A stretch of DNA of 64,000 nucleotides from an uncultured Oscillospiraceae bacterium. Lineage in GTDB: Bacteria > Bacillota > Clostridia > Oscillospirales > Oscillospiraceae. Made by a program: the position numbers and the translations under genes. The notes beneath the pieces are model-generated. The model was not told the origin of the DNA. It was given only the letters and a program-made list of their open reading frames with translations, and did not search any database. The stretch is from assembly GCA_947632175.1 (NCBI GenBank), contig CANROC010000010.1, forward strand, positions 1-64,000. Reading direction: 5' to 3'. Below are positions 1-64,000 of the stretch, piece after piece. Numbering within the stretch: the stretch's first letter is position 1; every line of letters starts with the position of its first letter.

Positions 1-621
1 CGGAATGTCCCTGACGGCAAAGGATTCTTCCGTTGTTTGTAAGTTCCACATACGGCGGAGCTTGTACATCCGAAAATTCTGTCGTTCCCTGCAAAAACCG
101 AATACATACCAGTCTGACCATTTAAAGACGATCAGGTATGGTTCGACCAGCTTATCTGCTTCGCCTTTGTCGTAACAATAACGGAAAGTGATGCATTGGG
201 ATCCTTTCATTGCTTTTTTGATTTCATCAATTTTATCAGCAAAGTCATCTTTATAAAATGAAGACAGGTCAATAACCATGTTGTCTGCCAATCTGATCGC
301 TGAGCTGCCGCCCATTTTCTGAACGAGCTTTTCTGCCAAGGCAGAGTTGGAAACACTGTCAAGCGATTTGAGACCCGTAAAGACAGCCGCGAGCTCCTGA
401 TCGGTAAACACCGTAGTATCAAGAGAAAAGCCTTCCATGATTGAAATACCGCCGCCCACGCCCTGTGTTGTGACGATAGGGATGCCGGCCTTGCAAATGT
501 CCTCAATATCACGATGGATGGTACGACGAGATACCTCAAATTTCTCAGCAAGGTAAGGCGCGGTCACACGCTTTTTCTGTTGCAAGGTCGTGATGATTCC
601 AATAAGCCGGTCGATTTTCAT
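1..621 (-). CDS. HTH-WYL domain transcriptional regulator, YafY family (3' end outside window)
   Basis: Reading leftward from ATG at 621 gives 207 open codons with no stop before the window edge. The N-terminus MKIDRLIGIITTLQQKK followed by a recognition-helix-like FEVSRRTIHRDIEDI is the HTH_11/DeoR-like winged helix of YafY/PafC-type regulators. The C-terminal part contains the WYL-domain signature region (SDWYVFGFCRE, then FRMYKLRRM), here with WYV in place of WYL. WYL domains bind a nucleic-acid or small ligand and tune DNA binding. Codon usage is more A+T-rich than the neighbouring rlmD gene, so it may be a later arrival. It lies 13 nt downstream of rlmD on the same strand, so read-through is possible. 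Confidence 0.85.
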   Translation of the reverse strand, partial: MKIDRLIGIITTLQQKKRVTAPYLAEKFEVSRRTIHRDIEDICKAGIPIVTTQGVGGGISIMEGFSLDTTVFTDQELAAVFTGLKSLDSVSNSALAEKLVQKMGGSSAIRLADNMVIDLSSFYKDDFADKIDEIKKAMKGSQCITFRYCYDKGEADKLVEPYLIVFKWSDWYVFGFCRERQNFRMYKLRRMWNLQTTEESFAVRDIP

Positions 622-634
622 GCATTCACGCCCC

Positions 635-2011
635 TCAGATTTTTAGTTGAACAACCGTCTCCACATGTTCGGTCCTCGGGAACATGTCCACGGCCTCGGC
701 GTGGGTGGGGGTGTAGGCGTGTTGGGTGAGGAGCTTGAGGTCGCGGGAGAGGGTGGCGGGGTCGCAGGAGACGTAGACGAGGCGGCGGGGGGACATTTGG
801 GCGATGGCGGCGATGACCTCCGGGGTAAGGCCGCGGCGGGGCGGGTCCACGACGATGACGTCGGGGCGGATGCCCTCGACGGCGAGTCGGGCGGCGATCT
901 CGGAGGCGTCGCCGCAGAGGAAGTCGGCGTTGGTAATATGGTTGCGCAGGGCGTTTTGTTTGGCGTCCTCGATGGCCTCCGGGACGATCTCCGCGCCGAT
1001 GACGCGCTTGGCGCGCCTTGCCAGGCACAGGGAGATGGTGCCGATGCCGCAGTAGAGGTCCAGGACCGTCTCCGTCCCGGTGAGGCCGGCCATATCTAAA
1101 GCGCGGGCGTAGAGGACCTCGCACTGGTCCCGGTTGACCTGGAAGAAGGAGGGGACGGACAGGCGGAAAGTGAGGCCGCACAGCGTCTCCTCCAGGGCGT
1201 CCCGGCCCCAGAGGGTGCGATAGGCGTCCCCCAGGACCACGTTGGTCCTGGCGGTGTTGGACGAGAGGACGACGCCGGCAAGGCCGGGGCAGGCATCACG
1301 CAGACGGCGGACAAGGTCCTCCTCACGGGGAAGCCGACGCCCCGCCGGGGCGTTGACCACCAGGCACGTCAGGGTCTCCCCGGCGGCATTTGTGCGGACA
1401 TAGAGGTGGCGCACAAGGCCGGCGTGGGCGCGCTCGTCGTAGGAGGGGACGGAAAAGGCCCGCATCCACTCCCCCGCCGCCGCCCGGATGGACGCCACAG
1501 CCTCCGGCTGGAGGCGGCAGTCCGGCACGTCCAGCACGTCGTGGCTGCGGCCCCGGTAGAAGCCGATCTTTCCATCGGAGGCGGGCAGCTGGGCCTTGTT
1601 GCGGTAGCGGTCCGTGGAGGCCGCGCCGTGGATGATACTGACCGGCAGGTCCACGCCGCCGATGCGCCGGAGGGCGTCCTCCACCTTGCGCTTTTTAAAG
1701 CGCAGCTCCTCGGCGTAGCTCATGTGGCGAACACGGCAGCCGCCGCAGGCGGGATAGTGGGGGCAGTCCGGGGCGACGCGCTCCGGCGAGGGGTCCATGA
1801 CCTCCTCCACCTTGGCGAAAGCGGCGTTTTTCAGGACCTTCAAAATTCTGGCGCGGCACGGCTCCCCGGCAATAGCCCCGGCCACAAAGACGGCCATGCC
1901 GTCTACCCGGGCGATACCCATGCCGTCGGACCCGTAGCCGGTACAGGTCAGCTCCACAAGCTCGTTTTTCTTTAAATCAGCCATAGATTCAACCAAAGCC
2001 GGGGCTTTCAC
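635..2011 (-). CDS. rlmD: 23S rRNA (uracil-5-)-methyltransferase RlmD/RumA family
   Basis: 458 aa SAM-dependent C5-uridine methyltransferase. An N-terminal TRAM domain (about residues 14-68) is followed by a 4Fe-4S ligand set (C83, C89, C92 in CPHYPACGGC and C165 in VPDCRLQP). The SAM-binding loop is VLDLYCGIGT, and the nucleophilic cysteine lies in YVSCDPATLSRDL near the C-terminus. The chosen start is GTG at 2011 with AAAGGA 10 nt upstream; an in-frame ATG at 1984 (MADLKKNE) lacks a comparable ribosome site but is possible. It follows clpE by 20 nt and is probably the last gene of the same operon. The TrmA/RlmC/RlmD paralogues overlap, so the exact rRNA or tRNA position is a family-level inference. 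Confidence 0.9.
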   Translation of the reverse strand: MKAPALVESMADLKKNELVELTCTGYGSDGMGIARVDGMAVFVAGAIAGEPCRARILKVLKNAAFAKVEEVMDPSPERVAPDCPHYPACGGCRVRHMSYAEELRFKKRKVEDALRRIGGVDLPVSIIHGAASTDRYRNKAQLPASDGKIGFYRGRSHDVLDVPDCRLQPEAVASIRAAAGEWMRAFSVPSYDERAHAGLVRHLYVRTNAAGETLTCLVVNAPAGRRLPREEDLVRRLRDACPGLAGVVLSSNTARTNVVLGDAYRTLWGRDALEETLCGLTFRLSVPSFFQVNRDQCEVLYARALDMAGLTGTETVLDLYCGIGTISLCLARRAKRVIGAEIVPEAIEDAKQNALRNHITNADFLCGDASEIAARLAVEGIRPDVIVVDPPRRGLTPEVIAAIAQMSPRRLVYVSCDPATLSRDLKLLTQHAYTPTHAEAVDMFPRTEHVETVVQLKI

Positions 2012-2031
2012 CTCGGCTTTGTCCTTTCGGT

Positions 2032-4341
2032 TTATGCTACGATAACGGTAATGGCGTCCTGCGCGGCGGTGAGGGCGACGGTGGTGAGGGCGCGGTCGTA
2101 CTTGGAGATGAGCTCGGCGGCGATCTTGTCCTCGATGTCCTTCTGGATGGTGCGGCGCAGGTTCCGGGCGCCGAACTCGGCGGAGTAGGACTTCTTCACC
2201 AGGTAGTCGATGACGGTGTCGTCCCAGGTGAGGGTCATGGCCCGCTCGGCCATGTTGTCCTTGAGCTCCGTGAGCATGAGCTGGGCGATGGCGCGGAAAT
2301 TCTCCTCCGTCAGGCGGTTGAAGTAGACGATCTCGTCCACGCGGTTCAAAAACTCGGGCCGCAGGAAGTCCCGGAGGGCCTTCATGACACGCTCCCGGTC
2401 CTGGTCCTGGGCGGAACCGCCGAAGCCCACGGACCCCGCGCCCCGCCGGTCGGAACCGGCGTTGGTGGTCATGATGATGACGGTGTTCTCGAAGTTCACC
2501 GTGCGGCCCTGGGCGTCGGTGACGCGGCCGTCGTCCAGAATTTGCAGGAGGATGTTCATCACGTCCGGGTGGGCCTTCTCGATCTCGTCAAAGAGCACGA
2601 CGCTGTAAGGCCGGCGGCGGATCTTCTCGGTGAGCTGGCCGGCCTCGTCGTAGCCCACGTAGCCCGGGGGCGAGCCGATGAGGCGGGAGACGGAGAATTT
2701 TTCCATAAACTCCGACATGTCGAGGCGAATGAGGGATTCCGGGACGTGGAACATATCCTCGGCAAGGCGCTTGACAAGCTCCGTCTTCCCCACGCCCGTG
2801 GAGCCCACGAAGATGAAGCTCACGGGCTTATGCTTGGCGGAGATGCCCACCCGGTTGCGCTTGATGGCGGCGCAGACGGTGTCCACGGCCTCGTCCTGGC
2901 CCACGATGTGGGCCTTGAGGCGCCGGTCGAGCTCGGCGAGCTTCTTGTGCTCGTCCTCGCGGATGGTGGAGGCGGGGATCTTGGTCCACAGCTCGATAAT
3001 GCGGGCGAAGTTGTCCAGGCCCAGCTCCGGGGTACCCTCGCTCTGGAGCTTGAGCTTCTCGTCGGAGATGGCGATCTCCCGGCCTCTCAGCTTGGCAAGG
3101 CGGGCGTAGTCCTCCTCGGCGTAGGGGCTCTGGTCCGTCTCCGGGCGCTCCAGCAAAAGCTCCCGCTCCTTGGAGATGTCCGCAAGCTCCTTGTCGATCT
3201 CGGCAAGGCGGGCGTAGTTTTTGCTCTTGAGGTTCACGTCCGAGCAGGCCTCGTCGATAAGGTCGATGGCCTTGTCGGGCAGGAAGCGGTCGGTGATATA
3301 CCGCTCGGAGAGGAGCACCGCCTGACGGCACATGGCCTCCGAGATGCGCACGCCGTGGAACTGCTCGTAGTAAGGGGCGATGCCCTTGATGATGGCGATG
3401 GAGTCCTCCACGCTGGGCTCCGTGACGGTAACGGGCTGGAAGCGGCGCTCCAGGGCGGAGTCCTTTTCGATGTGCTTACGGTACTCGGCGAAAGTGGTGG
3501 CGCCGATGACCTGTATTTCGCCCCGGGAGAGGGCGGGCTTTAGGATGTTGGCGGCGTTCATGGAGCCCTCGGCGTCGCCGGCGCCCACTAAGGTGTGGAC
3601 CTCGTCGATGACCAGGATGATGTTGCCGATCTTGCGGATCTCCTCGATGAGGCCCTTCATGCGGGACTCAAACTGGCCCCTGAACTGGGTGCCGGCCACG
3701 AGGCTGGTGAGGTCTAAGAGGTAGACCTCCTTGTCCCGCAGCTTGTAGGGCACGTCCCCGGCCTCGATACGCTGGGCAAGGCCCTCGGCGATGGCCGTCT
3801 TGCCCACGCCGGGCTCGCCGATGAGGCAGGGGTTATTCTTCTGGCGGCGGTTGAGGATCTGGATGACACGCTCCATCTCCTCGTCCCGGCCGATGAGGCG
3901 GTCCAGCTTCCCCTCCCTGGCCTTGGCGGTGAGGGAGATGCAGTAGGTGTCCAGGTACTTGCGCTTTTTGTCCCGGTTCTCACGGGTCTGGCGCTTGTCG
4001 GGCTCGCTGTGGGGCGGCTCCTCGCTCTGAGGGGGCTGGGCGCCGAAGAGCTTGTTGAGGAACGGGAAGGTGGCGGTCTTGCCGGAGTCGTCCTCGCCGC
4101 CGTCCATCTCGGCGGGGAGCTCCTCGGCGCCGCCGAAGGCCTCCATCATCTCGTCGGCCAGCTGTTCCACCTCGTCCTCATTGATGCCCATCTTCTTCAT
4201 GATGTCATCCACGGGCTTCAGGCCCAGCTCCCGGGCGCATTTGAGGCACAGGCCCTCGCTGGTGGTCTTGGAGCCCTCGATCTTGGTGACGAAGATAACG
4301 GCCGGCTTTTTGTGACAGCGTGAACAAAGGGTTGGTTGCAT
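2032..4341 (-). CDS. clpE: ClpE-type Clp protease ATP-binding subunit
   Basis: 769 aa Hsp100 unfoldase that feeds substrates to ClpP. From ATG 4341 (AAAGGAAG 8 nt upstream) the protein begins with a zinc finger C6-x2-C9-x22-C32-x2-C35, exactly the ClpE spacing, instead of the Clp_N repeats of ClpC. D1 carries Walker A GEPGVGKTA and Walker B VIDEVHT, then a coiled middle domain (LAEIDKELADISKE) and D2 with GSTGVGKTE and LFDEIEKAHPDV. A VGF loop (GAGSVGFGG) suggests ClpP docking. A longer upstream reading frame to 4452 is low-complexity and overlaps pgsA, so it was rejected as the start. In bacilli clpE is a CtsR-controlled stress gene; I saw no CtsR box here, and expression with pgsA and rlmD looks housekeeping. 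Confidence 0.93.
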   Translation of the reverse strand: MQPTLCSRCHKKPAVIFVTKIEGSKTTSEGLCLKCARELGLKPVDDIMKKMGINEDEVEQLADEMMEAFGGAEELPAEMDGGEDDSGKTATFPFLNKLFGAQPPQSEEPPHSEPDKRQTRENRDKKRKYLDTYCISLTAKAREGKLDRLIGRDEEMERVIQILNRRQKNNPCLIGEPGVGKTAIAEGLAQRIEAGDVPYKLRDKEVYLLDLTSLVAGTQFRGQFESRMKGLIEEIRKIGNIILVIDEVHTLVGAGDAEGSMNAANILKPALSRGEIQVIGATTFAEYRKHIEKDSALERRFQPVTVTEPSVEDSIAIIKGIAPYYEQFHGVRISEAMCRQAVLLSERYITDRFLPDKAIDLIDEACSDVNLKSKNYARLAEIDKELADISKERELLLERPETDQSPYAEEDYARLAKLRGREIAISDEKLKLQSEGTPELGLDNFARIIELWTKIPASTIREDEHKKLAELDRRLKAHIVGQDEAVDTVCAAIKRNRVGISAKHKPVSFIFVGSTGVGKTELVKRLAEDMFHVPESLIRLDMSEFMEKFSVSRLIGSPPGYVGYDEAGQLTEKIRRRPYSVVLFDEIEKAHPDVMNILLQILDDGRVTDAQGRTVNFENTVIIMTTNAGSDRRGAGSVGFGGSAQDQDRERVMKALRDFLRPEFLNRVDEIVYFNRLTEENFRAIAQLMLTELKDNMAERAMTLTWDDTVIDYLVKKSYSAEFGARNLRRTIQKDIEDKIAAELISKYDRALTTVALTAAQDAITVIVA

Positions 4342-4354
4342 GGCGATCTTCCTT

Positions 4355-4897
4355 TCAGCGGGCCTTGCGCTTGCGCATAAGGCCGGCGAACATGGCGATA
4401 TAGCTGACAAAGGCGGCGAGCGCCAGGGCGGCCGCGCAGGCCATGAGCACATGGGCGGCGGACGCCGGAATGGGAAAGACCATCAGCGCCACGCCCACGA
4501 CGAAGAGGACGGCGGTGGCGGTCTTGCCGATCATGTTGGAGGCGGGCATCTCCCCGCTCATACGGCCGGAGAGCAGAACGCCCCCGGCGGTCATCAGGAC
4601 CTCCTTGGCCAGGAAAAACCAGGGGATCCAGCCGGGGATCATATCCCGGAGGGCAAGGCAGGTGACCATGGCGACGGTCATCAGCTTATCGCCGGCGGGG
4701 TCCAGTATTTTCCCCAGATTCGTGATGAAGTTATACTTGCGGGCGATGTACCCGTCCAGAAAGTCGGTGACAGCCGCCAGGAGGAAAATGGCCGCCGCCC
4801 ACAGCATGGCGTGCTCCCCGCCGGAGAAAAAGGCCCACACGAAAGCGGGGACCATCAGGATACGCGCCCCGGAAAGGAGGTTGGGAATGTTCTTCAT
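4355..4897 (-). CDS. pgsA: CDP-diacylglycerol-glycerol-3-phosphate 3-phosphatidyltransferase
   Basis: 180 aa integral membrane enzyme making phosphatidylglycerol phosphate from CDP-diacylglycerol and glycerol-3-phosphate, the committed step to PG and cardiolipin. The CDP-alcohol phosphotransferase signature is perfect: D45-x2-D48-G49-x2-A52-R53-x8-G62-x3-D66-x3-D70 (TDFLDGYIARK then GKILDPAGDK). The rest is hydrophobic, consistent with about six membrane helices, and the length is normal for the family. It ends 13 nt before clpE and begins 29 nt after cvpA, so it is an internal gene of the operon. The paralogue PssA cannot be fully excluded, but PssA proteins usually differ around the motif. 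Confidence 0.92.
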   Translation of the reverse strand: MKNIPNLLSGARILMVPAFVWAFFSGGEHAMLWAAAIFLLAAVTDFLDGYIARKYNFITNLGKILDPAGDKLMTVAMVTCLALRDMIPGWIPWFFLAKEVLMTAGGVLLSGRMSGEMPASNMIGKTATAVLFVVGVALMVFPIPASAAHVLMACAAALALAAFVSYIAMFAGLMRKRKAR

Positions 4898-4926
4898 CTC
4901 TGTCCATATCCCTTTCAGAACAAATA

Positions 4927-5643
4927 TTAGAGATGCAAAAGCTCGGCAAGCTTGTTAGACTCCACAATGGCCTTGTAGACGAGGGTCTTCTCCTCCACCG
5001 CGGGCTTTATGAGGATGCCCAGGTACCGGCAGAAGCAGCCGAGGATGAAAATGATGAGGATCCCGCGGATGACGCCCAGGGCCGCGCCGGTGATGTGGTT
5101 CAGGTTCTCATGGCCGGGGATGCCGAAGTGGAGGTCCAGGATGTTGGCCGCCACGGTGAAGACGCAGATGAGGACGATAAAGCCCACGGCAAAGAGGAGG
5201 ACGTAGGAAAGGCGTCCGCACAGAAGGCCCGTCAGATACCGGGTCATCTGGGTGTCCACCTTGTCGTATTGACTGGCGGTGTCCTGGGCCATGGTCCTGG
5301 CGGCGGGGTCGGCGATGCCAAGCTTTCGCAGGACCGCCAGGGACACGGCGAAGACGTCCAGCTTCTCCCGCTCGTCCACGGAAAGGCCGGGGTCGATGAC
5401 GGCGCCGGAGGCCCCGTCCTCGCTGTCGCCGCCGGTCATGGCGCTCTCCACCACGCTGACGGCGAAGGGCTCCACCACCTCGCTCAGGTCGTCCTCGTAG
5501 GCGGTAGCCACCAGATTGGCCCCATAGAGGCAGATGACGATGGCGATGATCCACATGAGGCCGTTGATGATCCCGGAACGGAACCCGCGCCACGCACACA
5601 GCGCCACGATGCCCACCAGGGCCAGGTCAAGAATCAGGCTCAT
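4927..5643 (-). CDS. cvpA: CvpA family membrane protein
   Basis: 238 aa. The N-terminus MSLILDLALVGIVALCAWRGFRSGIINGLMW-like segment has the typical CvpA start (helix, then RGFRSG, then helix). Further hydrophobic helices lie around residues 140-165 and 190-210. Between helices 2 and 3 is a roughly 80-residue soluble insert rich in acidic residues (about 50-130). CvpA proteins are linked to colicin V production in Escherichia coli and to envelope maintenance elsewhere; the biochemical function is unknown. The start has AAGGAGACAGCTT just upstream of ATG. It is second in the operon, after the DUF5711 gene. Confidence 0.8.
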   Translation of the reverse strand: MSLILDLALVGIVALCAWRGFRSGIINGLMWIIAIVICLYGANLVATAYEDDLSEVVEPFAVSVVESAMTGGDSEDGASGAVIDPGLSVDEREKLDVFAVSLAVLRKLGIADPAARTMAQDTASQYDKVDTQMTRYLTGLLCGRLSYVLLFAVGFIVLICVFTVAANILDLHFGIPGHENLNHITGAALGVIRGILIIFILGCFCRYLGILIKPAVEEKTLVYKAIVESNKLAELLHL

Positions 5644-5670
5644 AAGCTGTCTCCTTTATGGTAAGGAAAG

Positions 5671-6783
5671 TCAGGTCTCTTTTCCGTAAACGTAGGCCGA
5701 GAAAGTCCCGGCGGCGAGGATGGAGCCGTCCGCGCGGAAGAGGAGCTTGCGGACGGCGGGATCGCACTCAAAGCGCTCCTGGAGGGTGAAGTAGGCATCG
5801 TAAACCTCGATGTGGCCCTCCAGACTCAGGGCCAGCCGGCCCGTCCCCGCCGCCATGGGACCGGGGGCGGCGGTAAACTCCAGGCTCCCCAGCTCCTCGC
5901 CGGAGGGCGAGAGTGTGACGGCGGTGAAGCCGTCGCCCACCTGGAAATCGGATAAGGCCAGGGCCGTGAGCTCCTGTCCCAGGGCGTAGGCGCGCAGGTA
6001 GCGGCCTTTAAAATCATACCGCCAGCTCTCCGTCATCTCCGGGCCCAGGCCCAGGACGCAATCCGGGGTCACGCAGACAAGGTCCTCCCCCATGTAGGCA
6101 AGGTCGATGATGAGGCCGGGGTAAACATACTCCCCCGCAAGGTCCGTGCTGTCCAGGCGCATGGACACCACGCGGCAGCCTCCGGAACCCACGGTGAGCA
6201 CCGCCAAGTCCTTGCGGCCCGTGACGCGGGCCCGAAGCACCCGCGCCGTCCCGGCGGACCAGCGGTAAATGGCCTTGCCCAGGGAGTTGTAGACGGTGAC
6301 GATGCCGTAATAGCCGTCCGCCTCGGTACAGACGGTGAGGTAGCCCAGGTCGTTCACATCCGCCGAGACGATGGGAAACTCCGTGGTGATCTCGGCGATG
6401 GAGCCGTCGGTGTCGAAAAAGATGGCCAGATTCCCGCCCACGTCAAAGGCCGCGCGGTAATCCGCCGCGCCGGTGATGGCCGGGGAGGTCCAGGCGAAGA
6501 GGCGGGACCAGTCCAGCTCCCCCTCCTCATCGTAGACGAAGAGGCCGGCGTTGGAGGCCACGGCCATGCCGCCGTTGAGGTCGGTGAAAGCCCCGCCGTC
6601 GGCGTTCTCGTAAAAGAACTCGTCAACGCCTGTGCGGCCGGTGAGCTGCCGCCACCAAAGGCGCAGGCCGCCCTCCTGCTGGCTCTTCACCGCCAGGGCC
6701 ACGGCCAGAATGGCCGCCGCCACGAGAAGCAATATGAGGACGGCCCGTATTAGGCCCCTGTTTTTTTTGTGCTTCTCTTTCAT
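5671..6783 (-). CDS. DUF5711 family membrane-anchored protein
   Basis: 370 aa. A basic N-terminus (MKEKHKKNRG) precedes one membrane helix (about residues 11-28). The remainder is predicted extracytoplasmic and built of short beta-rich repeats (GGMAVASNAGLFVYDEEG, GNLAIFFDTDGSIAE, LGYLTVCTEADGYYG), resembling a propeller. This matches DUF5711 proteins of clostridia, which have no known function. It is the first gene of the leftward operon and lies directly behind a TTGCAA-17-TATACT promoter. Association with cvpA and pgsA suggests an envelope role, but that is inference. Confidence 0.7.
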   Translation of the reverse strand: MKEKHKKNRGLIRAVLILLLVAAAILAVALAVKSQQEGGLRLWWRQLTGRTGVDEFFYENADGGAFTDLNGGMAVASNAGLFVYDEEGELDWSRLFAWTSPAITGAADYRAAFDVGGNLAIFFDTDGSIAEITTEFPIVSADVNDLGYLTVCTEADGYYGIVTVYNSLGKAIYRWSAGTARVLRARVTGRKDLAVLTVGSGGCRVVSMRLDSTDLAGEYVYPGLIIDLAYMGEDLVCVTPDCVLGLGPEMTESWRYDFKGRYLRAYALGQELTALALSDFQVGDGFTAVTLSPSGEELGSLEFTAAPGPMAAGTGRLALSLEGHIEVYDAYFTLQERFECDPAVRKLLFRADGSILAAGTFSAYVYGKET

Positions 6784-6814
6784 AACACGACCTCTGGTTT
6801 TATTCTAACATATT

Positions 6815-6843
6815 AGTATAGCACATCTGTGAAGATTTTGCAA
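6815..6843 (-). promoter_or_regulatory. Sigma-A-type promoter for the DUF5711-cvpA-pgsA-clpE-rlmD operon
   Basis: On the minus strand TTGCAA (6843-6838) is followed after exactly 17 nt by TATACT (6820-6815). The first gene starts 32 nt further on. It is close to consensus and located in the only non-coding gap upstream of the operon. Confidence 0.75.
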
Positions 6844-6851
6844 ATTACAAT

Positions 6852-7625
6852 TCATTCACAATCCGCCCCCATCATCTCCCCCACCGGGCCGTCGTACCAA
6901 ACGCGGTTGAGGTAAAGCCCCTGGGGCGGGACCGTGGGGCCGGTGAGGCGGCGGTCGCGGGACTCCAAAAGCGCCGGGATGTCCTCAGGGCAAAGCTTTC
7001 CCTCCGAGCAGTAGACCACGGTGCCCATGATGGCCCGGACCATGTTGTAGAGAAAGCCGTCGGCGCACACGCGCATGGTGAGGAGGCTGCCGTCTTGTTC
7101 GATGTCGCACCAGTAGACGGTGCGGACGGTGGTCTTCGTCTCGGTGCCCACGCTGCGCACGGCGGCAAAGTCGTGGGTGCCCACAAACTGCGCCGCGGCG
7201 GCGCGCATCACCTCCGGCTTCAGCGGCGAGGGATAGAACCAGGCGCGGTCCCGCTCAAAGGGGTCGGGGATGCGGGTGTTGCGGATGCGGTAGATGTATT
7301 CCTTTTTCCGGCAGGACAAAATGGCGTTGAAGTCCTCCGGCGCGTCCACGCAGGCGAGACACGCGATGTCCCGGGGCAGGCGGGCGTTCAGCGCCAGGGG
7401 GAATTTTGCCGCCGGGATGGTGGTGTCGGACCGGAAATTGGCGCAGTAGTTGAGGGCGTGGACGCCGGCGTCCGTCCGCCCGCAGCCGGTGACGCGCACG
7501 CGCTCACCGGTGAGCTTGAGAAGCGCCGTCTCCACCGTCTCGGCCACCGTGACGTCGTTTTTCTGCACCTGCCAGCCGTGGTAGGCGGTGCCGGCGTAGC
7601 GGAGCTTTAGGGCGATATTTCTCAT
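6852..7625 (-). CDS. truA: tRNA pseudouridine(38-40) synthase TruA
   Basis: 257 aa. It isomerises uridines 38, 39 and 40 in the anticodon stem of tRNAs. The catalytic aspartate is D52 in GCGRTDAGVHA, and the N-terminus LRYAGTAYHGWQVQ is typical. RDRAWFYPSPL and a C-terminal NMVRAIMGTVV segment are conserved TruA features. It lies 32 nt downstream of ecfT, the usual clostridial arrangement in which truA closes the ECF operon. Confidence 0.95.
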   Translation of the reverse strand: MRNIALKLRYAGTAYHGWQVQKNDVTVAETVETALLKLTGERVRVTGCGRTDAGVHALNYCANFRSDTTIPAAKFPLALNARLPRDIACLACVDAPEDFNAILSCRKKEYIYRIRNTRIPDPFERDRAWFYPSPLKPEVMRAAAAQFVGTHDFAAVRSVGTETKTTVRTVYWCDIEQDGSLLTMRVCADGFLYNMVRAIMGTVVYCSEGKLCPEDIPALLESRDRRLTGPTVPPQGLYLNRVWYDGPVGEMMGADCE

Positions 7626-7657
7626 GGCAAACTCCTTCCGCCGTCATAGGCTTGGAC

Positions 7658-8461
7658 TCACAGGCCGAACTTCGATAAGACGACGACCGCCGCCACCAGC
7701 GCCGCGCCCAGGCACAGCGCCAGCACGTCCCGGGCGGCCATGTGGAGGACGTTGAGGCGCGTGCGTCCCTCGCCGCCGTGGTAACAGCGGGCCTCCATGG
7801 CCGTGGCCAGCTCGTCGGCGCGGCGGAAGGAGGAGAGGAAGAGCGGGATGAGGATGGGCAGCATGGCCTTGGCCTTCTGGATGAGGTTCCCGGTGTCGAA
7901 CTCGGCCCCCCGGGCCTTCTGGGCGGAGATGATCTTGTCCGTCTCCTCGATGAGAGTGGGGATGAGCCGCAGGGCCATGCTCATCATCATGGCAAGCTCG
8001 TGGACGGGGACCTTCAGGACCTTCAGGGGCTTCATGAGAAGCTCCAGCCCGTAGGTGAGCATGATGGGCGAGGTGGTGTAGGTCAGCATAAAGGTGCCCA
8101 TCACCAGCATGACGATCCGCAGGACCATGAAAACAGCGTTTTCGATGCCCTCCCGGGTGATCTTGAAGATCCAGAACCGGGCGATGGGCTCTCCCCTGCC
8201 GTAAAAGAGGTTCAAAAGGCCCGTGAGGAGGACGATGAAGATAAGGGGCTTTAAGCCCTTCAGCATGGCGGAGAGGCGTATGCGCGCCGCGGCGATGGCG
8301 GCGGCCAGACATACCCCCACGAGGAGGTAGGCCAGCCACGTCTTGGCGCAGAAGAGGGCCACGATATAGAGGACCACCAGGAGTATCTTCGTCCGGGGGT
8401 CCAGGCGGTGGACCACGGTGGTACCGGGGAAATACTGGCCCAGAGTCACGTCCTTAAGCAC
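7658..8461 (-). CDS. ecfT: ECF transporter T component EcfT
   Basis: 267 aa transmembrane scaffold of a group II energy-coupling-factor vitamin importer. It has several hydrophobic helices (VVLYIVALFCAKTWLAYLL and others) and the two coupling motifs for the ATPases, AQKARGAEF and MEARCYHGGEGRTR, the second with ARC rather than ARG. The start is GTG at 8461 with GAGGGGG upstream, overlapping the ecfA2 stop by 8 nt; a longer frame to 8521 would start inside ecfA2 and has a non-EcfT, W/R-rich N-terminus. No substrate-binding S component is encoded here, so one or more are expected elsewhere. Confidence 0.92.
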   Translation of the reverse strand: MLKDVTLGQYFPGTTVVHRLDPRTKILLVVLYIVALFCAKTWLAYLLVGVCLAAAIAAARIRLSAMLKGLKPLIFIVLLTGLLNLFYGRGEPIARFWIFKITREGIENAVFMVLRIVMLVMGTFMLTYTTSPIMLTYGLELLMKPLKVLKVPVHELAMMMSMALRLIPTLIEETDKIISAQKARGAEFDTGNLIQKAKAMLPILIPLFLSSFRRADELATAMEARCYHGGEGRTRLNVLHMAARDVLALCLGAALVAAVVVLSKFGL

Positions 8462-9323
8462 GCTCCCGCCCCCTCTCCAGCGCCATGAGGGCGTCCGCCA
8501 TGCGCTCCACGGTGTAGACATTGCCGGGGACCTGTACGCCCAGGGCGATGAGGCGCTCAGAAAGGTCCGTCATCACCGGCGTGGCGAGCCCCATGGCCCG
8601 CAGCTCCGCCCCGTGGGAGAAGACCTCCTCCGGCGTGCCGGTCATGGCCACGCGGCCGTGGTCCAGCACCGCCATGCGGTGGGCGTAGCGGGCGGCCTCG
8701 TCCATGGAGTGGGTGACGATGACGATGGCGGCGTTTGTTTCGTCGTGGTAGCTCAGGATGTTCTCCATGATGCTCTCCCGCCCCGCCGGGTCCAGGCCCG
8801 CCATGGGCTCGTCCAGCACCAGGACCTCCGGCAGCATGGCGATGACGCCGGCGATGGCCGCGCGGCGCTTCTGCCCGCCGGAGAGGTCGAAGGGCGCGCG
8901 CTCCAGCACGTCCTCCTCCAGTCCCACGAACCGGGCGGCGCGGCGGACGCGGCCGTCGATCTCGTCCTGAGGGAGCTTCATGTTTTTGGGACCGAAGGCG
9001 ATATCCTTGTAGACCGTCTCCTCAAAAAGCTGGTATTCCGGGTACTGGAAGACCAGCCCCACGGCGGCTCTGGCGGCCTTCACGGACTTTTTGGACTCAA
9101 AAATGTCCTGGCCATTGAGCAGGACCCGGCCGGAGGTGGGCTTGATGAGGGCGTTCAGGTGCTGGATGAGGGTACTCTTCCCCGATCCGGTGTGGCCGAT
9201 GAGGGCCAGCACCTCGCCCTTACGGATCTCCAGGTCCACGTCCCGCACCGCCGTCAGCTCAAAGGGCGTGCCCTGGGAGTAGACGTGGGTCAGGTGTTCG
9301 ATTTTCAGGATGGGTTCGTTCAT
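8454..9323 (-). CDS. ecfA2: ECF transporter ATPase EcfA2
   Basis: 289 aa ABC ATPase. Walker A is GHTGSGKST (43-51), the Q-loop is VFQYPEYQLFEETV, the signature is FDLSGGQKRR and Walker B is LVLDEPMAGLDP. YPEYQLF is characteristic of EcfA2 versus the NPDNQ of EcfA1. With EcfA1 it powers the shared EcfT module. It is separated from ecfA1 by 47 nt and overlaps ecfT, indicating translational coupling. Confidence 0.95.
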   Translation of the reverse strand: MNEPILKIEHLTHVYSQGTPFELTAVRDVDLEIRKGEVLALIGHTGSGKSTLIQHLNALIKPTSGRVLLNGQDIFESKKSVKAARAAVGLVFQYPEYQLFEETVYKDIAFGPKNMKLPQDEIDGRVRRAARFVGLEEDVLERAPFDLSGGQKRRAAIAGVIAMLPEVLVLDEPMAGLDPAGRESIMENILSYHDETNAAIVIVTHSMDEAARYAHRMAVLDHGRVAMTGTPEEVFSHGAELRAMGLATPVMTDLSERLIALGVQVPGNVYTVERMADALMALERGRERA

Positions 9324-9370
9324 TCGCTGTTCCTTTCGGTGTGGCTTCGGGTCTCCCGAATGCCGCCCGG

Positions 9371-10228
9371 TTATTGTTTAACGGCGTATCTGTCCGCCAG
9401 GACCTTCGCGCACTCCTCCACGGTGAGGGCGGTGAGGGGCAGGTCCACGCCCCGCTTGCGCATCTCCCACAAAAGGCGCACCGTCTCGGGGACGGAGAGG
9501 CCCAGGGCCTCCAGCTCCTCCACACGGGGGAAGACCTCCCGGGGCGCGCCGTCCATGACCACCTTCCCGTCGGACATGACCACCACTCGGTCGGCCCGGA
9601 CGGCCTCCTCCATGTGGTGTGTGATGAGGATGACGGTGGAGCCGTATTCCCGGCGGAGCTTCTCGATGATGTCCATCACGTCCCGCCGTCCCTGGGGGTC
9701 CAGCATGGCGGTGGGCTCGTCAAAGGCCACGCACTCCGGCCGCATGGCCAGCACACCGGCGATGGCCACACGCTGCTTCTGGCCGCCGGAGAGGAGGTGC
9801 GGGGCGTGGTCGCGAAAGCCGTACATCCCCACCATTTTGAGGGCCTCGTCCACGCGGCGTCGTATCTCCGGCGTGGGCACGCCCAGGTTCTCCGGGGCGA
9901 AGGCCACGTCCTCCTCCACCACGTTGGAGACGATCTGGTTGTCCGGGTTCTGGAAGACCATCCCCACGCGGCGGCGGATCTCCAGCGTCAGGTCCTCGGC
10001 CTTGGTGTCCATGCCGAAGACGGTGACAGACCCGCCCTTGGGCAGCAGCAGGGCGTTCAGGTGCCGCGCCAGCGTGGACTTCCCGGACCCGTTGTGGCCC
10101 AAGATCGCCACAAAGGAGCCCTTTTCGATCTCCAGGCTCACCCCGGACAGCACATCCTCCGCCGTCTCCCCCTCGTCGGGGGTATAGAAAAAGGTGAGGT
10201 TATCAATTTGAATAACCGTTTCGTCCAT
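9371..10228 (-). CDS. ecfA1: ECF transporter ATPase EcfA1
   Basis: 285 aa ABC ATPase. Walker A is GHNGSGKST (44-52), the Q-loop is VFQNPDNQIVSNVVEEDVAF, the signature is LLSGGQKQRVAIAG and Walker B is CVAFDEPTAMLDP. NPDNQ identifies the EcfA1 branch. ATG 10228 is chosen because GGAG lies six nucleotides upstream; the in-frame ATG 10240 has no ribosome site. It leads the ECF-truA operon, 40 nt after the DUF6483 gene. Confidence 0.95.
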   Translation of the reverse strand: MDETVIQIDNLTFFYTPDEGETAEDVLSGVSLEIEKGSFVAILGHNGSGKSTLARHLNALLLPKGGSVTVFGMDTKAEDLTLEIRRRVGMVFQNPDNQIVSNVVEEDVAFAPENLGVPTPEIRRRVDEALKMVGMYGFRDHAPHLLSGGQKQRVAIAGVLAMRPECVAFDEPTAMLDPQGRRDVMDIIEKLRREYGSTVILITHHMEEAVRADRVVVMSDGKVVMDGAPREVFPRVEELEALGLSVPETVRLLWEMRKRGVDLPLTALTVEECAKVLADRYAVKQ

Positions 10229-10268
10229 GTTTCGCTCCATCTAATTCATTTGTCGTCTATAGGCCCGG

Positions 10269-10643
10269 TCAAACGCCTAAAAGTGGCCCGTATCCGAATC
10301 TGCGGCAGACATCTGTGAGTCCGGACTGGATTTCTTCCCTGGAAAAGTCGTGCTCCCTGAGGACGTTGTCGTCCAGCTTATTCATCTCCGAGTAGAGATA
10401 AACCGCCAGCCTCAGCCACATTTCATCCGTATCATCCATATTCTCAAAAAGCCAGTCCTCGGCCTTACATAGTTCCCCGTTTCTAAGCCAGTTGTCGAGC
10501 CTCGTCTTCAGCTCTGTTTCTGTACCGCCCACGATCTCCAGAGGCGCTTGGAGGGTCTCCTTCTCTTTGTGAAGAAGAAACTGCACGATCGCCTCGATCA
10601 TCGCCTCAATTTGCCGCATGAGCCAGTCCTTTTGGTAAATCAT
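10269..10643 (-). CDS. DUF6483 family protein
   Basis: 124 aa, soluble and helical. The opening MIYQKDWLMRQIEAMIEAI matches the clostridial DUF6483 family; the central part is TPR-like (CKAEDWLFENMDDTDEMWLRLAVYLYSEMNKLDD) and the C-terminus is GFGYGPLLG-like. No function is known. It is upstream of ecfA1 in the same direction with a 40-nt gap and may be cotranscribed, but I see no functional link to vitamin uptake. Confidence 0.65.
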   Translation of the reverse strand: MIYQKDWLMRQIEAMIEAIVQFLLHKEKETLQAPLEIVGGTETELKTRLDNWLRNGELCKAEDWLFENMDDTDEMWLRLAVYLYSEMNKLDDNVLREHDFSREEIQSGLTDVCRRFGYGPLLGV

Positions 10644-10739
10644 CTGCCGGTCCTTTCAAAGCAGGGAACAAAACCCGCGTAAAACCTATAAAATGACCGC
10701 ATTCTCAGAATCAAAACTCCGCCCGGCAGGCCGTGGGGA

Positions 10740-11084
10740 TCACAAAAGGCAGGACACGGCGGAGTAAAGGATCTCCGTTGTCCGCTTGTGCCGTCCCTTG
10801 CCGTCTTCCGTGGTCAGGAGGAGGCGATTTCTGTTTCCCGCCGGGGAAAGGGTCTCACGCAGCCAGTATCTCCCCTTGAGGTCCGCTTCTCCCCGGACCT
10901 CGCAGCCCTCGAAGCGCAGTCTCCGAAGATGCCGGCTGGGGTGGACGCACACGGCGGAGCAATCCAGCTCCAGCGTGAGACAGTCGCCGTCTAAACCGGC
11001 GTCGGTGATCAAGGCGTCGCCCAACGGGGTTTCCCAAGTCCAGGGGACATAGGATCCGTCGCGCTCCCGCGTCTTGCTCTCCAT
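10740..11084 (-). CDS. Hypothetical protein following an RNA methyltransferase gene
   Basis: 114 aa, not recognised. It starts at ATG 11084 (MESKTRERDGSYVP) behind AAAGGGGG, 20 nt after the upstream methyltransferase stop. The upstream in-frame extension to 11303 is arginine/histidine-rich shadow sequence inside the methyltransferase gene and was not used. The protein has alternating beta-like segments (LTLELDCSAVCVHPS, RFEGCEVRGEADLKGRYWLRETL) and no membrane helix or signal peptide. Tight spacing suggests translation with the methyltransferase. Confidence 0.6.
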   Translation of the reverse strand: MESKTRERDGSYVPWTWETPLGDALITDAGLDGDCLTLELDCSAVCVHPSRHLRRLRFEGCEVRGEADLKGRYWLRETLSPAGNRNRLLLTTEDGKGRHKRTTEILYSAVSCLL

Positions 11085-11104
11085 GGTCAGGGCCCCCTTT
11101 CCGC

Positions 11105-11956
11105 TTAAAACTCTACCCGGCACGCCGCGCCGCAGGGTAAGGGCAGGCCGGTGGCGGTGACGGGGAGGCCCAGCTCGTCGCAGGCGGCTTTGCCGCCGGG
11201 GAAGCTCGTCTCGGCCACGTAGCCGATGGTGGAGGCCGAAAGGCCGGTGGTGTAGGAGCTGATGAGTACGAAAAGCGGGTCCCGCGCCAGCACTCCGGCG
11301 CACAGGCGCACGAAGGGCGCGAGGCTCGTCTCCAGCTTCCAGACCTCGCCGCCGGGGCCGCGGCCATAGCTGGGCGGGTCCATGATGAGGGCGTCATAGC
11401 GGTGGCCGCGCCGTATCTCCCGCTCCACGAATTTGACGCAGTCGTCCACGATCCAGCGGACGCTCCCGTCCGCCACGCCGGAGGAAACGGCATTCTCCCT
11501 GGCCCACTGGACCATGCCCTTTGCCGCGTCCACGTGGCAGACGCTGGCCCCCGCTTTCAGCGCCGCCACGGTGGCGGCGCCGGTGTAGGCGAAGAGGTTC
11601 AGCACCGAGACGGGTCTTCCGGCCTTTCGTATCTTCTCCGCGCACCAGTCCCAGTTGGCGGCCTGCTCGGGGAAAAGGCCGGTGTGCTTGAAGTTCATGG
11701 GCTTGACGTTGAAGGTGAGGTCCCGGTAGCGCACCTGCCAGCTCTCCGGCACATCCCGCTTGTCCCAGGCCCCGCCGCCGGCGGAGGAGCGCCGGTACCG
11801 GGCGTCCGCCCGACGCCAGCGCGGGTCGGTCCTGGGGGTATCCCAGATGACCTGGGGGTCCGGGCGGATCAGGATCTGATCCCCCCAGCGCTCCAGCCGC
11901 TCGCCCTTTGAGCAGTCAATGAGCTCATAGTCCTTCCATTTTTCCGCAGACCACAT
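11105..11956 (-). CDS. Class I SAM-dependent methyltransferase, RlmI/RlmK-like
   Basis: 283 aa. The Rossmann core shows motif I VLNLFAYTGAATVAALKAGA, the acidic motif II HVDAAKGMVQWARENA and the catalytic LIMDPPSYGRG motif typical of COG1092-type rRNA cytosine methyltransferases. An N-terminal beta region (GDQILIRPDPQVIW, FKHTGLFPEQAANWDW) is present, but no PUA domain is seen, so it is shorter than RlmI. ATG 11956 has GGAG 7 nt upstream; the frame extends further up to 12037 without a ribosome site. The exact target base is not predictable. Confidence 0.8.
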   Translation of the reverse strand: MWSAEKWKDYELIDCSKGERLERWGDQILIRPDPQVIWDTPRTDPRWRRADARYRRSSAGGGAWDKRDVPESWQVRYRDLTFNVKPMNFKHTGLFPEQAANWDWCAEKIRKAGRPVSVLNLFAYTGAATVAALKAGASVCHVDAAKGMVQWARENAVSSGVADGSVRWIVDDCVKFVEREIRRGHRYDALIMDPPSYGRGPGGEVWKLETSLAPFVRLCAGVLARDPLFVLISSYTTGLSASTIGYVAETSFPGGKAACDELGLPVTATGLPLPCGAACRVEF

Positions 11957-12086
11957 AGGCGTTCTCCATACTTTTCTAATACTCCAATGATATAGAATAC
12001 CATTATAGACACGTAAAGTCAACGGTGGGAATGGCAATCTTACGGGGGAAAATGGGCCGGATTCCGGTATTTTGATACTATAAAGC

Positions 12087-12120
12087 CGACCCCCTCGCCG
12101 GCAATTCGGCGAGGGGGTCG
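12087..12120 (-). terminator. Stem-loop terminator downstream of the aquaporin gene
   Basis: A perfect 14-bp stem (12087-12100 with 12107-12120) has a 6-nt loop. It lies 25 nt after the aquaporin stop. The downstream T tract on the minus strand is short (GCTTTATAG), so efficiency may be moderate. Confidence 0.7.
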
Positions 12121-12145
12121 CGGTTTTGGAAAAATCAGAGGGCCG

Positions 12146-12841
12146 TTACGCCTTTTTGGGGCGGAGGGCCTTGTAGAGGACGGCGGCAAGGGCGGCGCCG
12201 ACCAGGGGGCCGACGATGAAGACCCAGACCTGGGCGAGGGGCTCGGTGTTGCCGCTGATGGCGGCGACAATGGCCGGGCCGATGCTCCGGGCGGGGTTGA
12301 CGGAGGTGCCGGTGAGGCCGATGCCCAGGATGTGGACCAGCGTCAGGGTGAAGCCGATGACCACGCCGGCGAAGGAGCCATGGCCGGCGTCCTTGTCGGT
12401 GACGCCGAGGATAGTGAAAACGAAGATGCAGGTCAGGACGACCTCCACCAAAAGTCCGGCGACGGCGCTGCCGTTCACGCCGGCAAGGCCGTTGGAGCCG
12501 TAGCCGCCGGTCATGTCCGTGACGCCGCCCAGCTTGAAGATAGCGGCCAGGATTCCCGCGCCGGCCAGGGCGCCCAGGCACTGGGACACCACGTAGCCCA
12601 CGAAGTCCTTCACGCTCATGCCGCCGGAGAGGAGCACGCCGAGGCTGACGGCGGGGTTGATGTGACAGCCGGAGATGTTGCCCACGCAGTAGGCCATGCC
12701 CACGATCACAAGGCCGAAAGCCAGGGCGGTGAGGATGTACCCGCCGCCGGCGGCGGCGTCGCACCCCACCAGCATCGCCGTACCGCAGCCCATGATGACG
12801 AGGACAGCCGTGCCGATGAACTCAGCAATGTACTTTTTCAT
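12146..12841 (-). CDS. aqpZ: Aquaporin Z-type water channel (MIP family)
   Basis: 231 aa, six membrane helices with two half-helix NPA motifs (N62-P63-A64 in GCHINPAVSLG and N182-P183-A184 in TSVNPARSIG). The aromatic/arginine filter by position is F42, H170, T179 and R185, the water-selective AqpZ set rather than the wide glycerol-facilitator set. It is monocistronic: its own promoter lies upstream and a terminator hairpin downstream. A role in rapid osmotic water flux follows from the family. Confidence 0.92.
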   Translation of the reverse strand: MKKYIAEFIGTAVLVIMGCGTAMLVGCDAAAGGGYILTALAFGLVIVGMAYCVGNISGCHINPAVSLGVLLSGGMSVKDFVGYVVSQCLGALAGAGILAAIFKLGGVTDMTGGYGSNGLAGVNGSAVAGLLVEVVLTCIFVFTILGVTDKDAGHGSFAGVVIGFTLTLVHILGIGLTGTSVNPARSIGPAIVAAISGNTEPLAQVWVFIVGPLVGAALAAVLYKALRPKKA

Positions 12842-12889
12842 TTGTAAGCCTCCATCGATCTTTTTTCGTCGGAACGAGCCAACAGGTTT

Positions 12890-12918
12890 ATTTTAACACA
12901 ACCGGAACTGTTTGGCAA
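12890..12918 (-). promoter_or_regulatory. Promoter of the aquaporin gene
   Basis: On the minus strand TTGCCA (12918-12913) and TAAAAT (12895-12890) are separated by 17 nt. The gene starts 49 nt downstream with GGAGG before the ATG. It lies in the short gap after the kinase gene, so read-through from that operon is also possible. Confidence 0.7.
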
Positions 12919-12944
12919 GTCTTCATGCAAGATCGGTGGAGAGC

Positions 12945-15900
12945 TCACGGGTTGTTGCGGTAGACCGGTTCGGCGCCGGTCCAGGTGCCCTGGTTGGTGA
13001 TATACGAGGTGTTGTAAACAGAGTCGGTCCGGTAGATCACGACCTCGCCGTGGTTGTCGATCCGGCCCAGGCTCGTAAGGCCGCACCACTGCAGCTCCCA
13101 GGTGTCCCAGTTCTCAATGACGCCGCTGGGCTCCAGCCGCATGTCATTGCTGAAGTACAGCACGCATCTGTTCTCCACGGTGCCGTAGATGAAGCCGCTG
13201 CCTTGCTCCCAGGCGGAGAGCCCCAGGAAGCCGTCATTGATGAGCTTCGCGCCCTCCTCGATGTTGAAGTCGGAGGCATAGACCGTCATATCTCCGTGGT
13301 TGGTGACAACACAGCCGTCGCGGAAACTGGGCGCGCAGCTGACGCACAGGCGCGCGCCGCTCTCCACCGTGACGCTCGTGGAGACGTCGAAGCTCTGGCT
13401 CTGGAAAAAGGACCCGCTCCCCACGGTGTAGCCGTCTGTGGACCCGAGGCCGTTGACATCGAAGAGCACGGCGGCTCCGCTGAGCGTAACGCTGCCGCTT
13501 CCGTTGATCGTCCCCCAATGGAGCATAGAACTGTCCTCAAGCCTCAGCGCCGCGCCGTTCATCTCCATGAGGGAGTAGATCACGGCGGAGGAGCCGCTCA
13601 GGAGGGCCAGCTCCCCGTCCGGGGCCAGATCCAGCGCCACATCCGGCGCGCCCGTGGTGAGCCCTGCGCCGTCCTTCAGGACCAGGGCATGGGCGGCGGC
13701 CGTGCCGTTGAGCGCAAGCAGGGCGCCGTTCTCCACCGTCAGCGTGCCCGTGAGAGTGAGCGTACTGCCGGTCTCCAGCACAAGGTCGCCCCTCACCGTC
13801 AGATCGCCGTCGATCTGAATGTCCGTGCCGTCGGGGATCCTGGCGCCGCCGGAGGCGACGGCCTTTTGGAGCGCCTCGGCGTCGGTCACGTCGGGAAGCT
13901 CAGTCTGTATCCATCTTTGGAGCAAGACCCGGCAGTCTTCGGAGAGGGACAGCCCCGCGATGACCTCGGGGTCACCGTAGAGAGTGGCGTCCGTGAGCTG
14001 TACGCCGCCCGTTGTGGCGAAGCCCGCGCCCACCTCAAAGAAGCCGGTTCCGTATCGGTACTCCCCTGAGAGGATAAAGTCTCCCCCGCCGCGGTGAAAG
14101 ACCATGCCGTTGTTGGAGACGCTGCCGCCCAACCGTACCGAGCCGAAGTTGTTGTTGAACTCCGCGGACGGCTCCAACTGCAGGGATGCCTCGCCGGTCT
14201 GCTCAAACTCCCCGTAGTTGTAAATGAGGCCGTTGGCATTCATTGGGTCGTCGCTCTCGGACTCCACCAGACGGAATTGTCCCATGTTGACGAATACGGA
14301 GTACCGGAGCAGTCTGCCGCCTGACGCCGTGAGCTGCCCCGTATTGACGAGCATTGTCTCCCGCCCTTGGGAAAGAGAGACGCTGACGGCATTGCAGACG
14401 CCCTCGTTGAGAAGCGTCGCGTCCGTTTCGATCTCGATGGTATCCTCCCCGGTCATGACGCCCCGGTTCACCAGCGTGCTCGTGATGTTCTGATAGCCGC
14501 TGTCGGTGACGGTGACGCCCTCGGAGATCAGAAGAGGCTTGCTCACATAGAGGCTCGCGCCGCTCAGGTCCTTGTCCAGCACGACGGCCGTCACCATGGG
14601 GTCGCCCATGGCGGCGTTGAGCTCATCGATGCTGTTTACATGGGCGGCGCCGGCGAAGATCTTCTCCTCATCGAAGATCAGGATCTGGGTCCAGAAAACG
14701 CCGCTCAGGTCCAGGTCCGAGCGGTCGGCCAGCCACAGGAAGTCAAAAGACGTCGCGCCCTCGTCCTCACAGCGTATCTTGCCGCCTTTTTCCGTGTGGA
14801 CGACGCCCATCCCGCTGTAGCCCCCCTCCAGCGTCAGGCACGCGCCCTCGCCCGAGACGGTGATGAAGCCGCCGTCGCTGTTGACGTTCCGGGTGAAGCT
14901 CAGTTCGGAGGTGACGCTGACCTCCGAGGTGATATTCACATCCGCGCAGTTCACGGTGACGGGCTTCGTGATCTCCAGCGGCTCATCTATGCGGAAGCTG
15001 ACCGCCGAAACGGTGACGGCGTCCACGCTGTCGTCGGCCAGGCAATCCTTCAGCGCCTGGAGCGTGCTGACGGTCACCACCTTGGGCTGTGCCGGTTGGG
15101 TGGAGCTGCCCTCCGTTTCCCGGGGCCCGCTCTCAACGGGTTCCGTACCGCCCTGCGTCCCGTCACCGGGCCCGGACGTCCGGCTCCCGAGGGGGATAGC
15201 GACGGCAAGGACAATGGCGATCACCGCCGCCGCGGCGGCGCCGATCCGGAACATGCGGTTCTTCCATAAGGGGACCTTTTCCGGGACCTCCGGGTCCTCC
15301 TTCTGCCAGCCGGCGTAGAGCGTGCATTTGCCCATGACCTCCACGTCCCGGACCGGCTTTTTGCGTCCCTCGTCCAGGAACCAGCCGGTGAAGACGTACC
15401 CCTCCCGCTTCGGGACGGGCATATCCTCCGCCTTCAGCTTGTCGCCGCGGACCACGCACACGTCCGTGACCGCGTCCTCTCCGGCGTCGAAGTGTACCGT
15501 GACCGCCCCTTCATAGAGGGCGGTGTGAAATTCCTTGACCGATTGGAAGCGCGCCTTCGGCTTCACCTTCATCGCCCGCAGCAGCGCCTCCTCCTGGCTC
15601 GCCGTCAAGTCCGCCCCCAGCTTTCTGGGCGGGATCAGGTCGTCCTGGAAGATCCGGTCCATGGACTGCGGCGGCTTCTTTCCGGTGATGCAGAAGTAGA
15701 TCGTCGCCGCCAGGGCGTACACGTCCGTCCACGCCCCCTGCGCGCCGCTGGAGGACTGGTACTGCTCCAGAGGCGCGTATCCGTGGCGCAGCATGATGGT
15801 CATGGTCGCGTCCCCGTCCGCCGCCTCCCTGGCACAGCCAAAGTCCAGGAGCTTGATGATGCCGTGCTCCAGCATCAGGTTGTCGGGGCTGATGTCCCGG

Positions 15901-16499
15901 TGGATGAGGCCCAGCTCGTGCATAGCGCCGAGGGAGTCGAACAGCGGCTCAATGAGGTGCAGGAGCTCCCAGGCCGGCATGGCGCCGCCCCGCTGTTCCA
16001 CCAGCGCGCTGAGCGTGGTCCCGTCGATATACTCCATGACGATATACGCCGTGGCGTTCTCCTCAAAGAAGTCCCGCACGCCCACGATATTGGGCAGCCG
16101 GTCCAGGCGCGCCATGGTCCGGGCCTCCTCCAGGAACCGCTGCTTCCCCTTCTCGAAGATGTCGCTTTGGTTGCCCAAAAAGCTCTCCACCGAGACGGAG
16201 ACGGCGCAGTTCCGGGAAGCCCTGTCCGTGGGGAAATATTCCTTGATCGCCACCTTCAGGCCCAGGACCAGGTCCCGGCCGATGTAGGTGATCCCGAAGC
16301 CTCCCTCTCCCAGGACACGGCCCACGAGATAGCGCTCCCGCAGGACCGTGCCCGCCGGCAGGTGCTTCGGCTGGGACTTGTAGCTCCCCACGGTGAGCCC
16401 ACAGCTGGGGCACGGCTTATCCGGCTCCACCTGCGCCATGCAATAGGGACAGTAGTCCACCTGCACCGGACCTCCTCTCTCCCTGTTTATCGGATCCAT
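12945..16499 (-). CDS. Membrane Ser/Thr protein kinase with zinc ribbon, InlB-type repeat and large ectodomain
   Basis: 1184 aa. Zinc ribbon C17/C20/C30/C33; Hanks kinase domain about 57-330 with GEGGFG (64-69), AIKEYFP lysine K86, HRDISPDN (200-207) and DFG (219-221). The catalytic-loop lysine of HRDxKPxN is replaced by S204. An InlB_B/Listeria-Bacteroides repeat (GYVFTGWFLDEG to TLYAGW, about 333-398) precedes one membrane helix (417-437). The remaining 740 residues are extracytoplasmic, opening with a G/T/E/S-rich linker and continuing with short beta-strand repeats (ALNGTAAAHALVLKDG, LVNTGQLTASGGRLL) suggestive of a beta-solenoid sensor. ATG 16499 has GGAGG 6 nt upstream; a GTG at 16466 also has a good site. 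It overlaps the preceding kinase gene by 13 nt. Ligand and targets are unknown. Confidence 0.88.
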   Translation of the reverse strand: MDPINRERGGPVQVDYCPYCMAQVEPDKPCPSCGLTVGSYKSQPKHLPAGTVLRERYLVGRVLGEGGFGITYIGRDLVLGLKVAIKEYFPTDRASRNCAVSVSVESFLGNQSDIFEKGKQRFLEEARTMARLDRLPNIVGVRDFFEENATAYIVMEYIDGTTLSALVEQRGGAMPAWELLHLIEPLFDSLGAMHELGLIHRDISPDNLMLEHGIIKLLDFGCAREAADGDATMTIMLRHGYAPLEQYQSSSGAQGAWTDVYALAATIYFCITGKKPPQSMDRIFQDDLIPPRKLGADLTASQEEALLRAMKVKPKARFQSVKEFHTALYEGAVTVHFDAGEDAVTDVCVVRGDKLKAEDMPVPKREGYVFTGWFLDEGRKKPVRDVEVMGKCTLYAGWQKEDPEVPEKVPLWKNRMFRIGAAAAAVIAIVLAVAIPLGSRTSGPGDGTQGGTEPVESGPRETEGSSTQPAQPKVVTVSTLQALKDCLADDSVDAVTVSAVSFRIDEPLEITKPVTVNCADVNITSEVSVTSELSFTRNVNSDGGFITVSGEGACLTLEGGYSGMGVVHTEKGGKIRCEDEGATSFDFLWLADRSDLDLSGVFWTQILIFDEEKIFAGAAHVNSIDELNAAMGDPMVTAVVLDKDLSGASLYVSKPLLISEGVTVTDSGYQNITSTLVNRGVMTGEDTIEIETDATLLNEGVCNAVSVSLSQGRETMLVNTGQLTASGGRLLRYSVFVNMGQFRLVESESDDPMNANGLIYNYGEFEQTGEASLQLEPSAEFNNNFGSVRLGGSVSNNGMVFHRGGGDFILSGEYRYGTGFFEVGAGFATTGGVQLTDATLYGDPEVIAGLSLSEDCRVLLQRWIQTELPDVTDAEALQKAVASGGARIPDGTDIQIDGDLTVRGDLVLETGSTLTLTGTLTVENGALLALNGTAAAHALVLKDGAGLTTGAPDVALDLAPDGELALLSGSSAVIYSLMEMNGAALRLEDSSMLHWGTINGSGSVTLSGAAVLFDVNGLGSTDGYTVGSGSFFQSQSFDVSTSVTVESGARLCVSCAPSFRDGCVVTNHGDMTVYASDFNIEEGAKLINDGFLGLSAWEQGSGFIYGTVENRCVLYFSNDMRLEPSGVIENWDTWELQWCGLTSLGRIDNHGEVVIYRTDSVYNTSYITNQGTWTGAEPVYRNNP

Positions 16500-17749
16500 A
16501 GATGTCCTCCGTTCATTGTAACCGATTCCGGGGGATTTTTCAATTGCGTATCATCCGTTTTTTCCTGTTCCGCCGCGACTGCCGCCGGAAGCTCCGGCGC
16601 CGTTGCCCGGACGTCGTGGGAGGCGGTAAGCGCCAGCACCAGTATGAGCGCCAGCACCACCGCCACGCCGGCGAGGATCACCCCCACAAGGTGCGCCTTT
16701 ACAAATTCCGCGAGGGGGTTGGGCACCGGTATGAGGTCCGGCCCGGTGATGGGCCTCGGAGGTATGAGCCACGGGGTGGCGGCGATCAGCGCCTCCTTGA
16801 ACTCCTCCATGGTCTGGTACCTGTCCTCGGGGCGGATCGCCGCGGCCTTTTGCAGAACGGCCTTCTGCTGCGGCGTCAGGCAGTCCGGCAGGAAAAGCGG
16901 GTCTGGCTGGCCGTTTCCCATGACGCAGGAGACGCGTTCTGTGCTCTGCGCCGGGTTTTCGCCCGTGAGGCAGTAGAGGATCGTCATGGCCAGGGTGTAG
17001 ACGTCGGAGTACCTCCCGGCCGGCCCGGCGGTGGACGTCTCCTGCTCCACCGGGGCGTAGCGCGGCTTGAAGTGCTCCGTCATCTTCCCGCCCAGCTGGC
17101 GCGCCGAGCCGAAATCCGTCAGCGTCAGCGTGCCGTCCGGCTTCCACATGATGTTGTCCGGGCATATGTCCCGGTGGATGATGTTCCTGGCGTGGATCCA
17201 GCAGATTCCGTCCATCAGCGGCAGGAGCTTGGGAAAAATCTCCTGCGGCGTCAGCTTCCCGTCCGGCCGGGAACGGACCTCCTTGAAGAGCGGCCTGCCC
17301 GGCAGGTATTCCAGGATGAGATAGGCCGTGCCGTTGATCTCCAGGTAGTCCACGCCCTTGACGATGCTGGGAGGGCTGTTGTCCAGCCTGGAGACGACCT
17401 GCGCCTCCTTGACGAAGCTCATGCGGCCTGTATCCAGCGCATCCTCCTGGCCCGGATAGGGGATCACGTTCACCCCATCGCTGTCGCGCTTGGCCCAGCG
17501 GGCCTTTCGCGCCGGGAAAAACTCCTTGATGGCTACGGCGCTGCCCGTCCGCTTATCTCTGCCCTGGTAGGTGATCCCGAAGCCCCCCTGGCCCAGGACG
17601 GTCTCGATCTCGTAGGCCGCCCCCTCCTTTTGGAGGAGCGTCCCGCGGCGCAGGGCCGGGGGCATATTCTCCCCGCAGTGCGGGCAGATGATGGCCCAGG
17701 GGTCCACGGGCCGTTGACATGCCGGGCAGATTTTTTCGGGTTCCGTCAT
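16487..17749 (-). CDS. Membrane Ser/Thr protein kinase with N-terminal zinc ribbon
   Basis: 420 aa. Zinc ribbon C8/C11/C22/C25 precedes a Hanks-type kinase with GQGGFG (53-58), AIKEFFP lysine K75, HRDICPDN (192-199) and DFG (212-214). The usual catalytic-loop lysine position is C196. A membrane helix at about 353-376 leaves a short extracytoplasmic tail of some 44 residues, far smaller than in the neighbouring kinase. Start ATG 17749 follows AGGAGG at 11 nt and lies 4 nt after the protease-FHA stop; the longer frame to 17803 lies within the protease gene. It probably phosphorylates partners read by the FHA proteins encoded beside it. Confidence 0.88.
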   Translation of the reverse strand: MTEPEKICPACQRPVDPWAIICPHCGENMPPALRRGTLLQKEGAAYEIETVLGQGGFGITYQGRDKRTGSAVAIKEFFPARKARWAKRDSDGVNVIPYPGQEDALDTGRMSFVKEAQVVSRLDNSPPSIVKGVDYLEINGTAYLILEYLPGRPLFKEVRSRPDGKLTPQEIFPKLLPLMDGICWIHARNIIHRDICPDNIMWKPDGTLTLTDFGSARQLGGKMTEHFKPRYAPVEQETSTAGPAGRYSDVYTLAMTILYCLTGENPAQSTERVSCVMGNGQPDPLFLPDCLTPQQKAVLQKAAAIRPEDRYQTMEEFKEALIAATPWLIPPRPITGPDLIPVPNPLAEFVKAHLVGVILAGVAVVLALILVLALTASHDVRATAPELPAAVAAEQEKTDDTQLKNPPESVTMNGGHLWIR

Positions 17750-17753
17750 GGCC

Positions 17754-19115
17754 TCACACGCCTCCTTTGCCGGTGACCGTAAAGCTCTGCTGGTCCGAAC
17801 CAAGCCACACCCGGTCGCCCATACGGAGCGCCACGGAGGTGTTGGGGGCCAGCCTCTGCCCGTTGACCCAGGTCCCGTAGGTGGAGCCCATATCCCGGAC
17901 GGTGAGCTTTCCGGCGCTCAGCGTCACCGTGGCGTGGCTGTGGCTGACGCCCGGCGTGCGTTCCGGGAACTGGAGCCCGTTGCCCGGGGCCACGCCCATG
18001 GTCACGGGGCTCCCCTCCTCCACGGCAAAGCGCCGTCCGCCGAATACGCCGGAGGTGAACTGGAGGCGCACCGGAACGGCGACGGTGTACGTGTCGGTGA
18101 CCTCTCCCCCGGTTTGGGGGCCTTTTTTCTTCTTCAGGACCACGATCAGGATCGCCGTTCCCCCGCCCAGGACCACGAGCACGACCGCGGCGATGAGGAG
18201 GATGATGAGCCAGGAGTCGAAGCCGTAGGGATCGGGCTCAATGCGCAGGTCTTCCAGGATGTCCCAGAGATAGCTGATCTCAATGGAATAGAAATACTTT
18301 TGGTTGTTGTCCTCCACAGTCCATGTGTTGACGCCCACCACGGCTCCCCTGTCATCCAGGAGGGGGCCGCCGGAGTTGCCTTGGTTGATGGAGGCCGTGT
18401 GCTGGATAACATTGACCTGAGCATCACCGACAGCCATCTTGGAGTGGAGACTGACGCTGCCATTGGTGACGGTGACGCCCTCAACGGTGGCGTAATATTT
18501 CTGATTGCCCAGGGTATTCACCACAAAATTGTCCGAGGCGCCGGGATACCCCAGGGCCCAGACCTCGCTGCCGATGTCAACGTCCTGGCCCTCCTTCAAA
18601 AGGGGCAGGGCCTTCCGGCCCTTGATAGGCTCGGCCGCCTCCAGAACCGCCAGATCGGCCTCGTCAGAGTCTGCCTTATAGAGGATCTCACAGGGGACGG
18701 AGCGGCTCGTGTCCAACGACGAGTCAGTCAGTGCGAAGTCGTCCTTCAGGATGTAGACGCCCTCTACATGGTCGGAGTGATAATAATACTCCCCATCTAT
18801 CTTGACGTACCCTTGGCCGTCCGCGACAACATGGCGGTTTGTCACGTAATACTGTGTCTCCTTGCCGGCCTTGCCAACGCCAAAGGCACTACCTGTGTAC
18901 AGGGGGGTCTCGAACACACGCAGCGGCTGGTTGTAGTAGCCTTCCGGCTCTCCGTTCTCATCACAAAAGGCCTCGTAGAGCTCCATGGTGCCCACAGCCA
19001 CGATGCGCACCACGCCGTCGCGGTTGTCCGCGCCCACGTTTTTGCCGGAACAGCCCGCCAGGGCAACGGTCAAAAGGCAAACGGCTAAAAACAAAGCGGC
19101 GATTTTCTTTTTCAT
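17754..19115 (-). CDS. Lipoprotein trypsin-like serine protease fused to a transmembrane helix and FHA domain
   Basis: 453 aa. The N-terminus has a lipoprotein signal with lipobox ALAGC (C22). An HtrA-like protease domain follows with H95 (VTNRHVV), D154 (DEADLAVLE) and S248 (QGNSGGPLL). A strong membrane helix lies at 301-327, capped by KKKK, then a cytoplasmic FHA domain about 355-448 with SHSH (391-394) and STYGTWVNG (411-419). Such a layout would couple an outside protease to inside phosphothreonine binding. Start ATG 19115 has AAGGGAGAG at proper spacing; an upstream in-frame start at 19142 lacks one. No PDZ domain is visible. Lipidation plus a second membrane pass is unusual; an alternative is that the first segment is an uncleaved anchor. 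Confidence 0.88.
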   Translation of the reverse strand: MKKKIAALFLAVCLLTVALAGCSGKNVGADNRDGVVRIVAVGTMELYEAFCDENGEPEGYYNQPLRVFETPLYTGSAFGVGKAGKETQYYVTNRHVVADGQGYVKIDGEYYYHSDHVEGVYILKDDFALTDSSLDTSRSVPCEILYKADSDEADLAVLEAAEPIKGRKALPLLKEGQDVDIGSEVWALGYPGASDNFVVNTLGNQKYYATVEGVTVTNGSVSLHSKMAVGDAQVNVIQHTASINQGNSGGPLLDDRGAVVGVNTWTVEDNNQKYFYSIEISYLWDILEDLRIEPDPYGFDSWLIILLIAAVVLVVLGGGTAILIVVLKKKKGPQTGGEVTDTYTVAVPVRLQFTSGVFGGRRFAVEEGSPVTMGVAPGNGLQFPERTPGVSHSHATVTLSAGKLTVRDMGSTYGTWVNGQRLAPNTSVALRMGDRVWLGSDQQSFTVTGKGGV

Positions 19116-19128
19116 AATTTTCTCTCCC

Positions 19129-19848
19129 TTACGATTCTTCAATCCACACGGCGGCGGCGGTGTTGTTGTCGTTGTCCGCCGGCGCCCGGTCCGCCAGGCG
19201 CCGGCGCATGAGCCGGATCCATTCCTCCGGGTCGGAGGCGGCCTTCAGGTCCCGCTCCATCTCCTCCTCCAGGACATACTCCCAGAACCCGTCGGAGCAC
19301 AGCAGAAAGGCCGTTTGCCCCGTCCCAATGGAGCAGGAGCCGGTCTCCACCTGGAGCTCCTCGTCCTGTCCCAGCGCCCGGAGGACCCGGTTGCGGTCCG
19401 GGTGGTGCCGGATCTGGTCCTGGGTGATCTGCCCCAGCATGACGCCGATCTGGGCCGCCGAGTGGTCCCGCGTCTGGAACCGGAGCTTCCCGTCCTGGAA
19501 GCGGTAGAGCCTGGAATCCCCGATGTGCGCCCAGACGGCGCGGCTGCCCATCAGATTCAGCGCCACCACCGTGGTCTTCATACTGCACTGGGGCGTCTGG
19601 ATGGCAAGGACCGCCTCGTTGGCGGCTTTCACCAGATTTTTCAGGACCTCCTCGTCCACCTGCCCGGCCCAGCGGCCGCAGATGAGCTCCGAGGCCCTGG
19701 CCGAGGCCAGCTCCCCGCCCCCGTGACCGCCCAGGCCGTCGGCCACGACAACGCAGAGCCTCTTATCCCCGTGCTTTTTCCACATCACGGTATCCTCGTT
19801 GTGCGGCCGTCCGCCGGTATTCGTATAAGTGGCGATCTTGAACATCAT
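19129..19848 (-). CDS. PP2C-type protein phosphatase, cytoplasmic
   Basis: 239 aa, a minimal PP2C/Stp phosphatase. Metal-binding motifs are NEDT (E18, D19), VVADGLGGHGGG (D37, G38), GDSRLYRF, LCSDGFWE and DNDNNTAAAV. It would dephosphorylate substrates of the two adjacent kinases. Its start overlaps the stop of the upstream membrane phosphatase (ATGATG context; 19848 or 19845 both possible), with AGGAG immediately before. No signal peptide or membrane helix is seen. Confidence 0.93.
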   Translation of the reverse strand: MMFKIATYTNTGGRPHNEDTVMWKKHGDKRLCVVVADGLGGHGGGELASARASELICGRWAGQVDEEVLKNLVKAANEAVLAIQTPQCSMKTTVVALNLMGSRAVWAHIGDSRLYRFQDGKLRFQTRDHSAAQIGVMLGQITQDQIRHHPDRNRVLRALGQDEELQVETGSCSIGTGQTAFLLCSDGFWEYVLEEEMERDLKAASDPEEWIRLMRRRLADRAPADNDNNTAAAVWIEES

Positions 19849-20945
19849 TTTCTCCTTTTGGTCTTGGCGCCGGCCTTCCTGTCCCGCGCCCTGTTGAGGG
19901 AGAGAACCACGGCCGTATAGTTATCCTGATTCGTATATCCCTTGGAGGCGATGAGCGTCCGCAGCTCCTCGGCCGGGGCGGCCCCGGACAGCGCCGTCAC
20001 CAGCTCCCGGTCGGCCAGCGCGTTGTAGACGCCGTCCGTCATCAGGACGAGCTTGTCTCCGGCCCTCACCGGCAGGGGCTTGGTGGGCATATCCACATAT
20101 TTGATGTTCCCCATGCCCAGATAGCTCGTCAGGCCCCCTGTCTTGGGGTGCTCGTAGACCTGCCGCAGCTCGATGCTGCCGCTGACTGCCCTGGCCGCCA
20201 GCTCGGCCTTATAGGTGTGCTCCCGGTTGAGCAGATAGAGCGCCCCGTCCCGCAGGAGACAGATCCTGCTGTCCCCCACGCTGACGAAATCAAAAAGCCC
20301 GTCCCGCAGAAGGCCCATCACCATGGTCGAGCCGCTGCGCGTCAGCCCCTCCGGCCCTAAAAGCGCGTCCACATCGTTCACGGCGCGGCCCAGAAGGTCG
20401 AGAAGCACCTGCTCATGGGAGCCGGAGGCGGTGAAAAAGCCGTTCAGCGCGGCGGAGACCGCCGCCTGGCTCACGCGCTCGCCGTGCTCCAGGCCCCCCA
20501 TGCCGTCCGCGACGATGGCGAGGACGCCCTGCCTGTCGGCAAACTCCGTGGGCGAGACGGCAAAGCAGTCCTGCTGATTTTTGCGGGCGCCCTGCTCGTG
20601 GAGCTTGACGACCTGCACCCGCAGCGCGTCCTCCCGCGCCCTGTCGGCCTTTTTCCGGCGTCCGCGCCGGACGAGCTTCACAATGAGCGCGATGATCAGC
20701 GCCACGATCAGCGCCAGCGTCACCCCTGCCCCGGCGCAGACGCCGCCGAAGGCCAGGGGATGTTCGTCGGCTGTGTCCACGATCCACTGAAGGGCCGCGG
20801 AACCCTCCTCCGGGACGTCCTCCGTGCCCTGCGCGCCGTCCGCCTCGCCCGTCAGGGGCCCGGTCGTCTCGTTCCCGGCGTCCCCGTTTTCGGCGTCTCC
20901 GTTCTCCGTGCCCTCGTTCTCAGGCCTCGTCTCGTATTCAGCCAT
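19845..20945 (-). CDS. Membrane-anchored PP2C-type protein phosphatase
   Basis: 366 aa. The first 60 residues are acidic low-complexity (NGDAENGDAGNETTG), followed by a membrane helix at about 65-91 and a basic RRGRRKKADR stop-transfer. The cytoplasmic PP2C domain contains KNQQDCF, VADGMGGLEHGE, VGDSRICLLRDG, LMTDGVYNAL and NQDNYTAVV, with all metal aspartates. The lysine/arginine-rich tail (KAGAKTKRRK) overlaps the next phosphatase start. The gene overlaps the FHA gene stop by 8 nt. Having one membrane and one soluble phosphatase suggests separate access to membrane kinases and to soluble targets. Confidence 0.9.
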   Translation of the reverse strand: MAEYETRPENEGTENGDAENGDAGNETTGPLTGEADGAQGTEDVPEEGSAALQWIVDTADEHPLAFGGVCAGAGVTLALIVALIIALIVKLVRRGRRKKADRAREDALRVQVVKLHEQGARKNQQDCFAVSPTEFADRQGVLAIVADGMGGLEHGERVSQAAVSAALNGFFTASGSHEQVLLDLLGRAVNDVDALLGPEGLTRSGSTMVMGLLRDGLFDFVSVGDSRICLLRDGALYLLNREHTYKAELAARAVSGSIELRQVYEHPKTGGLTSYLGMGNIKYVDMPTKPLPVRAGDKLVLMTDGVYNALADRELVTALSGAAPAEELRTLIASKGYTNQDNYTAVVLSLNRARDRKAGAKTKRRK

Positions 20946-21567
20946 TCTTCCCCTCCGTCTCCCAGTTGAACCGCTCGCCGCACAGAGGGATGAAGAGGAG
21001 CGTGGTGTTGGGGCCGATGGAGATGGTGTCGTAAGCGTGGATCTCCACGGCGTTGAGCACCGTCTTGTTGTTGACCTTCACCAGGTTGCGTCCGCCGGCG
21101 GGCCCGAAATAGAATGCCGTCTCGCCGCTGTCATAGGCGATCATGGCGTGGCCCTCCCGGGAGATCTTGTCGTCGCCGTGGATGCAGATGTCGCCGGTGG
21201 CGCGGCCTATGTAGTTGTAGCCGGCGTGGATGCGGAAATCCTCGCCGTAGTTGGGGCCCTTGATGCAGACCAGCCAGCCCACCACGGGATCGCGGGCGGT
21301 CCCGGCGGCCCCGGCGGTGACGGTCTCGATAAAGCTGTCGCTGTTGTCGGCGGCGGCTCCGCCCACGGGGGCATAGGGCATACCGCCGCCCACCGGCTCG
21401 GTGGCGCCGGGTACGCCGGCGCCGGCGGGCTGGCCGCCGCCCACAGGCTCGGTGGCCGTGAAGCCGCCGAAAGCGGGCCGCGCGCCGCACTTGGGGCAGG
21501 TCGGGCTTTTCGCGGTGTCAAAGGGGTGTCCGTTTGTACAATAAGTCATGGTGGTATTGGCTTCCAT
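20938..21567 (-). CDS. Zinc-ribbon FHA-domain protein
   Basis: 209 aa. An N-terminal Zn-finger-like YCTNGHPFD...CPKCGA precedes a flexible G/P/A-rich linker containing two copies of TEPVGGG (about 40-65), then DSFIETVTAG and a C-terminal FHA domain (NYIGRATGDICIHGDDKISREGHAMI). The linker plus FHA arrangement recalls GarA/OdhI-like switch proteins in which an N-terminal phosphothreonine binds the FHA in cis, so ETVT or TEP threonines are candidate sites; that is inference. The start has AGGAGG 7 nt upstream. It is the first gene of the six-gene kinase/phosphatase operon. Confidence 0.85.
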   Translation of the reverse strand: MEANTTMTYCTNGHPFDTAKSPTCPKCGARPAFGGFTATEPVGGGQPAGAGVPGATEPVGGGMPYAPVGGAAADNSDSFIETVTAGAAGTARDPVVGWLVCIKGPNYGEDFRIHAGYNYIGRATGDICIHGDDKISREGHAMIAYDSGETAFYFGPAGGRNLVKVNNKTVLNAVEIHAYDTISIGPNTTLLFIPLCGERFNWETEGKNG

Positions 21568-21620
21568 TTTTTTGATCCTCCTGAAAAAATTTTTGGCGGT
21601 TTTTGGTGTTTTCCGAATTC

Positions 21621-21629
21621 ATTCTAGCA
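21621..21629 (-). promoter_or_regulatory. Extended -10 promoter candidate for the FHA-PP2C-kinase operon
   Basis: The minus strand reads TGCTAGAAT (21629-21621), an extended -10 element, 54 nt upstream of the FHA start. The -35 region is weak. A terminator just upstream supports an independent transcription start here. Confidence 0.4.
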
Positions 21630-21673
21630 CCGTCAAATCTTTCCCGGTCCATTTTGTTTCCGGACCCCCAGGC

Positions 21674-21699
21674 AAAAAAGCCGCCGGAAGCGGCGGCTT
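21674..21699 (-). terminator. Intrinsic terminator after the island's regulator gene
   Basis: On the minus strand an 8-bp stem AAGCCGCC/GGCGGCTT (21699-21692 with 21685-21678) runs directly into a T tract (complement of 21679-21674). It lies 20 nt after the stop at 21719 and separates that gene from the FHA operon. Confidence 0.85.
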
Positions 21700-21718
21700 C
21701 CGGCGGTATAAGAAAGGA

Positions 21719-22804
21719 TCAGCGGGAAAAGAGCTTTTCGATGACCTCCGCCATGCGCTCGCTCATGGGCTGGTCGTCGGAGGAGAGGGCGTAGAGCGTC
21801 AGCCAATCGGTGGGGTCGCGCGGGTCGAGGACGGGCATACCGCAGTCGTTGAGGATGGCGTTGAGCGTCCACCAGTGCTGTTCGAACCGCTCGGAGGCCG
21901 AGATATACGGCTCGTCCAGCTCACTGTACCCGGAGTCCACCACGTTCTCCGTCACCACGTACAGCAAAAGCAGGAGCTTGCGCGGCACATCCTCCTTCCG
22001 GGCGCAGATGTTCTTAAGATAAGTGGGGTTGGGCCAATTGTGCTTGATGAGCTTCTGCGTGACGGTGAGCTCCCTGCGCGGGCGGGACCTGGGCATCCCC
22101 ATCTGCAGGTAGAGGTCCGTGACCTCCTCCACCGAATAAGGCGTCTCCCCGCTGCCCCCGGTGGAGGTGACGGGCTTTTGCAGGACCCGCATATACTGGT
22201 CTAAGTACCTGTACGCCCTCATGTGGAGGCTCCCGAAGAGCTCCCGCTTGGCAAGGTAGAGCGCCCGAAGCTCCTCCGGCGAGGCAGGCGCCAAAAAGAG
22301 CCGTTGCAGCTCGTGGGTCACATCGGTCCCCGCCCCCGCCGGCAGCGGCGCGTCCGGCAGGCGTATGGGCGGCAGGGCGGCAAAGAAATCCCTCGCCTCC
22401 GGATAGGGCCTCATGGCCCGGAGGAACCAGGCGTAGACCGCGTCCCGCCCGTCCCGGTAATGGATGCCGCAGCCGGTGCATTGGCCCAGCAGGCGGTTGA
22501 CGCCGCTCTCCGGGAGCTTCAGGGCGAAGCCGATGCGGAAAAGCTCCTCCCGGTCGGTGGGGATGTGCCGGTCCGTGAGCCAGTTGCGCACCTTTCTCAG
22601 CGTGGATTCAGGGCTGGGCAGGCCCTGATAGGCGGAAAGCTCCCGGATCAGCCTCTCCTGCAGGTCCGGCAGGGGGTAGAGGGCGCGGAGCGTCTCGGAA
22701 AAGGTCCGCAGGGAGACGCGCTCCTCGCGCAAAAACTCCGCCGCCTTCTCCGGCGTCCAGGCGCCCCAGGCCACGCTGTCCGCGCCGGTAAGCGTTATCT
22801 CCAT
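21719..22804 (-). CDS. Unknown helical protein of the Ser/Thr kinase island, possible regulator
   Basis: 361 aa, not assigned to a named family. From ATG 22804 (GAGGTGAGGAC upstream) it opens MEITLTGADSVAWGAWTPEKAAEFLREE. Residues about 60-130 (STLRKVRNWLTDRHIPTDREELFRIGFAL, GVNRLLGQCTGCGIHYRDGRDAVYAWFL) resemble the helix-turn-helix-like core of clostridial regulatory proteins that accompany kinase/FHA clusters. The rest is helical, with no signal or membrane segment. It is transcribed from its own promoter and terminated before the FHA operon. DNA binding is a guess from the helical pattern. Confidence 0.55.
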   Translation of the reverse strand: MEITLTGADSVAWGAWTPEKAAEFLREERVSLRTFSETLRALYPLPDLQERLIRELSAYQGLPSPESTLRKVRNWLTDRHIPTDREELFRIGFALKLPESGVNRLLGQCTGCGIHYRDGRDAVYAWFLRAMRPYPEARDFFAALPPIRLPDAPLPAGAGTDVTHELQRLFLAPASPEELRALYLAKRELFGSLHMRAYRYLDQYMRVLQKPVTSTGGSGETPYSVEEVTDLYLQMGMPRSRPRRELTVTQKLIKHNWPNPTYLKNICARKEDVPRKLLLLLYVVTENVVDSGYSELDEPYISASERFEQHWWTLNAILNDCGMPVLDPRDPTDWLTLYALSSDDQPMSERMAEVIEKLFSR

Positions 22805-22860
22805 GTCCTCACCTCGTTTGACCTTGACCGTACTGCGCAAAAGCCGGGTCGTCTATGCTG

Positions 22861-22888
22861 ATTATAGCGCAAAATCGCAAAAGTGCAA
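22861..22888 (-). promoter_or_regulatory. Promoter of the unknown gene at 21719-22804
   Basis: Minus strand TTGCAC (22888-22883), 16-nt spacer, TATAAT (22866-22861). The -10 is a perfect consensus, 57 nt before the start codon. It is back-to-back with a rightward promoter at 22927. Confidence 0.8.
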
Positions 22889-22926
22889 GCTTGTCTTCAT
22901 ATTTCCTTGTCAGACGTCCCCTCCGT

Positions 22927-22955
22927 TTGACAAATCCCGTCAAATGGTTTATGAT
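22927..22955 (+). promoter_or_regulatory. Promoter of the CmpB-type membrane protein gene
   Basis: TTGACA (22927-22932), 17-nt spacer, TATGAT (22950-22955). It is 60 nt upstream of the ATG at 23016 and divergent from the promoter at 22861-22888. Confidence 0.8.
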
Positions 22956-23015
22956 ATCTTGTGCCGCGCCCTTGACGGGCGGCGGAAAAATTCATGATGC
23001 GTTGGGGGCGTTTGT

Positions 23016-23741
23016 ATGAATCTTGCGTTGGCGCTGGCGTTTCTCTTTTTCATCGGCTCGGTGGCCGGATGGGTCATTGAGCTTCTCTTCCGGCGGTTCC
23101 TCTCCTCGGCCAATCCCGAGCGGAAATGGATCAACCCCGGCTTTTGCACCGGGCCCTATGTGCCGCTCTACGGCTTCGGGCTGTGTATCCTCTTCCTCGT
23201 GGCCCTGGCGGAGAACATCCCCTGGATCGCCGCCCTGCGCTATAAAAAGCTGGTCCTCTTTCTCGTCATGGCCGTGGCCATGACGGCCATCGAGTACATC
23301 GCCGGCCTTCTCATGCTGAAGGTCGCCCACGTGCGCCTGTGGGATTACAGCAACGTCTGGGGGAACATCCAGGGCCTCATCTGCCCGAAATTCTCGCTCA
23401 TCTGGGCCCTGGCCGGCGCGGGGTACTACTTCCTCATCCATCCCCGGATCCTCAAGTCCCTCGCCTGGTTTTCCAACAACCTGGCCTTCTCCTTCTTCGT
23501 GGGCATGTTCTTCGGCGTGTTCCTCATCGACCTCGCCCACTCCCTCCACCTCACCGCACGCCTCAGGAAGCTGGCCGAGGAGAACGACGTGGTCGTCCGC
23601 TACGAAGCCCTGAAGCTCCAGATCAAGGCTTCCCTGGAGGAGCGCAAGCTCAAGTATAACTTCTTCGTTCCTTTCCGCACCGACGTGCCCCTCTCCGAGT
23701 ATCTGAAAGAGAAGCGGGAGCTCCACGAGCGGAAAAAGTGA
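23016..23741 (+). CDS. Putative ABC transporter permease, CmpB family
   Basis: 241 aa. It has an N-terminal helix (LALALAFLFFIGSVAGWVIELLF), the conserved family stretch WINPGFCTGPYVPLYGFG, and further helices around 75-100, 135-150 and 160-180. The last 60 residues are charged and soluble (LAEENDVVVRYEALKLQIKASLEERK). This matches the ABC_trans_CmpB family of Firmicutes, whose transport role is annotated but unproven and which lacks an ATPase partner here. The gene is monocistronic between a strong promoter and a hairpin terminator. Confidence 0.8.
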   Translation: MNLALALAFLFFIGSVAGWVIELLFRRFLSSANPERKWINPGFCTGPYVPLYGFGLCILFLVALAENIPWIAALRYKKLVLFLVMAVAMTAIEYIAGLLMLKVAHVRLWDYSNVWGNIQGLICPKFSLIWALAGAGYYFLIHPRILKSLAWFSNNLAFSFFVGMFFGVFLIDLAHSLHLTARLRKLAEENDVVVRYEALKLQIKASLEERKLKYNFFVPFRTDVPLSEYLKEKRELHERKK

Positions 23742-23776
23742 GCCCCGCCGGAAAAGTTTTTCTCCCGAACATTTTC

Positions 23777-23805
23777 GCCCGCCGCCTTGCAAAGCGGCGG
23801 GCTTT
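23777..23805 (+). terminator. Terminator overlapping the next gene's -35 element
   Basis: A 9-bp stem GCCCGCCGC (23777-23785) with GCGGCGGGC (23794-23802) has an 8-nt loop and is followed by TTT. It lies 36 nt after the CmpB gene stop. The loop contains the TTGCAA -35 box of the downstream surface-protein promoter. Confidence 0.7.
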
Positions 23806-23815
23806 GTGATACAAT
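23787..23815 (+). promoter_or_regulatory. Promoter of the MBG/SLH surface-protein gene
   Basis: TTGCAA (23787-23792), 17-nt spacer, TACAAT (23810-23815), preceded by TGTGA. The gene starts 57 nt on, with AAGGGAG before the ATG. Confidence 0.7.
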
Positions 23816-23872
23816 GAACGCATAGGCGGCGCGTCAGCGCCGGCTTTCCAAAAAGATGAAGGGAGAAACACT

Positions 23873-26800
23873 ATGAGAAAGAAACTGACAGCAGCCCTCC
23901 TGGCGCTGACCATGCTCCTGGCGCTGCTGCCCACAACGGTCCTGGCGTCGGCAGCGCCGGAGACCAAGGCGGAATTGATCTCTTCGGTCAATTACTATTA
24001 CCGCAGTCCGGACGTTACCCCGGAGAACGATGACTGGAACAGTCGCAATACCCTGCGGAACGTCTTCTCTGTGAGGCTGAAGACGCCCTGCACATCTGCG
24101 CAGGATGTGCGCGAAACATACAGCTTCGCGGTCAAGGCGGAAGGTTCCGAATACCAGACAGTAGATAAATTTTTCGTCAGCGATCCCATCTACGGCAATA
24201 ATTATTCCGTGGTGTATTTCCAGGCCCCGGCAAATGTTATTTCCGTCAACCAGCTGAAGTACACCGTCCGTGTCACCGAAAAGTCCGGTAACAACTCTGA
24301 TGAGAAATCCATTGAGCTCCATAAGGTGACCTTTAAGGACAGCACTGGCAATGACATCGTTGATCCCTGGATCAGCGGGGAGGATAGCCACCTCTTAAAA
24401 TATGGCAACACCTATTGCATCCTAGTCTCCCCCTCCGACAGCTACCCCGCTTTCCCCACGCTGGCGGATAAAGGTGATTCGGAATTTGTTGGCTGGTCCC
24501 AATCGCAAAGCAACAACAAGAGCGAGCTGATTGCGAACATCACCGAAGAAACCACTCTCTACGCCGTCTTCGGCGAACGCGTCAAGCGTGTCCTCACGGT
24601 GCGGACAAGCGATGACAAAGCGGGACAGGAGGTCGCGTACAATCAGGCCGCGGAGCACTCCACCGAGTATGCCGCGCAGACGCCGCTGGACCTCTACATC
24701 CGCAACGAGGGCAACGTCAAATTTGAGAAGGTCTACACCGTCTCCTCCGACCACATGAATCTGACGTATGTAGTTGATGCGGGGCAAACGGGCGTGACAA
24801 GCGTAACGGGCGCGGGCCGCGAGTGCTATGATATTGATCCTGGCAAAACTCTCCGCATCCAATTCACCCCCAAGGCGGACCTGCCTCAGGGCGTGTACAC
24901 CGACCAGGTGACCCTCCACAACGACACCGACCGCATGATCCGCTATATCGTGATCACGCTGAAGGTGACGCCTATCACGGTGGAGATCACCGCCCAAGAT
25001 ATCACCAAGACCTACGGCGAGACGATCGATCCCTCCACGGTGGATTGGTCGATCGACGGCCGCTCGGACGACGAGACGCTCAAGGAGACTTTGCAAAACA
25101 GCATCTCCTTCACCAGCGACGGCTTTGAGGCGGCGGCCAACGCCAAAGAGGACGGCTACGGCATTGACATCCAGAACGCCACCACCGGCAACTACACCGT
25201 GAGCTGGAAGGACGGCACCGCCCCCAAGGTCATCGTCAACAAGGCCACGCCGGAGCCCAGCGTGGCGAAGCCGACGGTGTCCCTGATGGCGACACACGCG
25301 CTGAGCGACGTGACGCCCACGGTGGACTTCACCGATCCCATCACCCATGAGACGATCCCCGGCACCATCGCCTGGAAGAATGGTGAGCTGAAATGGGATA
25401 AAGCCGGCGAGTATACCGCCGATTTCACCTTTACCCCGACGGACCAGGCCAATTATGAAATCGTCACTGTCACCGCCACGGTGAATGTCTCCGGCAAGTA
25501 CACCGTTGAATTGACGCCCGATGACAACCAGGAGCACAGCGTCACCTACGACGGCCAGGCGCACGGGTTGAGCTTCCACATCGTGCCGGACCACGACAAC
25601 TATGAGGCCAACATCTCCGAGATCGGCGAGATCGCCGTCACCTACCAGAAGCACAACGCGGAGGGCAAGCCCGCCGGCGATGTGCTGCATGATGCCCCCA
25701 CAGAGGCGGGCGTCTACACCGTCACCGCTTCGACGACGGAGAGCGACCACTTCGCCGCCGACACCTCCACCGCCACGCTGACCATCCACCCCAAGGAGCT
25801 CACCGTCACCGCCACGGTCAAGGACAAGACCTACGACGGCAAGACGGAAGCCACCGTGGATACGATCACCGTCTCCGGCCAGGTGGGGAATGACGATGTC
25901 TCCGTTGACAAGGGCTCCACCGCCGCTTTCGACAACGCCAACGCCGGCGAGGACAAGACTGTCACCGTCACCCTGGGCGAACTCACCGGCGAAAAGGCCG
26001 GCAACTACACGCTTCCCGCCGGCGGCACCGTCACCGCCACGGCCTCCATCACCAAGAAGGCCGTCACCCTGAAGCTTAAGGAGGGCAAGCCCCTCACCAA
26101 GACCTACGGCGAGACCTTTGCCCTGTCCCTCACGGACCTGTTTGAGGCCGACAGCCTGGTCGATGGGGAGTCCCTGGGCATTGCCGTCACCGGCGAGCTC
26201 ACCTGCGACGGCGTGGGAGAGACCGCCAAGGTCGACACCTACCCGGTCGCCTTCAAGGCCGACGAGGGCAACTATACTGTCAGCCTCGCGTCTAACATTA
26301 CCCTGACCGTCAATAAAGCCAAAGCCGAGCTCCGTGAGGGCACCATCCAGACCTCCACCGGCTGGAGCAAGGGAACTCTGAAAACAGTCGCCCTCACCGG
26401 CGAGTTTGTTAACGCCAGCAACAAGGAAATGGTCGTGGAGGGCACGCTGGAATGGTCCAATCCGGAAATGTCTCTCAGCGGTGCCACAGACGGGAAAGTC
26501 ACCGCAACGTGGAAATTCACGCCCACGGATACCGGGAACTATGACACTAAAGTATTGACCGGCACCGTTGACGTCCCCGTCAGCACTTCTAAGCCCGTCA
26601 CTCTCACCGGCGTTGAGGCTCAGACCGTGCCTTACGACGGCAAAGCCCACACATACGACACGTCTAAAATCACCACTGAGCCCACAGCCGCCGTTATCAC
26701 CCTGCGTTACCGTCCCCACATGGACACGGACGCCGATCATCAGAACTCCGAGTCCTTCACCATTCAACCTCCCACGAACGCCGGGACCTACGACGTGCTG

Positions 26801-28816
26801 ATCCTGGCCACGCCTACGGATAGCGTACAGTACGTGGAAAACTCCGTCATCGTCCACCTGATCATCGACCAAGCCACCCCGGACAACACCGGCGTCGGCC
26901 CCTTTGAAGGCCGCGAGGGCACGAAGCTTGCCGACATCAAGGGCCCCGAAACGCTTCCCGGCGTCAACAAGGAGAATGTCCCCGGCACCTTTGCCTGGAC
27001 CTCGCCGGAGACCACGATCACGGAGGAGACCGCCACATTTGACTGGTCCTTCGTCCCCGCTGACTCCAACTACAAGCCCGTGGCCGGAAAAGCCACCGTC
27101 ACCATGGCGGATGATGACCGCAAGATCACCGGCGAGGTACATAACCTCCCCGAGGGCTACGTGGACTACGTCACCGTCAACCTCCCCAGCGAAGGCGAAA
27201 ACGTCCTGCTCCCCGGCGAGACCGTGAACTTCTACGCCGACGCGGCCTGCCAGACTTCCCCCCTGGGCACTCTCACCGTTCCCTCCGGCGTTACGTCCGT
27301 TGAGGTCCACTTTGCCCAGAACGCTCTGAGCTCCGCGGCAGGCGCCGTCTACGCCAAGATCGCCGGCCAGAAGACGGCGGTCACTACCCTCTCCTATAAA
27401 GCCGCCGTGGACGCGAACATCACCGACCGGACCGTCGCCGTGGGCGGCACGGTGACGTTCACTCTCCCCGAGAACGCAACGGACGTCACCTGGACAGTGG
27501 CGGAAAGCGCCGCTGTCACTCTCCCCGCTGACGCCAATGTGAAAGGCACGTCCATCACCCTGAACGCCGCCGCCGGCGGCACGGCCTCCGTCACCGTCAC
27601 CGCCTCTTTCCCCCATCCCGATTCTGCCAAGGATGGCGAGACGATCACCTTCACAAAGACCGTCACCGTCACGGTGAGCATCCCGTATAATCCCCCCACG
27701 CCTCCCCAGCCCTCTGAGCCCGAGCCGGAACCCAGCCTGACGCCGGATACTGCCGTGGAGAACGGCGAGGCCACGGCGCAGATTGCCCCTGAGGCCGTCA
27801 CCGACGGCATCGCCGACGCCCAAAAGGCCGGCGACGACACCGTCACCGTGGAGCCGAAGCTCTCCGACAAGGCCGACAAGGTCACCGTGGAGCTTCCCCA
27901 GACCAGCGTGGACGCCCTGGCGGACGCCGAGCTTGGCCTCACGGTCAAGACCGAGGATACCAGCCTCACCCTCTCCCCTGACGCTCTGGCGGACCTGAAC
28001 GCCGCCGGCGGCAGCACCGTCAGCGTCTCCGTGGAGACGAAGGACAACGGCTCCACCGCCATCGACGTGGCCGTGGACGGCAAGAGCGTCGCCGCCGTCA
28101 AGGGCGGCGTCAAGGCCCAGCTTCCCGCCGTCGGGGAGGGCCAGGTCCTGGTGGCCGTAGGCCCCGACGGGACCGAGACGGTCATCAAGAAGTCCGTGGT
28201 GGAGGAGGGCCGCGTGGACGCCCTTCTGGACGGCTCCTGCACCGTCAAGGTCGCCGACCGCAGCCTTACCTTCGACGACGTGGCGGAGGACAGCTGGTAC
28301 GCCGGCGCGGTGGACTTCGCCTCCGGCCACGAGCTCTTCAACGGCAACACCGCCACCTCTTTCGCCCCCGAGCTTCCCATGACCCGCGGCATGACCGCTA
28401 CCGTCCTCTGGCGTCTTGAGAACGAGCAGAACGTTGACGTCTCCGACGCTTTCACCGATGTGGAGGCCGGCAGCTGGTACGCCGACGGCATCCTCTGGGC
28501 CACCCACGAGGGCATCGTCACCGGCTACGGCGACGGCCTGTGCGGCCCCGAGGACAACGTCACCCGGGAGCAGCTGGCCACCATGCTCCACCGCTACGCC
28601 AAGCTCATGGGTCTCGACCTGACCGTCGCCGGCAAGCTCTCCGACTTTGCGGACGGCGCCGACGTCTCCGACTACGCCGAAGACGCCATGGTCTGGGCCG
28701 TTGGCGCGGGCCTCCTCCAGGGCAAGGAGAACAAGGCCCTGGATCCCCATGGCAGCGCCACCCGCGCCGAGGTCGCCACCGTCCTCCAGCGCCTCATCAC
28801 CCTCATGGTGAAATAA
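23873..28816 (+). CDS. Giant secreted surface protein with MBG/YDG repeats and three C-terminal SLH domains
   Basis: 1647 aa. A Sec signal peptide (MRKKLTAALLALTMLLALL, cleavage near VLASA) precedes a unique N-terminal region of about 220 residues including an InlB-like SYPAFPTLADKGDSEFVGWSQ. About residues 350-1200 hold repeated MBG/YDG-type beta domains, marked by ITKTYGE, VKDKTYDGKTEATVD, LTKTYGETF and VPYDGKAHTYD. A proline-rich spacer (NPPTPPQPSEPEPEPS, near 1280) leads to a low-complexity domain and three SLH repeats in the last 190 residues (FDDVAEDSWYAGAVDF, FTDVEAGSWYADGILWA, DYAEDAMVWAVGAG). SLH domains bind pyruvylated secondary wall polymer, so the protein is expected on the cell wall as an adhesin. 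It has its own promoter and terminator. Confidence 0.9.
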   Translation: MRKKLTAALLALTMLLALLPTTVLASAAPETKAELISSVNYYYRSPDVTPENDDWNSRNTLRNVFSVRLKTPCTSAQDVRETYSFAVKAEGSEYQTVDKFFVSDPIYGNNYSVVYFQAPANVISVNQLKYTVRVTEKSGNNSDEKSIELHKVTFKDSTGNDIVDPWISGEDSHLLKYGNTYCILVSPSDSYPAFPTLADKGDSEFVGWSQSQSNNKSELIANITEETTLYAVFGERVKRVLTVRTSDDKAGQEVAYNQAAEHSTEYAAQTPLDLYIRNEGNVKFEKVYTVSSDHMNLTYVVDAGQTGVTSVTGAGRECYDIDPGKTLRIQFTPKADLPQGVYTDQVTLHNDTDRMIRYIVITLKVTPITVEITAQDITKTYGETIDPSTVDWSIDGRSDDETLKETLQNSISFTSDGFEAAANAKEDGYGIDIQNATTGNYTVSWKDGTAPKVIVNKATPEPSVAKPTVSLMATHALSDVTPTVDFTDPITHETIPGTIAWKNGELKWDKAGEYTADFTFTPTDQANYEIVTVTATVNVSGKYTVELTPDDNQEHSVTYDGQAHGLSFHIVPDHDNYEANISEIGEIAVTYQKHNAEGKPAGDVLHDAPTEAGVYTVTASTTESDHFAADTSTATLTIHPKELTVTATVKDKTYDGKTEATVDTITVSGQVGNDDVSVDKGSTAAFDNANAGEDKTVTVTLGELTGEKAGNYTLPAGGTVTATASITKKAVTLKLKEGKPLTKTYGETFALSLTDLFEADSLVDGESLGIAVTGELTCDGVGETAKVDTYPVAFKADEGNYTVSLASNITLTVNKAKAELREGTIQTSTGWSKGTLKTVALTGEFVNASNKEMVVEGTLEWSNPEMSLSGATDGKVTATWKFTPTDTGNYDTKVLTGTVDVPVSTSKPVTLTGVEAQTVPYDGKAHTYDTSKITTEPTAAVITLRYRPHMDTDADHQNSESFTIQPPTNAGTYDVLILATPTDSVQYVENSVIVHLIIDQATPDNTGVGPFEGREGTKLADIKGPETLPGVNKENVPGTFAWTSPETTITEETATFDWSFVPADSNYKPVAGKATVTMADDDRKITGEVHNLPEGYVDYVTVNLPSEGENVLLPGETVNFYADAACQTSPLGTLTVPSGVTSVEVHFAQNALSSAAGAVYAKIAGQKTAVTTLSYKAAVDANITDRTVAVGGTVTFTLPENATDVTWTVAESAAVTLPADANVKGTSITLNAAAGGTASVTVTASFPHPDSAKDGETITFTKTVTVTVSIPYNPPTPPQPSEPEPEPSLTPDTAVENGEATAQIAPEAVTDGIADAQKAGDDTVTVEPKLSDKADKVTVELPQTSVDALADAELGLTVKTEDTSLTLSPDALADLNAAGGSTVSVSVETKDNGSTAIDVAVDGKSVAAVKGGVKAQLPAVGEGQVLVAVGPDGTETVIKKSVVEEGRVDALLDGSCTVKVADRSLTFDDVAEDSWYAGAVDFASGHELFNGNTATSFAPELPMTRGMTATVLWRLENEQNVDVSDAFTDVEAGSWYADGILWATHEGIVTGYGDGLCGPEDNVTREQLATMLHRYAKLMGLDLTVAGKLSDFADGADVSDYAEDAMVWAVGAGLLQGKENKALDPHGSATRAEVATVLQRLITLMVK

Positions 28817-28832
28817 CCTCCCTCAAAGCGCA

Positions 28833-28862
28833 CGGGCGGGGCTCATGCCCCGCCCGCTTTCT
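28833..28862 (+). terminator. Terminator of the MBG/SLH gene
   Basis: A 10-bp perfect stem CGGGCGGGGC/GCCCCGCCCG (28833-28842, 28847-28856) with a TCAT loop is followed by CTTTCTT. It starts 17 nt after the stop codon. Confidence 0.85.
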
Positions 28863-28891
28863 TGGAGATATCCCGCAAAGGAGTGATTTCC

Positions 28892-29656
28892 ATGGTTGAA
28901 AAATGGCCTGTCACCGTCCCCGCCCTCTCGGGCGATACGCCCCGCGGGGCCTACGTCTACGTCCCCGACGAGGCGCGGCATAACCCCTGGGCACGGTATC
29001 CGGTGCTCTATATGTTCGACGGCCACAACGTCTTCTTCGACGCCGACGCCACCTACGGCAAGAGCTGGGGCATGAAGGAGTACCTGGAGCGCACGGGGAC
29101 GCCGCTTATCGTGGCCGCGGTGGAGTGCAATCACGGCGCTCACGGGGAGCGGCTTTCGGAGTACTCCCCCTTCGACTTCCGCGCCCCGGAGTTCGGACCC
29201 CTCCCGGGCCGGGGGACGGAGACGATGGACTGGTTCGTCCACGCCTTCAAGCCCACGGTGGACGCCCGCTTCCCAACTCTCCCGGACCGGGAGCATACCT
29301 TCATCGCCGGCAGCTCCATGGGCGGCCTCATGGCCCTTTACGCCGTGACGGCCTATAACCGGGTCTTCTCCCGGTCCGCCGCCCTGTCCCCCTCGGTCAT
29401 GGTGGCGCCGGACCGGATGAAGCGGCTTTTGGTCGAGGTCCCCCTGGAGCGGGACACGGTGGTCTACATGGACTACGGCTCCGGGGAGCTGGCGCGGCAC
29501 CCCGCCGTGACGAAGCGCTTTGCCGCCGTCGCCGGCGCGCTTATGGAGCGGGGCGTCCACGTCACCGCCCGGATCGTCCCCGGCGGCGAACACTGTGAGG
29601 CCAGCTGGGAAAAACAGATTCCTTTCTTTTTGGGCACACTACTCTATGATCTGTGA
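28892..29656 (+). CDS. Alpha/beta-hydrolase esterase, esterase D-like
   Basis: 254 aa. Conserved parts are YPVLYMFDGHNVFFD near the N-terminus, the nucleophile elbow AGSSMGGLMALY, and a C-terminal catalytic histidine region PGGEHCEASWEKQ. This is the putative-esterase fold of feruloyl esterase, Fes-like and S-formylglutathione hydrolase proteins; the substrate is not predictable. ATG 28892 is preceded by AAAGGAG at 8 nt; an in-frame ATG at 28862 lies on the preceding terminator. No signal peptide, so it acts in the cytoplasm. It is followed after 16 nt by an ATP-grasp gene. Confidence 0.82.
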   Translation: MVEKWPVTVPALSGDTPRGAYVYVPDEARHNPWARYPVLYMFDGHNVFFDADATYGKSWGMKEYLERTGTPLIVAAVECNHGAHGERLSEYSPFDFRAPEFGPLPGRGTETMDWFVHAFKPTVDARFPTLPDREHTFIAGSSMGGLMALYAVTAYNRVFSRSAALSPSVMVAPDRMKRLLVEVPLERDTVVYMDYGSGELARHPAVTKRFAAVAGALMERGVHVTARIVPGGEHCEASWEKQIPFFLGTLLYDL

Positions 29657-29672
29657 TGAGAGGTGACAGAAA

Positions 29673-30866
29673 GTGAAAAACGTGATCTTTATCTCCCCCA
29701 ACTTCCCCGCCAACTACTGGCTCTTCTGCCGGGAGCTCAAGGCCAACGGCATGAACGTCCTGGGCATCGGCGACGAGCCCTACGACCGCCTGAGCGCCGG
29801 CCTCAAGGAGAACCTGACGGAGTATTACAAGGTGGACAGCCTGGAAAACTACGACTCCGTCTACCGCGCCGTGGCTTTCCTCATCTTCAAGCACGGCCCC
29901 ATCGACTGGCTGGAGTCCAACAACGAGTATTGGCTGGAGCGGGACGCCCGTCTGCGCACCGCTTTCCACATCACCACCGGCTTTCAGGAGTCCGACATGC
30001 CCGCCATCAAGCTCAAGTCCCACATGAAAGCCTACTACGAAAAGGCCGGCATCCCCACCGCCCGGTACCACATCGTGGAGGGCCTGTCCGACTGCCGGGA
30101 TTTCATCGCCAAGGTGGGCTTCCCCGTGGTGGTGAAGCCCGACAACGGCGTGGGGGCCTCCGATACCCACGCGCTGAAGTCCGAGGCGGACCTGGAGAAG
30201 TTCCTCACGAAGCGCGACCCGAAAATCAGCTACATCATGGAGGAGTTCGTCCACGCGGAGGTCAACTCCTACGACGCCGTCTATAACTCCAAGGGCGAGC
30301 CCATGTTTGAGGCCGGGAACGTCACTCCCGTGTCCATCATGGACATCGTCAACGACGCGGACAACTCCGTCTACTACATCCTCCGGGACCTGCCCGAGGA
30401 CACCCGCGCCGCCGGACGCGCCACGGCGAAAGCCTTCGGCGTCAAGAGCCGCTTCATCCACTTTGAGTTCTTCCGCCTCACCGAGGACCAGGAGGGATTG
30501 GGCAAAAAGGGCGATCTGGTGGGCCTGGAGGTCAACATGCGCCCCAGCGGCGGCTACACTCCGGACATGATCGACTACGCCCACGGCACCAACGTCTACA
30601 AGGTCTGGGCGGACATGGTGGCCTTCGACAAGACCGACATCCCCGAAAAGGACCGGTACTTCTGCGCCTACCTGGGCCGCCGGGACGGCAAAAAATTCGC
30701 CATGACCCACGAGGACATCATGCGCAAATACGGCCCCCGCATGAAGCTCATGGGCCGCATTCCCCAGGTCCTCTCCGGCGCCATGGGCAACCAGATGTAC
30801 ATCGCCGTCTTCCCCACCCGCGAGGAGCTGGACCAGTTCTACAAGGACACCCTGGCGTGCGTGTGA
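29673..30866 (+). CDS. ATP-grasp domain protein, carboxylate-amine ligase family
   Basis: 397 aa. The N-terminal domain (VIFISPNFPANYWLFCRELK) is a pre-ATP-grasp fold. The ATP-grasp part shows PVVVKPDNGVGASDT (ATP lysine and glycine loop), YIMEEFVHAEVNSYDA and the metal/ATP site VGLEVNMRPSGGYTPDMID. It would ligate a carboxylate to an amine or thiol nucleophile; the substrate is unknown. The start is GTG at 29673 behind GAGAGGTGA. It is probably cotranscribed with the esterase and ends at a strong hairpin. Confidence 0.82.
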   Translation: MKNVIFISPNFPANYWLFCRELKANGMNVLGIGDEPYDRLSAGLKENLTEYYKVDSLENYDSVYRAVAFLIFKHGPIDWLESNNEYWLERDARLRTAFHITTGFQESDMPAIKLKSHMKAYYEKAGIPTARYHIVEGLSDCRDFIAKVGFPVVVKPDNGVGASDTHALKSEADLEKFLTKRDPKISYIMEEFVHAEVNSYDAVYNSKGEPMFEAGNVTPVSIMDIVNDADNSVYYILRDLPEDTRAAGRATAKAFGVKSRFIHFEFFRLTEDQEGLGKKGDLVGLEVNMRPSGGYTPDMIDYAHGTNVYKVWADMVAFDKTDIPEKDRYFCAYLGRRDGKKFAMTHEDIMRKYGPRMKLMGRIPQVLSGAMGNQMYIAVFPTREELDQFYKDTLACV

Positions 30867-30880
30867 TCCCCCATATGCAA

Positions 30881-30914
30881 AAAATCCCTGCCCGCTTGAC
30901 CGGGCAGGGATTTT
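30881..30914. terminator. Bidirectional terminator between convergent genes
   Basis: A 14-bp perfect stem (30881-30894 with 30901-30914) has a CTTGAC loop, with A4 on the left and T4 on the right. It lies between the rightward ATP-grasp gene and the leftward PRTase gene and serves both. Confidence 0.9.
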
Positions 30915-30932
30915 CACTTTCAAGCTGTTTTT

Positions 30933-31568
30933 TCAGATCTTCGAATACCCGAACGTATTCACCACTGCGTCGATGGGCTCACCGTGCTTGCACATGGGGC
31001 ACTCGGAGGGGGCGTAGGACGCGTAGTCGGGGATGGTGTTGGTGTCGAAGAGGGACAGCACTGGCATCCCGTTCAGGTCATGGGTAGCGGCGTAGACGGC
31101 GGCGGCGCCCACCACGCGCCCGCCGTAGTACTCCACACTCTCCCGCCCCAGAAGCGCCGTCTTGCCGGTGGTCAAAGAGCAGGCCAGGATCAGCACGTGC
31201 TTGCCCTCCAGCATGAACCGGGCGTTGTCCCGGAAGATGAGCTTGCCGGAGCTGTTGAGCTCGCCCTTGACCACGTAGATGTTGCTCCCCTCGCTCAAAG
31301 ACCGCCCGCCGTGCTTGGCAAGCTCCCTGGCAAGGCAGGTGCCGATGACGCTGGTGCCATCCATGCAGAGGATGGAGTCCACCATGAACCGGCCCTTGAT
31401 CTTCTCCGCCAGCCTGTGCGCCACGGCGTCCGCGCCGTTGAGGCTGTACTTCTGGGCGGTCACGTCGATGAAGTAGTTGATGTGGCTGTTCGACGTGGCA
31501 AAATGCCCCTTTGCCGCCAGAAGCTGTGTCCCGCCGATCTGCACAAGAGGAAAAAATTTAGGTTCCAT
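30933..31568 (-). CDS. Orotate phosphoribosyltransferase-like PRTase
   Basis: 211 aa. It contains a type I PRTase fold with the PRPP-loop region VLILACSLTTGKTALLGRESVEYYGG, a Rossmann-type core MVDSILCMDGTSVIGTCLARELA and an internal hood region. The C-terminus carries a CPMCKHGEPIDAVVN motif with two cysteines. This resembles clostridial proteins annotated as orotate phosphoribosyltransferase but without neighbouring pyr genes, so it may act on another base or be regulatory. ATG 31568 has GGAGG 10 nt upstream; the frame continues to 31604 without a site. Confidence 0.65.
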   Translation of the reverse strand: MEPKFFPLVQIGGTQLLAAKGHFATSNSHINYFIDVTAQKYSLNGADAVAHRLAEKIKGRFMVDSILCMDGTSVIGTCLARELAKHGGRSLSEGSNIYVVKGELNSSGKLIFRDNARFMLEGKHVLILACSLTTGKTALLGRESVEYYGGRVVGAAAVYAATHDLNGMPVLSLFDTNTIPDYASYAPSECPMCKHGEPIDAVVNTFGYSKI

Positions 31569-31652
31569 ATCCAAAAAGCCTCCCGCTAAAAATTGTCCTG
31601 TCAAGACATGCCCAGTATACCAGAAATCTCCGCCCTTGGCAACGGGGAAGTC

Positions 31653-31877
31653 TCACTCTCCCGGCCCCGGGGCGATGACCTTGCGCATGTTCCAATTGTC
31701 CGCGGCCCGCTGGGCGGCGCCGTGCTTGTCCCCATCGTCCTCAAAGCCGATGGCGGAGGTGTGCGCGCCGCAGTCCAGGCACTGGACATACACGCACCAG
31801 CCCCCCTCCTCCTCGATGAGCCCCGCCCCGCCGCAGCAGGGGCAGTCCTCCAGAAAAATATCCTCAAACAGGTCCAT
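31653..31877 (-). CDS. Lar-like restriction-alleviation-type zinc-ribbon protein
   Basis: 74 aa. The pattern CPCCGGAG ... YVQCLDCGAHTSAIGF ... AAQRAADNWNMRK is the Lar_restr_allev layout: two CxxC pairs, then an A...WN.R end. Prophage Lar proteins relieve type I restriction, but many chromosomal members have no proven role. It lies 84 nt upstream of the PRTase gene on the same strand and divergent from the polyphosphate kinase gene. Function should be treated as unknown. Confidence 0.65.
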   Translation of the reverse strand: MDLFEDIFLEDCPCCGGAGLIEEEGGWCVYVQCLDCGAHTSAIGFEDDGDKHGAAQRAADNWNMRKVIAPGPGE

Positions 31878-31995
31878 CTGTCCGCCTCCCGGTTCCTTTT
31901 CCCTCTATTTTACACGTTTACCGCGGAAAAGTCGAGAGAGATTTGTGTGAATTTTCACCAAAACGCCAATTTTTTTCGAAATCTTTCTGTTCTTT

Positions 31996-32024
31996 TTGAC
32001 AAATCCGCGAAAATGTGTTATTTT
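31996..32024 (+). promoter_or_regulatory. Promoter of the polyphosphate kinase 2 gene
   Basis: TTGACA (31996-32001), 17-nt spacer, TATTTT (32019-32024). The ATG at 32062 follows with GGAGG 7 nt upstream. Confidence 0.75.
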
Positions 32025-32061
32025 ATTCCTAGTCATCATAAAAACGCATGGAGGTGTGACC

Positions 32062-33588
32062 ATGATCAAGGAATACAAACGCAAGGAAGACAAGCTGGAC
32101 AAATCCGCCCGGAAGGCGGAGATCAAGCGGCTCCGGGACTTTCTGGTGAACGAGCCCCAGAAGATCCAGGCCGCCAAGCTCCCGGTGGTGGTGCTGGTGG
32201 AGGGCTGGGACTGCGCCGGAAAGGGCAATCTCATCCGCTCCCTCATCTGCGAGCTGGACCCACGGTTTTACTCGGTGAAGAGCTTCGAGCGCACGCCGGA
32301 GAGCGCCGAGCGTTACCCTTTCCTCAAGAAATTCTTCGACGTCCTCCCGGAAAACGGCAAGTTCCTCTTTATGGACACCGGCTGGATGGAGGACGTGGTG
32401 GGCAAGCACCTGCGCCGGGAGATCACCGCCCAGGAGTATAAGCGCCGGGTGGAGTCCTGCAACACCTTCGAGCGCCAGCTGCGGGACAACGGCTACGTGG
32501 TGGTGAAGCTCTTCCTCCACATCTCCCGGGACGAACAGCTCAAGCGCATCACCGATCTCAAGGAGGACCGGGACACTCAGTGGCGCGTCTCCGGCGACGA
32601 CCTCTGGCAGCAGCAGGAGTACGACAAGTTCCTCTCCACCTACGACGACTTCATGGAGGCCACGGACGACGTCGCGCCCTGGCACGTCCTGGACGGCGAG
32701 GGCCGCAGCCGCGCCCTCTATGACGCCCTGAAGGCCATCACCGACACGGTGGAGGCCGCCGTGGAGGCCGGCCGCTGCGAGGGCCAGCCCACCGGGAAAA
32801 AGTTCCCGCTCCTGGGCGGTCCCTCTCAGAAGGACGCGGACCTCTCCGCCGCCATCAGCGAGGAGGACTATAAAGCGGAGCTCAAGCGCCTCCAGAAGAA
32901 GCTTGGCAAGCTCCACAACCAGATCTACCGCAAGCGCATCCCCGTGGTCATCTGCTACGAGGGCTGGGACGCCGCCGGCAAGGGCGGCAACATCCGCCGC
33001 CTCACCTACCCCCTGGACCCCCGGGGCTTTGACGTCATCCCCATCGCCAGCCCCACGCCGGGGGAGAAAAACCGCCACTTCCTCTGGCGCTTTTGGACGA
33101 AGCTGCCCCGCAGCGGCCACATCGCTATCTTCGACCGCACCTGGTACGGCCGCGTCATGGTGGAGCGCATCGAGGGCTTCTGCTCGGAGAACGACTGGAA
33201 GCGCGCCTACGGCGAGATCAACGAGTTCGAGCGCGAGCTCACCGACTGGGGCACCGTGGTGCTGAAATTCTGGATCCACATCGACCCGGACACCCAGCTG
33301 GAGCGCTTTACCGCCCGCCAGAACACTCCGGAGAAGCAGTGGAAGATCACCGACGAGGACTGGCGCAACCGGGACAAGTGGCCCCAGTACGAAAAGGCCG
33401 TGGAGGACATGCTCCAGAAGACCAGCACGGAGTACGCCCCCTGGCACATCATCGAGTCCGTGGACAAGAAGTACGCCCGCATCCGCACCCTCCAGATCAC
33501 CACCGAGGCCCTGGAAAAGGCCGTGGAGGACAACGTCGTCCGCGGCATCAAGGCCCGGAAGTCCAAGAAAAAGGACGAGGAGGACTAA
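32062..33588 (+). CDS. Tandem PPK2-domain polyphosphate:AMP phosphotransferase
   Basis: 508 aa, two PPK2 domains in one chain, the class II (PAP) layout that phosphorylates AMP to ADP with polyphosphate. Walker A is duplicated: EGWDCAGKGN (47-56) and EGWDAAGKGG. The C-terminal copy has the full lid/Walker B motif FDRTWYGRVMVER, while the N-terminal copy has MDTGWMEDVVG, so only the C-terminal half looks catalytic. RxxFxxRQxTPEKQWK is present in the second domain. The ATG at 32062 replaces an upstream in-frame start at 31996 that overlaps the promoter. It is monocistronic. Confidence 0.9.
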   Translation: MIKEYKRKEDKLDKSARKAEIKRLRDFLVNEPQKIQAAKLPVVVLVEGWDCAGKGNLIRSLICELDPRFYSVKSFERTPESAERYPFLKKFFDVLPENGKFLFMDTGWMEDVVGKHLRREITAQEYKRRVESCNTFERQLRDNGYVVVKLFLHISRDEQLKRITDLKEDRDTQWRVSGDDLWQQQEYDKFLSTYDDFMEATDDVAPWHVLDGEGRSRALYDALKAITDTVEAAVEAGRCEGQPTGKKFPLLGGPSQKDADLSAAISEEDYKAELKRLQKKLGKLHNQIYRKRIPVVICYEGWDAAGKGGNIRRLTYPLDPRGFDVIPIASPTPGEKNRHFLWRFWTKLPRSGHIAIFDRTWYGRVMVERIEGFCSENDWKRAYGEINEFERELTDWGTVVLKFWIHIDPDTQLERFTARQNTPEKQWKITDEDWRNRDKWPQYEKAVEDMLQKTSTEYAPWHIIESVDKKYARIRTLQITTEALEKAVEDNVVRGIKARKSKKKDEED

Positions 33589-33608
33589 GCGTCCCCCCCA
33601 ATACGCAA

Positions 33609-33884
33609 GCCAGGGAAAAGGCCCCGCCTTTTCCCTGGCTCAGCCTGTCGAAAAAGGCCTGCGGCCTTTTCCGACAAAGGGGAACGTGCGAAAAAGATTT
33701 CGGAAATGTCTGCGGACATTTCCGAAATCTTTTTCTGCTGTTTTGCTCCGCGCACGGCCCCTTTGGGGCCGCACACTCCGCAAAACAAAAGGTATTTTTT
33801 CCGACGTACATGCCGCCGGAAAAAATGCTCGATTTGAGTTTTTTGACAACCTGAGCCAGGGAAAGGCCCCGCCTTTTCCCTGGC
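33609..33884. repeat. Intergenic modular hairpin repeat, copy A
   Basis: This fills the 310-nt gap between the polyphosphate kinase and DHHW genes. It begins and ends with near-identical palindromes (33609-33639 and 33855-33884, core GGCCCCGCC between CCAGGGAAA and TTTTCCCTGG). Between them lie a hairpin at 33647-33675 and a perfect 21-bp stem with TGCG loop (33690-33710 with 33715-33735). A core of about 165 nt recurs inverted at 50740-51002, and 33808-33854 recurs inverted at 37935-37981. Both flanking genes converge here, so the hairpins may also terminate transcription. It resembles a REP/MITE-like element; no transposase is encoded. Confidence 0.8.
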
Positions 33885-33898
33885 TTTTCTAATGGCTT

Positions 33899-35251
33899 TT
33901 ATCCAATCAGCTTCTCCACCAGCGACACGCCGCTGCCGGTGGTGTTGTAGATGTTGAGGCAGAAGATCACGTCCTGAATGCCTTTCTCCGCCACGAAATC
34001 CGGCAGCTTCTCTTTGAAATACCGGAAGTCGATCCAGTACACATACTCATAGTGGTCCACCATAAACGGCACGAAAGCGTTCCCGAAGGAGTCCTTGACG
34101 ATGACGCAGGCGCTGCCGTCGGTGATGGCGGGGTTGTGGGCCCAGGCCAGGGACTGGTCGGACCCGGCAAAGCAGTAATACTTGTTGCCGGCGCCGTACT
34201 TCTCCGCGTTCATGACAATGTTCCACTTGATCTCCTGGCCCTTGTTGTCCACATAGGTCATGCTGTTGGTCCCCATGGGCACAAAGGCCTCCACCGTGTC
34301 GGGGTTATTCTTCATGCCCTTGGACTGGGTATCCGCGTAGAACGACCCCAGGAACCCCGGATACTCCCGCCTTTCGAAGTCCTCCAGCGCGTGGGGCTCC
34401 AAGCCCATGGCCCCGCACAGCTCCACATAGCCGTAGTAGGCCCCCCGGGCCGTCCAGTGGTGGTCGGTGCGGAAGTAGATATACTCCGCGTTGTGCTTTT
34501 TCAGGATATCGTAGATGTTGACGGTATAGACGCCGGGGTCCGTTTGGCTGTTGATATACTCGATAGCCGCCCGCTGGTCGCTGGCCCCTATGCTGCTGAG
34601 CAGCGCCGGGTCCAGCATCACCCCGGAGCTTAAGGGGATGGGCATGGAGAAGACCCGCACGCCGTCCCCCATAAGCTCATGGGCGCGGCTCACCGCCCTG
34701 GCGTACCGCTCAGTGCCGCTCCTGTTGAAGTAGTAGAGGCCGTAGGCGCTGTCCCCGATGGTGTAGATCGACCCCATCATCTCGCCCTGCTGATGCACGG
34801 TGCCGTCCGGCAGTGTCTCCTCGGGCTCGGTGGCAGGCGTTGCGAGGGGCTCGGTGGCCTCCGTGGACGGCGTGGTCGCCGGCGGGTCCGTGATCTCCGG
34901 GATGTCGTCGGCCTTCTGGCCGTCATCCTTGATGATGATCCGCTCGCTTTGGCTGCCGTAGAGCGCCTGGAGCCGGTGATTGGCGGCAATGAGGCCCTCC
35001 CGCAGGGGATAGGTGTCCGCGTACCACAGGTCGAGCCCGGTGCCGAAGCTCCCGTCCAGCACGCCCTTCACCGTCAGCTTCGGGAAGGCCGTCAGCTCCC
35101 GCTTTTCGATCTCCGACACCTCCGGCCGCAGGAACCACAGCCCTCCGATGACCGCGAAAACGCCGAGGGCGGCAAAAAAGAGGCCGTTTTTCAGCCGGTA
35201 TATTTTTCTGAGCTTTTCTTTCGCTCTCTCTTTTTCCGATTTCTCTCTCAT
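33899..35251 (-). CDS. DHHW family membrane-anchored protein (AlgX/AlgJ-like partner of MBOAT)
   Basis: 450 aa. A basic N-terminus (REKSEKERAKEKLRKIYRLKN) and one membrane helix (about 24-43) precede an extracytoplasmic domain with the family signature FRTDHHWTARGAYYGY and a C-terminal VIVKDSFGNAFVPFMVDHYEYVYWIDFRYF. A T/P/E-rich linker (PPATTPSTEATEPLATPATEPEE-type) separates anchor and domain. In AlgI/AlgX and DltB/DltD-like pairs such a protein completes acyl transfer to a cell-surface polymer outside the membrane. ATG 35251 has GGGAGAG 5 nt upstream, and the gene follows the MBOAT gene by 18 nt. Confidence 0.82.
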   Translation of the reverse strand: MREKSEKERAKEKLRKIYRLKNGLFFAALGVFAVIGGLWFLRPEVSEIEKRELTAFPKLTVKGVLDGSFGTGLDLWYADTYPLREGLIAANHRLQALYGSQSERIIIKDDGQKADDIPEITDPPATTPSTEATEPLATPATEPEETLPDGTVHQQGEMMGSIYTIGDSAYGLYYFNRSGTERYARAVSRAHELMGDGVRVFSMPIPLSSGVMLDPALLSSIGASDQRAAIEYINSQTDPGVYTVNIYDILKKHNAEYIYFRTDHHWTARGAYYGYVELCGAMGLEPHALEDFERREYPGFLGSFYADTQSKGMKNNPDTVEAFVPMGTNSMTYVDNKGQEIKWNIVMNAEKYGAGNKYYCFAGSDQSLAWAHNPAITDGSACVIVKDSFGNAFVPFMVDHYEYVYWIDFRYFKEKLPDFVAEKGIQDVIFCLNIYNTTGSGVSLVEKLIG

Positions 35252-35269
35252 GAACTCTCCCAAACCCTG

Positions 35270-36700
35270 TCAGAACCTCCAATAGAGGAACGGATTGTAG
35301 CTGTTCCCCACCAGCGCCATGGCGGACACCACCAGCAGCAGCACCGGATGGACCGCCTCCACCACCGCGTAAGCGGTCATCGCCCCGCCGCTCCTGACGG
35401 AGCGCTTTTTGAGGCGCAGGCGCAGATTCGTGACCAGCGGCGTACACGCCACCGCCGACACCAGCAGCAACGCCCAGTTGGAGGTGAAGGTGAGGCGCGC
35501 CGTCAGCGGCCCCGCGGCGTTGGCGTTGAGCCCGAAAAGCCCCCGGAGCACCGCCCCCAGGGACGCCATGTCCTCGAATCGGAAGAGGATCCAACCGAAG
35601 AAGACGACGGCCAGCACCGCCGCGTGCCGCAGAAAGCCGGGGATCTTCTCCATCCTCTCCCCCAGCGCGAACTTCTCAAACACCAGGAAGACGAAGTAGT
35701 AAAGCCCCCACAGCACGTAGTTCCAGGACGCCCCGTGCCAAAGCCCCGTGAGGCTCCAGACGATCAGGAGGTTCAGCACCTGCCGCCCCTTGCCCCGCCG
35801 GTTGCCGCCCAGGGGGATGTACACATAGTCCCGGAAGAAATTCCCCAGCGTCATGTGCCAGCTGCGCCAGAAGTCCGTGACGGACCCGGACAGGTACGGA
35901 TAGTCGAAGTTCTCCGGGTAGTGGAACCCGCACATGAGCCCCATCCCCACGGCCATGTCGGAGTAAGCGGAGAAATCGAGGTATATCTGCAGCATCCACG
36001 CCGCCCCGGAGAGCCACAGCCCCGCCGTGCTCTGCGCCGCCAGCGCGGCGGCGTCGCCGCTGAAAAAGACGTCGGCCACGGCGGCGCAGGCGTTGGCCAG
36101 CACGGCTTTTTTGGCAAGTCCCACGGTGAACCGGCTGATGCCCCGGGACATCTGGGCGGTGGTGACGTGCCGCTCCTCGATCTGGCTGGCCACCTCGCCG
36201 TAGCGCACGATAGGTCCGGCCACGCACTGGTGGAAAAGGCTGGCGTACAGCAGGAGCTTCCAGAATTTCCTCTGGGCCTTCACCTGTCTCCGGTACACAT
36301 CCGCCACGTAGGAAATGAGCTGGAAGGTATAAAACGAGATGCCCAGCGGCAGGACGATCTCCGGCACCTTCTCCGGCACGCCGAAGAGGAGCCGCACATT
36401 CTCCAAAAGGAACCCGGTATATTTAAAGGTCCCCAGCACCAACAGCAAAATGGTGACGCACAACCCCAGCAGTCTCTTGCGCGCCCGCCCGTCGCTGATC
36501 TCAAGGAAGAGCCCCAAAAACCAGCAAACCGCCGTGTCAAAAAGCAAAATGGCCGTAAACGTCAGCGACGCCCAGCTGTAAAAGACGAGAGAGGAGACGA
36601 GAAGGCAGATATTCTTCGCCCTGATGCTCCGGCACAGACTGTGTGCCAGCAGATTCAGGACCAGAAACGCGAAAACGAAGATCATGCTGGAAAAAACCAT
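35270..36700 (-). CDS. MBOAT family membrane O-acyltransferase (AlgI/DltB-like)
   Basis: 476 aa, polytopic. Family features are LPLGISFYTFQLISYVADVYR, YLDFSAYSDMAVGMGLMCGFHYPENFDYPY, FWRSWHMTLGNFFRDYVYIPLGGNR and the catalytic histidine in GLWHGASWNYVLWG. It would move an acyl group, commonly acetyl, across the membrane to an exopolysaccharide or wall polymer. It forms a two-gene operon with the downstream DHHW gene. Start ATG 36700 has AAAAGGTGG upstream. The polymer cannot be named from this window. Confidence 0.9.
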   Translation of the reverse strand: MVFSSMIFVFAFLVLNLLAHSLCRSIRAKNICLLVSSLVFYSWASLTFTAILLFDTAVCWFLGLFLEISDGRARKRLLGLCVTILLLVLGTFKYTGFLLENVRLLFGVPEKVPEIVLPLGISFYTFQLISYVADVYRRQVKAQRKFWKLLLYASLFHQCVAGPIVRYGEVASQIEERHVTTAQMSRGISRFTVGLAKKAVLANACAAVADVFFSGDAAALAAQSTAGLWLSGAAWMLQIYLDFSAYSDMAVGMGLMCGFHYPENFDYPYLSGSVTDFWRSWHMTLGNFFRDYVYIPLGGNRRGKGRQVLNLLIVWSLTGLWHGASWNYVLWGLYYFVFLVFEKFALGERMEKIPGFLRHAAVLAVVFFGWILFRFEDMASLGAVLRGLFGLNANAAGPLTARLTFTSNWALLLVSAVACTPLVTNLRLRLKKRSVRSGGAMTAYAVVEAVHPVLLLVVSAMALVGNSYNPFLYWRF

Positions 36701-36834
36701 GGGAGGCCACCTTTTCTCTCTGTCCGCCCGCCGGGGGTCGTCTTCTGCGCGTTAAAACGCTCTATCATAATAATACCCACAAACGCCAAAAACTCACAGC
36801 AAAAAACAAAAAATTTTTCCTCGCCTCAGGACAG

Positions 36835-36871
36835 AAAAAACGGCCCGGACCAGCGGTCCGAGCCGTTTTTT
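36835..36871. terminator. Terminator downstream of the SDR gene
   Basis: Imperfect 17-bp stem (36835-36844 pairs 36862-36871; 36846-36851 pairs 36855-36860) with A6 and T6 flanks. It lies 43 nt after the leftward SDR gene stop and would act in either direction. The rest of 36701-36834 is A/T-rich and probably holds the MBOAT promoter, which I could not pinpoint. Confidence 0.8.
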
Positions 36872-36914
36872 GGTTTTTCGGTGGGAAAAGGATAAGCCTT
36901 ACGCGCCCTTACGC

Positions 36915-37715
36915 TCAGTCGTTGCCGGGCTGCTTGCCGATGTAGGCCAGGATGCCGCCGTCCACATAGAGGATGTGGCCGTTGACGAAATCGGAGGCCG
37001 GGGAGGCCAGGAACACCGCCGGGCCCGCCAGATCCTCCGCCTCGCCCCAGCGCTCCGCGGGGGTCTTGGCGATGATGAACTGGTCGAAGGGGTGGCGGCT
37101 GCCGTCAGGCTGCTTTTCGCGAAGCGGCGCGGTCTGGGGCGTGGCGATGTAGCCGGGCCCGATGCCGTTGCACTGGATGTTGTACTGGCCGTACTCGGAG
37201 GCGATGTTCTTCGTGAGCATCTTCAGGCCCCCCTTGGCCGCCGCGTAAGCGGAGACGGTCTCACGGCCCAGCTCGCTCATCATGGAGCAGATGTTGATGA
37301 TCTTGCCGCCGCCCTGATCGATCATGTCGGGGATGACGGCCTTGGACATGATGAAGGGCCCGTTAAGGTCGATGTCGATGACCTTTCTGAACTGCGCGGC
37401 GGTCATGTCGCACATGGGGATGCGCATGATGATACCGGCGTTGTTGACGAGAATGTTGATGTGGCCCACCTCTTCGGTGACCTTCTTCACAAGCTCCGCC
37501 ACGGCGATCTCGTCGGTGACGTCGCACACATACCCGTGGGCCTCGATGCCGGCCTCCTTATAAGCGGCCAGCCCCTTGTCCACCAGCTCCTGCTTGATGT
37601 CGTTAAAGACGATGGTAGCGCCGGCGGACGCCATGCCCTTGGCGATAGCGAACCCGATGCCGTAGGAAGCGCCGGTGATCAATGCGACCTTTCCCTTCAA
37701 GCTGAAATCAACCAT
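36915..37715 (-). CDS. Short-chain dehydrogenase/reductase, gluconate 5-dehydrogenase-like
   Basis: 266 aa classical SDR. The cofactor loop is TGASYGIGFAIAKG (14-27), the NNAG motif is LVNNAGIIMRIP and the active site is ICSMMSELGRETVSAYAAAKGG (Ser, Tyr, Lys). An extended substrate loop (TAPLREKQPDGSRHPFDQFI) and the overall match suggest the GNO/IdnO-type keto-sugar reductase group found in clostridia. A KduD-like function is an alternative. No sugar-acid genes flank it. It is monocistronic with a near-consensus promoter and a terminator. Confidence 0.78.
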   Translation of the reverse strand: MVDFSLKGKVALITGASYGIGFAIAKGMASAGATIVFNDIKQELVDKGLAAYKEAGIEAHGYVCDVTDEIAVAELVKKVTEEVGHINILVNNAGIIMRIPMCDMTAAQFRKVIDIDLNGPFIMSKAVIPDMIDQGGGKIINICSMMSELGRETVSAYAAAKGGLKMLTKNIASEYGQYNIQCNGIGPGYIATPQTAPLREKQPDGSRHPFDQFIIAKTPAERWGEAEDLAGPAVFLASPASDFVNGHILYVDGGILAYIGKQPGND

Positions 37716-37778
37716 AAGAAACCCTCCCTGTAAAAATTTTTCGTTAGTTTGCGGAATCCCCCGCCACTATTACCATCA

Positions 37779-37806
37779 ATTATAGCACAAGTGAACAAAA
37801 TGTCAA
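37779..37806 (-). promoter_or_regulatory. Promoter of the SDR gene
   Basis: Minus strand TTGACA (37806-37801), 16-nt spacer, TATAAT (37784-37779), both perfect consensus hexamers. The start codon lies 63 nt downstream with GGGAGGG before it. Confidence 0.85.
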
Positions 37807-37841
37807 ACAAAACTCAGAAATTTTTCCCTTTCCCCTCTTTC

Positions 37842-37873
37842 CCCCTCCAACGGAGGGGCGGCACGAAGCGCCG
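37842..37873. repeat. C/G-rich dispersed hairpin, family 2
   Basis: CCCCTCC (37842-37848) pairs with GGAGGGG (37852-37858) and is followed by CGGCACGAAGCGCCGG. The same arrangement, with a GCGAAGCGCCGG tail, occurs inside the prophage at 55547-55584. It lies in the 568-nt gap 37716-38283. Confidence 0.55.
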
Positions 37874-37934
37874 GGGTGGTTCTAAAATCCGACATCCCGC
37901 GGCGACGGGAAAAAGCTATGCGGCTTGCGCCGCA

Positions 37935-37981
37935 TCAGGTTGTCAAAAAACTCAAATCGAGCATTTTTTCCGGCGGCATGT
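37935..37981. repeat. Partial copy C of the modular hairpin repeat
   Basis: These 47 nt are an exact reverse complement of 33808-33854 in copy A (read outward: TCAGGTTGTC ... GGCGGCATGT). The hairpin core of the repeat is missing here. Just left, GCGGC/GCCGC palindrome sequence (37918-37934) is unrelated to copy A. Confidence 0.8.
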
Positions 37982-38032
37982 GCTCCATTTAATAGGGAAA
38001 CAAAGTGAACCATGGGGTAAGGCGGTACAGAA

Positions 38033-38077
38033 AAAATCAACAAGGCAGCTTAAATATTCGGCTGCCTTGTTGATTTT
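38033..38077. terminator. Long bidirectional stem-loop between SDR and adhesin genes
   Basis: A 17-bp perfect stem (38033-38049 with 38061-38077) has an 11-nt loop, A-rich on the left and ending in TTTT on the right. It lies beyond the adhesin gene's 3' end and the SDR promoter, insulating the two. Confidence 0.75.
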
Positions 38078-38163
38078 ATAATATACCATCTTCCGGTCTG
38101 CCCTTCGTTGGGTGTAGTCTTATTTTGCAATTTCTTCTCCAAAGCACATGAAGACAGTCATAA

Positions 38164-38194
38164 CCCGCGGCGCGGATGGGAACCGCGCCGCGGG
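38164..38194 (-). terminator. Stem-loop downstream of the adhesin gene
   Basis: A 12-bp perfect stem CCCGCGGCGCGG/CCGCGCCGCGGG (38164-38175, 38183-38194) is followed on the minus strand by TTATGACTGTC. A second G/C hairpin is at 38226-38250. Neither has a clear T run, so termination may rely on the stems together with 38033-38077. Confidence 0.5.
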
Positions 38195-38283
38195 AGATGA
38201 AAGGAGTCCTGTGGGGTCCCGGGGACGGGGCGGCCGGCAGTGCCGCCCCGAGGGGGGCCTTGAGGAAAGCTATGGAAGAAAGC

Positions 38284-41200
38284 TTATTCAGCGGGCCGGA
38301 GGTAGCGGGTCAGCATCGCGGCCACTTCGCAGCGCTCGGCTGTGGCGCCAGGCTCGATGGTGGTGGCCGTCCGGCCGTTGATGATTCCGTTCTGGACGCA
38401 CCAGCTCATGGCCTCCAGGGCCCAATCGCCGATGTCCGCAACGTCGGTATAAGTCGCCGGGATGGTGTACTCGGGATCGGCCTCCTCGCCGATGCTCTCG
38501 GCGTAGCGGTAGAGCATGACGGCCAGCTCCTCGCGAGTGACGGCCTGGTCGGGCTTGAAGGACCCGTCCTCGTACCCGTTGACGATCCCCTCGCCGGAAG
38601 CCCACTGAACGGCGGCGTAGAACCAGTCGTTCTCGGCCACATCCGTGAAGGTCAGCACGTCCTCCCCGGCGTCCTTCTGGCCGCTGAGGTTCCAGAGGAC
38701 CGTGGCCAGCTCCGCGCGGGTGAGCACGTCATGGGGCTTAAAGGTCCCGTCCTCGTAGCCGTTCATGATGCCGTTGTCAATGACGTAATCGGCGTAGTCG
38801 TGGTACCACTCGGTGACGTCGATGTCGGGGAACAGGTCGGCGGGGCAGTCCTCCACGAAAGCGCCCTTGACGGTGACGGGCGTGGCGGCGGGCATCACGA
38901 AGCTGTAGGTGCCGTCCTCGTTCTCGGTGACGGCGACTTCGCTGCCGTCAGCGTCGGTGACGGTGAGGCCGTCGGCCTTCATGCCCTCGTCGGGGGTAAG
39001 CGTGGCGGTGACGGTCTCCCCCGCCTTGGCGGTGGTGGAGCTCAGCGTCACGGTGCCGCCCTCGGTCTCCTCCACTTTCGCGGTGGTCTCGGCGGGCCTG
39101 GAGGGCGAGACGGGGGCCACGTACTTCACGGTGTAGGTGCTGCCGTCTTGGGTGACGTGATAGTTGCCGTTGTCGTTGACGGTGACGTCGATGTCGTCCA
39201 CGCCCTCGCCGGCCACGATATCAAAGCTCAGTTCCTTCGCCGGCGCGGTCGCGGTCAGCGCCTCGTCGGTGAGGACCTCGATGGTCTCGCCGTCCTGGAC
39301 GTGGTCAAGGGCGTCCTGGAGAGTGTCGTACAGGGTATCGCCAATCTCAGCCTGGGCGGTCGTGGTGTTGCGGATCTCAAAGGTGGAGAATCCGTCGGGA
39401 TTAGTGAAGGTCACAGCATCGTCTTTCACACTGCCGGTGTACCAGTGGACCTTACCGTCCTCTTTGGTGTGCTTGATGTAAACCGTAGCGCCGTCACCGG
39501 CAAATTCGGCGGGAAGCGGGACGGTAACCGTTACGGGGCGATGGATCTCCATCTCGATCCAGCCATTTTCGTCCGCACCCTCTAGCTCTTTGCTCAATAC
39601 CTTTTCGGTATCACTCTCGGTTCCGGTCGGTTTGTCCGCGCTGTTGGTAGCGACCACCTGATACTTGGGCGTGATCTCCAGCGTCAGGACGTCGTTAGTC
39701 TGACCCTCGCCGGAATTATGCTCATAGCCGGTCACCTTGATGTCCAGCTTGGTCTCCACATGGATATAGCCCAGACCGTCGGGAGACGTGTAATCTTCTC
39801 CAACTGTATCCCGCAGCTCGGTCAGGACTTCCGGCGTCAGAACAGAATTCGTTGTGCTGTTAAAGCTATCCGCTGTAAACTCTGTATCATGAGCGTCCTC
39901 ATTGTCAAAGTCAACGACGGGCGTATCCACGATCATCTCGACTTCTTTCAGAATGATCTTACCGCCTTCGTCGAGCGCGAGGGTATAGTTCAACCCGTCA
40001 TAGGTGAACTTCCCAAGGTCGTCGTCCGTGATCGTGTACTCCTCCCCCGCCTTGACCAGGACAAAGCCGTCTTTTTCCTGAACCGCATAGAGGCGAATGT
40101 CCGCGCCGTCCGTCAGCGCGCCGGTAAGGGTGATCAGGTTCTCGCCGATTGAAGAAGCGATACCGTTGATGTACAGGTTACCCGCGCCGATGCCGCTGCC
40201 GGTGTTGTCGCTGATCACAGGCGCGCCGCTCAGAGAAACCGTCCCGCTGTTGCGTACATATACGCCGCCGCCGTTTGTCGACGCGGTGTTGCCGGTGATA
40301 GTTCCGCCGGTCAATTCAAAGGAGCCGCTGTCCACAACTACGCCGCCGCCGATTGCCTTCGAGGAATTGCCGGTAATGTCGCCGCCAGTCATGGTAAAGG
40401 TCGTACCGCTGTTGAAAACATACACTCCGCCGCCGCCCGTGGCGCCCGCAGCGTTCTCGCTGATGCTGCCGCCGGACATAGTGACGGTTCCCGCAGTCTG
40501 ATAGATGCCCGCACCGTAGGTTGCAGTATTTCGAGAGATTTCACCATATTCAATAATAACCGAATTAGTGACGGTCGAACTACTAGACTTTGACAGGGTG
40601 ATCCCGCCGCCGCCAACACCCGCGACGTTCTCCGTGACCTTTCCGCCGGTCATTTTGAAAGATCCGATTGTTCTAGTGCCTCCATAAACATAAACACCGC
40701 CGCCGTTTCTCGTCGCGGTATTTCCCGAGATCTCACCGCCGTTCATGGTAAAAGCATCCCTAACAAAAACGCCACCGCCGTCGCTCGTGGCAGTATTGCC
40801 TACGATTTTGGCGTCTCCAGACACTGTGAAGCTGGTCCCTGTATCATGATAGACCCCGCCGCCGTTGGCCGCTGTGTTATCGAAAATGCTCCCTCCGGTC
40901 ATAACCACCGGTTTAGAACCAACAACGTATATTCCTCCGCCGCCGCCATTTGTGGCTTTATTGTGCGCGATGGAGCCGCCGAAAATGTTGACCGTTCCGC
41001 TGCCGCTGTAAGAGATACCGCCGCCATCGCCGCTCTTCTTATTATACTGGATGAAGCCGCCATTCATCTCGAGGGATCCGCCGCCATTCAAATATACGCC
41101 GCTGCCCGCGCACCCCGCGATGCTGCCGCTCTCCAAAACGAGAGTACCGCCAGCTTGCGCGCGAATCCCGCCGCCGCTTTTGTTGGTAATTATGCCGCCG

Positions 41201-43065
41201 GTGATTTCAGCGCCCTCCGGCACATTGGAGATCGATTCGTGGATCGAAGCGTGTGCTGTCATGGGACTGCTGTCCATGATTGTCAGAGAAACGTTGCCGC
41301 CAAGTTTTGTTACATTAAATGCATATCCATCTCTTCCTGACTTATCCGCCGTCAGTATGCATCCGTTCAGATCGAGCGTAAAGCTGAATTCCACCGTCAA
41401 CCCTTCAAATTCCGCGTCCTTCAGGAGCCTTACGGTCTGTCCTTCCTCCACAGCGCCCAACGCCGCGTCGACAGAGGTGTAATACTTTTTCTGCTCCACG
41501 TTCATTGCCACAGGATCGGTGACTGCCTCGTCTTCAGGGATGCCGGCGGCTGTCACCGTCACATCCCCCGGTTCCGCAAACAGTCCGCTCTTGAACGTGA
41601 TCTTCAGCCTGCCCTCCGCGTCGAATCCTTTGGCGTAATGCGACGGATCGGCGGGCTCGCCGTCCTTTGTCACGGTGACGGCCGACAGCGGCGGCAGTAC
41701 ATACCCCTCTTCCACGGTGATGTAGCCATAGAACTCGCCGCCGAGCGAATAGTTGCCACGGGTGGCGGAGTCCTCCGTCTTGCTCAGGTATGTCAAATCA
41801 TAATTGATGTTGCAGAACGGAAGCGTGATCACAACGTCCGTAGTGCTGCCTGACCGGAAGTCGAACCCGTATTCGCCGTCCTTGTATTCCAACTTGGAAA
41901 TGTCGTCCTGGGTGATGGTGTAGCCATCATAGGGCACGGCAACCAGGGTGGGTCCGTTCATATTCGAGTACGGAGTCGGGTTTTCGCACTCCAGCTCGAT
42001 TTTATCTGTCAGTGCGGACTTGATCGACAGCTTAGAGCCGCTGCGAAGATAGATTCCCTCGATCTGGGCGCTGCCCCCGACGATAAACGGACCGCCCAGG
42101 GTATTGGCGTCAATTCCGTCTCCCTTGATACCAGCCGTATTGTTGTAAATTTTACCGCCGGTAATCGTCAATGACGTCCCGCCGTCTTTATCTGTGTTCG
42201 AGCCCATGGGATTATAAATCGCGCCGCCGAACTTATCCGCATGGTTATTGTAGATCTCGCCGCCGGTGATCACGACCTTGCGATTGCCGTAGATGGCGCC
42301 GCCGCAGCCCTGAATACTGTCGGTTCCATTAACCGTATTATCATGAATTTTTCCGCCTGCAATGGTGATCGTGGAATCTCCGGTGCCTTCGTCACGGATC
42401 GTGGCCTGATAAGCAGAGTTTTCTTTAATCTCTCCGTCATTCATTGTGAACCACAGCTTGCCGGACGGCAAGTCTTCATATGATCCGGATGCATTGAGGG
42501 TAATCACTGAAGATGATTTATAAGCCTCAATCGTGTTACCGCTGATTTCACCGCCGTTGATGGTGCAGGTGGATGTATATCCCCGTTGCGCGCTGACGTA
42601 GATAACCGTAATTGCGTTATTGGTCAGGACTGTGCCGTTACCGATGGTCACGGCTCCCCCGTTATCGACCCTGATAAGGTTGCCGGTCCCATTATTGCCG
42701 TCGATTTCGATATTTTCAAGCGTCAGGCTGCAATCAGGTTCATCGCCGGTGCCTCCTTTAAGGGTAAAGAGCACCGCACTATTATTAGTGTCGCCCCTTT
42801 TGAGCGTCGCGCCGTCGCCCTCGCCCACCAGCTTGATATGCTTCCCGCTGCTAAGGGTGAAGCCGCCGGTGCACTCAATTTCCCCGCTGACCTTGATTTC
42901 GACCGGTTCTTCCTTTGTGCCGCCGCTGGCATCGGCGATCGCCGTTTGCAGCTGGACAAAATCGGTGACCGGTTCCGGCCCGGCCGCCGCCGCGAACGCA
43001 GTTGCCGGCAGCAGCGTCACAACCATGACCAGCGCCAGCATCAGAGCAAATACTTTCTTTCGCAT
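38284..43065 (-). CDS. Beta-helix surface adhesin with three C-terminal SLH domains, probable phase-variable
   Basis: 1593 aa. Signal peptide MRKKVFALMLALVMVVTLLPATAFA. Residues about 60-400 and 620-1010 are right-handed parallel beta-helix repeats with recurring GGxIxxNTAxxGGGVYV units, like Pmp/adhesin repeats. An intervening region (about 410-600) has SVDAALGAVEEGQTVRLLKD. The C-terminal third has a Bacterial_repeat-like domain (EETEGGTVTLSSTTAKAG) and three SLH repeats (WYHDYADYVIDNGIMNGYEDG, WFYAAVQWASGEGIVNGYEDG, WALEAMSWCVQNGIINGR). It should be wall-anchored. ATG 43065 has AAGGAAGG at 9 nt; ATG 43071 is possible. Its 5' side is the invertible segment 43155-43418, and I find no other strong leftward promoter, so expression probably depends on inversion. 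Confidence 0.9.
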   Translation of the reverse strand: MRKKVFALMLALVMVVTLLPATAFAAAAGPEPVTDFVQLQTAIADASGGTKEEPVEIKVSGEIECTGGFTLSSGKHIKLVGEGDGATLKRGDTNNSAVLFTLKGGTGDEPDCSLTLENIEIDGNNGTGNLIRVDNGGAVTIGNGTVLTNNAITVIYVSAQRGYTSTCTINGGEISGNTIEAYKSSSVITLNASGSYEDLPSGKLWFTMNDGEIKENSAYQATIRDEGTGDSTITIAGGKIHDNTVNGTDSIQGCGGAIYGNRKVVITGGEIYNNHADKFGGAIYNPMGSNTDKDGGTSLTITGGKIYNNTAGIKGDGIDANTLGGPFIVGGSAQIEGIYLRSGSKLSIKSALTDKIELECENPTPYSNMNGPTLVAVPYDGYTITQDDISKLEYKDGEYGFDFRSGSTTDVVITLPFCNINYDLTYLSKTEDSATRGNYSLGGEFYGYITVEEGYVLPPLSAVTVTKDGEPADPSHYAKGFDAEGRLKITFKSGLFAEPGDVTVTAAGIPEDEAVTDPVAMNVEQKKYYTSVDAALGAVEEGQTVRLLKDAEFEGLTVEFSFTLDLNGCILTADKSGRDGYAFNVTKLGGNVSLTIMDSSPMTAHASIHESISNVPEGAEITGGIITNKSGGGIRAQAGGTLVLESGSIAGCAGSGVYLNGGGSLEMNGGFIQYNKKSGDGGGISYSGSGTVNIFGGSIAHNKATNGGGGGIYVVGSKPVVMTGGSIFDNTAANGGGVYHDTGTSFTVSGDAKIVGNTATSDGGGVFVRDAFTMNGGEISGNTATRNGGGVYVYGGTRTIGSFKMTGGKVTENVAGVGGGGITLSKSSSSTVTNSVIIEYGEISRNTATYGAGIYQTAGTVTMSGGSISENAAGATGGGGVYVFNSGTTFTMTGGDITGNSSKAIGGGVVVDSGSFELTGGTITGNTASTNGGGVYVRNSGTVSLSGAPVISDNTGSGIGAGNLYINGIASSIGENLITLTGALTDGADIRLYAVQEKDGFVLVKAGEEYTITDDDLGKFTYDGLNYTLALDEGGKIILKEVEMIVDTPVVDFDNEDAHDTEFTADSFNSTTNSVLTPEVLTELRDTVGEDYTSPDGLGYIHVETKLDIKVTGYEHNSGEGQTNDVLTLEITPKYQVVATNSADKPTGTESDTEKVLSKELEGADENGWIEMEIHRPVTVTVPLPAEFAGDGATVYIKHTKEDGKVHWYTGSVKDDAVTFTNPDGFSTFEIRNTTTAQAEIGDTLYDTLQDALDHVQDGETIEVLTDEALTATAPAKELSFDIVAGEGVDDIDVTVNDNGNYHVTQDGSTYTVKYVAPVSPSRPAETTAKVEETEGGTVTLSSTTAKAGETVTATLTPDEGMKADGLTVTDADGSEVAVTENEDGTYSFVMPAATPVTVKGAFVEDCPADLFPDIDVTEWYHDYADYVIDNGIMNGYEDGTFKPHDVLTRAELATVLWNLSGQKDAGEDVLTFTDVAENDWFYAAVQWASGEGIVNGYEDGSFKPDQAVTREELAVMLYRYAESIGEEADPEYTIPATYTDVADIGDWALEAMSWCVQNGIINGRTATTIEPGATAERCEVAAMLTRYLRPAE

Positions 43066-43154
43066 TGTCATTCACCTTCCTTAAAAAATGTGTTTTAGAT
43101 TTAGAAAAAGGAAATCCGTATCTCCCGCAGCCCACGACCTCCTTCCTTAAGCCT

Positions 43155-43175
43155 GTTTAGGACAAAATAAATATT
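43155..43175 (+). repeat. Left inverted repeat of the putative switch (21 bp)
   Basis: 21 nt beginning GTTTAGGACA and ending AATATT. It is a perfect reverse complement of 43398-43418. It sits 90 nt upstream of the adhesin start codon. Confidence 0.9.
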
Positions 43176-43253
43176 TTGTCACGAATGCCCCGCGCAAAGC
43201 CGTCAATTATTGCGTAAAGTTTACATAATTTGACAAATTTGGACACGAAAACA

Positions 43254-43286
43254 AGGACCGACGAAAATTTTTCGTTTTGCGGTCCT
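43254..43286. terminator. Hairpin within the invertible segment
   Basis: AGGACCG (43254-43260) pairs with CGGTCCT (43280-43286), with an AT-rich ACGAAAA/TTTTCGT inner arm. The minus strand continues TGTTTTCG and the plus strand reaches a T7 run at 43301-43307. It could stop leftward transcription coming from the recombinase gene. Confidence 0.5.
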
Positions 43287-43317
43287 GTTCATTGTGCAAT
43301 TTTTTTGTGGGATAGGC

Positions 43318-43346
43318 TTTACATTTTCGATTTGCCGTGATAAAAT
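43318..43346 (+). promoter_or_regulatory. Promoter inside the invertible segment
   Basis: TTTACA (43318-43323), 17-nt spacer, TAAAAT (43341-43346), preceded by T-rich DNA (UP-like). Predicted start near 43353. It now reads rightward, away from the adhesin. Confidence 0.75.
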
Positions 43347-43397
43347 ACGTGTGTATAGGGTCATTAGGTTTGCGCCCAGGATATATCTATGGTACAT

Positions 43398-43418
43398 AAT
43401 ATTTATTTTGTCCTAAAC
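43398..43418 (-). repeat. Right inverted repeat of the putative switch (21 bp)
   Basis: Perfect reverse complement of 43155-43175. It overlaps the last codon and the TAG stop of the recombinase gene (stop at 43415-43413). Because the repeat sequence is the same in both orientations, inversion would leave the recombinase reading frame intact. Confidence 0.9.
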
Positions 43419-44249
43419 CACAAGCCCCAGCTTGTCCAGCACTCTCGCGTGCTCCGCGCCGGTGGAGATGAGATAGATACGGGTCGTCTCCACGGACGAG
43501 TGGCCCAGAACGTCGGAGAGCTTTGCGATATCCCTTGTCACCCGGTAGAACATCCGGGCGAACAGATGCCGCAGGTTGTGGGGGAACACCTTGGAGGGCT
43601 CCACTCCCGCTTCTCCGCACAGGGCTTTCATCTCCGCCCAGATCTGCCGCCGCGTCAGCCCCTTTCCGCTTCTGGTGAGAAAGATCTCGCCGGAGGCGAT
43701 TTTTTGTTGCCCGGCGTACTTGAGCAGCTTCCGGCACAGCTTACCGGGGAGCAGGATGACCCGGATCTTTCCCTTGAGGGAAATTTGCGTCCTGCCGTCC
43801 CGCGCCGCCTCCACGGTGATATATTTTACCTCGCTGACCCGGATGCCGGTGGCGCAGATGGTCTCCATCAACAGCGCAAGCCTCGGCTTCCCGCTGGCGG
43901 CGGCCAGGAGGCGGTCGTATTCCTCCCGCGTCAGCTCCCGACTCTGATCCCGGAACACCCGCCGCTGGAGCCGCAGGGCACGGACCCGGCAGTCCTCCCG
44001 GCCCAAAAACCGCAAAAACGCGTTCACCGACGCCACCATGGAATTGACCGTAGCCGGGGCGCGGCCCCGCGCCACCAGCCCGTCCCGCCACGAGGCCACG
44101 GCGTCCTTTGTGACGGGCACGCCATCCATGTGCGCGGCAAAGGACGCCGCGTCACGGAGATACTTTTCGACGGTCCCCGCGCTCTTCTCCTCCCGCCGCA
44201 GATACGCGGCGAATCGCTGCAGATCCGCGCTCTTGATCCTGTTTTCCAT
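43413..44249 (-). CDS. Tyrosine site-specific recombinase, probable DNA invertase of the adhesin switch
   Basis: 278 aa. An N-terminal SAM-like core-binding domain (SAGTVEKYLRDAASFAAHM) and a catalytic domain with R137 (ATGIRVSE), a beta-hairpin lysine near K161, H224-x2-R227 (PHNLRHLF), H250 (LGHSSVETT) and Y259 (TRIYL). The short, XerC/D-like form without an arm-binding domain fits invertases better than phage integrases. ATG 44249 has AGGAGG 8 nt upstream; the frame extends to 44270. Its 3' end overlaps the right inverted repeat, so it most simply serves that segment. RecV/FimB-like proteins are the functional analogy. Confidence 0.9.
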   Translation of the reverse strand: MENRIKSADLQRFAAYLRREEKSAGTVEKYLRDAASFAAHMDGVPVTKDAVASWRDGLVARGRAPATVNSMVASVNAFLRFLGREDCRVRALRLQRRVFRDQSRELTREEYDRLLAAASGKPRLALLMETICATGIRVSEVKYITVEAARDGRTQISLKGKIRVILLPGKLCRKLLKYAGQQKIASGEIFLTRSGKGLTRRQIWAEMKALCGEAGVEPSKVFPHNLRHLFARMFYRVTRDIAKLSDVLGHSSVETTRIYLISTGAEHARVLDKLGLVV

Positions 44250-44345
44250 GGCTGATTCCTCCTGTATCATAAGGTTATGGCCTTATTTTACCCGGAACGG
44301 CGTGGAAAAGCCCGCAAAGGACACACACTGAATGATTGAAATCAA

Positions 44346-44395
44346 CAGCGCCCGCTTTCGGCGGCTGAAAAGTTCAACCGTATCGGCGGGCGCTG
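44346..44395 (-). other. Large stem-loop between DUF6076 and recombinase genes
   Basis: CAGCGCCCGC (44346-44355) pairs with GCGGGCGCTG (44386-44395) around a 30-nt loop that is itself partly self-complementary. It lies after the DUF6076 stop (44491) and may attenuate read-through into the recombinase gene. No T run is present. Confidence 0.4.
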
Positions 44396-44490
44396 CGCTT
44401 TCTGAGAATACCGGCTCCAACTCCGCACGGAAATTGTGGGCGGCATGACAGGTATCCGTTATTTTTGAAACCGCTGACGTGCAGGCACTC

Positions 44491-45576
44491 TCACAGCCTG
44501 TTCAGCTCCCGCCGGACCTCCTCGGCGATTTGGCTCCGCGCCTCGCCGTTGGCGCGGTTGTAGCGTGGGAGGGCGGCGTCGCGGATCTGCTCGGCGGTTC
44601 GGGCCCACTGCTCAAACTCCGGCTTGGTCATCTTCTTTTTCAGGACGCGGGCGTAGTATTTCTTGTAGGCCCGCTGGTGGATCGTCCAGATCTCATTTTC
44701 CTGCACCTTCTCCCGGAAACTGGCAAGTGCCCCCACGTCCCGGCAGGTCCGCTCCGTCTCCCCCGGCGCGATGTTGGCGCAGTAGGAGTAGGACACTCCC
44801 GGCGTCTGCAAAAACCATTTGCCACAGTTGAGACACCGCCGGGGCACATAACCTTTCTGCAATCCCTTCATCAGCTCCACGTAGACAAAATCCCGCAGGC
44901 GATCGAAGTACATCTTCTCCACGACCTCCGCATGGACCTCGCCGGTCTCCTTGTCATCTGTCGTGTGGATAGCGTACTGCACGTTGACCTGCGGGGCGTC
45001 TACTTCAGAGTCCTCGCCCAGGCTTACGCCGCTGACGAAAGCGTCCACGTTGCCCCAATAGACTTGCTCCGGAAGAGAGAATTTCTTCTGGAGCTTTTTT
45101 TCTTTGCGCCGGGATTTGGCCATCTCGTCCAGAAACCAGGCGTACCGCCGCTGGATGAGCAGAAGGTCGTCCCTCGCCAAGCGGTACTTGTTCAGGATCG
45201 CGCCGTTGTCATTTATTATATCGTCCGCAAGCGCGGCCCTCGCCTCCCCGGCGAATGCCCTATGGAATAATTCAACCTCCATAAGGCCGGCTTCCTTAAT
45301 GAAAAGATTGTACAGCGGCAGACGCACGAATTCGTCCAACATCGGATAAAAAGTCTCCAGCGTTCCCTCGCGGTCACGGGCGGCGATCCTGTCCTCAAGG
45401 CGCTCCACAAGGCCGCAGTATTTCCGGGCGTCGAGCTCCAGGACAGCCAAGAGCGTCGTTCCGTACGGGATGACCTCCGGCTCGTCCTCGATCCAATACC
45501 CGTCCTCGCCAAACTGGACCTTGACGTGAGTACGTGGCCGCCGAAAATCAAAAAGGTCTTTTCCCAAAACACCCAT
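44491..45576 (-). CDS. DUF6076 domain protein with C-terminal zinc-finger-like motif
   Basis: 361 aa. The C-terminal third has CLNCGKWFLQTPGVSYSYC followed by APGETERTCRDVGAL, the DUF6076 signature of clostridial accessory genes. The N-terminal two thirds is helical, with a charged KSRRKEKKLQKKFSL stretch. No function is known. ATG 45576 has GGAGGG 6 nt upstream; the frame extends to 45648 across the upstream promoter region. It is divergent from the mobile-element ATPase gene, and a TTGAC/GTCAA palindrome lies between them. Confidence 0.7.
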   Translation of the reverse strand: MGVLGKDLFDFRRPRTHVKVQFGEDGYWIEDEPEVIPYGTTLLAVLELDARKYCGLVERLEDRIAARDREGTLETFYPMLDEFVRLPLYNLFIKEAGLMEVELFHRAFAGEARAALADDIINDNGAILNKYRLARDDLLLIQRRYAWFLDEMAKSRRKEKKLQKKFSLPEQVYWGNVDAFVSGVSLGEDSEVDAPQVNVQYAIHTTDDKETGEVHAEVVEKMYFDRLRDFVYVELMKGLQKGYVPRRCLNCGKWFLQTPGVSYSYCANIAPGETERTCRDVGALASFREKVQENEIWTIHQRAYKKYYARVLKKKMTKPEFEQWARTAEQIRDAALPRYNRANGEARSQIAEEVRRELNRL

Positions 45577-45641
45577 GGTGTACCCTCCGTAGATAATGCG
45601 GTCAATGTGGTAGTGTATGTGTTTTAAGTGTATATTATCGT

Positions 45642-45671
45642 TTGACAAAAGTCAAGAGGGTATGTTACAAT
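45642..45671 (+). promoter_or_regulatory. Promoter and overlapping operator-like palindrome
   Basis: TTGACA (45642-45647), 18-nt spacer, TACAAT (45666-45671), reading toward the ATPase gene at 45804. The -35 box is half of TTGACaaaaGTCAA (45642-45655), a symmetric site suited to a dimeric repressor that could control both divergent genes. Confidence 0.65.
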
Positions 45672-45803
45672 GATGGTAGATAATTTAGATGCGTGATAAA
45701 TTATCAACTATGAATGTGAAAGGAGGCCGCCGTTGACAATGGAGATGTAACTGCTATAAGGTAGCGAATGAATTTTGTAAGTAAATTAACAAGGATGGTA
45801 AAA

Positions 45804-46661
45804 ATGAAAAACACTGAAAGATTGAAAATCGTCACGGGAGAGGAACTGATGAACGAGCCTATCCGCCCGCCCAACTTCATTGTGGACTCGCTGCTATCCC
45901 AAGGTCTGCACATCCTGGCGGGCGCGCCGAAGGTGGGGAAGTCGTGGCTGGCACTCTGGCTGGCGGTGACGGTGGCGAAGGGGGAGCCGATGTGGGGGAT
46001 GTCTGTTCGGAAGGGAACGACACTGTACCTCTGCCTTGAGGATTCGACCCTGCGAATCCAGAACCGGCTCTTTGAAATCACCGAGGACGCTCCGGCCAAC
46101 GTCCACTTCTGCACGGAGAGCCGAGTGGTAGGCGCGGGGCTGGAGGAACAGCTTGAGACGTTCCTCACCGAGCACTCGGACACGTTGCTGGTCATCATCG
46201 ACACCTTGCAGATGGTCCGTAGCGCCAAGCGGGACAACACCTACGCCAACGACTACTCGGACCTCTCGGCGCTGAAGAAGATCGCCGACGCGCACAGCCT
46301 CGCCATCCTGCTCATCCACCACCTGCGAAAGAAGAACGCGGACGACGATGTGTTCAAGCGCATCAGCGGCACCACCGCCATCAGCGGCGCGGTGGACTCC
46401 AGCTTCACGCTGGTGGAGGACGGGCGCGGGAGCGGACGGGCAACACTCTACTGTATCGGACGGGACATCGAGTACCGGGAGCTGTCTCTCGTCAGAAGTG
46501 AGTGCAACGTCTGGGACGTGGAGGGAACGCTCCTGCCGGTCACGCTCTGGACGAGGACAAAATCGCCGGGGCGTTTTCTATTTGATGTGGGCAGAAACTT
46601 CGGAAAAATTCGATTAACCGTCTTAACGGGCAGTAGATTTCTTCACATTTGGGTGGTATAA
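45804..46661 (+). CDS. AAA/RecA-fold ATPase, RepA-like (mobile element)
   Basis: 285 aa. Walker A is AGAPKVGKSWLALWLA and Walker B is LLVIIDTLQMV; YLCLEDSTLRIQNRLFEI and LLIHHLRKKNADDD are hallmarks of the AAA_25/RepA hexameric helicase-like proteins carried by integrative and plasmid elements. ATG 45804 has AAGGATGG upstream. The last 30 residues (TKSPGRFLFDVGRNFGKIRLTVL) do not fit the family, and base composition drops near 46590, so the 3' end looks replaced or frame-shifted. It follows DNA with a good promoter. Confidence 0.78.
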   Translation: MKNTERLKIVTGEELMNEPIRPPNFIVDSLLSQGLHILAGAPKVGKSWLALWLAVTVAKGEPMWGMSVRKGTTLYLCLEDSTLRIQNRLFEITEDAPANVHFCTESRVVGAGLEEQLETFLTEHSDTLLVIIDTLQMVRSAKRDNTYANDYSDLSALKKIADAHSLAILLIHHLRKKNADDDVFKRISGTTAISGAVDSSFTLVEDGRGSGRATLYCIGRDIEYRELSLVRSECNVWDVEGTLLPVTLWTRTKSPGRFLFDVGRNFGKIRLTVLTGSRFLHIWVV

Positions 46662-46742
46662 TATGAAATATCGACCGGGAGATTATTTGACAAATCGGAA
46701 TTTGCAGAACCGAAAAAATCGTAGGTTAGGGAGAAATAGGAA

Positions 46743-47264
46743 ATGGAGTATATATTTGAAACAGAACATTTAAAGATTAGAAAATTTGGGCTTGATGATG
46801 CACAATGTTTATATAAAAACCATTTGGAGGAGGAGGTAAAAAAATGGATTCCAAACGAAAGCTATGCAGATATCGAAGAAACGAAGGAAGCAATCAATTT
46901 CTATATTGATTGTGTCAATAATCAGCATTTGCCATAAGTATTGGCTGTTGAATTAAAAAGCACAGGTGAATTGATAGGTGATACGGGTGTAAATGAAGTG
47001 GAGGGAAATCTAAATGAAGTAGAAATTGGCTACGGAATTTGTAAAAAATATAGCGGAAAAGGGTATGCTACTGAACTTTTGATGGCAATGACAAAGTATA
47101 TAGCTGAAACTTTTGGAATTAACATTTTATATGGACGTGTTATGCATGGGAATATTGCTTCAGTAAGAGTTCTTGAAAAGAATGGTTATGAATTTATTAA
47201 GGAAGAATTCGGAGCAGAAGATGACTCTTATGGTAATGGAATGTTAATATTCAGGAAATGTTAA
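46743..47264 (+). pseudogene. GNAT acetyltransferase interrupted by an in-frame TAA
   Basis: The frame MEYIFETEHLKIRKFGLDDAQ runs to a TAA at 46935-46937 and resumes in the same frame (LAVELKSTGELIGDTGVNEV ... GYGICKKYSGKGYATELL ... ASVRVLEKNGYEF) to a stop at 47264. The joined 173 aa is a normal RimJ/RimL-type GNAT with the acetyl-CoA loop KKYSGKGYA. A single substitution of a sense codon to TAA explains it, with no length change. The downstream half has no ribosome site. Strong A/T bias marks a foreign origin. Read-through cannot be excluded. Confidence 0.85.
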
Positions 47265-47303
47265 ATCGCTGTTTGTTGTTCTCGTTACATAAGTGAGACA
47301 TCG

Positions 47304-47550
47304 ACAACTTCAAGTTTGTTGAGAAGTTGTAAAACCCTTTAGAAACTAAAGGGCGCACTTCTATACATAGGTCTGGCGACCATGTATCGTGCGCTCTGCG
47401 AGGCTTCCTCTCTGACAGCAGGAAGCCTCCGTCCGAGAGGTTTCGTCGCTCCGCTCCGTCAAGGGGGCTACACCCCCTTGCGCCGCTAAAGCGGCTATCC
47501 CCAGTGTACTTGCCGAACAGATAAATCCGCTTCGCGTCTTTACCTGTTCA
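47304..47550. other. Densely structured non-coding segment between two acetyltransferase genes
   Basis: This covers most of the 334-nt gap 47265-47598. Successive stems are ACAACTT/AAGTTGT (47304, 47324), CCCTTTAG/CTAAAGGG (47335, 47346), GCGCAC/GTGCGC (47353, 47389), AGGCTTCCT/AGGAAGCCT (47401, 47420), CAAGGGGG/CCCCCTTG (47460, 47473), GCCGCT/AGCGGC (47482, 47490) and GAACAG/CTGTTC near 47514 and 47543. It could be an RNA leader, a recombination site cluster or scar of a lost cassette; it matches no RNA family I recognise. Confidence 0.5.
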
Positions 47551-47598
47551 ACAAGTCTGAAATGGAAATCGGTGTTTACAGGAGGAAATAGAATAAAG

Positions 47599-48123
47599 AT
47601 GTCAAATGATTTGCAGTTATATATTCCCCGTCCGGAGGATGGCTGGTTTTATGTGAAAATGATGTCCGACCCGGAGACGATGGCCTATAACGCGCCCTGG
47701 TTTCCGCCGGACGGGTGCATTCCCGCGCCGGAATCTGAGTGGTTGGAAACGGAGCCTTGGGTCGGGAAGGAGCCGGAGCGGTTCTACGCTTTTCTGCGAC
47801 GGAAATGTGACGGGGCTTTTGTCGGAGATGTGAATTATCACTATAATCCAGAGCGGAATTGGTGGGATATGGGGATCGTGATCTACGCCCCAGAGAGGGG
47901 AAAGGGATACGGCAAGCAAGGGCTTCGCCTGTTGCTGGATCGTGCGTTCAATGTGGATGGCATTTCCCGCTTGCACAACGATTTTGAGATGACCCGCGAT
48001 GCAGGGTATCACATCCACAAAGCGGTGGGCTTTCGGGAAACAGGTATGGTTGACGGATTCATCCAGTTGGAATTGACACGGGAGGAATATTTGCAAGACA
48101 GCTCTGTTAGTTGTGAAGGCTGA
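47599..48123 (+). CDS. GNAT family N-acetyltransferase
   Basis: 174 aa. Segments FVGDVNYHYNPERNWWDMGIVIYAPERGKGYGKQGLRLLLDRAF hold the beta-bulge and the acetyl-CoA loop RGKGYG; the end FRETGMVDGFIQLELTREEY is typical of RimL-like members. The substrate is unknown. ATG 47599 follows AGGAGG at 13 nt, slightly long; an in-frame GTG at 47572 lies before that site. It is G+C-richer than the broken GNAT next to it and is terminated by a hairpin with T7. Confidence 0.8.
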   Translation: MSNDLQLYIPRPEDGWFYVKMMSDPETMAYNAPWFPPDGCIPAPESEWLETEPWVGKEPERFYAFLRRKCDGAFVGDVNYHYNPERNWWDMGIVIYAPERGKGYGKQGLRLLLDRAFNVDGISRLHNDFEMTRDAGYHIHKAVGFRETGMVDGFIQLELTREEYLQDSSVSCEG

Positions 48124-48185
48124 AAGACATATAAACAAAAAACTCATTTATTGCCTTACCCATTAAAACTGAATACTGAAAATCA

Positions 48186-48234
48186 GACCGTTGACACACC
48201 GGCACCCCGGTGAAAAAGCCAACGGTCTTTTTTT
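48186..48234 (+). terminator. Terminator of the intact GNAT gene
   Basis: GACCGTTG (48186-48193) pairs with CAACGGTC (48220-48227), an inner ACCGG/CCGGT stem lies between, and T7 follows (48228-48234). Confidence 0.85.
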
Positions 48235-48257
48235 ATCCAAAAATCAAAAAGGAGGTC

Positions 48258-48595
48258 ATGCAAAAGGTATTCCTTATCACGATGGTAATGACAGTCGAGA
48301 ACGTGGAGAGAGCTTCGAGAAAGTCTATTCACAGCGTGACACATACCGCCAAGACTTGGATCATCCTGACAGCGATAGTCTCCTCACTCTCGACCCTGTT
48401 GCTGACGCTCTTATCTCGACTGCTGTGACCGTGGCCGCCCTCTCCGACACCAGCCCGGTCCGCGACGCCACCACGACACACTACCACGTTGATTCAAAAG
48501 CTCTCAAGGAAACCCAGAGGAAGAAAATAGCCATGGGCCACAAGCCCGACGACCATGAGGACGAGAAACCCACATGGTCACAAACAATGATGTAA
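48258..48595 (+). CDS. Small mobile-element protein with a probable start-codon frameshift
   Basis: A good ribosome site AAGGAGGTC precedes ATG 48258, but that frame gives only a 56-residue peptide ending in a hydrophobic stretch. The frame one base back stays open to 48595 (AKGIPYHDGNDSRERG, YSQRDTYRQDLDHPDSDSL, DDHEDEKPTWSQTMM) with more gene-like codons. One extra G after ATG would join them as MAKGIPYHDG, so a 1-nt deletion is likely. In the longer frame an in-frame TTG at 48191 lies in the terminator and is not a credible start. Not recognised as any family; charged, soluble, followed by AAGGAGG of the next gene. Confidence 0.45.
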
Positions 48596-48611
48596 CAAGG
48601 AGGAATTTTCA

Positions 48612-48899
48612 TTGACAGAATTTGAAGAATACCAGGCCACCGGCATGCTCGGCAGCTACAAACCCAGCGACGTGAGCGAATGGCGCTACATGGGCGACAA
48701 CAAGATGTTCCCAGGCTTCAAGAACACGGAGTATTCCGAGAGCGACAATGGCGAGTCCCAAATTTACCGCGAGATGTACATCGGCGGCAGGCTCTTCCGC
48801 ATCCGCTCCGTCTTCGAGGCGGGAGCCATACGCACGCCGACCGAAAGCCTCTTTCACGTCATAGACAGCGACCTCAAAAAAAGTTTGAAAAATGTATAG
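48612..48899 (+). CDS. Small conserved-looking protein preceding the serine recombinase
   Basis: 95 aa from TTG 48612 with AAGGAGG 8 nt upstream. The sequence MTEFEEYQATGMLG, WRYMGDNKMFPGFK, YREMYIGGRLFRIRSVF shows a compact alpha/beta protein with no signal or membrane segment. It ends with LFHVIDSDLKKSLKN. Unknown function; the position directly before the recombinase gene is common in clostridial integrative elements. Confidence 0.6.
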   Translation: MTEFEEYQATGMLGSYKPSDVSEWRYMGDNKMFPGFKNTEYSESDNGESQIYREMYIGGRLFRIRSVFEAGAIRTPTESLFHVIDSDLKKSLKNV

Positions 48900-48962
48900 A
48901 CTTTGGGCAAGTCCTGCGGTATTGTTGTACTGCTGTACCGGCTTGCCCGGAAAGGAGGAAAT

Positions 48963-50684
48963 ATGGCAAGCCAAGAAAAATACACCATCCTCTACGGACG
49001 ATTGAGCCAGGAGGATATGCAAAAACGAAGCGGTAAGGAGGACGACTCCAACAGCATCCAGAATCAGAGACTATTGTTAGAGAAGTATGCCGCCGACAAG
49101 GGGTTCACCAATACGAAATTCATATACGACGACGGTTACACCGGGACCAACTTCAACCGCCCCGGCTGGCAGGAGGTCATGGAGCTCATTGAAACGGAGC
49201 AGGTCGCAACATTGATTGTCAAAGACCTGTCCCGCTTGGGCAGGGAGTACCTGCAAGTGGGCCAGTACACCGAATTGGTGTTTCCCAGCTACGGTGTCCG
49301 CTTCATAGCCGTCAACGACGGCGTGGACAGCCTCTATGAGTCCACTAACGACTTCACGCCGTTCAGGAATATCATCAACGAGATGTACGCCAAGGACTGT
49401 AGCCAAAAAGGCCGTTCATCAGTAAAAATCAAGGCCGAGACTGGCGCGAGGATCGCATCACGTCCGAACTATGGTTACATGAAAGACCCGGAGGACCCCA
49501 AACGGCATCTTGTACCTGACCCGGACACGGCGCCTGTGGTCAAGCGCATCTTCGCCCTCTGCGCCTCCGGCCTCGGCCCCACAAGGATCGCCAACCAGTT
49601 GCGCCAAGAGAAGATCCCTTCACCGGCATTCCACTATTACACCAAATATGGCGTACAGACCTCGTCCCTTGATGTTTCAAAGCCATATGCCTGGTCAGCA
49701 ACTACGGTAAGTAAAATACTGGAGGATGAGGTTTACCTGGGTGTGACGATCAATATGAAGACGACCACAATCTCCTACAAGAACAAGAAAAGGATCAAAC
49801 GCCCTGAGTCAGAGCAGCTTCGCTTCGAGGGAACACACGAGGCCCTCATCGACAGGCAGACATGGGAAATCGTGCGGGACATCCGCAAGCACAAGCGCCG
49901 ACACACGAACTTCGACGAGCAGGATATGTTCTCCGGCCTTGTCTATTGCAAGGACTGCGGCGGGACCATGGTGCTCCACCGTGCCCACACGATGGACTCC
50001 TCCAAAAACTGCTTCATGTGTTCGACCTATAAGAAAAAAGGCAAGGACGTCTGCTCGGCTCATTACATCCTCGAAGCTGACCTCAACGCTATCGTCCTTG
50101 ATGACCTCCGCCGTGTCACCCACTTCGCAAGACAGAACGAGCGCAGGTTTGCGGAATACATCGGCATGAAGCGCACAAAAGAGGCCCAAAAGGAAATCCG
50201 TGGTCTTGAGAAACAGATAGCCGCAATGACAAAACGCCAAAGCGAGCTCATGTCCCTGTTTAAACGTCTCTATGAGGACAATGTCCTTGGCAGGATTCCA
50301 GACGAGCAGTACAGAATCCTATCCGCCGAGTATATTGCGGAGCAGGAGAACATCAAGAACGCTCTCCCGGAGCTGGCTGGCCGCTTACAAGACTTGAAGG
50401 ACTCCACCACCAACTTCGACCGTTTTCTGGAGAACGCCCACAAGTACACGGAGATAACTGAGCTGACCCCGGAGCTTCTCCACACCTTCATCAAGCGCAT
50501 CGAAGTGGGCGAACGCGCCAAGAAGTATTCCCGCAGCGCTCCACAGGACATCGTCATCCACTACCGCGACATCGGCATCATCGACGACATGCCCCAGGAG
50601 TTGGAGGACATCCTCCGTCAGGTAGCTGAAATAGACGGAGACGTCACCTACGCACAGGAGCCCGTGTTCCCCACAGGCTCCTAA
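48963..50684 (+). CDS. Large serine recombinase (TnpX-like)
   Basis: 573 aa. The N-terminal resolvase domain carries the nucleophile S15 in ILYGRLSQED and conserved IVKDLSRLGRE. The recombinase domain (NYGYMKDPED, WSATTVSKILEDEVYLG) and a zinc ribbon (YCKDCGG ... MCSTYKKKGKDVCSAHY) follow, then a coiled coil (LEKQIAAMTKRQSELMSLFKRLYEDN). It would integrate and excise the element without accessory proteins. ATG 48963 has AAAGGAGG 4 nt upstream; an earlier in-frame start overlaps the preceding gene. The full length suggests the enzyme is still intact. Confidence 0.92.
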   Translation: MASQEKYTILYGRLSQEDMQKRSGKEDDSNSIQNQRLLLEKYAADKGFTNTKFIYDDGYTGTNFNRPGWQEVMELIETEQVATLIVKDLSRLGREYLQVGQYTELVFPSYGVRFIAVNDGVDSLYESTNDFTPFRNIINEMYAKDCSQKGRSSVKIKAETGARIASRPNYGYMKDPEDPKRHLVPDPDTAPVVKRIFALCASGLGPTRIANQLRQEKIPSPAFHYYTKYGVQTSSLDVSKPYAWSATTVSKILEDEVYLGVTINMKTTTISYKNKKRIKRPESEQLRFEGTHEALIDRQTWEIVRDIRKHKRRHTNFDEQDMFSGLVYCKDCGGTMVLHRAHTMDSSKNCFMCSTYKKKGKDVCSAHYILEADLNAIVLDDLRRVTHFARQNERRFAEYIGMKRTKEAQKEIRGLEKQIAAMTKRQSELMSLFKRLYEDNVLGRIPDEQYRILSAEYIAEQENIKNALPELAGRLQDLKDSTTNFDRFLENAHKYTEITELTPELLHTFIKRIEVGERAKKYSRSAPQDIVIHYRDIGIIDDMPQELEDILRQVAEIDGDVTYAQEPVFPTGS

Positions 50685-50739
50685 ATGAAAACAGTATTAA
50701 TTTAGTAGGTTCACAAAGTTTCCTTATAAACGCGAGCAG

Positions 50740-51002
50740 ATGTACGTCGGAAAAAAATCCTTTTGTTTTGCGGAGTGTGCGGCCCGGGGTCCCCGGCGGG
50801 CAAAGCCCGCTGGGGAGAGGAGGAGCGATGCCAGCGCCTGAGCCCGACCAAAGGGAGGGCGAAGCAAAGCGGCATCAGCGACGACGAGGCCGTGCGCGGA
50901 GCAAAACGGCAGAAAAAGATTTCGGAAATGTCCGCAGACATTTCCGAAATCTTTTTCGCACGTTCCCCTTTGTCGGAAAAGGCCGCAGGCCTTTTTCGAC
51001 AA
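50740..51002. repeat. Intergenic modular hairpin repeat, copy B (inverted relative to copy A)
   Basis: This occupies most of the 360-nt gap between the serine recombinase and the prophage. It is the reverse complement of copy A's core, with the perfect 21-bp stem at 50912-50932/50937-50957 and the second hairpin at 50972-51000. Copy B carries about 96 extra nucleotides near 50794-50890 compared with copy A, and outer palindromes of A are absent. The flank to 51044 ends in a G/C-rich direct-repeat pair (TTGAAAGGGC and CCTTTCAATG). Confidence 0.8.
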
Positions 51003-51044
51003 GCTTTGGCATTGAAAGGGCGCAGCCCTTTCAATGCCGGTTCT

Positions 51045-51458
51045 TCACCACCTTGCGAACCTTCCGAACTCCACCCCGCCGTACACATCCTCCACCTTCC
51101 CCTCGCCGTCGGCCATGCGGCGGGAGAAGTAGATGTTCCTCAGCTCCTCGTACCTCTGCTCGTAAAACCCGGCGGCGGCGGGATTCTCGTCCGCCAGCAG
51201 GTTGGCCGCCAGCCCGTAGTGCATGACCCCCAGGGCGTAGGTGTCCGGGATCTTCAGCACCGGGTCGCCCAGCGCCTCCACGGGCACGAAGCCCCCGTTC
51301 TGGCCGTCCAGGATGCGGTACTCGGCGATCATCATGTTCACGATCCCCGCCGCGCGGCGCTCGTACTCCGCCGTGTCGGCGTTCCGGGGATTGCCCTCGC
51401 CGTCCAGCTCGTCCATGAGCCCCATAGCGGCGTTAAAAATGTCCTCCGCCGTCTTCAT
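51045..51458 (-). CDS. Phage head-tail adaptor-like protein
   Basis: 137 aa. MKTAEDIFNAAMGLMDE, then YERRAAGIVNMMIAEYRILDG and KIPDTYALGVMHYGLAANLLADENPAAAGFYEQRYEELRN match the helical layout of phage neck adaptors (HK97 gp6/P22 gp4/SPP1 gp15 type). It is the last gene of the prophage module, after lysis genes, an unexpected place for an adaptor. ATG 51458 has AAAGGCGG upstream and overlaps the amidase stop. Confidence 0.5.
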   Translation of the reverse strand: MKTAEDIFNAAMGLMDELDGEGNPRNADTAEYERRAAGIVNMMIAEYRILDGQNGGFVPVEALGDPVLKIPDTYALGVMHYGLAANLLADENPAAAGFYEQRYEELRNIYFSRRMADGEGKVEDVYGGVEFGRFARW

Positions 51459-52255
51459 ACCGTCCCGCCTTTCTTCTCCACGGCCCTCCTGGCCATAATG
51501 GCCGCCTGGTAGCGCGGGATGAGCGCCATGGGCTCCGTCCCGTCGGTGATGCCCAGCGCCACCGCCTCCGCAAGCTCCTGCTCCGCCCACGCCGGCACCG
51601 GCTTTGCCTTCAAATACTCGTTCAGCCTCCTGTAGATTTCCTCTCCCGTCATGTTCTCCTCCATCCTTTCCGCCACATCCCGGCGAAAATCATCCATGCT
51701 CTTCCCGAACCTGGGCCACCAGTGCTCCACGTCCACGTGGTCCGACGCGATCCCCCGCCTGTGCCCTTCGGCGTGGCAGATGACCACCCCGTCGGCCAGC
51801 GGGTCGAGCCCGTAGCGCTCGCAAAGAAACGCCGTCAGCTCCGCCGCCTCCCGGTAGACCCGGGCAAAATACCCGGCGTCCAGAAGCCCGTCCTCACAGA
51901 TCTCAAAGGAAATGTGGGTATTGTTGGCGCTTCCCCGCGCACCGCTCCCGGCGTGCCACCCCCGGGCCTCCCAGGGCAGGGTCTGCGCCGTCCCCACGCT
52001 CCCGTCGGCCAGGAGGCCCACAAAGGCGTGGACGCACTTTCCCACTCCCGGCCTGTTCCAGTCGTTCCCGTTCCGGTTGACCCCCAGGACCCTCAGCGCC
52101 TCCCCGTACCCGGCGCTGCCCACCGTGGGCTGGGCATATCGCCGGACGGTGGGGTTGTTGGCCCCGGTGGAGTGGACCATCACCCCCTTCGGAACGATGG
52201 TCCGCCCGCTTTTATAGCAGTCGTTCTCCGTCAGCAGACACTCAGTCAGCCTCAT
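51455..52255 (-). CDS. Phage N-acetylmuramoyl-L-alanine amidase (endolysin)
   Basis: 266 aa, Amidase_2 fold. Zinc ligands are predicted in GVMVHSTGANNP and HVDVEHWWP, with ARGWHAGSGARGSANNTHISFEIC between. The C-terminal 60 residues (MTGEEIYRRLNEYLKAKPVPAWAEQELAEAVALG) resemble a wall-binding tail. It cuts the peptide-glycan link for lysis and has no signal peptide, so the holin must release it. Its ATG follows GGGAGGAGAGC and overlaps the holin stop by 14 nt. Confidence 0.88.
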   Translation of the reverse strand: MRLTECLLTENDCYKSGRTIVPKGVMVHSTGANNPTVRRYAQPTVGSAGYGEALRVLGVNRNGNDWNRPGVGKCVHAFVGLLADGSVGTAQTLPWEARGWHAGSGARGSANNTHISFEICEDGLLDAGYFARVYREAAELTAFLCERYGLDPLADGVVICHAEGHRRGIASDHVDVEHWWPRFGKSMDDFRRDVAERMEENMTGEEIYRRLNEYLKAKPVPAWAEQELAEAVALGITDGTEPMALIPRYQAAIMARRAVEKKGGTV

Positions 52256-52679
52256 GCTCTCCTCCCGCCTCCGCGTTGTTTTTCAGTCTCTCCACGACCT
52301 TTTTGAGAAACGCCGGGAGCGGCACGCCCTGCCGGCTCAGATTCTCCAGAATGGAGATGCACTCGTTCAAAATGAGCCAGACGGTCACCAGAAGCCCGAA
52401 GACGTAAACCCCTCCCGGCTCGGCCCCGGCGGTCCCCGCCGCCGTCCCGATGACCCAGTCCGCCACTACGGCCACGCCCACGGCCACGAGGTACCCCAGC
52501 TTCTTGACGATGCCCCGAAGTCCCGTCCGGGAGCTCAGCTCTCCCGCCGCCCAGGCGTCGGCCAGCCCCGTGGCATAGTCCAGGACCATCACGCCCACCA
52601 GCACCAGCACCGGCGCCAGCAGCTGTCCGAAATACGCTCCCACCGCCGCCCCCGCGGCGGCAATGAGCCCCTTGCACAT
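52242..52679 (-). CDS. Phage holin family protein
   Basis: 145 aa from ATG 52679 (GAGGGAAAAC upstream). Hydrophobic segments are GLIAAAGAAVGAYFGQLL, LVLVGVMVLDYATGLADAWA, YLVAVGVAVVADWVI and VYVFGLLVTVWLILNECISILEN, the pattern of the Bacteriophage_holin_4/toxin-secretion group (DYATGL and ECISILENL are family hallmarks). It ends with a basic tail. A longer in-frame extension to 52901 is low-complexity and crosses the intergenic hairpin. Confidence 0.88.
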   Translation of the reverse strand: MCKGLIAAAGAAVGAYFGQLLAPVLVLVGVMVLDYATGLADAWAAGELSSRTGLRGIVKKLGYLVAVGVAVVADWVIGTAAGTAGAEPGGVYVFGLLVTVWLILNECISILENLSRQGVPLPAFLKKVVERLKNNAEAGGEHEAD

Positions 52680-52737
52680 GTTTTCCCTCAACTCTTTCTC
52701 CTCTCTTTCCTCTTCTTTTCCCCCCGGCTCCGTGGGG

Positions 52738-52773
52738 GTCCCTAACCTCCCCCCCTGGGGGGAGGTTAGGGAC
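52738..52773. repeat. Perfect G/C hairpin inside the prophage, family 2-like
   Basis: A 17-bp stem GTCCCTAACCTCCCCCC/GGGGGGAGGTTAGGGAC (52738-52754 with 52757-52773) has a 2-nt CT centre. It fills the gap between the fibre gene stop and the holin gene. There is no T run, so it is not a standard terminator. Confidence 0.8.
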
Positions 52774-52800
52774 GGGAGGGCAGCCCCCTGCGCCCATCGT

Positions 52801-53655
52801 TCATTCGGCCATTGCGTCCTTAAACAACAGCCGCGCCGACCCATCGAACTCCAGCATTTCGCCGAGTCCCTCGACGGAAGCGGTATAGGTCTCGCCGCCA
52901 AAGCTTGTTTTCACATAAAAGCCCAGCGTTCTCAGCTCCACGACGATCCCCTGCTCTTCGGCGGAGGTCCTCAGCTGACAGGGAACGGTCACCTGGCTTT
53001 CATCGCCGCTGCCCCACGCCCAGGCGACGCTTTCTCTGGGGTCTGAGGGGATGAACAGCGCCGGAGCGTCGATCTTCAACCCACCGAGAGAGGCCCCCGT
53101 GACCTGGTCCATAACGGAAAAATCGATCTCCAGCAGTCCTGTCTTCTTGAAATCGAAGTCCTCGGGGACAGCCGCGCTAAAGATGAGAGCCGTCTGGTTG
53201 TCATACGAGCGCGCAAAGTCCATAACGTCGCGGTTTCCTCTGACGTACCTCTCGTCCGCCTTGTCCGGCTCGAGGTAATCCGTCCCCGCCACCGCCTCCT
53301 CCACCGTCTTCCCGTTGCCCTTTAGGAGCCCCGTGAGGTTCGTGGAGGTAGTCGTGGACACCGTGTTCGGCCCGGCGGGACCGGGAGCGCCGTCCTTCCC
53401 CGGCGCGCCGTCCTTGCCGTTTGCCCCCGCCGGACCCGCCGCGCCGTCCTTTCCGGCGGGACCCGCAGGTCCCGTCAGCTCCCCGCTGTCCAGCTTCTCC
53501 TGGAACGTCTCCCCATCCTCAAAGGTCACGCCGGAGGCCAGGGCCGTCTTCGCGGCGGATTCCGCCTCCGCCTTGTCCGCCTTACCGGCCAGCGCCGCCT
53601 TGACGAGGGCCACGAGCCTCGCAAGGCCCGCCGCCCCCGCGAATTTCCTCGCCAT
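52801..53655 (-). CDS. Collagen-like phage appendage/fibre protein
   Basis: 284 aa. N-terminal attachment module MARKFAGAAGLARLVALVKAALAGKADKAEAE, then a Gly-X-Y run (about 80-115: GPAGPAGKDGAAGPAG, GKDGAPGKDGAPGPAGP), and a C-terminal beta-rich receptor-like domain (GGLKIDAPALFIPSD, FGGETYTASVEGLGEML). ATG follows AGGAGG. Collagen-like trimerisation is common in phage fibres. The start resembles that of the 83-aa gene next door. Confidence 0.75.
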   Translation of the reverse strand: MARKFAGAAGLARLVALVKAALAGKADKAEAESAAKTALASGVTFEDGETFQEKLDSGELTGPAGPAGKDGAAGPAGANGKDGAPGKDGAPGPAGPNTVSTTTSTNLTGLLKGNGKTVEEAVAGTDYLEPDKADERYVRGNRDVMDFARSYDNQTALIFSAAVPEDFDFKKTGLLEIDFSVMDQVTGASLGGLKIDAPALFIPSDPRESVAWAWGSGDESQVTVPCQLRTSAEEQGIVVELRTLGFYVKTSFGGETYTASVEGLGEMLEFDGSARLLFKDAMAE

Positions 53656-53668
53656 CCTACGCCTCCTC

Positions 53669-53920
53669 TCAGCCGTTCCAGAGGCCGTCCACGTCCTCGG
53701 CGCTCATCTCCGTCATGTCCGCGCCCAGCAGATACTCGCTGGCGGCCTTGCCGTTCAGCTTCGCCGCGTCCGCCGCGGAAGCGGCGCTGTCCGCGTTCAC
53801 CGCGCTTGCCACCTTCCCGTCCCCGTCCGGGTCGTACACGCTCTTGTCCATCTTCAGCCCCAGCGCCTCCTTGATCTTCCCGATCAGCGCCGCGACCGTC
53901 TCGTTTCCCGCAAATTTCAT
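53669..53920 (-). CDS. Short phage appendage-attachment-like protein
   Basis: 83 aa. MKFAGNETVAALIGKIKEALGLKMDKSVYDPDGDGKV parallels the attachment start of the neighbouring fibre gene (KFAG, helix, K-DK). The rest (VNADSAASAADAAKLNGKAASEYLLG) is a common phage-tail repeat-like stretch. It may be a truncated or companion fibre. ATG follows GGAGACAG-type sequence at 53920. Confidence 0.5.
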   Translation of the reverse strand: MKFAGNETVAALIGKIKEALGLKMDKSVYDPDGDGKVASAVNADSAASAADAAKLNGKAASEYLLGADMTEMSAEDVDGLWNG

Positions 53921-53978
53921 AGTTCTGTCTCCTTTCTCATTCTATGCCGCAAGCTCCCCTCCGGTCTTCCGCCGGAGG

Positions 53979-54485
53979 TCACCACATCGCTTCAACTTCC
54001 TCTTTGCCGATCTCCTCGAAGGCCGCTTCGATCTGCCGCACCGCGTCCTCCGCCGCCGTCCCGGCGGCGCCGACGGCCTCGTCACGCGCCGTCTCCGACC
54101 CGCTCCTGGCGTCCTCGGCGGCGTCCTTCGCCGCCTCCGCCTTGTCGAAGAACTCCGCGGCCCGGTTGAAGAGCTCGAAATCAAAGACCTTCCCGTCCGT
54201 CAGCTCCACCGTGAGCTTGTCGGCGTAATTCTTCTCGCCGTAAGCCCCCGGCGTGAGCCGCACCTCCTTCACGCCTATGCCGTCCTGGCCCCGAATGGCG
54301 GGGGTGGTATAGCTCTCGCCGTTTTCAAAGGTCACCGTCAGCGTGAAATCCTGGTTCAGCACCGCCGACTCGATCCCGTACCCCCGGGGCCCCCGCTCGC
54401 CGGTGTCCCCCTTGGGCCCGGGAATGAGCCCGAAGGTCCCCAGCTCGACCTCCACCGTTCCCGGCGTCCTCAGATCCTCCTCCAT
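53979..54485 (-). CDS. Phage structural protein with a short collagen-like segment
   Basis: 168 aa. N-terminal TVEVELGTFGLIP leads into GPKGDTGERGPRGYG, then a domain with FTLTVTFENGESYTTPAIRG and VKEVRLTPGAYGEKNYADKLTVELTDGKVFDFELFN, and a C-terminal alanine-rich coiled coil (AAEFFDKAEAAKDAAEDARSGSETARDEA). Such parts occur in baseplate/fibre-linker proteins. Function is inferred from architecture and position only. Confidence 0.55.
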   Translation of the reverse strand: MEEDLRTPGTVEVELGTFGLIPGPKGDTGERGPRGYGIESAVLNQDFTLTVTFENGESYTTPAIRGQDGIGVKEVRLTPGAYGEKNYADKLTVELTDGKVFDFELFNRAAEFFDKAEAAKDAAEDARSGSETARDEAVGAAGTAAEDAVRQIEAAFEEIGKEEVEAMW

Positions 54486-54555
54486 ATCTTCACCTCCCTT
54501 TCCCCCTCCCCGGCGTACCGGGGAGGGAATTTTCTGATCCCGCGCGGGTCTACTC

Positions 54556-55389
54556 TCATTCCCCGCTGGACTTGGCCGCGAGGATGCCGTCCTTCAGCGT
54601 CTCCAGCACGAAGCAGTCGTGCAGGAGCCGTCCCTGGACCACCGCGCCGTCGATGTCGGGGTGCTCCTCCAGGATGCGGTACGTCTCGATCTTCTTGGGC
54701 GCCACGGCGCAGCCCCGGCGCACGATGAGGAACACCACATTCTCGGGCATGTACTCGTCGGGCACCACCCGGACCTGCATCCCGTCGATGGTCCCGCACA
54801 CGCCGGAGACGATGGCCTCCTCGGCCAGCTTCTCCGCGCCCACCACCTGGTCGGCCAGCTTCACCTTGATTGCCTCGCTCTCGCCCATGAAGAGCACCCG
54901 GCCCTCCCGGGGCACTCTGGCGTTGCTCATCTTCACACCGGCCTTCATGATGGTCTCGATGGCGTTCTCCTTCGTCAGCGCCACGTTCGTCTCCGTAAGG
55001 CCCGCGCCCTCGGCCAGCTTCTTGAGCCGGTAGGTATCCACGTAGGGGATGATGACCTCGTCGGTCTGGCGGCGCAGGACGCCGGAGGCCGCCTTGATCA
55101 TCATCTGGGCGGTGTTGTTGCCCTTGTCGATGGACCCGTTGAAGGCCTTGTCGTCGGTGACCGTCATCTCCTGCACCGTGTCGCCCAGCTCCGTGAGGGT
55201 CCCGAACCTGCTGCCCTCCGCCTTGGTCTTGTCGTAGCTCTGGAGGGGCAGCTTGTCCACGGAATACACCGTCACCGTGGACACCCCCGTCCACTTCCAC
55301 CGGTTGGAGAAGATCCCCTCGGTGCAGGACCCGAGCTTAAACCGCTCCACTACCTTGTCGGACGCTCTCTTTGCCAAATTGATTGCCAT
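54556..55389 (-). CDS. Phage major capsid protein
   Basis: 277 aa. Conserved features are an N-terminal helix (MAINLAKRASDKVVERFKLGS), a beta-hairpin (TGVSTVTVYSVDKLPLQ), QMMIKAASGVLRRQTDEVIIPYVD, EGRVLFMGESEAIKVKL and a C-terminal RVVPDEYMPENVVFLIVRRG. This is the HK97-fold major capsid of short-tailed clostridial phages, placed after the scaffold-like gene. Start ATG 55389 follows GGAGAAAGAATT-type sequence. A second capsid gene is not seen. Confidence 0.75.
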   Translation of the reverse strand: MAINLAKRASDKVVERFKLGSCTEGIFSNRWKWTGVSTVTVYSVDKLPLQSYDKTKAEGSRFGTLTELGDTVQEMTVTDDKAFNGSIDKGNNTAQMMIKAASGVLRRQTDEVIIPYVDTYRLKKLAEGAGLTETNVALTKENAIETIMKAGVKMSNARVPREGRVLFMGESEAIKVKLADQVVGAEKLAEEAIVSGVCGTIDGMQVRVVPDEYMPENVVFLIVRRGCAVAPKKIETYRILEEHPDIDGAVVQGRLLHDCFVLETLKDGILAAKSSGE

Positions 55390-55503
55390 AAATTCTTTCT
55401 CCTTTCAAATTTTAAACCGTTTTTCTGATTTTTCCTTTCTCCGGCCCCTCACGGCCGCCCCCTCTCACCGCCGATCCACTCTCTCACCTCCTTTCTCATC
55501 ATA

Positions 55504-55592
55504 AGCTCCCCCCTGGGGGAGCTGGCGCGCAGCGCCTGAAGGGTTGCCCCTCCCTCTGGGAGGGGTGGCCGCGCGAAGCGCCGGCCAGGGTG
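55504..55592. repeat. Two C/G hairpins between capsid and scaffold genes, family 2
   Basis: AGCTCCCCC/GGGGGAGCT (55504-55512, 55515-55523) and CCCCTCCC/GGGAGGGG (55547-55554, 55558-55565) are followed by CGCGAAGCGCCGGCC, matching the chromosomal copy at 37842-37873. The rest of the 211-nt gap 55390-55600 has no gene. Confidence 0.6.
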
Positions 55593-55600
55593 GGTCCGTC

Positions 55601-56026
55601 TCACCTCATCTCCCACCCCTCGTCAAAGGCGTCCATCCTCACCCCTCCGGCCCCCTGGCCTGTCTGACTGCCGGCGGACCTTGCGGCGTTGCGCTCGCGC
55701 TGTTCCCCGGCGCGCCGGAGCCGCTCGTTCTCCTCCCGGAGCCTGCGCGTCTCGTACCCCAGGAACGCCTCCGTCAGGCGCTCGCCCGCCCGGACCCGCT
55801 CCCAGACCTCCCGGGGGATGTCCTCCCCCCGGACCTGGGGGAACGCCCGGACGAACCGCCGGATCTCCCCCTCGTCCTTGCCGCCCTCCGCCGGAGGGCT
55901 CTCCGGGGCGGCCTTTCCGGCCTCCTCCGGCGCTTCCTCCTTGGGCAGCTCCTCGGAGATCCGCTCATCCGCGACGATCCCCTCGTCGCCCCAGCCTTCT
56001 GAAAATACATCTTTCTCGTTTTCCAT
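55601..56026 (-). CDS. Phage scaffolding-like protein
   Basis: 141 aa, acidic and helical (EELPKEEAPEEAGKAAPESPPAEGG, then RRFVRAFPQVRGEDIPREVWERVRAGERL). A coiled segment ETRRLREENERLRRAGEQRERN precedes a C-terminal end DAFDEGWEMR, typical of scaffolding or prohead proteins that bind capsid. It sits between portal and capsid in transcription order, as scaffolds usually do. It ends 211 nt before the capsid start. Low sequence conservation makes this positional. Confidence 0.6.
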   Translation of the reverse strand: MENEKDVFSEGWGDEGIVADERISEELPKEEAPEEAGKAAPESPPAEGGKDEGEIRRFVRAFPQVRGEDIPREVWERVRAGERLTEAFLGYETRRLREENERLRRAGEQRERNAARSAGSQTGQGAGGVRMDAFDEGWEMR

Positions 56027-56029
56027 GGT

Positions 56030-57571
56030 TCACTCCTCCTTTCTTTCTCTCTCCCGCCTGATCTCGGCGATGAGCCCCCGCCTGTCGCTGACGTACCCGT
56101 CCGGGATGCGCTCCAGATACTGGAGAATGTCGATCTTCCCCTGGATCAGCAGGTTGTCCAGCGTCTGGATGGAGGCGATCTCGGAAAAATACGCGCTGGC
56201 GCCCACGTCGATCTTCAGCGCCATGGGCATGTCCCGGAACACCCCGAAGTCGAACTCCCCCGGCACCTCCTCCGGCGGCGTGAGGCCCGCGAACTCCATG
56301 GCCTCCCGCACCCGCGCCGGCGTCTCCATGTCCACCGTCCGCACCCCGTAAAAGGCGCCGATGAACTCCAGGTACACCCGGGCCAGCTCCTCCACGCACT
56401 CGCGAAGCGCCTGCTTGGTGATCTCGCTGGGCGTGGCCGCCGCCCGCTGGAGGGCGATGATCGCCGAGGTGTTGTCCGGCCTTGCGTCCCCCAGCGCCAC
56501 GTTGGTGGCCCCGAGGTTGGCGTTGGTCTGGTCGATGGCCGCGGCGATAAACGTCGTCACCTGGGGCGAGATCGTCGCCGGCGTCAGGGCCCTGGCGGCG
56601 GAGCTCACGTCCCCGCCGGCGATGCCGATGGCCTGTCCCACCTGGTTGGTCCACTTAGGGATGCGCGTCCTGTCGTAGATGATCTTGGGATACGCCGTGG
56701 TCATCAGGCTCAGCATGGACATGGCCCACATCTTGTTGATGAAGATCTGGTTGGGGATGAGCCCTGTGAGCATGGCCTGCCCGTGGTAGCTGTCCTGGAC
56801 GTTGTCCCAGCTCATCCACACCAAGGGGTAAAGCCGCAGGCCCATGCAGAAGGCCGGCCGCACCGTACAGCCCCTCACGCACTCATACCCCCGGATCAGT
56901 CCGTCCTCCCGGTCCCGCCACATGAGGAAGAGCTTGGTGGCCTTGTCGTCCGTCTCATGAACGTTCTCGGCGCCTGTCCCGTCCCCGTCGGGGACGATGT
57001 CCTCAAAGGTCTCACAGCCGAAGCTCTTCGCCCTGCGCCGCAGCTCCTCCACGCTCTCCCGGCTTTCGATGAGGATGTAGGGCTGCTTCTGGACGTGCCG
57101 CTCGTTGGGATTGCCGAAGTGGACCATGGTATTCTTCAAAATCTCCGTCCGCACGGTCCCCTCGTCCGCGTCCCAGTAGCTGTACATACACCCGTCGCCC
57201 CGCACGGCGGCGTCCCTGGCGAACTCTCGAAGCATCGCCGTCACCCGGTTGTGCTCGAAAAGCCTCTCCAGCTCCTCGTTGAGCACCCGCACCGGCCCCC
57301 GGAGCTTCTCCGTATTGGCCGAGGCCGCCAGCGCCGCGGCCTCCACCGTCAGATTGTCGCTGGTGACCAGGGAGACCAGAAAGCACACGTCCCTTTTGAG
57401 GATGTTGAACACCGGCGTGGGCAGTCCGTTGGACCGGACGCCCTCCCACTGCTTGCCGATGAAGAAGTTCTCGTTGGTGTTCACCGTCTCGTAGAGGTCC
57501 ACTGCCTCCTTGAACCGGCGCCCCTTGTCGTAGAGCTCCCACACCCTCTCCGGCGTCGGCTCACGCCTCAT
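56030..57571 (-). CDS. Phage portal protein, podovirus type
   Basis: 513 aa. MRREPTPERVWELYDKGRRFKEAVDLYETVNTNENFFIGKQW opens a portal of the P22/phi29-like size. Conserved-looking parts are LPTPVFNILKRDVCFLVSLVTSD, KNTMVHFGNPNERHVQKQPYILIESRE, GQAMLTGLIPNQIFINKMWAMSM and ALGDARPDNTSAIIALQRA. It forms the dodecameric DNA-entry ring. ATG 57571 has GAGGAGG at 6 nt; ATG 57577 overlaps that site. It overlaps the preceding small membrane gene by 11 nt. Confidence 0.88.
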   Translation of the reverse strand: MRREPTPERVWELYDKGRRFKEAVDLYETVNTNENFFIGKQWEGVRSNGLPTPVFNILKRDVCFLVSLVTSDNLTVEAAALAASANTEKLRGPVRVLNEELERLFEHNRVTAMLREFARDAAVRGDGCMYSYWDADEGTVRTEILKNTMVHFGNPNERHVQKQPYILIESRESVEELRRRAKSFGCETFEDIVPDGDGTGAENVHETDDKATKLFLMWRDREDGLIRGYECVRGCTVRPAFCMGLRLYPLVWMSWDNVQDSYHGQAMLTGLIPNQIFINKMWAMSMLSLMTTAYPKIIYDRTRIPKWTNQVGQAIGIAGGDVSSAARALTPATISPQVTTFIAAAIDQTNANLGATNVALGDARPDNTSAIIALQRAAATPSEITKQALRECVEELARVYLEFIGAFYGVRTVDMETPARVREAMEFAGLTPPEEVPGEFDFGVFRDMPMALKIDVGASAYFSEIASIQTLDNLLIQGKIDILQYLERIPDGYVSDRRGLIAEIRRERERKEE

Positions 57572-57788
57572 CCTCATCCCTCCTCACCGCGGCCCGCGCG
57601 GCGCGAAGATCGTACCCCATCATGGCGTCGATCCCCTCCCGCCAGCGCCTTTCAAAGCTCTCCGTCTCCGCCGTCTCCTCTCGCTGGGGCACCGCGTCCC
57701 CCTTGTCTCCGGGCCCCCGGCCCTGCCGGATCAGCGCCCACACCTCCCCGGCGATCACCGCCAGGAGCAAAACGATCAGAAATTCCAT
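57561..57788 (-). CDS. Small phage membrane protein
   Basis: 75 aa. One membrane helix at the N-terminus (MEFLIVLLLAVIAGEVWALI) and a soluble, charged remainder (ESFERRWREGIDAMMGYDLRAARAAVRRDEDEA). Unknown function. It lies between the coiled-coil gene and portal; spanin-like or virion membrane roles are both possible, but nothing shows it. Confidence 0.55.
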   Translation of the reverse strand: MEFLIVLLLAVIAGEVWALIRQGRGPGDKGDAVPQREETAETESFERRWREGIDAMMGYDLRAARAAVRRDEDEA

Positions 57789-57812
57789 GTCTCTCTCCTT
57801 TCCCGCCGGCGC

Positions 57813-58634
57813 TCAAGCGCCCGCTTCCTTTCTCAGCCTCTCGGCCTCGGCCTCCAGCTCCTTCGTGAGCTCCTGCCGCCAGCGGTAATACTCGTCCGCC
57901 TGCTTCTGGCTCACGCTGACGCGGGACTCCTCGGCCCTCCGGTACTCGTCCAGCAGCGCCGCCGCCCGCTCGTAGGCCCCCTCGGCCACCGCCTTGGCGA
58001 TGCCGTCCTGATAGGCCCGCTTGAGCTCCGCCTCCTGCCGGTCGATCTCGCTGAGCGCCGCCCCCTCCTGGGCGTTAAGGGCGCTCATCCCATTCTGCCG
58101 GGTATTCTCCATGGCCAGCCTCGCCTGGCCCCTGGCCCCGGAGGCCAGCCCCGTCCCGGCGGCGTACTCCTCAAAATTCCTCTCCGCCACGGCGCTCCGG
58201 GCTGCCAGGTCGTTTTTCTCGTCCTGATAGACCTGGGGAACAGCCTCCCGGCTCTCTTTCGCCGCCGCGACATTGGTATCGAAAGCCGTCTTCAGCCCCG
58301 CAAGCTCCCGCCCCAGCGCCGCGTCGTAGAGGTCGTTGACCTCCTTCTCCCGGGGCTCGTAGCTTTTCAGCGCCGCCGGCGTCCCCTGCCCCAGGGTCCC
58401 GCCGGACGTACCGGCCCCGGCCTTGGAGGAGCTCAGCTCGTGGTACTCCCAGCCGCCTTCCCCGCCGGAATACCCCGCCTGGGCCCGGACCCGCTCCGCC
58501 GCGGCGTGGGCGGCGTCCATCCCCGCCTGGTCCCCCGCCTCGTGGGCCCTCCACCACTCCTGGGTAAAGGCCCTGATCTTGTTTTTCTGCTCCTCATCGA
58601 GAAAGCTGTCGTCATACACCGAAAGTTCCGCCAT
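57813..58634 (-). CDS. Phage alpha-helical virion-type protein
   Basis: 273 aa. MAELSVYDDSFLDEEQKNKIRAFTQEWWRAH begins a mostly helical protein. Residues 100-200 hold ELAGLKTAFDTNVAAAKESREA and LAARSAVAERNFEEYAAGTGLASGARGQARLAMENTR; the end (RWRQELTKELEAEAERLRKEA) is coiled coil. In podoviruses, long helical proteins beside the nozzle are often internal ejection proteins. This one is an inference by place and pattern. Confidence 0.5.
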   Translation of the reverse strand: MAELSVYDDSFLDEEQKNKIRAFTQEWWRAHEAGDQAGMDAAHAAAERVRAQAGYSGGEGGWEYHELSSSKAGAGTSGGTLGQGTPAALKSYEPREKEVNDLYDAALGRELAGLKTAFDTNVAAAKESREAVPQVYQDEKNDLAARSAVAERNFEEYAAGTGLASGARGQARLAMENTRQNGMSALNAQEGAALSEIDRQEAELKRAYQDGIAKAVAEGAYERAAALLDEYRRAEESRVSVSQKQADEYYRWRQELTKELEAEAERLRKEAGA

Positions 58635-58650
58635 ATCGTTCTCCTTTCCT

Positions 58651-61600
58651 TTATTTCACAAATGCCGCGCCCCGCAGGCGCATGTCCGCGCTGACCACCG
58701 TCGCCGTCTTGTCCGCCGTGTTGTTGCGCAAGATAAGCTTGTAATACGTAAACTTCTTCGCCTTGAGCTTGATCCGCTCCATCTCCGGCACCGCGCCGGA
58801 ATCCGGGCTCGCCACCTCGTACACCGCGAAATCGCTCTTCCGGTCCGTCTGGGCGGTGACCTCCAGAAAACCGTTGTCCTCCGGCTTCACCCCCACCCAG
58901 ATCATGGCGGAGTATTTCCGCCGGAAATCCTCGGAAAAGCTCATGGCCCCCGACTCCCAGTAGGCGTCTATCGCCTCCCCGTTGTCGGAGAAGTATTTGT
59001 CCGAAAAATGCCGCAGATGCCCGTCCCTGGTGCCGTAGTAAAGCTCGTCCCGGTAGTTGATCATGCAGGTGACGTCGAGGCCCGTGTACACATACCAGGC
59101 GTCCACGTCCAGATTCTGCACGATCGCCGTCCCGTCCTCGCCGATGACGTAATACTCGTGGCTGAACTTGTCGTAAAAGGTCCGGGCCTTGGCAAGGTCA
59201 AACTGCCGGATGGAGCTGTCCACCCGCTGGCTCACCCGCTCGGCGTTGCGCTGGTCCCCGGTGATGCCGGAGGCGCTGGTGGCCTTCCACTCCATGACGC
59301 TCCGCCCGTCCAAGGTGCGGGGCCGGTTCTGGACTAATTGTGCCTGCCCGTCGGCGCAGTTGCCGATGGACCGGTTCACCGGCGTCACCGTGAACCCCGC
59401 CGTCACCGTCCCGTCCACCAGCGTAATGGTGTCGTACCCGACAGACCAGGCCGAATCCGGCTTGAAGGCGAGAAGCCTGTTGTAGTGCCGGATCATCGCC
59501 GTAATGGGCGTGTTGGCGTCCCCCACGGCGGCCTCATAGAGGTCCGGGAAGTAGTCCGCCCGGGGCTTTCCGTCGCTGTCAAGCCCGGAGTACAAGGCCC
59601 TGTTGGACCCGTCCCCATAGAGGAACACCCGGGAATCCTGCGCCCCGTTGTAGAGCTCCGCAAACCGCATGGCGCACACCTGCCCCCGCAGGCTCTCCCC
59701 GGCGCTCCAAGCGATCTCCACCGTATTGACCCCCTTGGGAGGAGGCGACGCAAAGGTCACGGTCCCGTCCTCCAGGTCCACGGTGTAATTTGGGAGTGTG
59801 GATGCCATAACAGAAGTCTCTACCGAAAGGCTGTTGTAGGGGCCGCCACTCTTGGCGGCCCGCGCTTCCGTGACCTCCGCGCCATCGTCCACCGCCACCG
59901 CCACCGGCTCCGCCGTCAGGTCCTTCACCCAATCCACCGCCGCGATGTTCTTCTCCGGCAGCTGAAACACCGTCGCCTCCCCGTCCGGGGAAAACCAGGC
60001 CCGCCGCCCCGCCGTGAGCCGGTTGACGTTCTCCAGCAGCGTCCCGCCGCCGGAGGGCTCCACGCTCACCGCCACCAGCGGACGGTAGCCCTCTACCTCC
60101 TCCAGCCGCTCCCCGTCCCAGACGAGATACTTCTTCCCGTTGAGGATGTAGAGCTTCTCATCGAACCCGAACATATGCACGTCCTCGGAGGTGTCCATCT
60201 CCCCACAGGAAATCTTGCTCCAAACACCGCCGTCCTCTCGCAGCTCCCACAGCACTCCGCCGCAGGCGGCGCAGAGGACCTCCCGGCCGCCCACGAAGCC
60301 CGACCAGATGCCCCGGACCTGCCGGTCCGACCCCTCGTTGGCCTCGGCGTAGGTCTCCAGGCCGTACCAGACCTCCGTGTCCGGGCTCACCGCCAGGGGA
60401 TAGGCCCAGAAGCTGAAGCTCTTCTCATAGCTCCCCACCGGCGTGGCGGTATCCTTGGCGTAGCAGTAATAATCCTGCCCGGACCGCATGACGGTGTATT
60501 GGACGCCGCCGGAGCTGAAGGCGGTGACGTAAGAAAACCCCTTGTCCGCCTCGGGCCGCGCCCCCTCGGCCACGTCCACCGTCCCCAGAGCGGACCCCAC
60601 GACGTAGCCGGTGGTGTAGCCGGTATAGGGCCCGTTGGCCCCCTTGGTCTGCTTGACGCCCGGCGATCCGACGCCCCCCGTGTAGGTGTATATCCGCCGT
60701 TCGACGGTAGACCCGCCGCCTTCAAAGACGGTCCCGGATTCCTTGGCCGATATCCGCACCGGCGACCCGGTGAGGGTAAAGGTCCCGTTGCTGCTGTTGA
60801 AGTAGTAGGAGCTGTACCCGACCCGGGCGGTATTGGGCCCCAGGTAGCTGTACTCCTCCGGCCCCCAGTCCCCCTCGGTGTAGTAGGTATACCCGTAGGA
60901 GCTCCTCACGCAGACGTACTTTTTCCACCGCTCCTTCTTCGTGCAGCTGTCCGTTTTCGCCCCGTAGTACCGGTAGAGCACCCCGTCTTTCACGAAGTAC
61001 CCGCCCACGTTCTGGGCTCCCCAGCCCGTGTCCGTCCCATTGGGGGCGTTTTGCGTGGAAGCGCTCCCGCTCAGCACGGCGTAGAGCCCCGCTTCCCTGA
61101 GCGCCACAGCCCCCGCCCCATTTTCACCGGAAAGCCCCGCCTCCGGGCGCGTCTCCAGGCTCCTTGTCCCGGAGAACGTACTGCCGCTCTCCTTGGTCCA
61201 CTTTTCCGTCCCGGACGCCACGGAGATCAACTCCCCCGGCGTGAACCGCCCGCCGTCAATGGTTTCCGACCCGGTCCCCGGCGTGATGACGCACTCCTCC
61301 AGCCGCCAGACACGTCCGTTGTGGGCAAAGTAGTAGCCCTTATACCCCCCGGCGTCCTTGGCCGCCACGGGCACGCCGCCGCCCGCCGTGACGATGACGC
61401 CGGCGTCGCTGGCCTCCATCCGGGGGAAGAGCTCCAAACTCCGCCCCCCGGCCTTGTCCGTCACCACCGCCTGCCGGGACCCCTCCCGGACGTGGGCGGT
61501 GTAGGCCCGCAAAAGCCCCGCCACGTCCCGGCTCCCCGGCCGCTTCTTCAGCGCCCCGCCGGAGGTGACGCAGAAGTTCCGCATCACCGCCGCCTCCCCC

Positions 61601-61698
61601 AGCTTCAGCCGCGCCTGCCCCTCCGGCGCCTCGTTGACGCCATGCCAGGAGGAGATGTTGAAGACCTTCTCCCCCACGTTCGCTGAGATGCGCGCCAT
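58651..61698 (-). CDS. Large phage tail-nozzle/stabilisation-like structural protein
   Basis: 1015 aa. It begins with ISSWHGVNEAPEGQARLKLGEAAVMRNFCVTSGGALKKRPGSRD, the grounding pattern of short-tail nozzle proteins (an RPG motif soon after an alignment of conserved N-terminal residues, as in T7 gp12-like proteins). Beta-rich propeller-like units follow (VYLLNGKKYLVWDGERLEEV, YNRLLAFKPDSAWSVGYD, YELYYGTRDGHLRHFSD-like). The end is beta-structured (SADMRLRGAAFVK). A P22 gp10-like stabilisation protein is an alternative. It is the longest structural gene. The stop and the next gene are 16 nt apart. Confidence 0.5.
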   Translation of the reverse strand: MARISANVGEKVFNISSWHGVNEAPEGQARLKLGEAAVMRNFCVTSGGALKKRPGSRDVAGLLRAYTAHVREGSRQAVVTDKAGGRSLELFPRMEASDAGVIVTAGGGVPVAAKDAGGYKGYYFAHNGRVWRLEECVITPGTGSETIDGGRFTPGELISVASGTEKWTKESGSTFSGTRSLETRPEAGLSGENGAGAVALREAGLYAVLSGSASTQNAPNGTDTGWGAQNVGGYFVKDGVLYRYYGAKTDSCTKKERWKKYVCVRSSYGYTYYTEGDWGPEEYSYLGPNTARVGYSSYYFNSSNGTFTLTGSPVRISAKESGTVFEGGGSTVERRIYTYTGGVGSPGVKQTKGANGPYTGYTTGYVVGSALGTVDVAEGARPEADKGFSYVTAFSSGGVQYTVMRSGQDYYCYAKDTATPVGSYEKSFSFWAYPLAVSPDTEVWYGLETYAEANEGSDRQVRGIWSGFVGGREVLCAACGGVLWELREDGGVWSKISCGEMDTSEDVHMFGFDEKLYILNGKKYLVWDGERLEEVEGYRPLVAVSVEPSGGGTLLENVNRLTAGRRAWFSPDGEATVFQLPEKNIAAVDWVKDLTAEPVAVAVDDGAEVTEARAAKSGGPYNSLSVETSVMASTLPNYTVDLEDGTVTFASPPPKGVNTVEIAWSAGESLRGQVCAMRFAELYNGAQDSRVFLYGDGSNRALYSGLDSDGKPRADYFPDLYEAAVGDANTPITAMIRHYNRLLAFKPDSAWSVGYDTITLVDGTVTAGFTVTPVNRSIGNCADGQAQLVQNRPRTLDGRSVMEWKATSASGITGDQRNAERVSQRVDSSIRQFDLAKARTFYDKFSHEYYVIGEDGTAIVQNLDVDAWYVYTGLDVTCMINYRDELYYGTRDGHLRHFSDKYFSDNGEAIDAYWESGAMSFSEDFRRKYSAMIWVGVKPEDNGFLEVTAQTDRKSDFAVYEVASPDSGAVPEMERIKLKAKKFTYYKLILRNNTADKTATVVSADMRLRGAAFVK

Positions 61699-62021
61699 CA
61701 GATCACCTCCCCGCTCTCGGCGTCGTCCACCAGCGCCACGGTGACCTTCTGGGTCCCGATCACCGCCCCGCCCCGGAACTTCACGCGCACGTCGAACCGC
61801 AGTCCCTCGTCCTCCGGGAGGGCAAAGGTGTCCTCCTGGGTCAGCGGCACCAGGAACCGCCCGTTCTCCTCATCGAAGGACGCCTCCTCCGGGTAGGTCT
61901 TCCGCACCTTCCCCACCGTGAACTCCGCCCGCTCCACGTCCTCCACGGGCACGTCCGCGCCGTTCACTCTGATCTTCACCGGGAGCACAAAGGCGTCTCC
62001 CTGCTTCAGCTTAAAAGCCAT
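61698..62021 (-). CDS. Small phage beta-rich structural protein
   Basis: 107 aa. MAFKLKQGDAFVLPVKIRVNGADVPVEDVERAEFTVGKVRKTY, then FDVRVKFRGGAVIGTQKVTVALVDDAE: an immunoglobulin-like strand order seen in phage head-decoration or tail-linker proteins. ATG 62021 has GGAGGAG 4 nt upstream and overlaps the terL stop by 11 nt, while its stop overlaps the start of the nozzle-like gene. The exact role is unknown. Confidence 0.6.
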   Translation of the reverse strand: MAFKLKQGDAFVLPVKIRVNGADVPVEDVERAEFTVGKVRKTYPEEASFDEENGRFLVPLTQEDTFALPEDEGLRFDVRVKFRGGAVIGTQKVTVALVDDAESGEVI

Positions 62022-63387
62022 AATCTCCTCCATACCATAAATATTCCTCCGTGGCCTCGCCGCCGAAATAACTCAGCCACGGCTCCTCGTCCTCTTCCTC
62101 CCCGCCCCGGCATAGCCGGTCCGCCGCCAGCGTCCGGGACACGCAGTAATACCGCAGCGCGTCCACGGTGTGGGTGAGCTCATGGGGCTCTTTTGCCGCG
62201 TCCCCCGGGTTTTCCGTGTCCGCCTGGATGGCCGCCATGTCCCGCAAAAGCCGCTTGCACGCGGTGGAGATGAGCAGCCCCGGCCTTCCGTCCTCTCGGA
62301 GGGCCAACAGGTCCTTCACCATCATGTGTCCCTGGACCCGGTCGTTGTCCGCCCGCGTCAGGGGCACGCCGGAGGCGGCGAAAAGCTCCTCCATGGTCCG
62401 GCCCGTGTCCTTCTGCCGGCTCCACAGGTCCGGCGGGGCGAAGGTGGCCTCGATCCGCTCCCCGGGGAGGGTCCGCTGCAATATTCCCGCCGCCGCCTCC
62501 CGGACCAGGAGCCCCGGCTGGGCCCACTCCCGGTAGACATAGCTCCTCCCCGCCTCATCCACCGCGATCCACAGCACCGCCAGCATATCGAGGCCGTAGT
62601 CAACGGCCCGATACCGCCGCCAGTACCGGGGGATCAGGCAGGGCTCGAAGCAGTGCCGCTCCCGGCGCAGCTCCGAAAAATAGCTCCCCGCCAGGGCGTT
62701 CCAGTCCCCGTAGCGCATGGCCCGGCGGACGTTCTCCGGCATCTGGGCCAGCATCCGCATGTACATGGGCGAGCGCTCCAGGAGATACTTGTTGTCCTCC
62801 ACCGTGGCGGGGATGAAGGTATAGTCCGCCGGGTCCTCCGTCTCCTCCGGGTCGGCGCTTGTCCGGTAGTCCCGGTCGATAAAGAGCCGCTTTACCCAGG
62901 AGTGCCCCACACCGCCGGGGTTGCAGGTGAGATAGAGCCGCTTGTCGTAAGGGCTCACGCCCCTGAGGCATCCTTTCAGATAGTGGAACGCCCGCTCGGA
63001 AAACTGCGTGGCCTCGTCGATGAAGATCCAGTCGAACTCCTGCCCCTGGTACTCCAGCTCGCTGAGCTCCCCCTGCCAGTGGCCGAACTTCACCGTGGAG
63101 CCGTTGACGAACGTGAGCCGCCGCGTCCCGGCGTTGTAGGCTGCCGCCTCCTTGGGCACCATCCGTAAAATGGGCCCGATGTGGTTCTCCTCCAGCTCCG
63201 GGTAAGTCCGGCGCATGATGAGGACCCGAAGGCCGGGATTGACCGCCGCGCCGCCCACCGCCTTGGTGCGCACCGCCCAGGTCTTGCCGCCGCCCTTGGC
63301 CCCGCCGTAGGCCACAAAGGGCGTCCGCGCCAGGAAAAACGCCAGCTGTTTGGGGTTGGCCGTCCCCAGATCCCAGGTTATCTCCAC
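62011..63387 (-). CDS. terL: Phage terminase large subunit
   Basis: 458 aa. DNA-packaging ATPase: Walker A GGAKGGGKTW (28-37), Walker B DWIFIDEAT, coupling motif LYLTCNPGGVGHSW. The RNase H-like nuclease core holds YRAVDYGLDMLAVLW, TFAPPDLW and a C-terminal ELTHTVDALRYY with an acidic cluster. The family is terminase-6/PBSX-like. It overlaps the next small gene, and it starts 1 nt after terS. Both cleavage and packaging of the concatemer follow from the family. Confidence 0.92.
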   Translation of the reverse strand: MEITWDLGTANPKQLAFFLARTPFVAYGGAKGGGKTWAVRTKAVGGAAVNPGLRVLIMRRTYPELEENHIGPILRMVPKEAAAYNAGTRRLTFVNGSTVKFGHWQGELSELEYQGQEFDWIFIDEATQFSERAFHYLKGCLRGVSPYDKRLYLTCNPGGVGHSWVKRLFIDRDYRTSADPEETEDPADYTFIPATVEDNKYLLERSPMYMRMLAQMPENVRRAMRYGDWNALAGSYFSELRRERHCFEPCLIPRYWRRYRAVDYGLDMLAVLWIAVDEAGRSYVYREWAQPGLLVREAAAGILQRTLPGERIEATFAPPDLWSRQKDTGRTMEELFAASGVPLTRADNDRVQGHMMVKDLLALREDGRPGLLISTACKRLLRDMAAIQADTENPGDAAKEPHELTHTVDALRYYCVSRTLAADRLCRGGEEEDEEPWLSYFGGEATEEYLWYGGDYGF

Positions 63388-63388
63388 G

Positions 63389-63784
63389 TCACCTCATCCC
63401 CTCCTCTCCGCCGACGCCCTGGAGCTTCAACGTCACCGTCACCTTCTCCGTCTTTCCCTCTTTCTCGGCGTAGCCGCCGTTTTCCGCCTGTTTTAAGTTG
63501 AACATGGCAAAGCTCGCGTTCTTTGGGTCCTTCCGGGCCATTCCCAGCCAGTAGAACGTCTTGAACTCGTCCCACCGGCGGGCGATGCGAAAGCGCCGCA
63601 TGGTCCCCACATCCTTGGGGACCTCCCCTTTCAGGGCCCGCTCGCCCCGCTCCAAGTACCCCGCCAGCTCCTCCTCCGTCACGTCCAGAAACTTGTGGAG
63701 CACATACGCCACCGGCGCGTCTCCCGTCTCCTGACAATGGGCGATGCACGCTTCCACGCCCGCCTCCAATTGCGCGATGGTCAC
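63389..63784 (-). CDS. terS: Phage terminase small subunit-like protein
   Basis: 131 aa from GTG 63784 (GAGGAT upstream). It is a helical protein with AYVLHKFLDVTEEELAGYLERGERAL and RRFRIARRWDEFKTFYWLGMARKDPKNASFAMFNLKQ, the common small-terminase gene layout directly before terL. It would recognise the packaging site. Sequence is divergent, so the call rests on position and size. Confidence 0.7.
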   Translation of the reverse strand: MTIAQLEAGVEACIAHCQETGDAPVAYVLHKFLDVTEEELAGYLERGERALKGEVPKDVGTMRRFRIARRWDEFKTFYWLGMARKDPKNASFAMFNLKQAENGGYAEKEGKTEKVTVTLKLQGVGGEEGMR

Positions 63785-63999
63785 CAGATCCTCATCCTTT
63801 CTACATCAAATCCAAGAAGCTCCAGCTTCTCCTCCGGCGTCAGCTCTTTCCACTCCTCATCGGCGCAGTCGGCGCAGACCTTCTCCCCGTTCATCCTCCC
63901 AAACGAGTCCCCCACGAAGAACTCGCACCCGCACCGGTCGCACCGAAGCCCCGCGCCCTCCTCGCCCCAGACCCTCTCGCCGTAGACTTTTCGGTCCCA
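63781..63999 (-). CDS. Zinc-finger protein upstream of terS (5' end outside window)
   Basis: 72 residues to the stop TGA (63783-63781), open to the window edge. LRCDRCGCEFFVGDSF and NGEKVCADCADEEW form a CxxC...CxxC zinc ribbon, then a helix ELTPEEKLELLGFDVERMRIW. The stop overlaps the terS start, so it is in the packaging operon. It is probably a small phage DNA-binding or accessory protein; nothing more is seen. Confidence 0.6.
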   Translation of the reverse strand, partial: WDRKVYGERVWGEEGAGLRCDRCGCEFFVGDSFGRMNGEKVCADCADEEWKELTPEEKLELLGFDVERMRIW

Positions 64000-64000
64000 G

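Follow-up and report, generated by a model that had tools for sequence, protein, structure and literature searches.

What is the function of a pair of inverted repeats placed between a tyrosine recombinase gene and the gene of a giant surface protein? The locus that raises this question lies in a 64,000-nt stretch of DNA, here called the window, in which both genes are encoded on the minus strand with the repeat-bounded segment between them. An earlier, sequence-only reading had proposed an inversion switch that carries its own recombinase. This is the best-supported reading, as the linkage is conserved and related segments occur in opposite orientations. We consider it very probable that the segment at 43155–43418 is an invertible promoter cassette, flipped by the adjoining recombinase and controlling the adhesin.

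The segment and its neighboring genes

The putative invertible segment (43155..43418) is 264 bp long, AT-rich and non-coding, with a GC content of 0.364 compared to 0.617 for the window. It is bounded by perfect 21-bp inverted repeats at 43155–43175 and 43398–43418, with 222 nt between them. The sequence-only reading had reported these repeats and this gap, and had called the segment non-coding and A/T-rich; sequence comparison and base composition agree on each point. When lengthened, the repeats match at 96% over 25 bp, from 43155–43179 on the plus strand to 43394–43418 on the minus strand. Each repeat contains a near-palindrome of the form ACAAAAT-NNNN-ATTTTGT, located at 43162–43179 in the left repeat (ACAAAAT-AAAT-ATTTTGT) and at 43394–43411 in the right repeat, which also contains the last codon and the stop codon of the recombinase. 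A core site of such near-palindromic form is expected to be bound by two recombinase molecules. The inverted repeats that delimit a promoter inverton are present here and exceed chance: across 100 shuffles of 42900–43900 that preserved dinucleotides, perfect inverted repeats reached at most 13 bp, compared to 21 bp in the real sequence. An Rfam search of 42900–44500 returned zero matches.

The probable invertase is encoded at 43413..44249 on the minus strand and comprises 278 residues when counted from the start codon that follows AGGAGG, while the longest frame extends to 44270 and gives 285 residues. The protein is predicted to be an Xer-like tyrosine recombinase with a two-domain fold (Pfam Phage_integrase and SAM-like domains) and six catalytic residues. 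The R/K/H/R/H/Y catalytic motif of tyrosine recombinases is fully intact, as it is in 83/83 full-length switch recombinases aligned from the 84 loci described below, the window included. The structure model (mean pLDDT 83.0, pTM 0.57) has XerC-like, XerA and XerD chains as its best solved structural relatives. On the other side of the segment, the surface protein (38284..43071, minus strand) combines a signal-like N-terminus, a beta-helix region and three SLH domains, and probably serves as an adhesin. Its frame encodes 1595 residues, or 1593 counted from the second ATG. Earlier descriptions of a 1593-residue SLH beta-helix adhesin and of a 278-residue tyrosine recombinase with intact R/H/R/H/Y are borne out, the first by the frame and its domains, the second by domains and alignment.

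A promoter scan of 42900–44500 identified three sites, all on the plus strand and none on the adhesin strand. The best of these, a predicted sigma-70 promoter (TTTACA-17-TAAAAT with TG), is located within the segment at 43318..43346 on the plus strand and is directed away from the adhesin. With this predicted strong promoter directed away from the gene of the surface protein, the assembly is in the predicted OFF state; the annotation of 43155..43418 as an invertible segment in the OFF orientation rests on promoter direction, repeats, GC content and homologues found inverted. The sequence-only reading had placed the only strong promoter near the adhesin in this segment; the site is the best of three, and it faces away, which had gone unstated. 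A scripted inversion of the segment leaves the recombinase protein identical and moves the predicted promoter to 43227–43255 on the minus strand, where it faces the adhesin about 150 nt before the adhesin start. A promoter-like site with 17-bp spacing occurs at a similar position in nearly all segments of the relatives. The segment therefore appears to carry the internal promoter that characterizes a promoter inverton, as a predicted promoter whose place is conserved. Upstream of the promoter lies a predicted stem-loop followed by a T run on the plus strand (43244..43306, inner stem 43255–43260/43280–43285), with z values of −2.6 and −3.8 on the two strands relative to dinucleotide shuffles. 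This stem-loop is a putative terminator.

Conservation and orientation in related loci

To place the locus among its relatives, we used the best 80 of 221 matches from a scan of genome contigs, which by their titles come from gut Oscillospirales and other Clostridia and are mostly MAGs. With the window and three paralogues these give 84 loci, of which 71 have at least 430 nt downstream; the 13 that were too short were dropped. An inverted repeat with a score of at least 12 lies beside the recombinase end in 62/71 loci, compared to 2/710 mononucleotide shuffles, and on the upstream side of the recombinase in 3/63. All 62 repeats start no more than 20 nt from where the matched CDS ends, and the inner length is 207–277 nt in 57 of them and longer in five. 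The nine loci below 12 scored 11 (L047, L048), 10 (L063), 9 (L052, L068, L074, L079), 8 (L023) and 7 (L053). The co-occurrence of repeats and probable enzyme at the target locus, to which the sequence-only reading had drawn attention, is therefore present here and conserved in 62 of the 71. Since repeat length varies among related switches, “21 bp” is not diagnostic. Sequence alone is enough to find switches of this type, since their repeats lie directly against the recombinase gene and have a core motif in common.

A second set comprised 58 loci from genus and class genomes, of which two had no usable match and six were too short, leaving 50. These were split at 200 bits into invertase-like and distant Xer-like loci, with both the name and the cut-off chosen in this analysis. 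Repeats were found in 36/40 invertase-like and 0/10 distant Xer-like loci, and in 1/500 shuffles. Nine of the 40 look already counted, given their identical arms and spacing, and 27/31 remain without them. In the class sample, a recombinase match (E ≤1e-45) was present in 63/391 genomes and 43/222 genera. Named strains with both recombinase and repeats include Monoglobus pectinilyticus, Subdoligranulum variabile and Pusillibacter faecalis MM59, where the switch lies on plasmid pMM59_01, is followed by SLH cargo and has an ambiguous promoter direction. One relative comes from viral contigs (L155), with its downstream side cut off, and a phage-labelled record (L158) encodes a recombinase of 47% identity beside a repeat that scores just 8. 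The cargo domains sampled were SLH, InlB or Listeria-Bacteroides repeats, SpaA or FctA pilin-like, VWA, LRR_5 and DUF7601; other cargo consists of glycan operons.

The window recombinase has three paralogues in its own genome (contigs C2, C26 and C37), with 66–67% identity, and each adjoins inverted repeats: 28 bp perfect at C2, 18 bp perfect at C37, and 14 bp perfect inside an imperfect 18 bp at C26. Two of these switches precede SLH loci and one precedes glycan genes. The C2 cargo comprises a 528-aa protein that matches no Pfam family and a 1008-aa SLH protein, and that of C26 a Listeria-Bacteroides-repeat protein and a 2004-aa InlB-repeat protein with SLH. At C37, recombinase homologues are followed by DUF4422, GT2, LicD, GT8 and nucleotidyltransferase genes. 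In all three, the best promoter-like site faces away from the cargo, although the direction at C26 is weak (10.5 versus 9.5, “ambiguous” under the strict rule). The C2 repeats differ from those of the window at 3 of 21 positions. Because the genome encodes four similar recombinases and the C2 repeats nearly match, a paralogous recombinase could be the enzyme that acts on the window segment.

The core spacers of the four switches all differ (AAAT, TATT, TTCG and ACCG). A rule under which no two switches of a genome share their 4-nt spacer was rejected, because one core spacer is common to L036, L086 and L090 and another to L058, L068 and L079. L036, L086 and L090 lie on contigs of one MAG, with segments 98.5–100% identical and an identical core spacer; recombination between these loci could rearrange the chromosome or swap cargo. 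Separately, the 3′ end of the window adhesin and about 120 nt beyond it (38164–39357) are 97.3% identical over 1194 nt to the equivalent part of a 1875-aa SLH gene adjoining the C2 switch, which suggests a recent duplication or gene conversion. The genome (G000) contains 88 SLH domain matches across many open frames, and few such genes lie behind any of the four switches.

BLAST comparison among segments revealed related pairs that match on opposite strands. In the best inverted pair, L052 and L068, the recombinases are 85.5% and the downstream 900 nt 81.8% identical, while the segment aligns at 38.0% directly and at 90.7% when inverted; the repeats of both loci are imperfect, scoring 9, under the threshold of 12. 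Direct and inverted identities were 37.0% and 79.0% for L052/L079, 36.8% and 81.2% for L031/L019, 37.5% and 77.0% for L031/L018, and 36.7% and 69.1% for L084/L058. The same-orientation control L068/L079 gave 78.4% directly and 37.7% inverted. For the four pairs that include L031, identity over the 900 nt downstream is 6.5–41.4%, so these pairs are anchored by the recombinase side alone. Further opposite-strand matches were found for L035/L037 (187 nt) and L042/L045 (60 nt). When recombinases were clustered at 90% nucleotide identity, zero clusters contained both orientations, and the inverted pairs are diverged relatives. The opposite orientations are thus observed between related loci that have diverged from the window's locus, and every homologue of the window's own segment has the window's orientation. 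Of the 69 loci with a repeat score of at least 9, 47 have the predicted promoter directed away from the cargo and 10 have it facing the cargo, while 12 are ambiguous. As judged by predicted promoter direction, these counts show that both states exist in the family; they come from single assemblies and are no measure of switching rates. In some switches (L156 at 7844–8151, L076 at 7865–8230, L035, L037, L073 and L095), there is a third core site or there are promoter-like sites that face both ways, and more than two states could result.

Proposed mechanism, alternatives and known systems

Comparative evidence, namely the anatomy of the locus, the conserved linkage and the homologous segments in opposite orientations, supports promoter inversion as the likely mechanism. 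The adjoining recombinase would bind the near-palindromic core site of each repeat, recombine the two and invert the intervening DNA. While the segment is OFF, the sole strong promoter would fire in the direction of the recombinase gene's 3′ end, and the stem-loop should halt recombinase transcripts short of the adhesin. After inversion, that promoter would be directed at the adhesin, leaving a leader of about 150 nt, and the stem-loop would be placed between the recombinase and the promoter. As an outcome, some cells may make the surface protein and others not. We infer that the window recombinase is the enzyme, that the window copy continues to invert, and that adhesin expression depends on its orientation. 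More speculatively, antisense transcription might lower recombinase levels in the OFF state and add to the excess of OFF orientations.

An alternative is that the switch is real in the family while the window copy is locked OFF, through an unexpressed or inactive enzyme. The window, its three paralogues (with a weak call for C26) and the nearest homologous segments are all OFF, which would fit such a lock. The intact recombinase frame and catalytic residues argue against it, and perfect 21-bp repeats would be unlikely to last without recombination or selection. Overall, we regard a locked copy as unlikely.

Slightly less likely again is that the segment inverts and that control follows initiation, the pattern known from C. 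difficile cwpV and flg, with recombinase read-through terminated in one orientation. Consistent with this, the segment contains a stem-loop with a T run, recombinase and cargo share one strand, and 48/63 segments fold upstream of the promoter with z < −2 relative to mononucleotide shuffles, the window value being −1.7. Yet the stem-loop would lie between recombinase and cargo in either orientation and folds on both strands, and the promoter-like site recurs at its similar place in nearly all segments. In excerpts of the cited reports, cwpV has imperfect 21-bp repeats, a length of 195 bp, a promoter outside the segment, a terminator model and RecV as recombinase (PMC2784873), while for flg, with 154 bp and 21-bp repeats, reporter tests excluded a promoter in the segment (PMC5386303). 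The sequence-only reading had called the 21-bp repeats and tyrosine recombinases of these two switches comparable; as described in those excerpts they are promoterless segments and hence poor mechanistic models (PMC2784873, PMC5386303). Where these RecV switches combine a promoterless segment with post-initiation control, the window segment has a predicted promoter. A cwpV- or flg-like mechanism was accordingly dropped as first choice, because the segment contains a promoter-like site.

Tyrosine recombinases often serve mobile elements, and genes of the serine recombinase and AAA types are located 1.5–6.5 kb away. The repeats might be what remains of the attachment sites of a mobile element that the recombinase integrated, with no part in adhesin regulation. 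We regard this as highly improbable, given that the repeats are inverted instead of direct, enclose no cargo, and belong to an order (recombinase, repeat, promoter, stem-loop, repeat, cargo) that recurs with surface or glycan cargo.

For the preferred reading, promoter inversion by the adjoining recombinase, fimS of E. coli type 1 fimbriae is by analogy the better mechanistic model than C. difficile cwpV or flg. Its short invertible segment carries the promoter of a surface structure and, according to the excerpted sources, is flipped by the locus-encoded recombinases FimB and FimE (PMC2784873, PMC5386303). The likeness is one of description only, and the window differs in having one recombinase at the locus, not two, and an SLH protein as cargo. 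A recombinase adjoining its own switch is not special, as the excerpted text of one source places the recombinase near its switch in the majority of characterized systems and also describes RecV as serving several sites (PMC5903667). The in-silico argument made above from opposite orientations in different assemblies also led to the flg switch, according to the excerpted report (PMC5386303).

The excerpts of a 2025 survey of a defined gut community describe an inverton group 139, statistically linked to a nearby tyrosine-type invertase group 35; group 139 comprises 33 short invertons, 32 of them from Clostridia, and in one case 26-bp repeats are separated by about 205 bp (PMC11892184). Judged by these descriptions only, the likeness consists of short clostridial invertons with a nearby tyrosine recombinase, and the window's switch family is probably that of inverton group 139 and invertase group 35 (PMC11892184). 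That survey aside, the literature matches listed include no report of this type of switch in Oscillospirales or in front of SLH cargo. The window switch, read as above, is an inverton with a linked invertase, a kind already known; less ordinary are the layout, which is fixed throughout a broad family, and a layer of dead recombinases in other copies. With the segment, its probable enzyme and its cargo all within about 6 kb, the locus makes it possible to test directly for on/off variation in the giant surface proteins of gut Oscillospirales, a little-studied group.

Dead recombinases and DUF4379 genes behind related switches

Searching up to 7 kb downstream of the switch, or less at contig ends, we found a recombinase homologue in 22/84 loci. 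Such dead tyrosine-recombinase homologues occur at L015 (G000:C37, 4950–7245), L038, L046, L052, L068 and others, and at times carry two or three domains in one frame. The accessory layer is absent from the window's locus and present at the C37 switch of the same genome. Among 40 domain matches, the second histidine was found in 0, the lysine in 1 and the first arginine in 5, and no residue aligned to the third histidine or the tyrosine, with one match (L040) too short. A tyrosine near the C-terminus is present in 7/11 aligned dead proteins; it lies six residues before the expected position and is not conserved. In a tree of 78 rows, the dead proteins group together (support 100/100). The model of the L046 protein (mean pLDDT 87.2, pTM 0.56), whose last part is a single long helix, matches structures of XerA, lambda integrase, XerH and Cre, with a best E of 3.7e-11 and TM-scores of about 0.4–0.6. 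No paper on dead recombinases in phase-variable operons was found among the literature matches listed.

At six loci (L041, L060, L061, L064, L072 and L077), the first gene after the switch encodes a DUF4379 treble-clef zinc-finger protein (PF14311). These genes take the position that dead recombinases have elsewhere, and L064 has both. The ON state was called in 9/26 loci with an accessory gene and 1/31 without (Fisher p 0.003), in a post hoc comparison that ignores kinship. Under looser calls the counts were 9/27 and 2/36 (p 0.006), with p 0.016 for 90% clusters, again post hoc and with kinship ignored. From their position, the dead recombinases are apparently produced in the ON state only. 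It is possible, if rather doubtful, that a dead recombinase or DUF4379 protein, made only when the switch is ON, binds the core sites or the invertase and holds the ON state, within a self-contained module widespread in Clostridia. That dead recombinases and DUF4379 proteins tune the switch is speculation on our part; if assayed, the dead recombinases could show how a switch is biased or remembered.

Judged from the contigs at hand, dead recombinases are not always next to a switch. Seven contigs contain a non-switch-recombinase match above 190 bits, and four of these adjoin a switch recombinase (G000:C37, G033:C3, G022:C15 and G003:C57). The remaining three contain no switch-type recombinase and no core-motif repeat, with L161 cut about 340 nt upstream of the gene. 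At L160, a phage-type integrase gene lies upstream of the dead recombinase.
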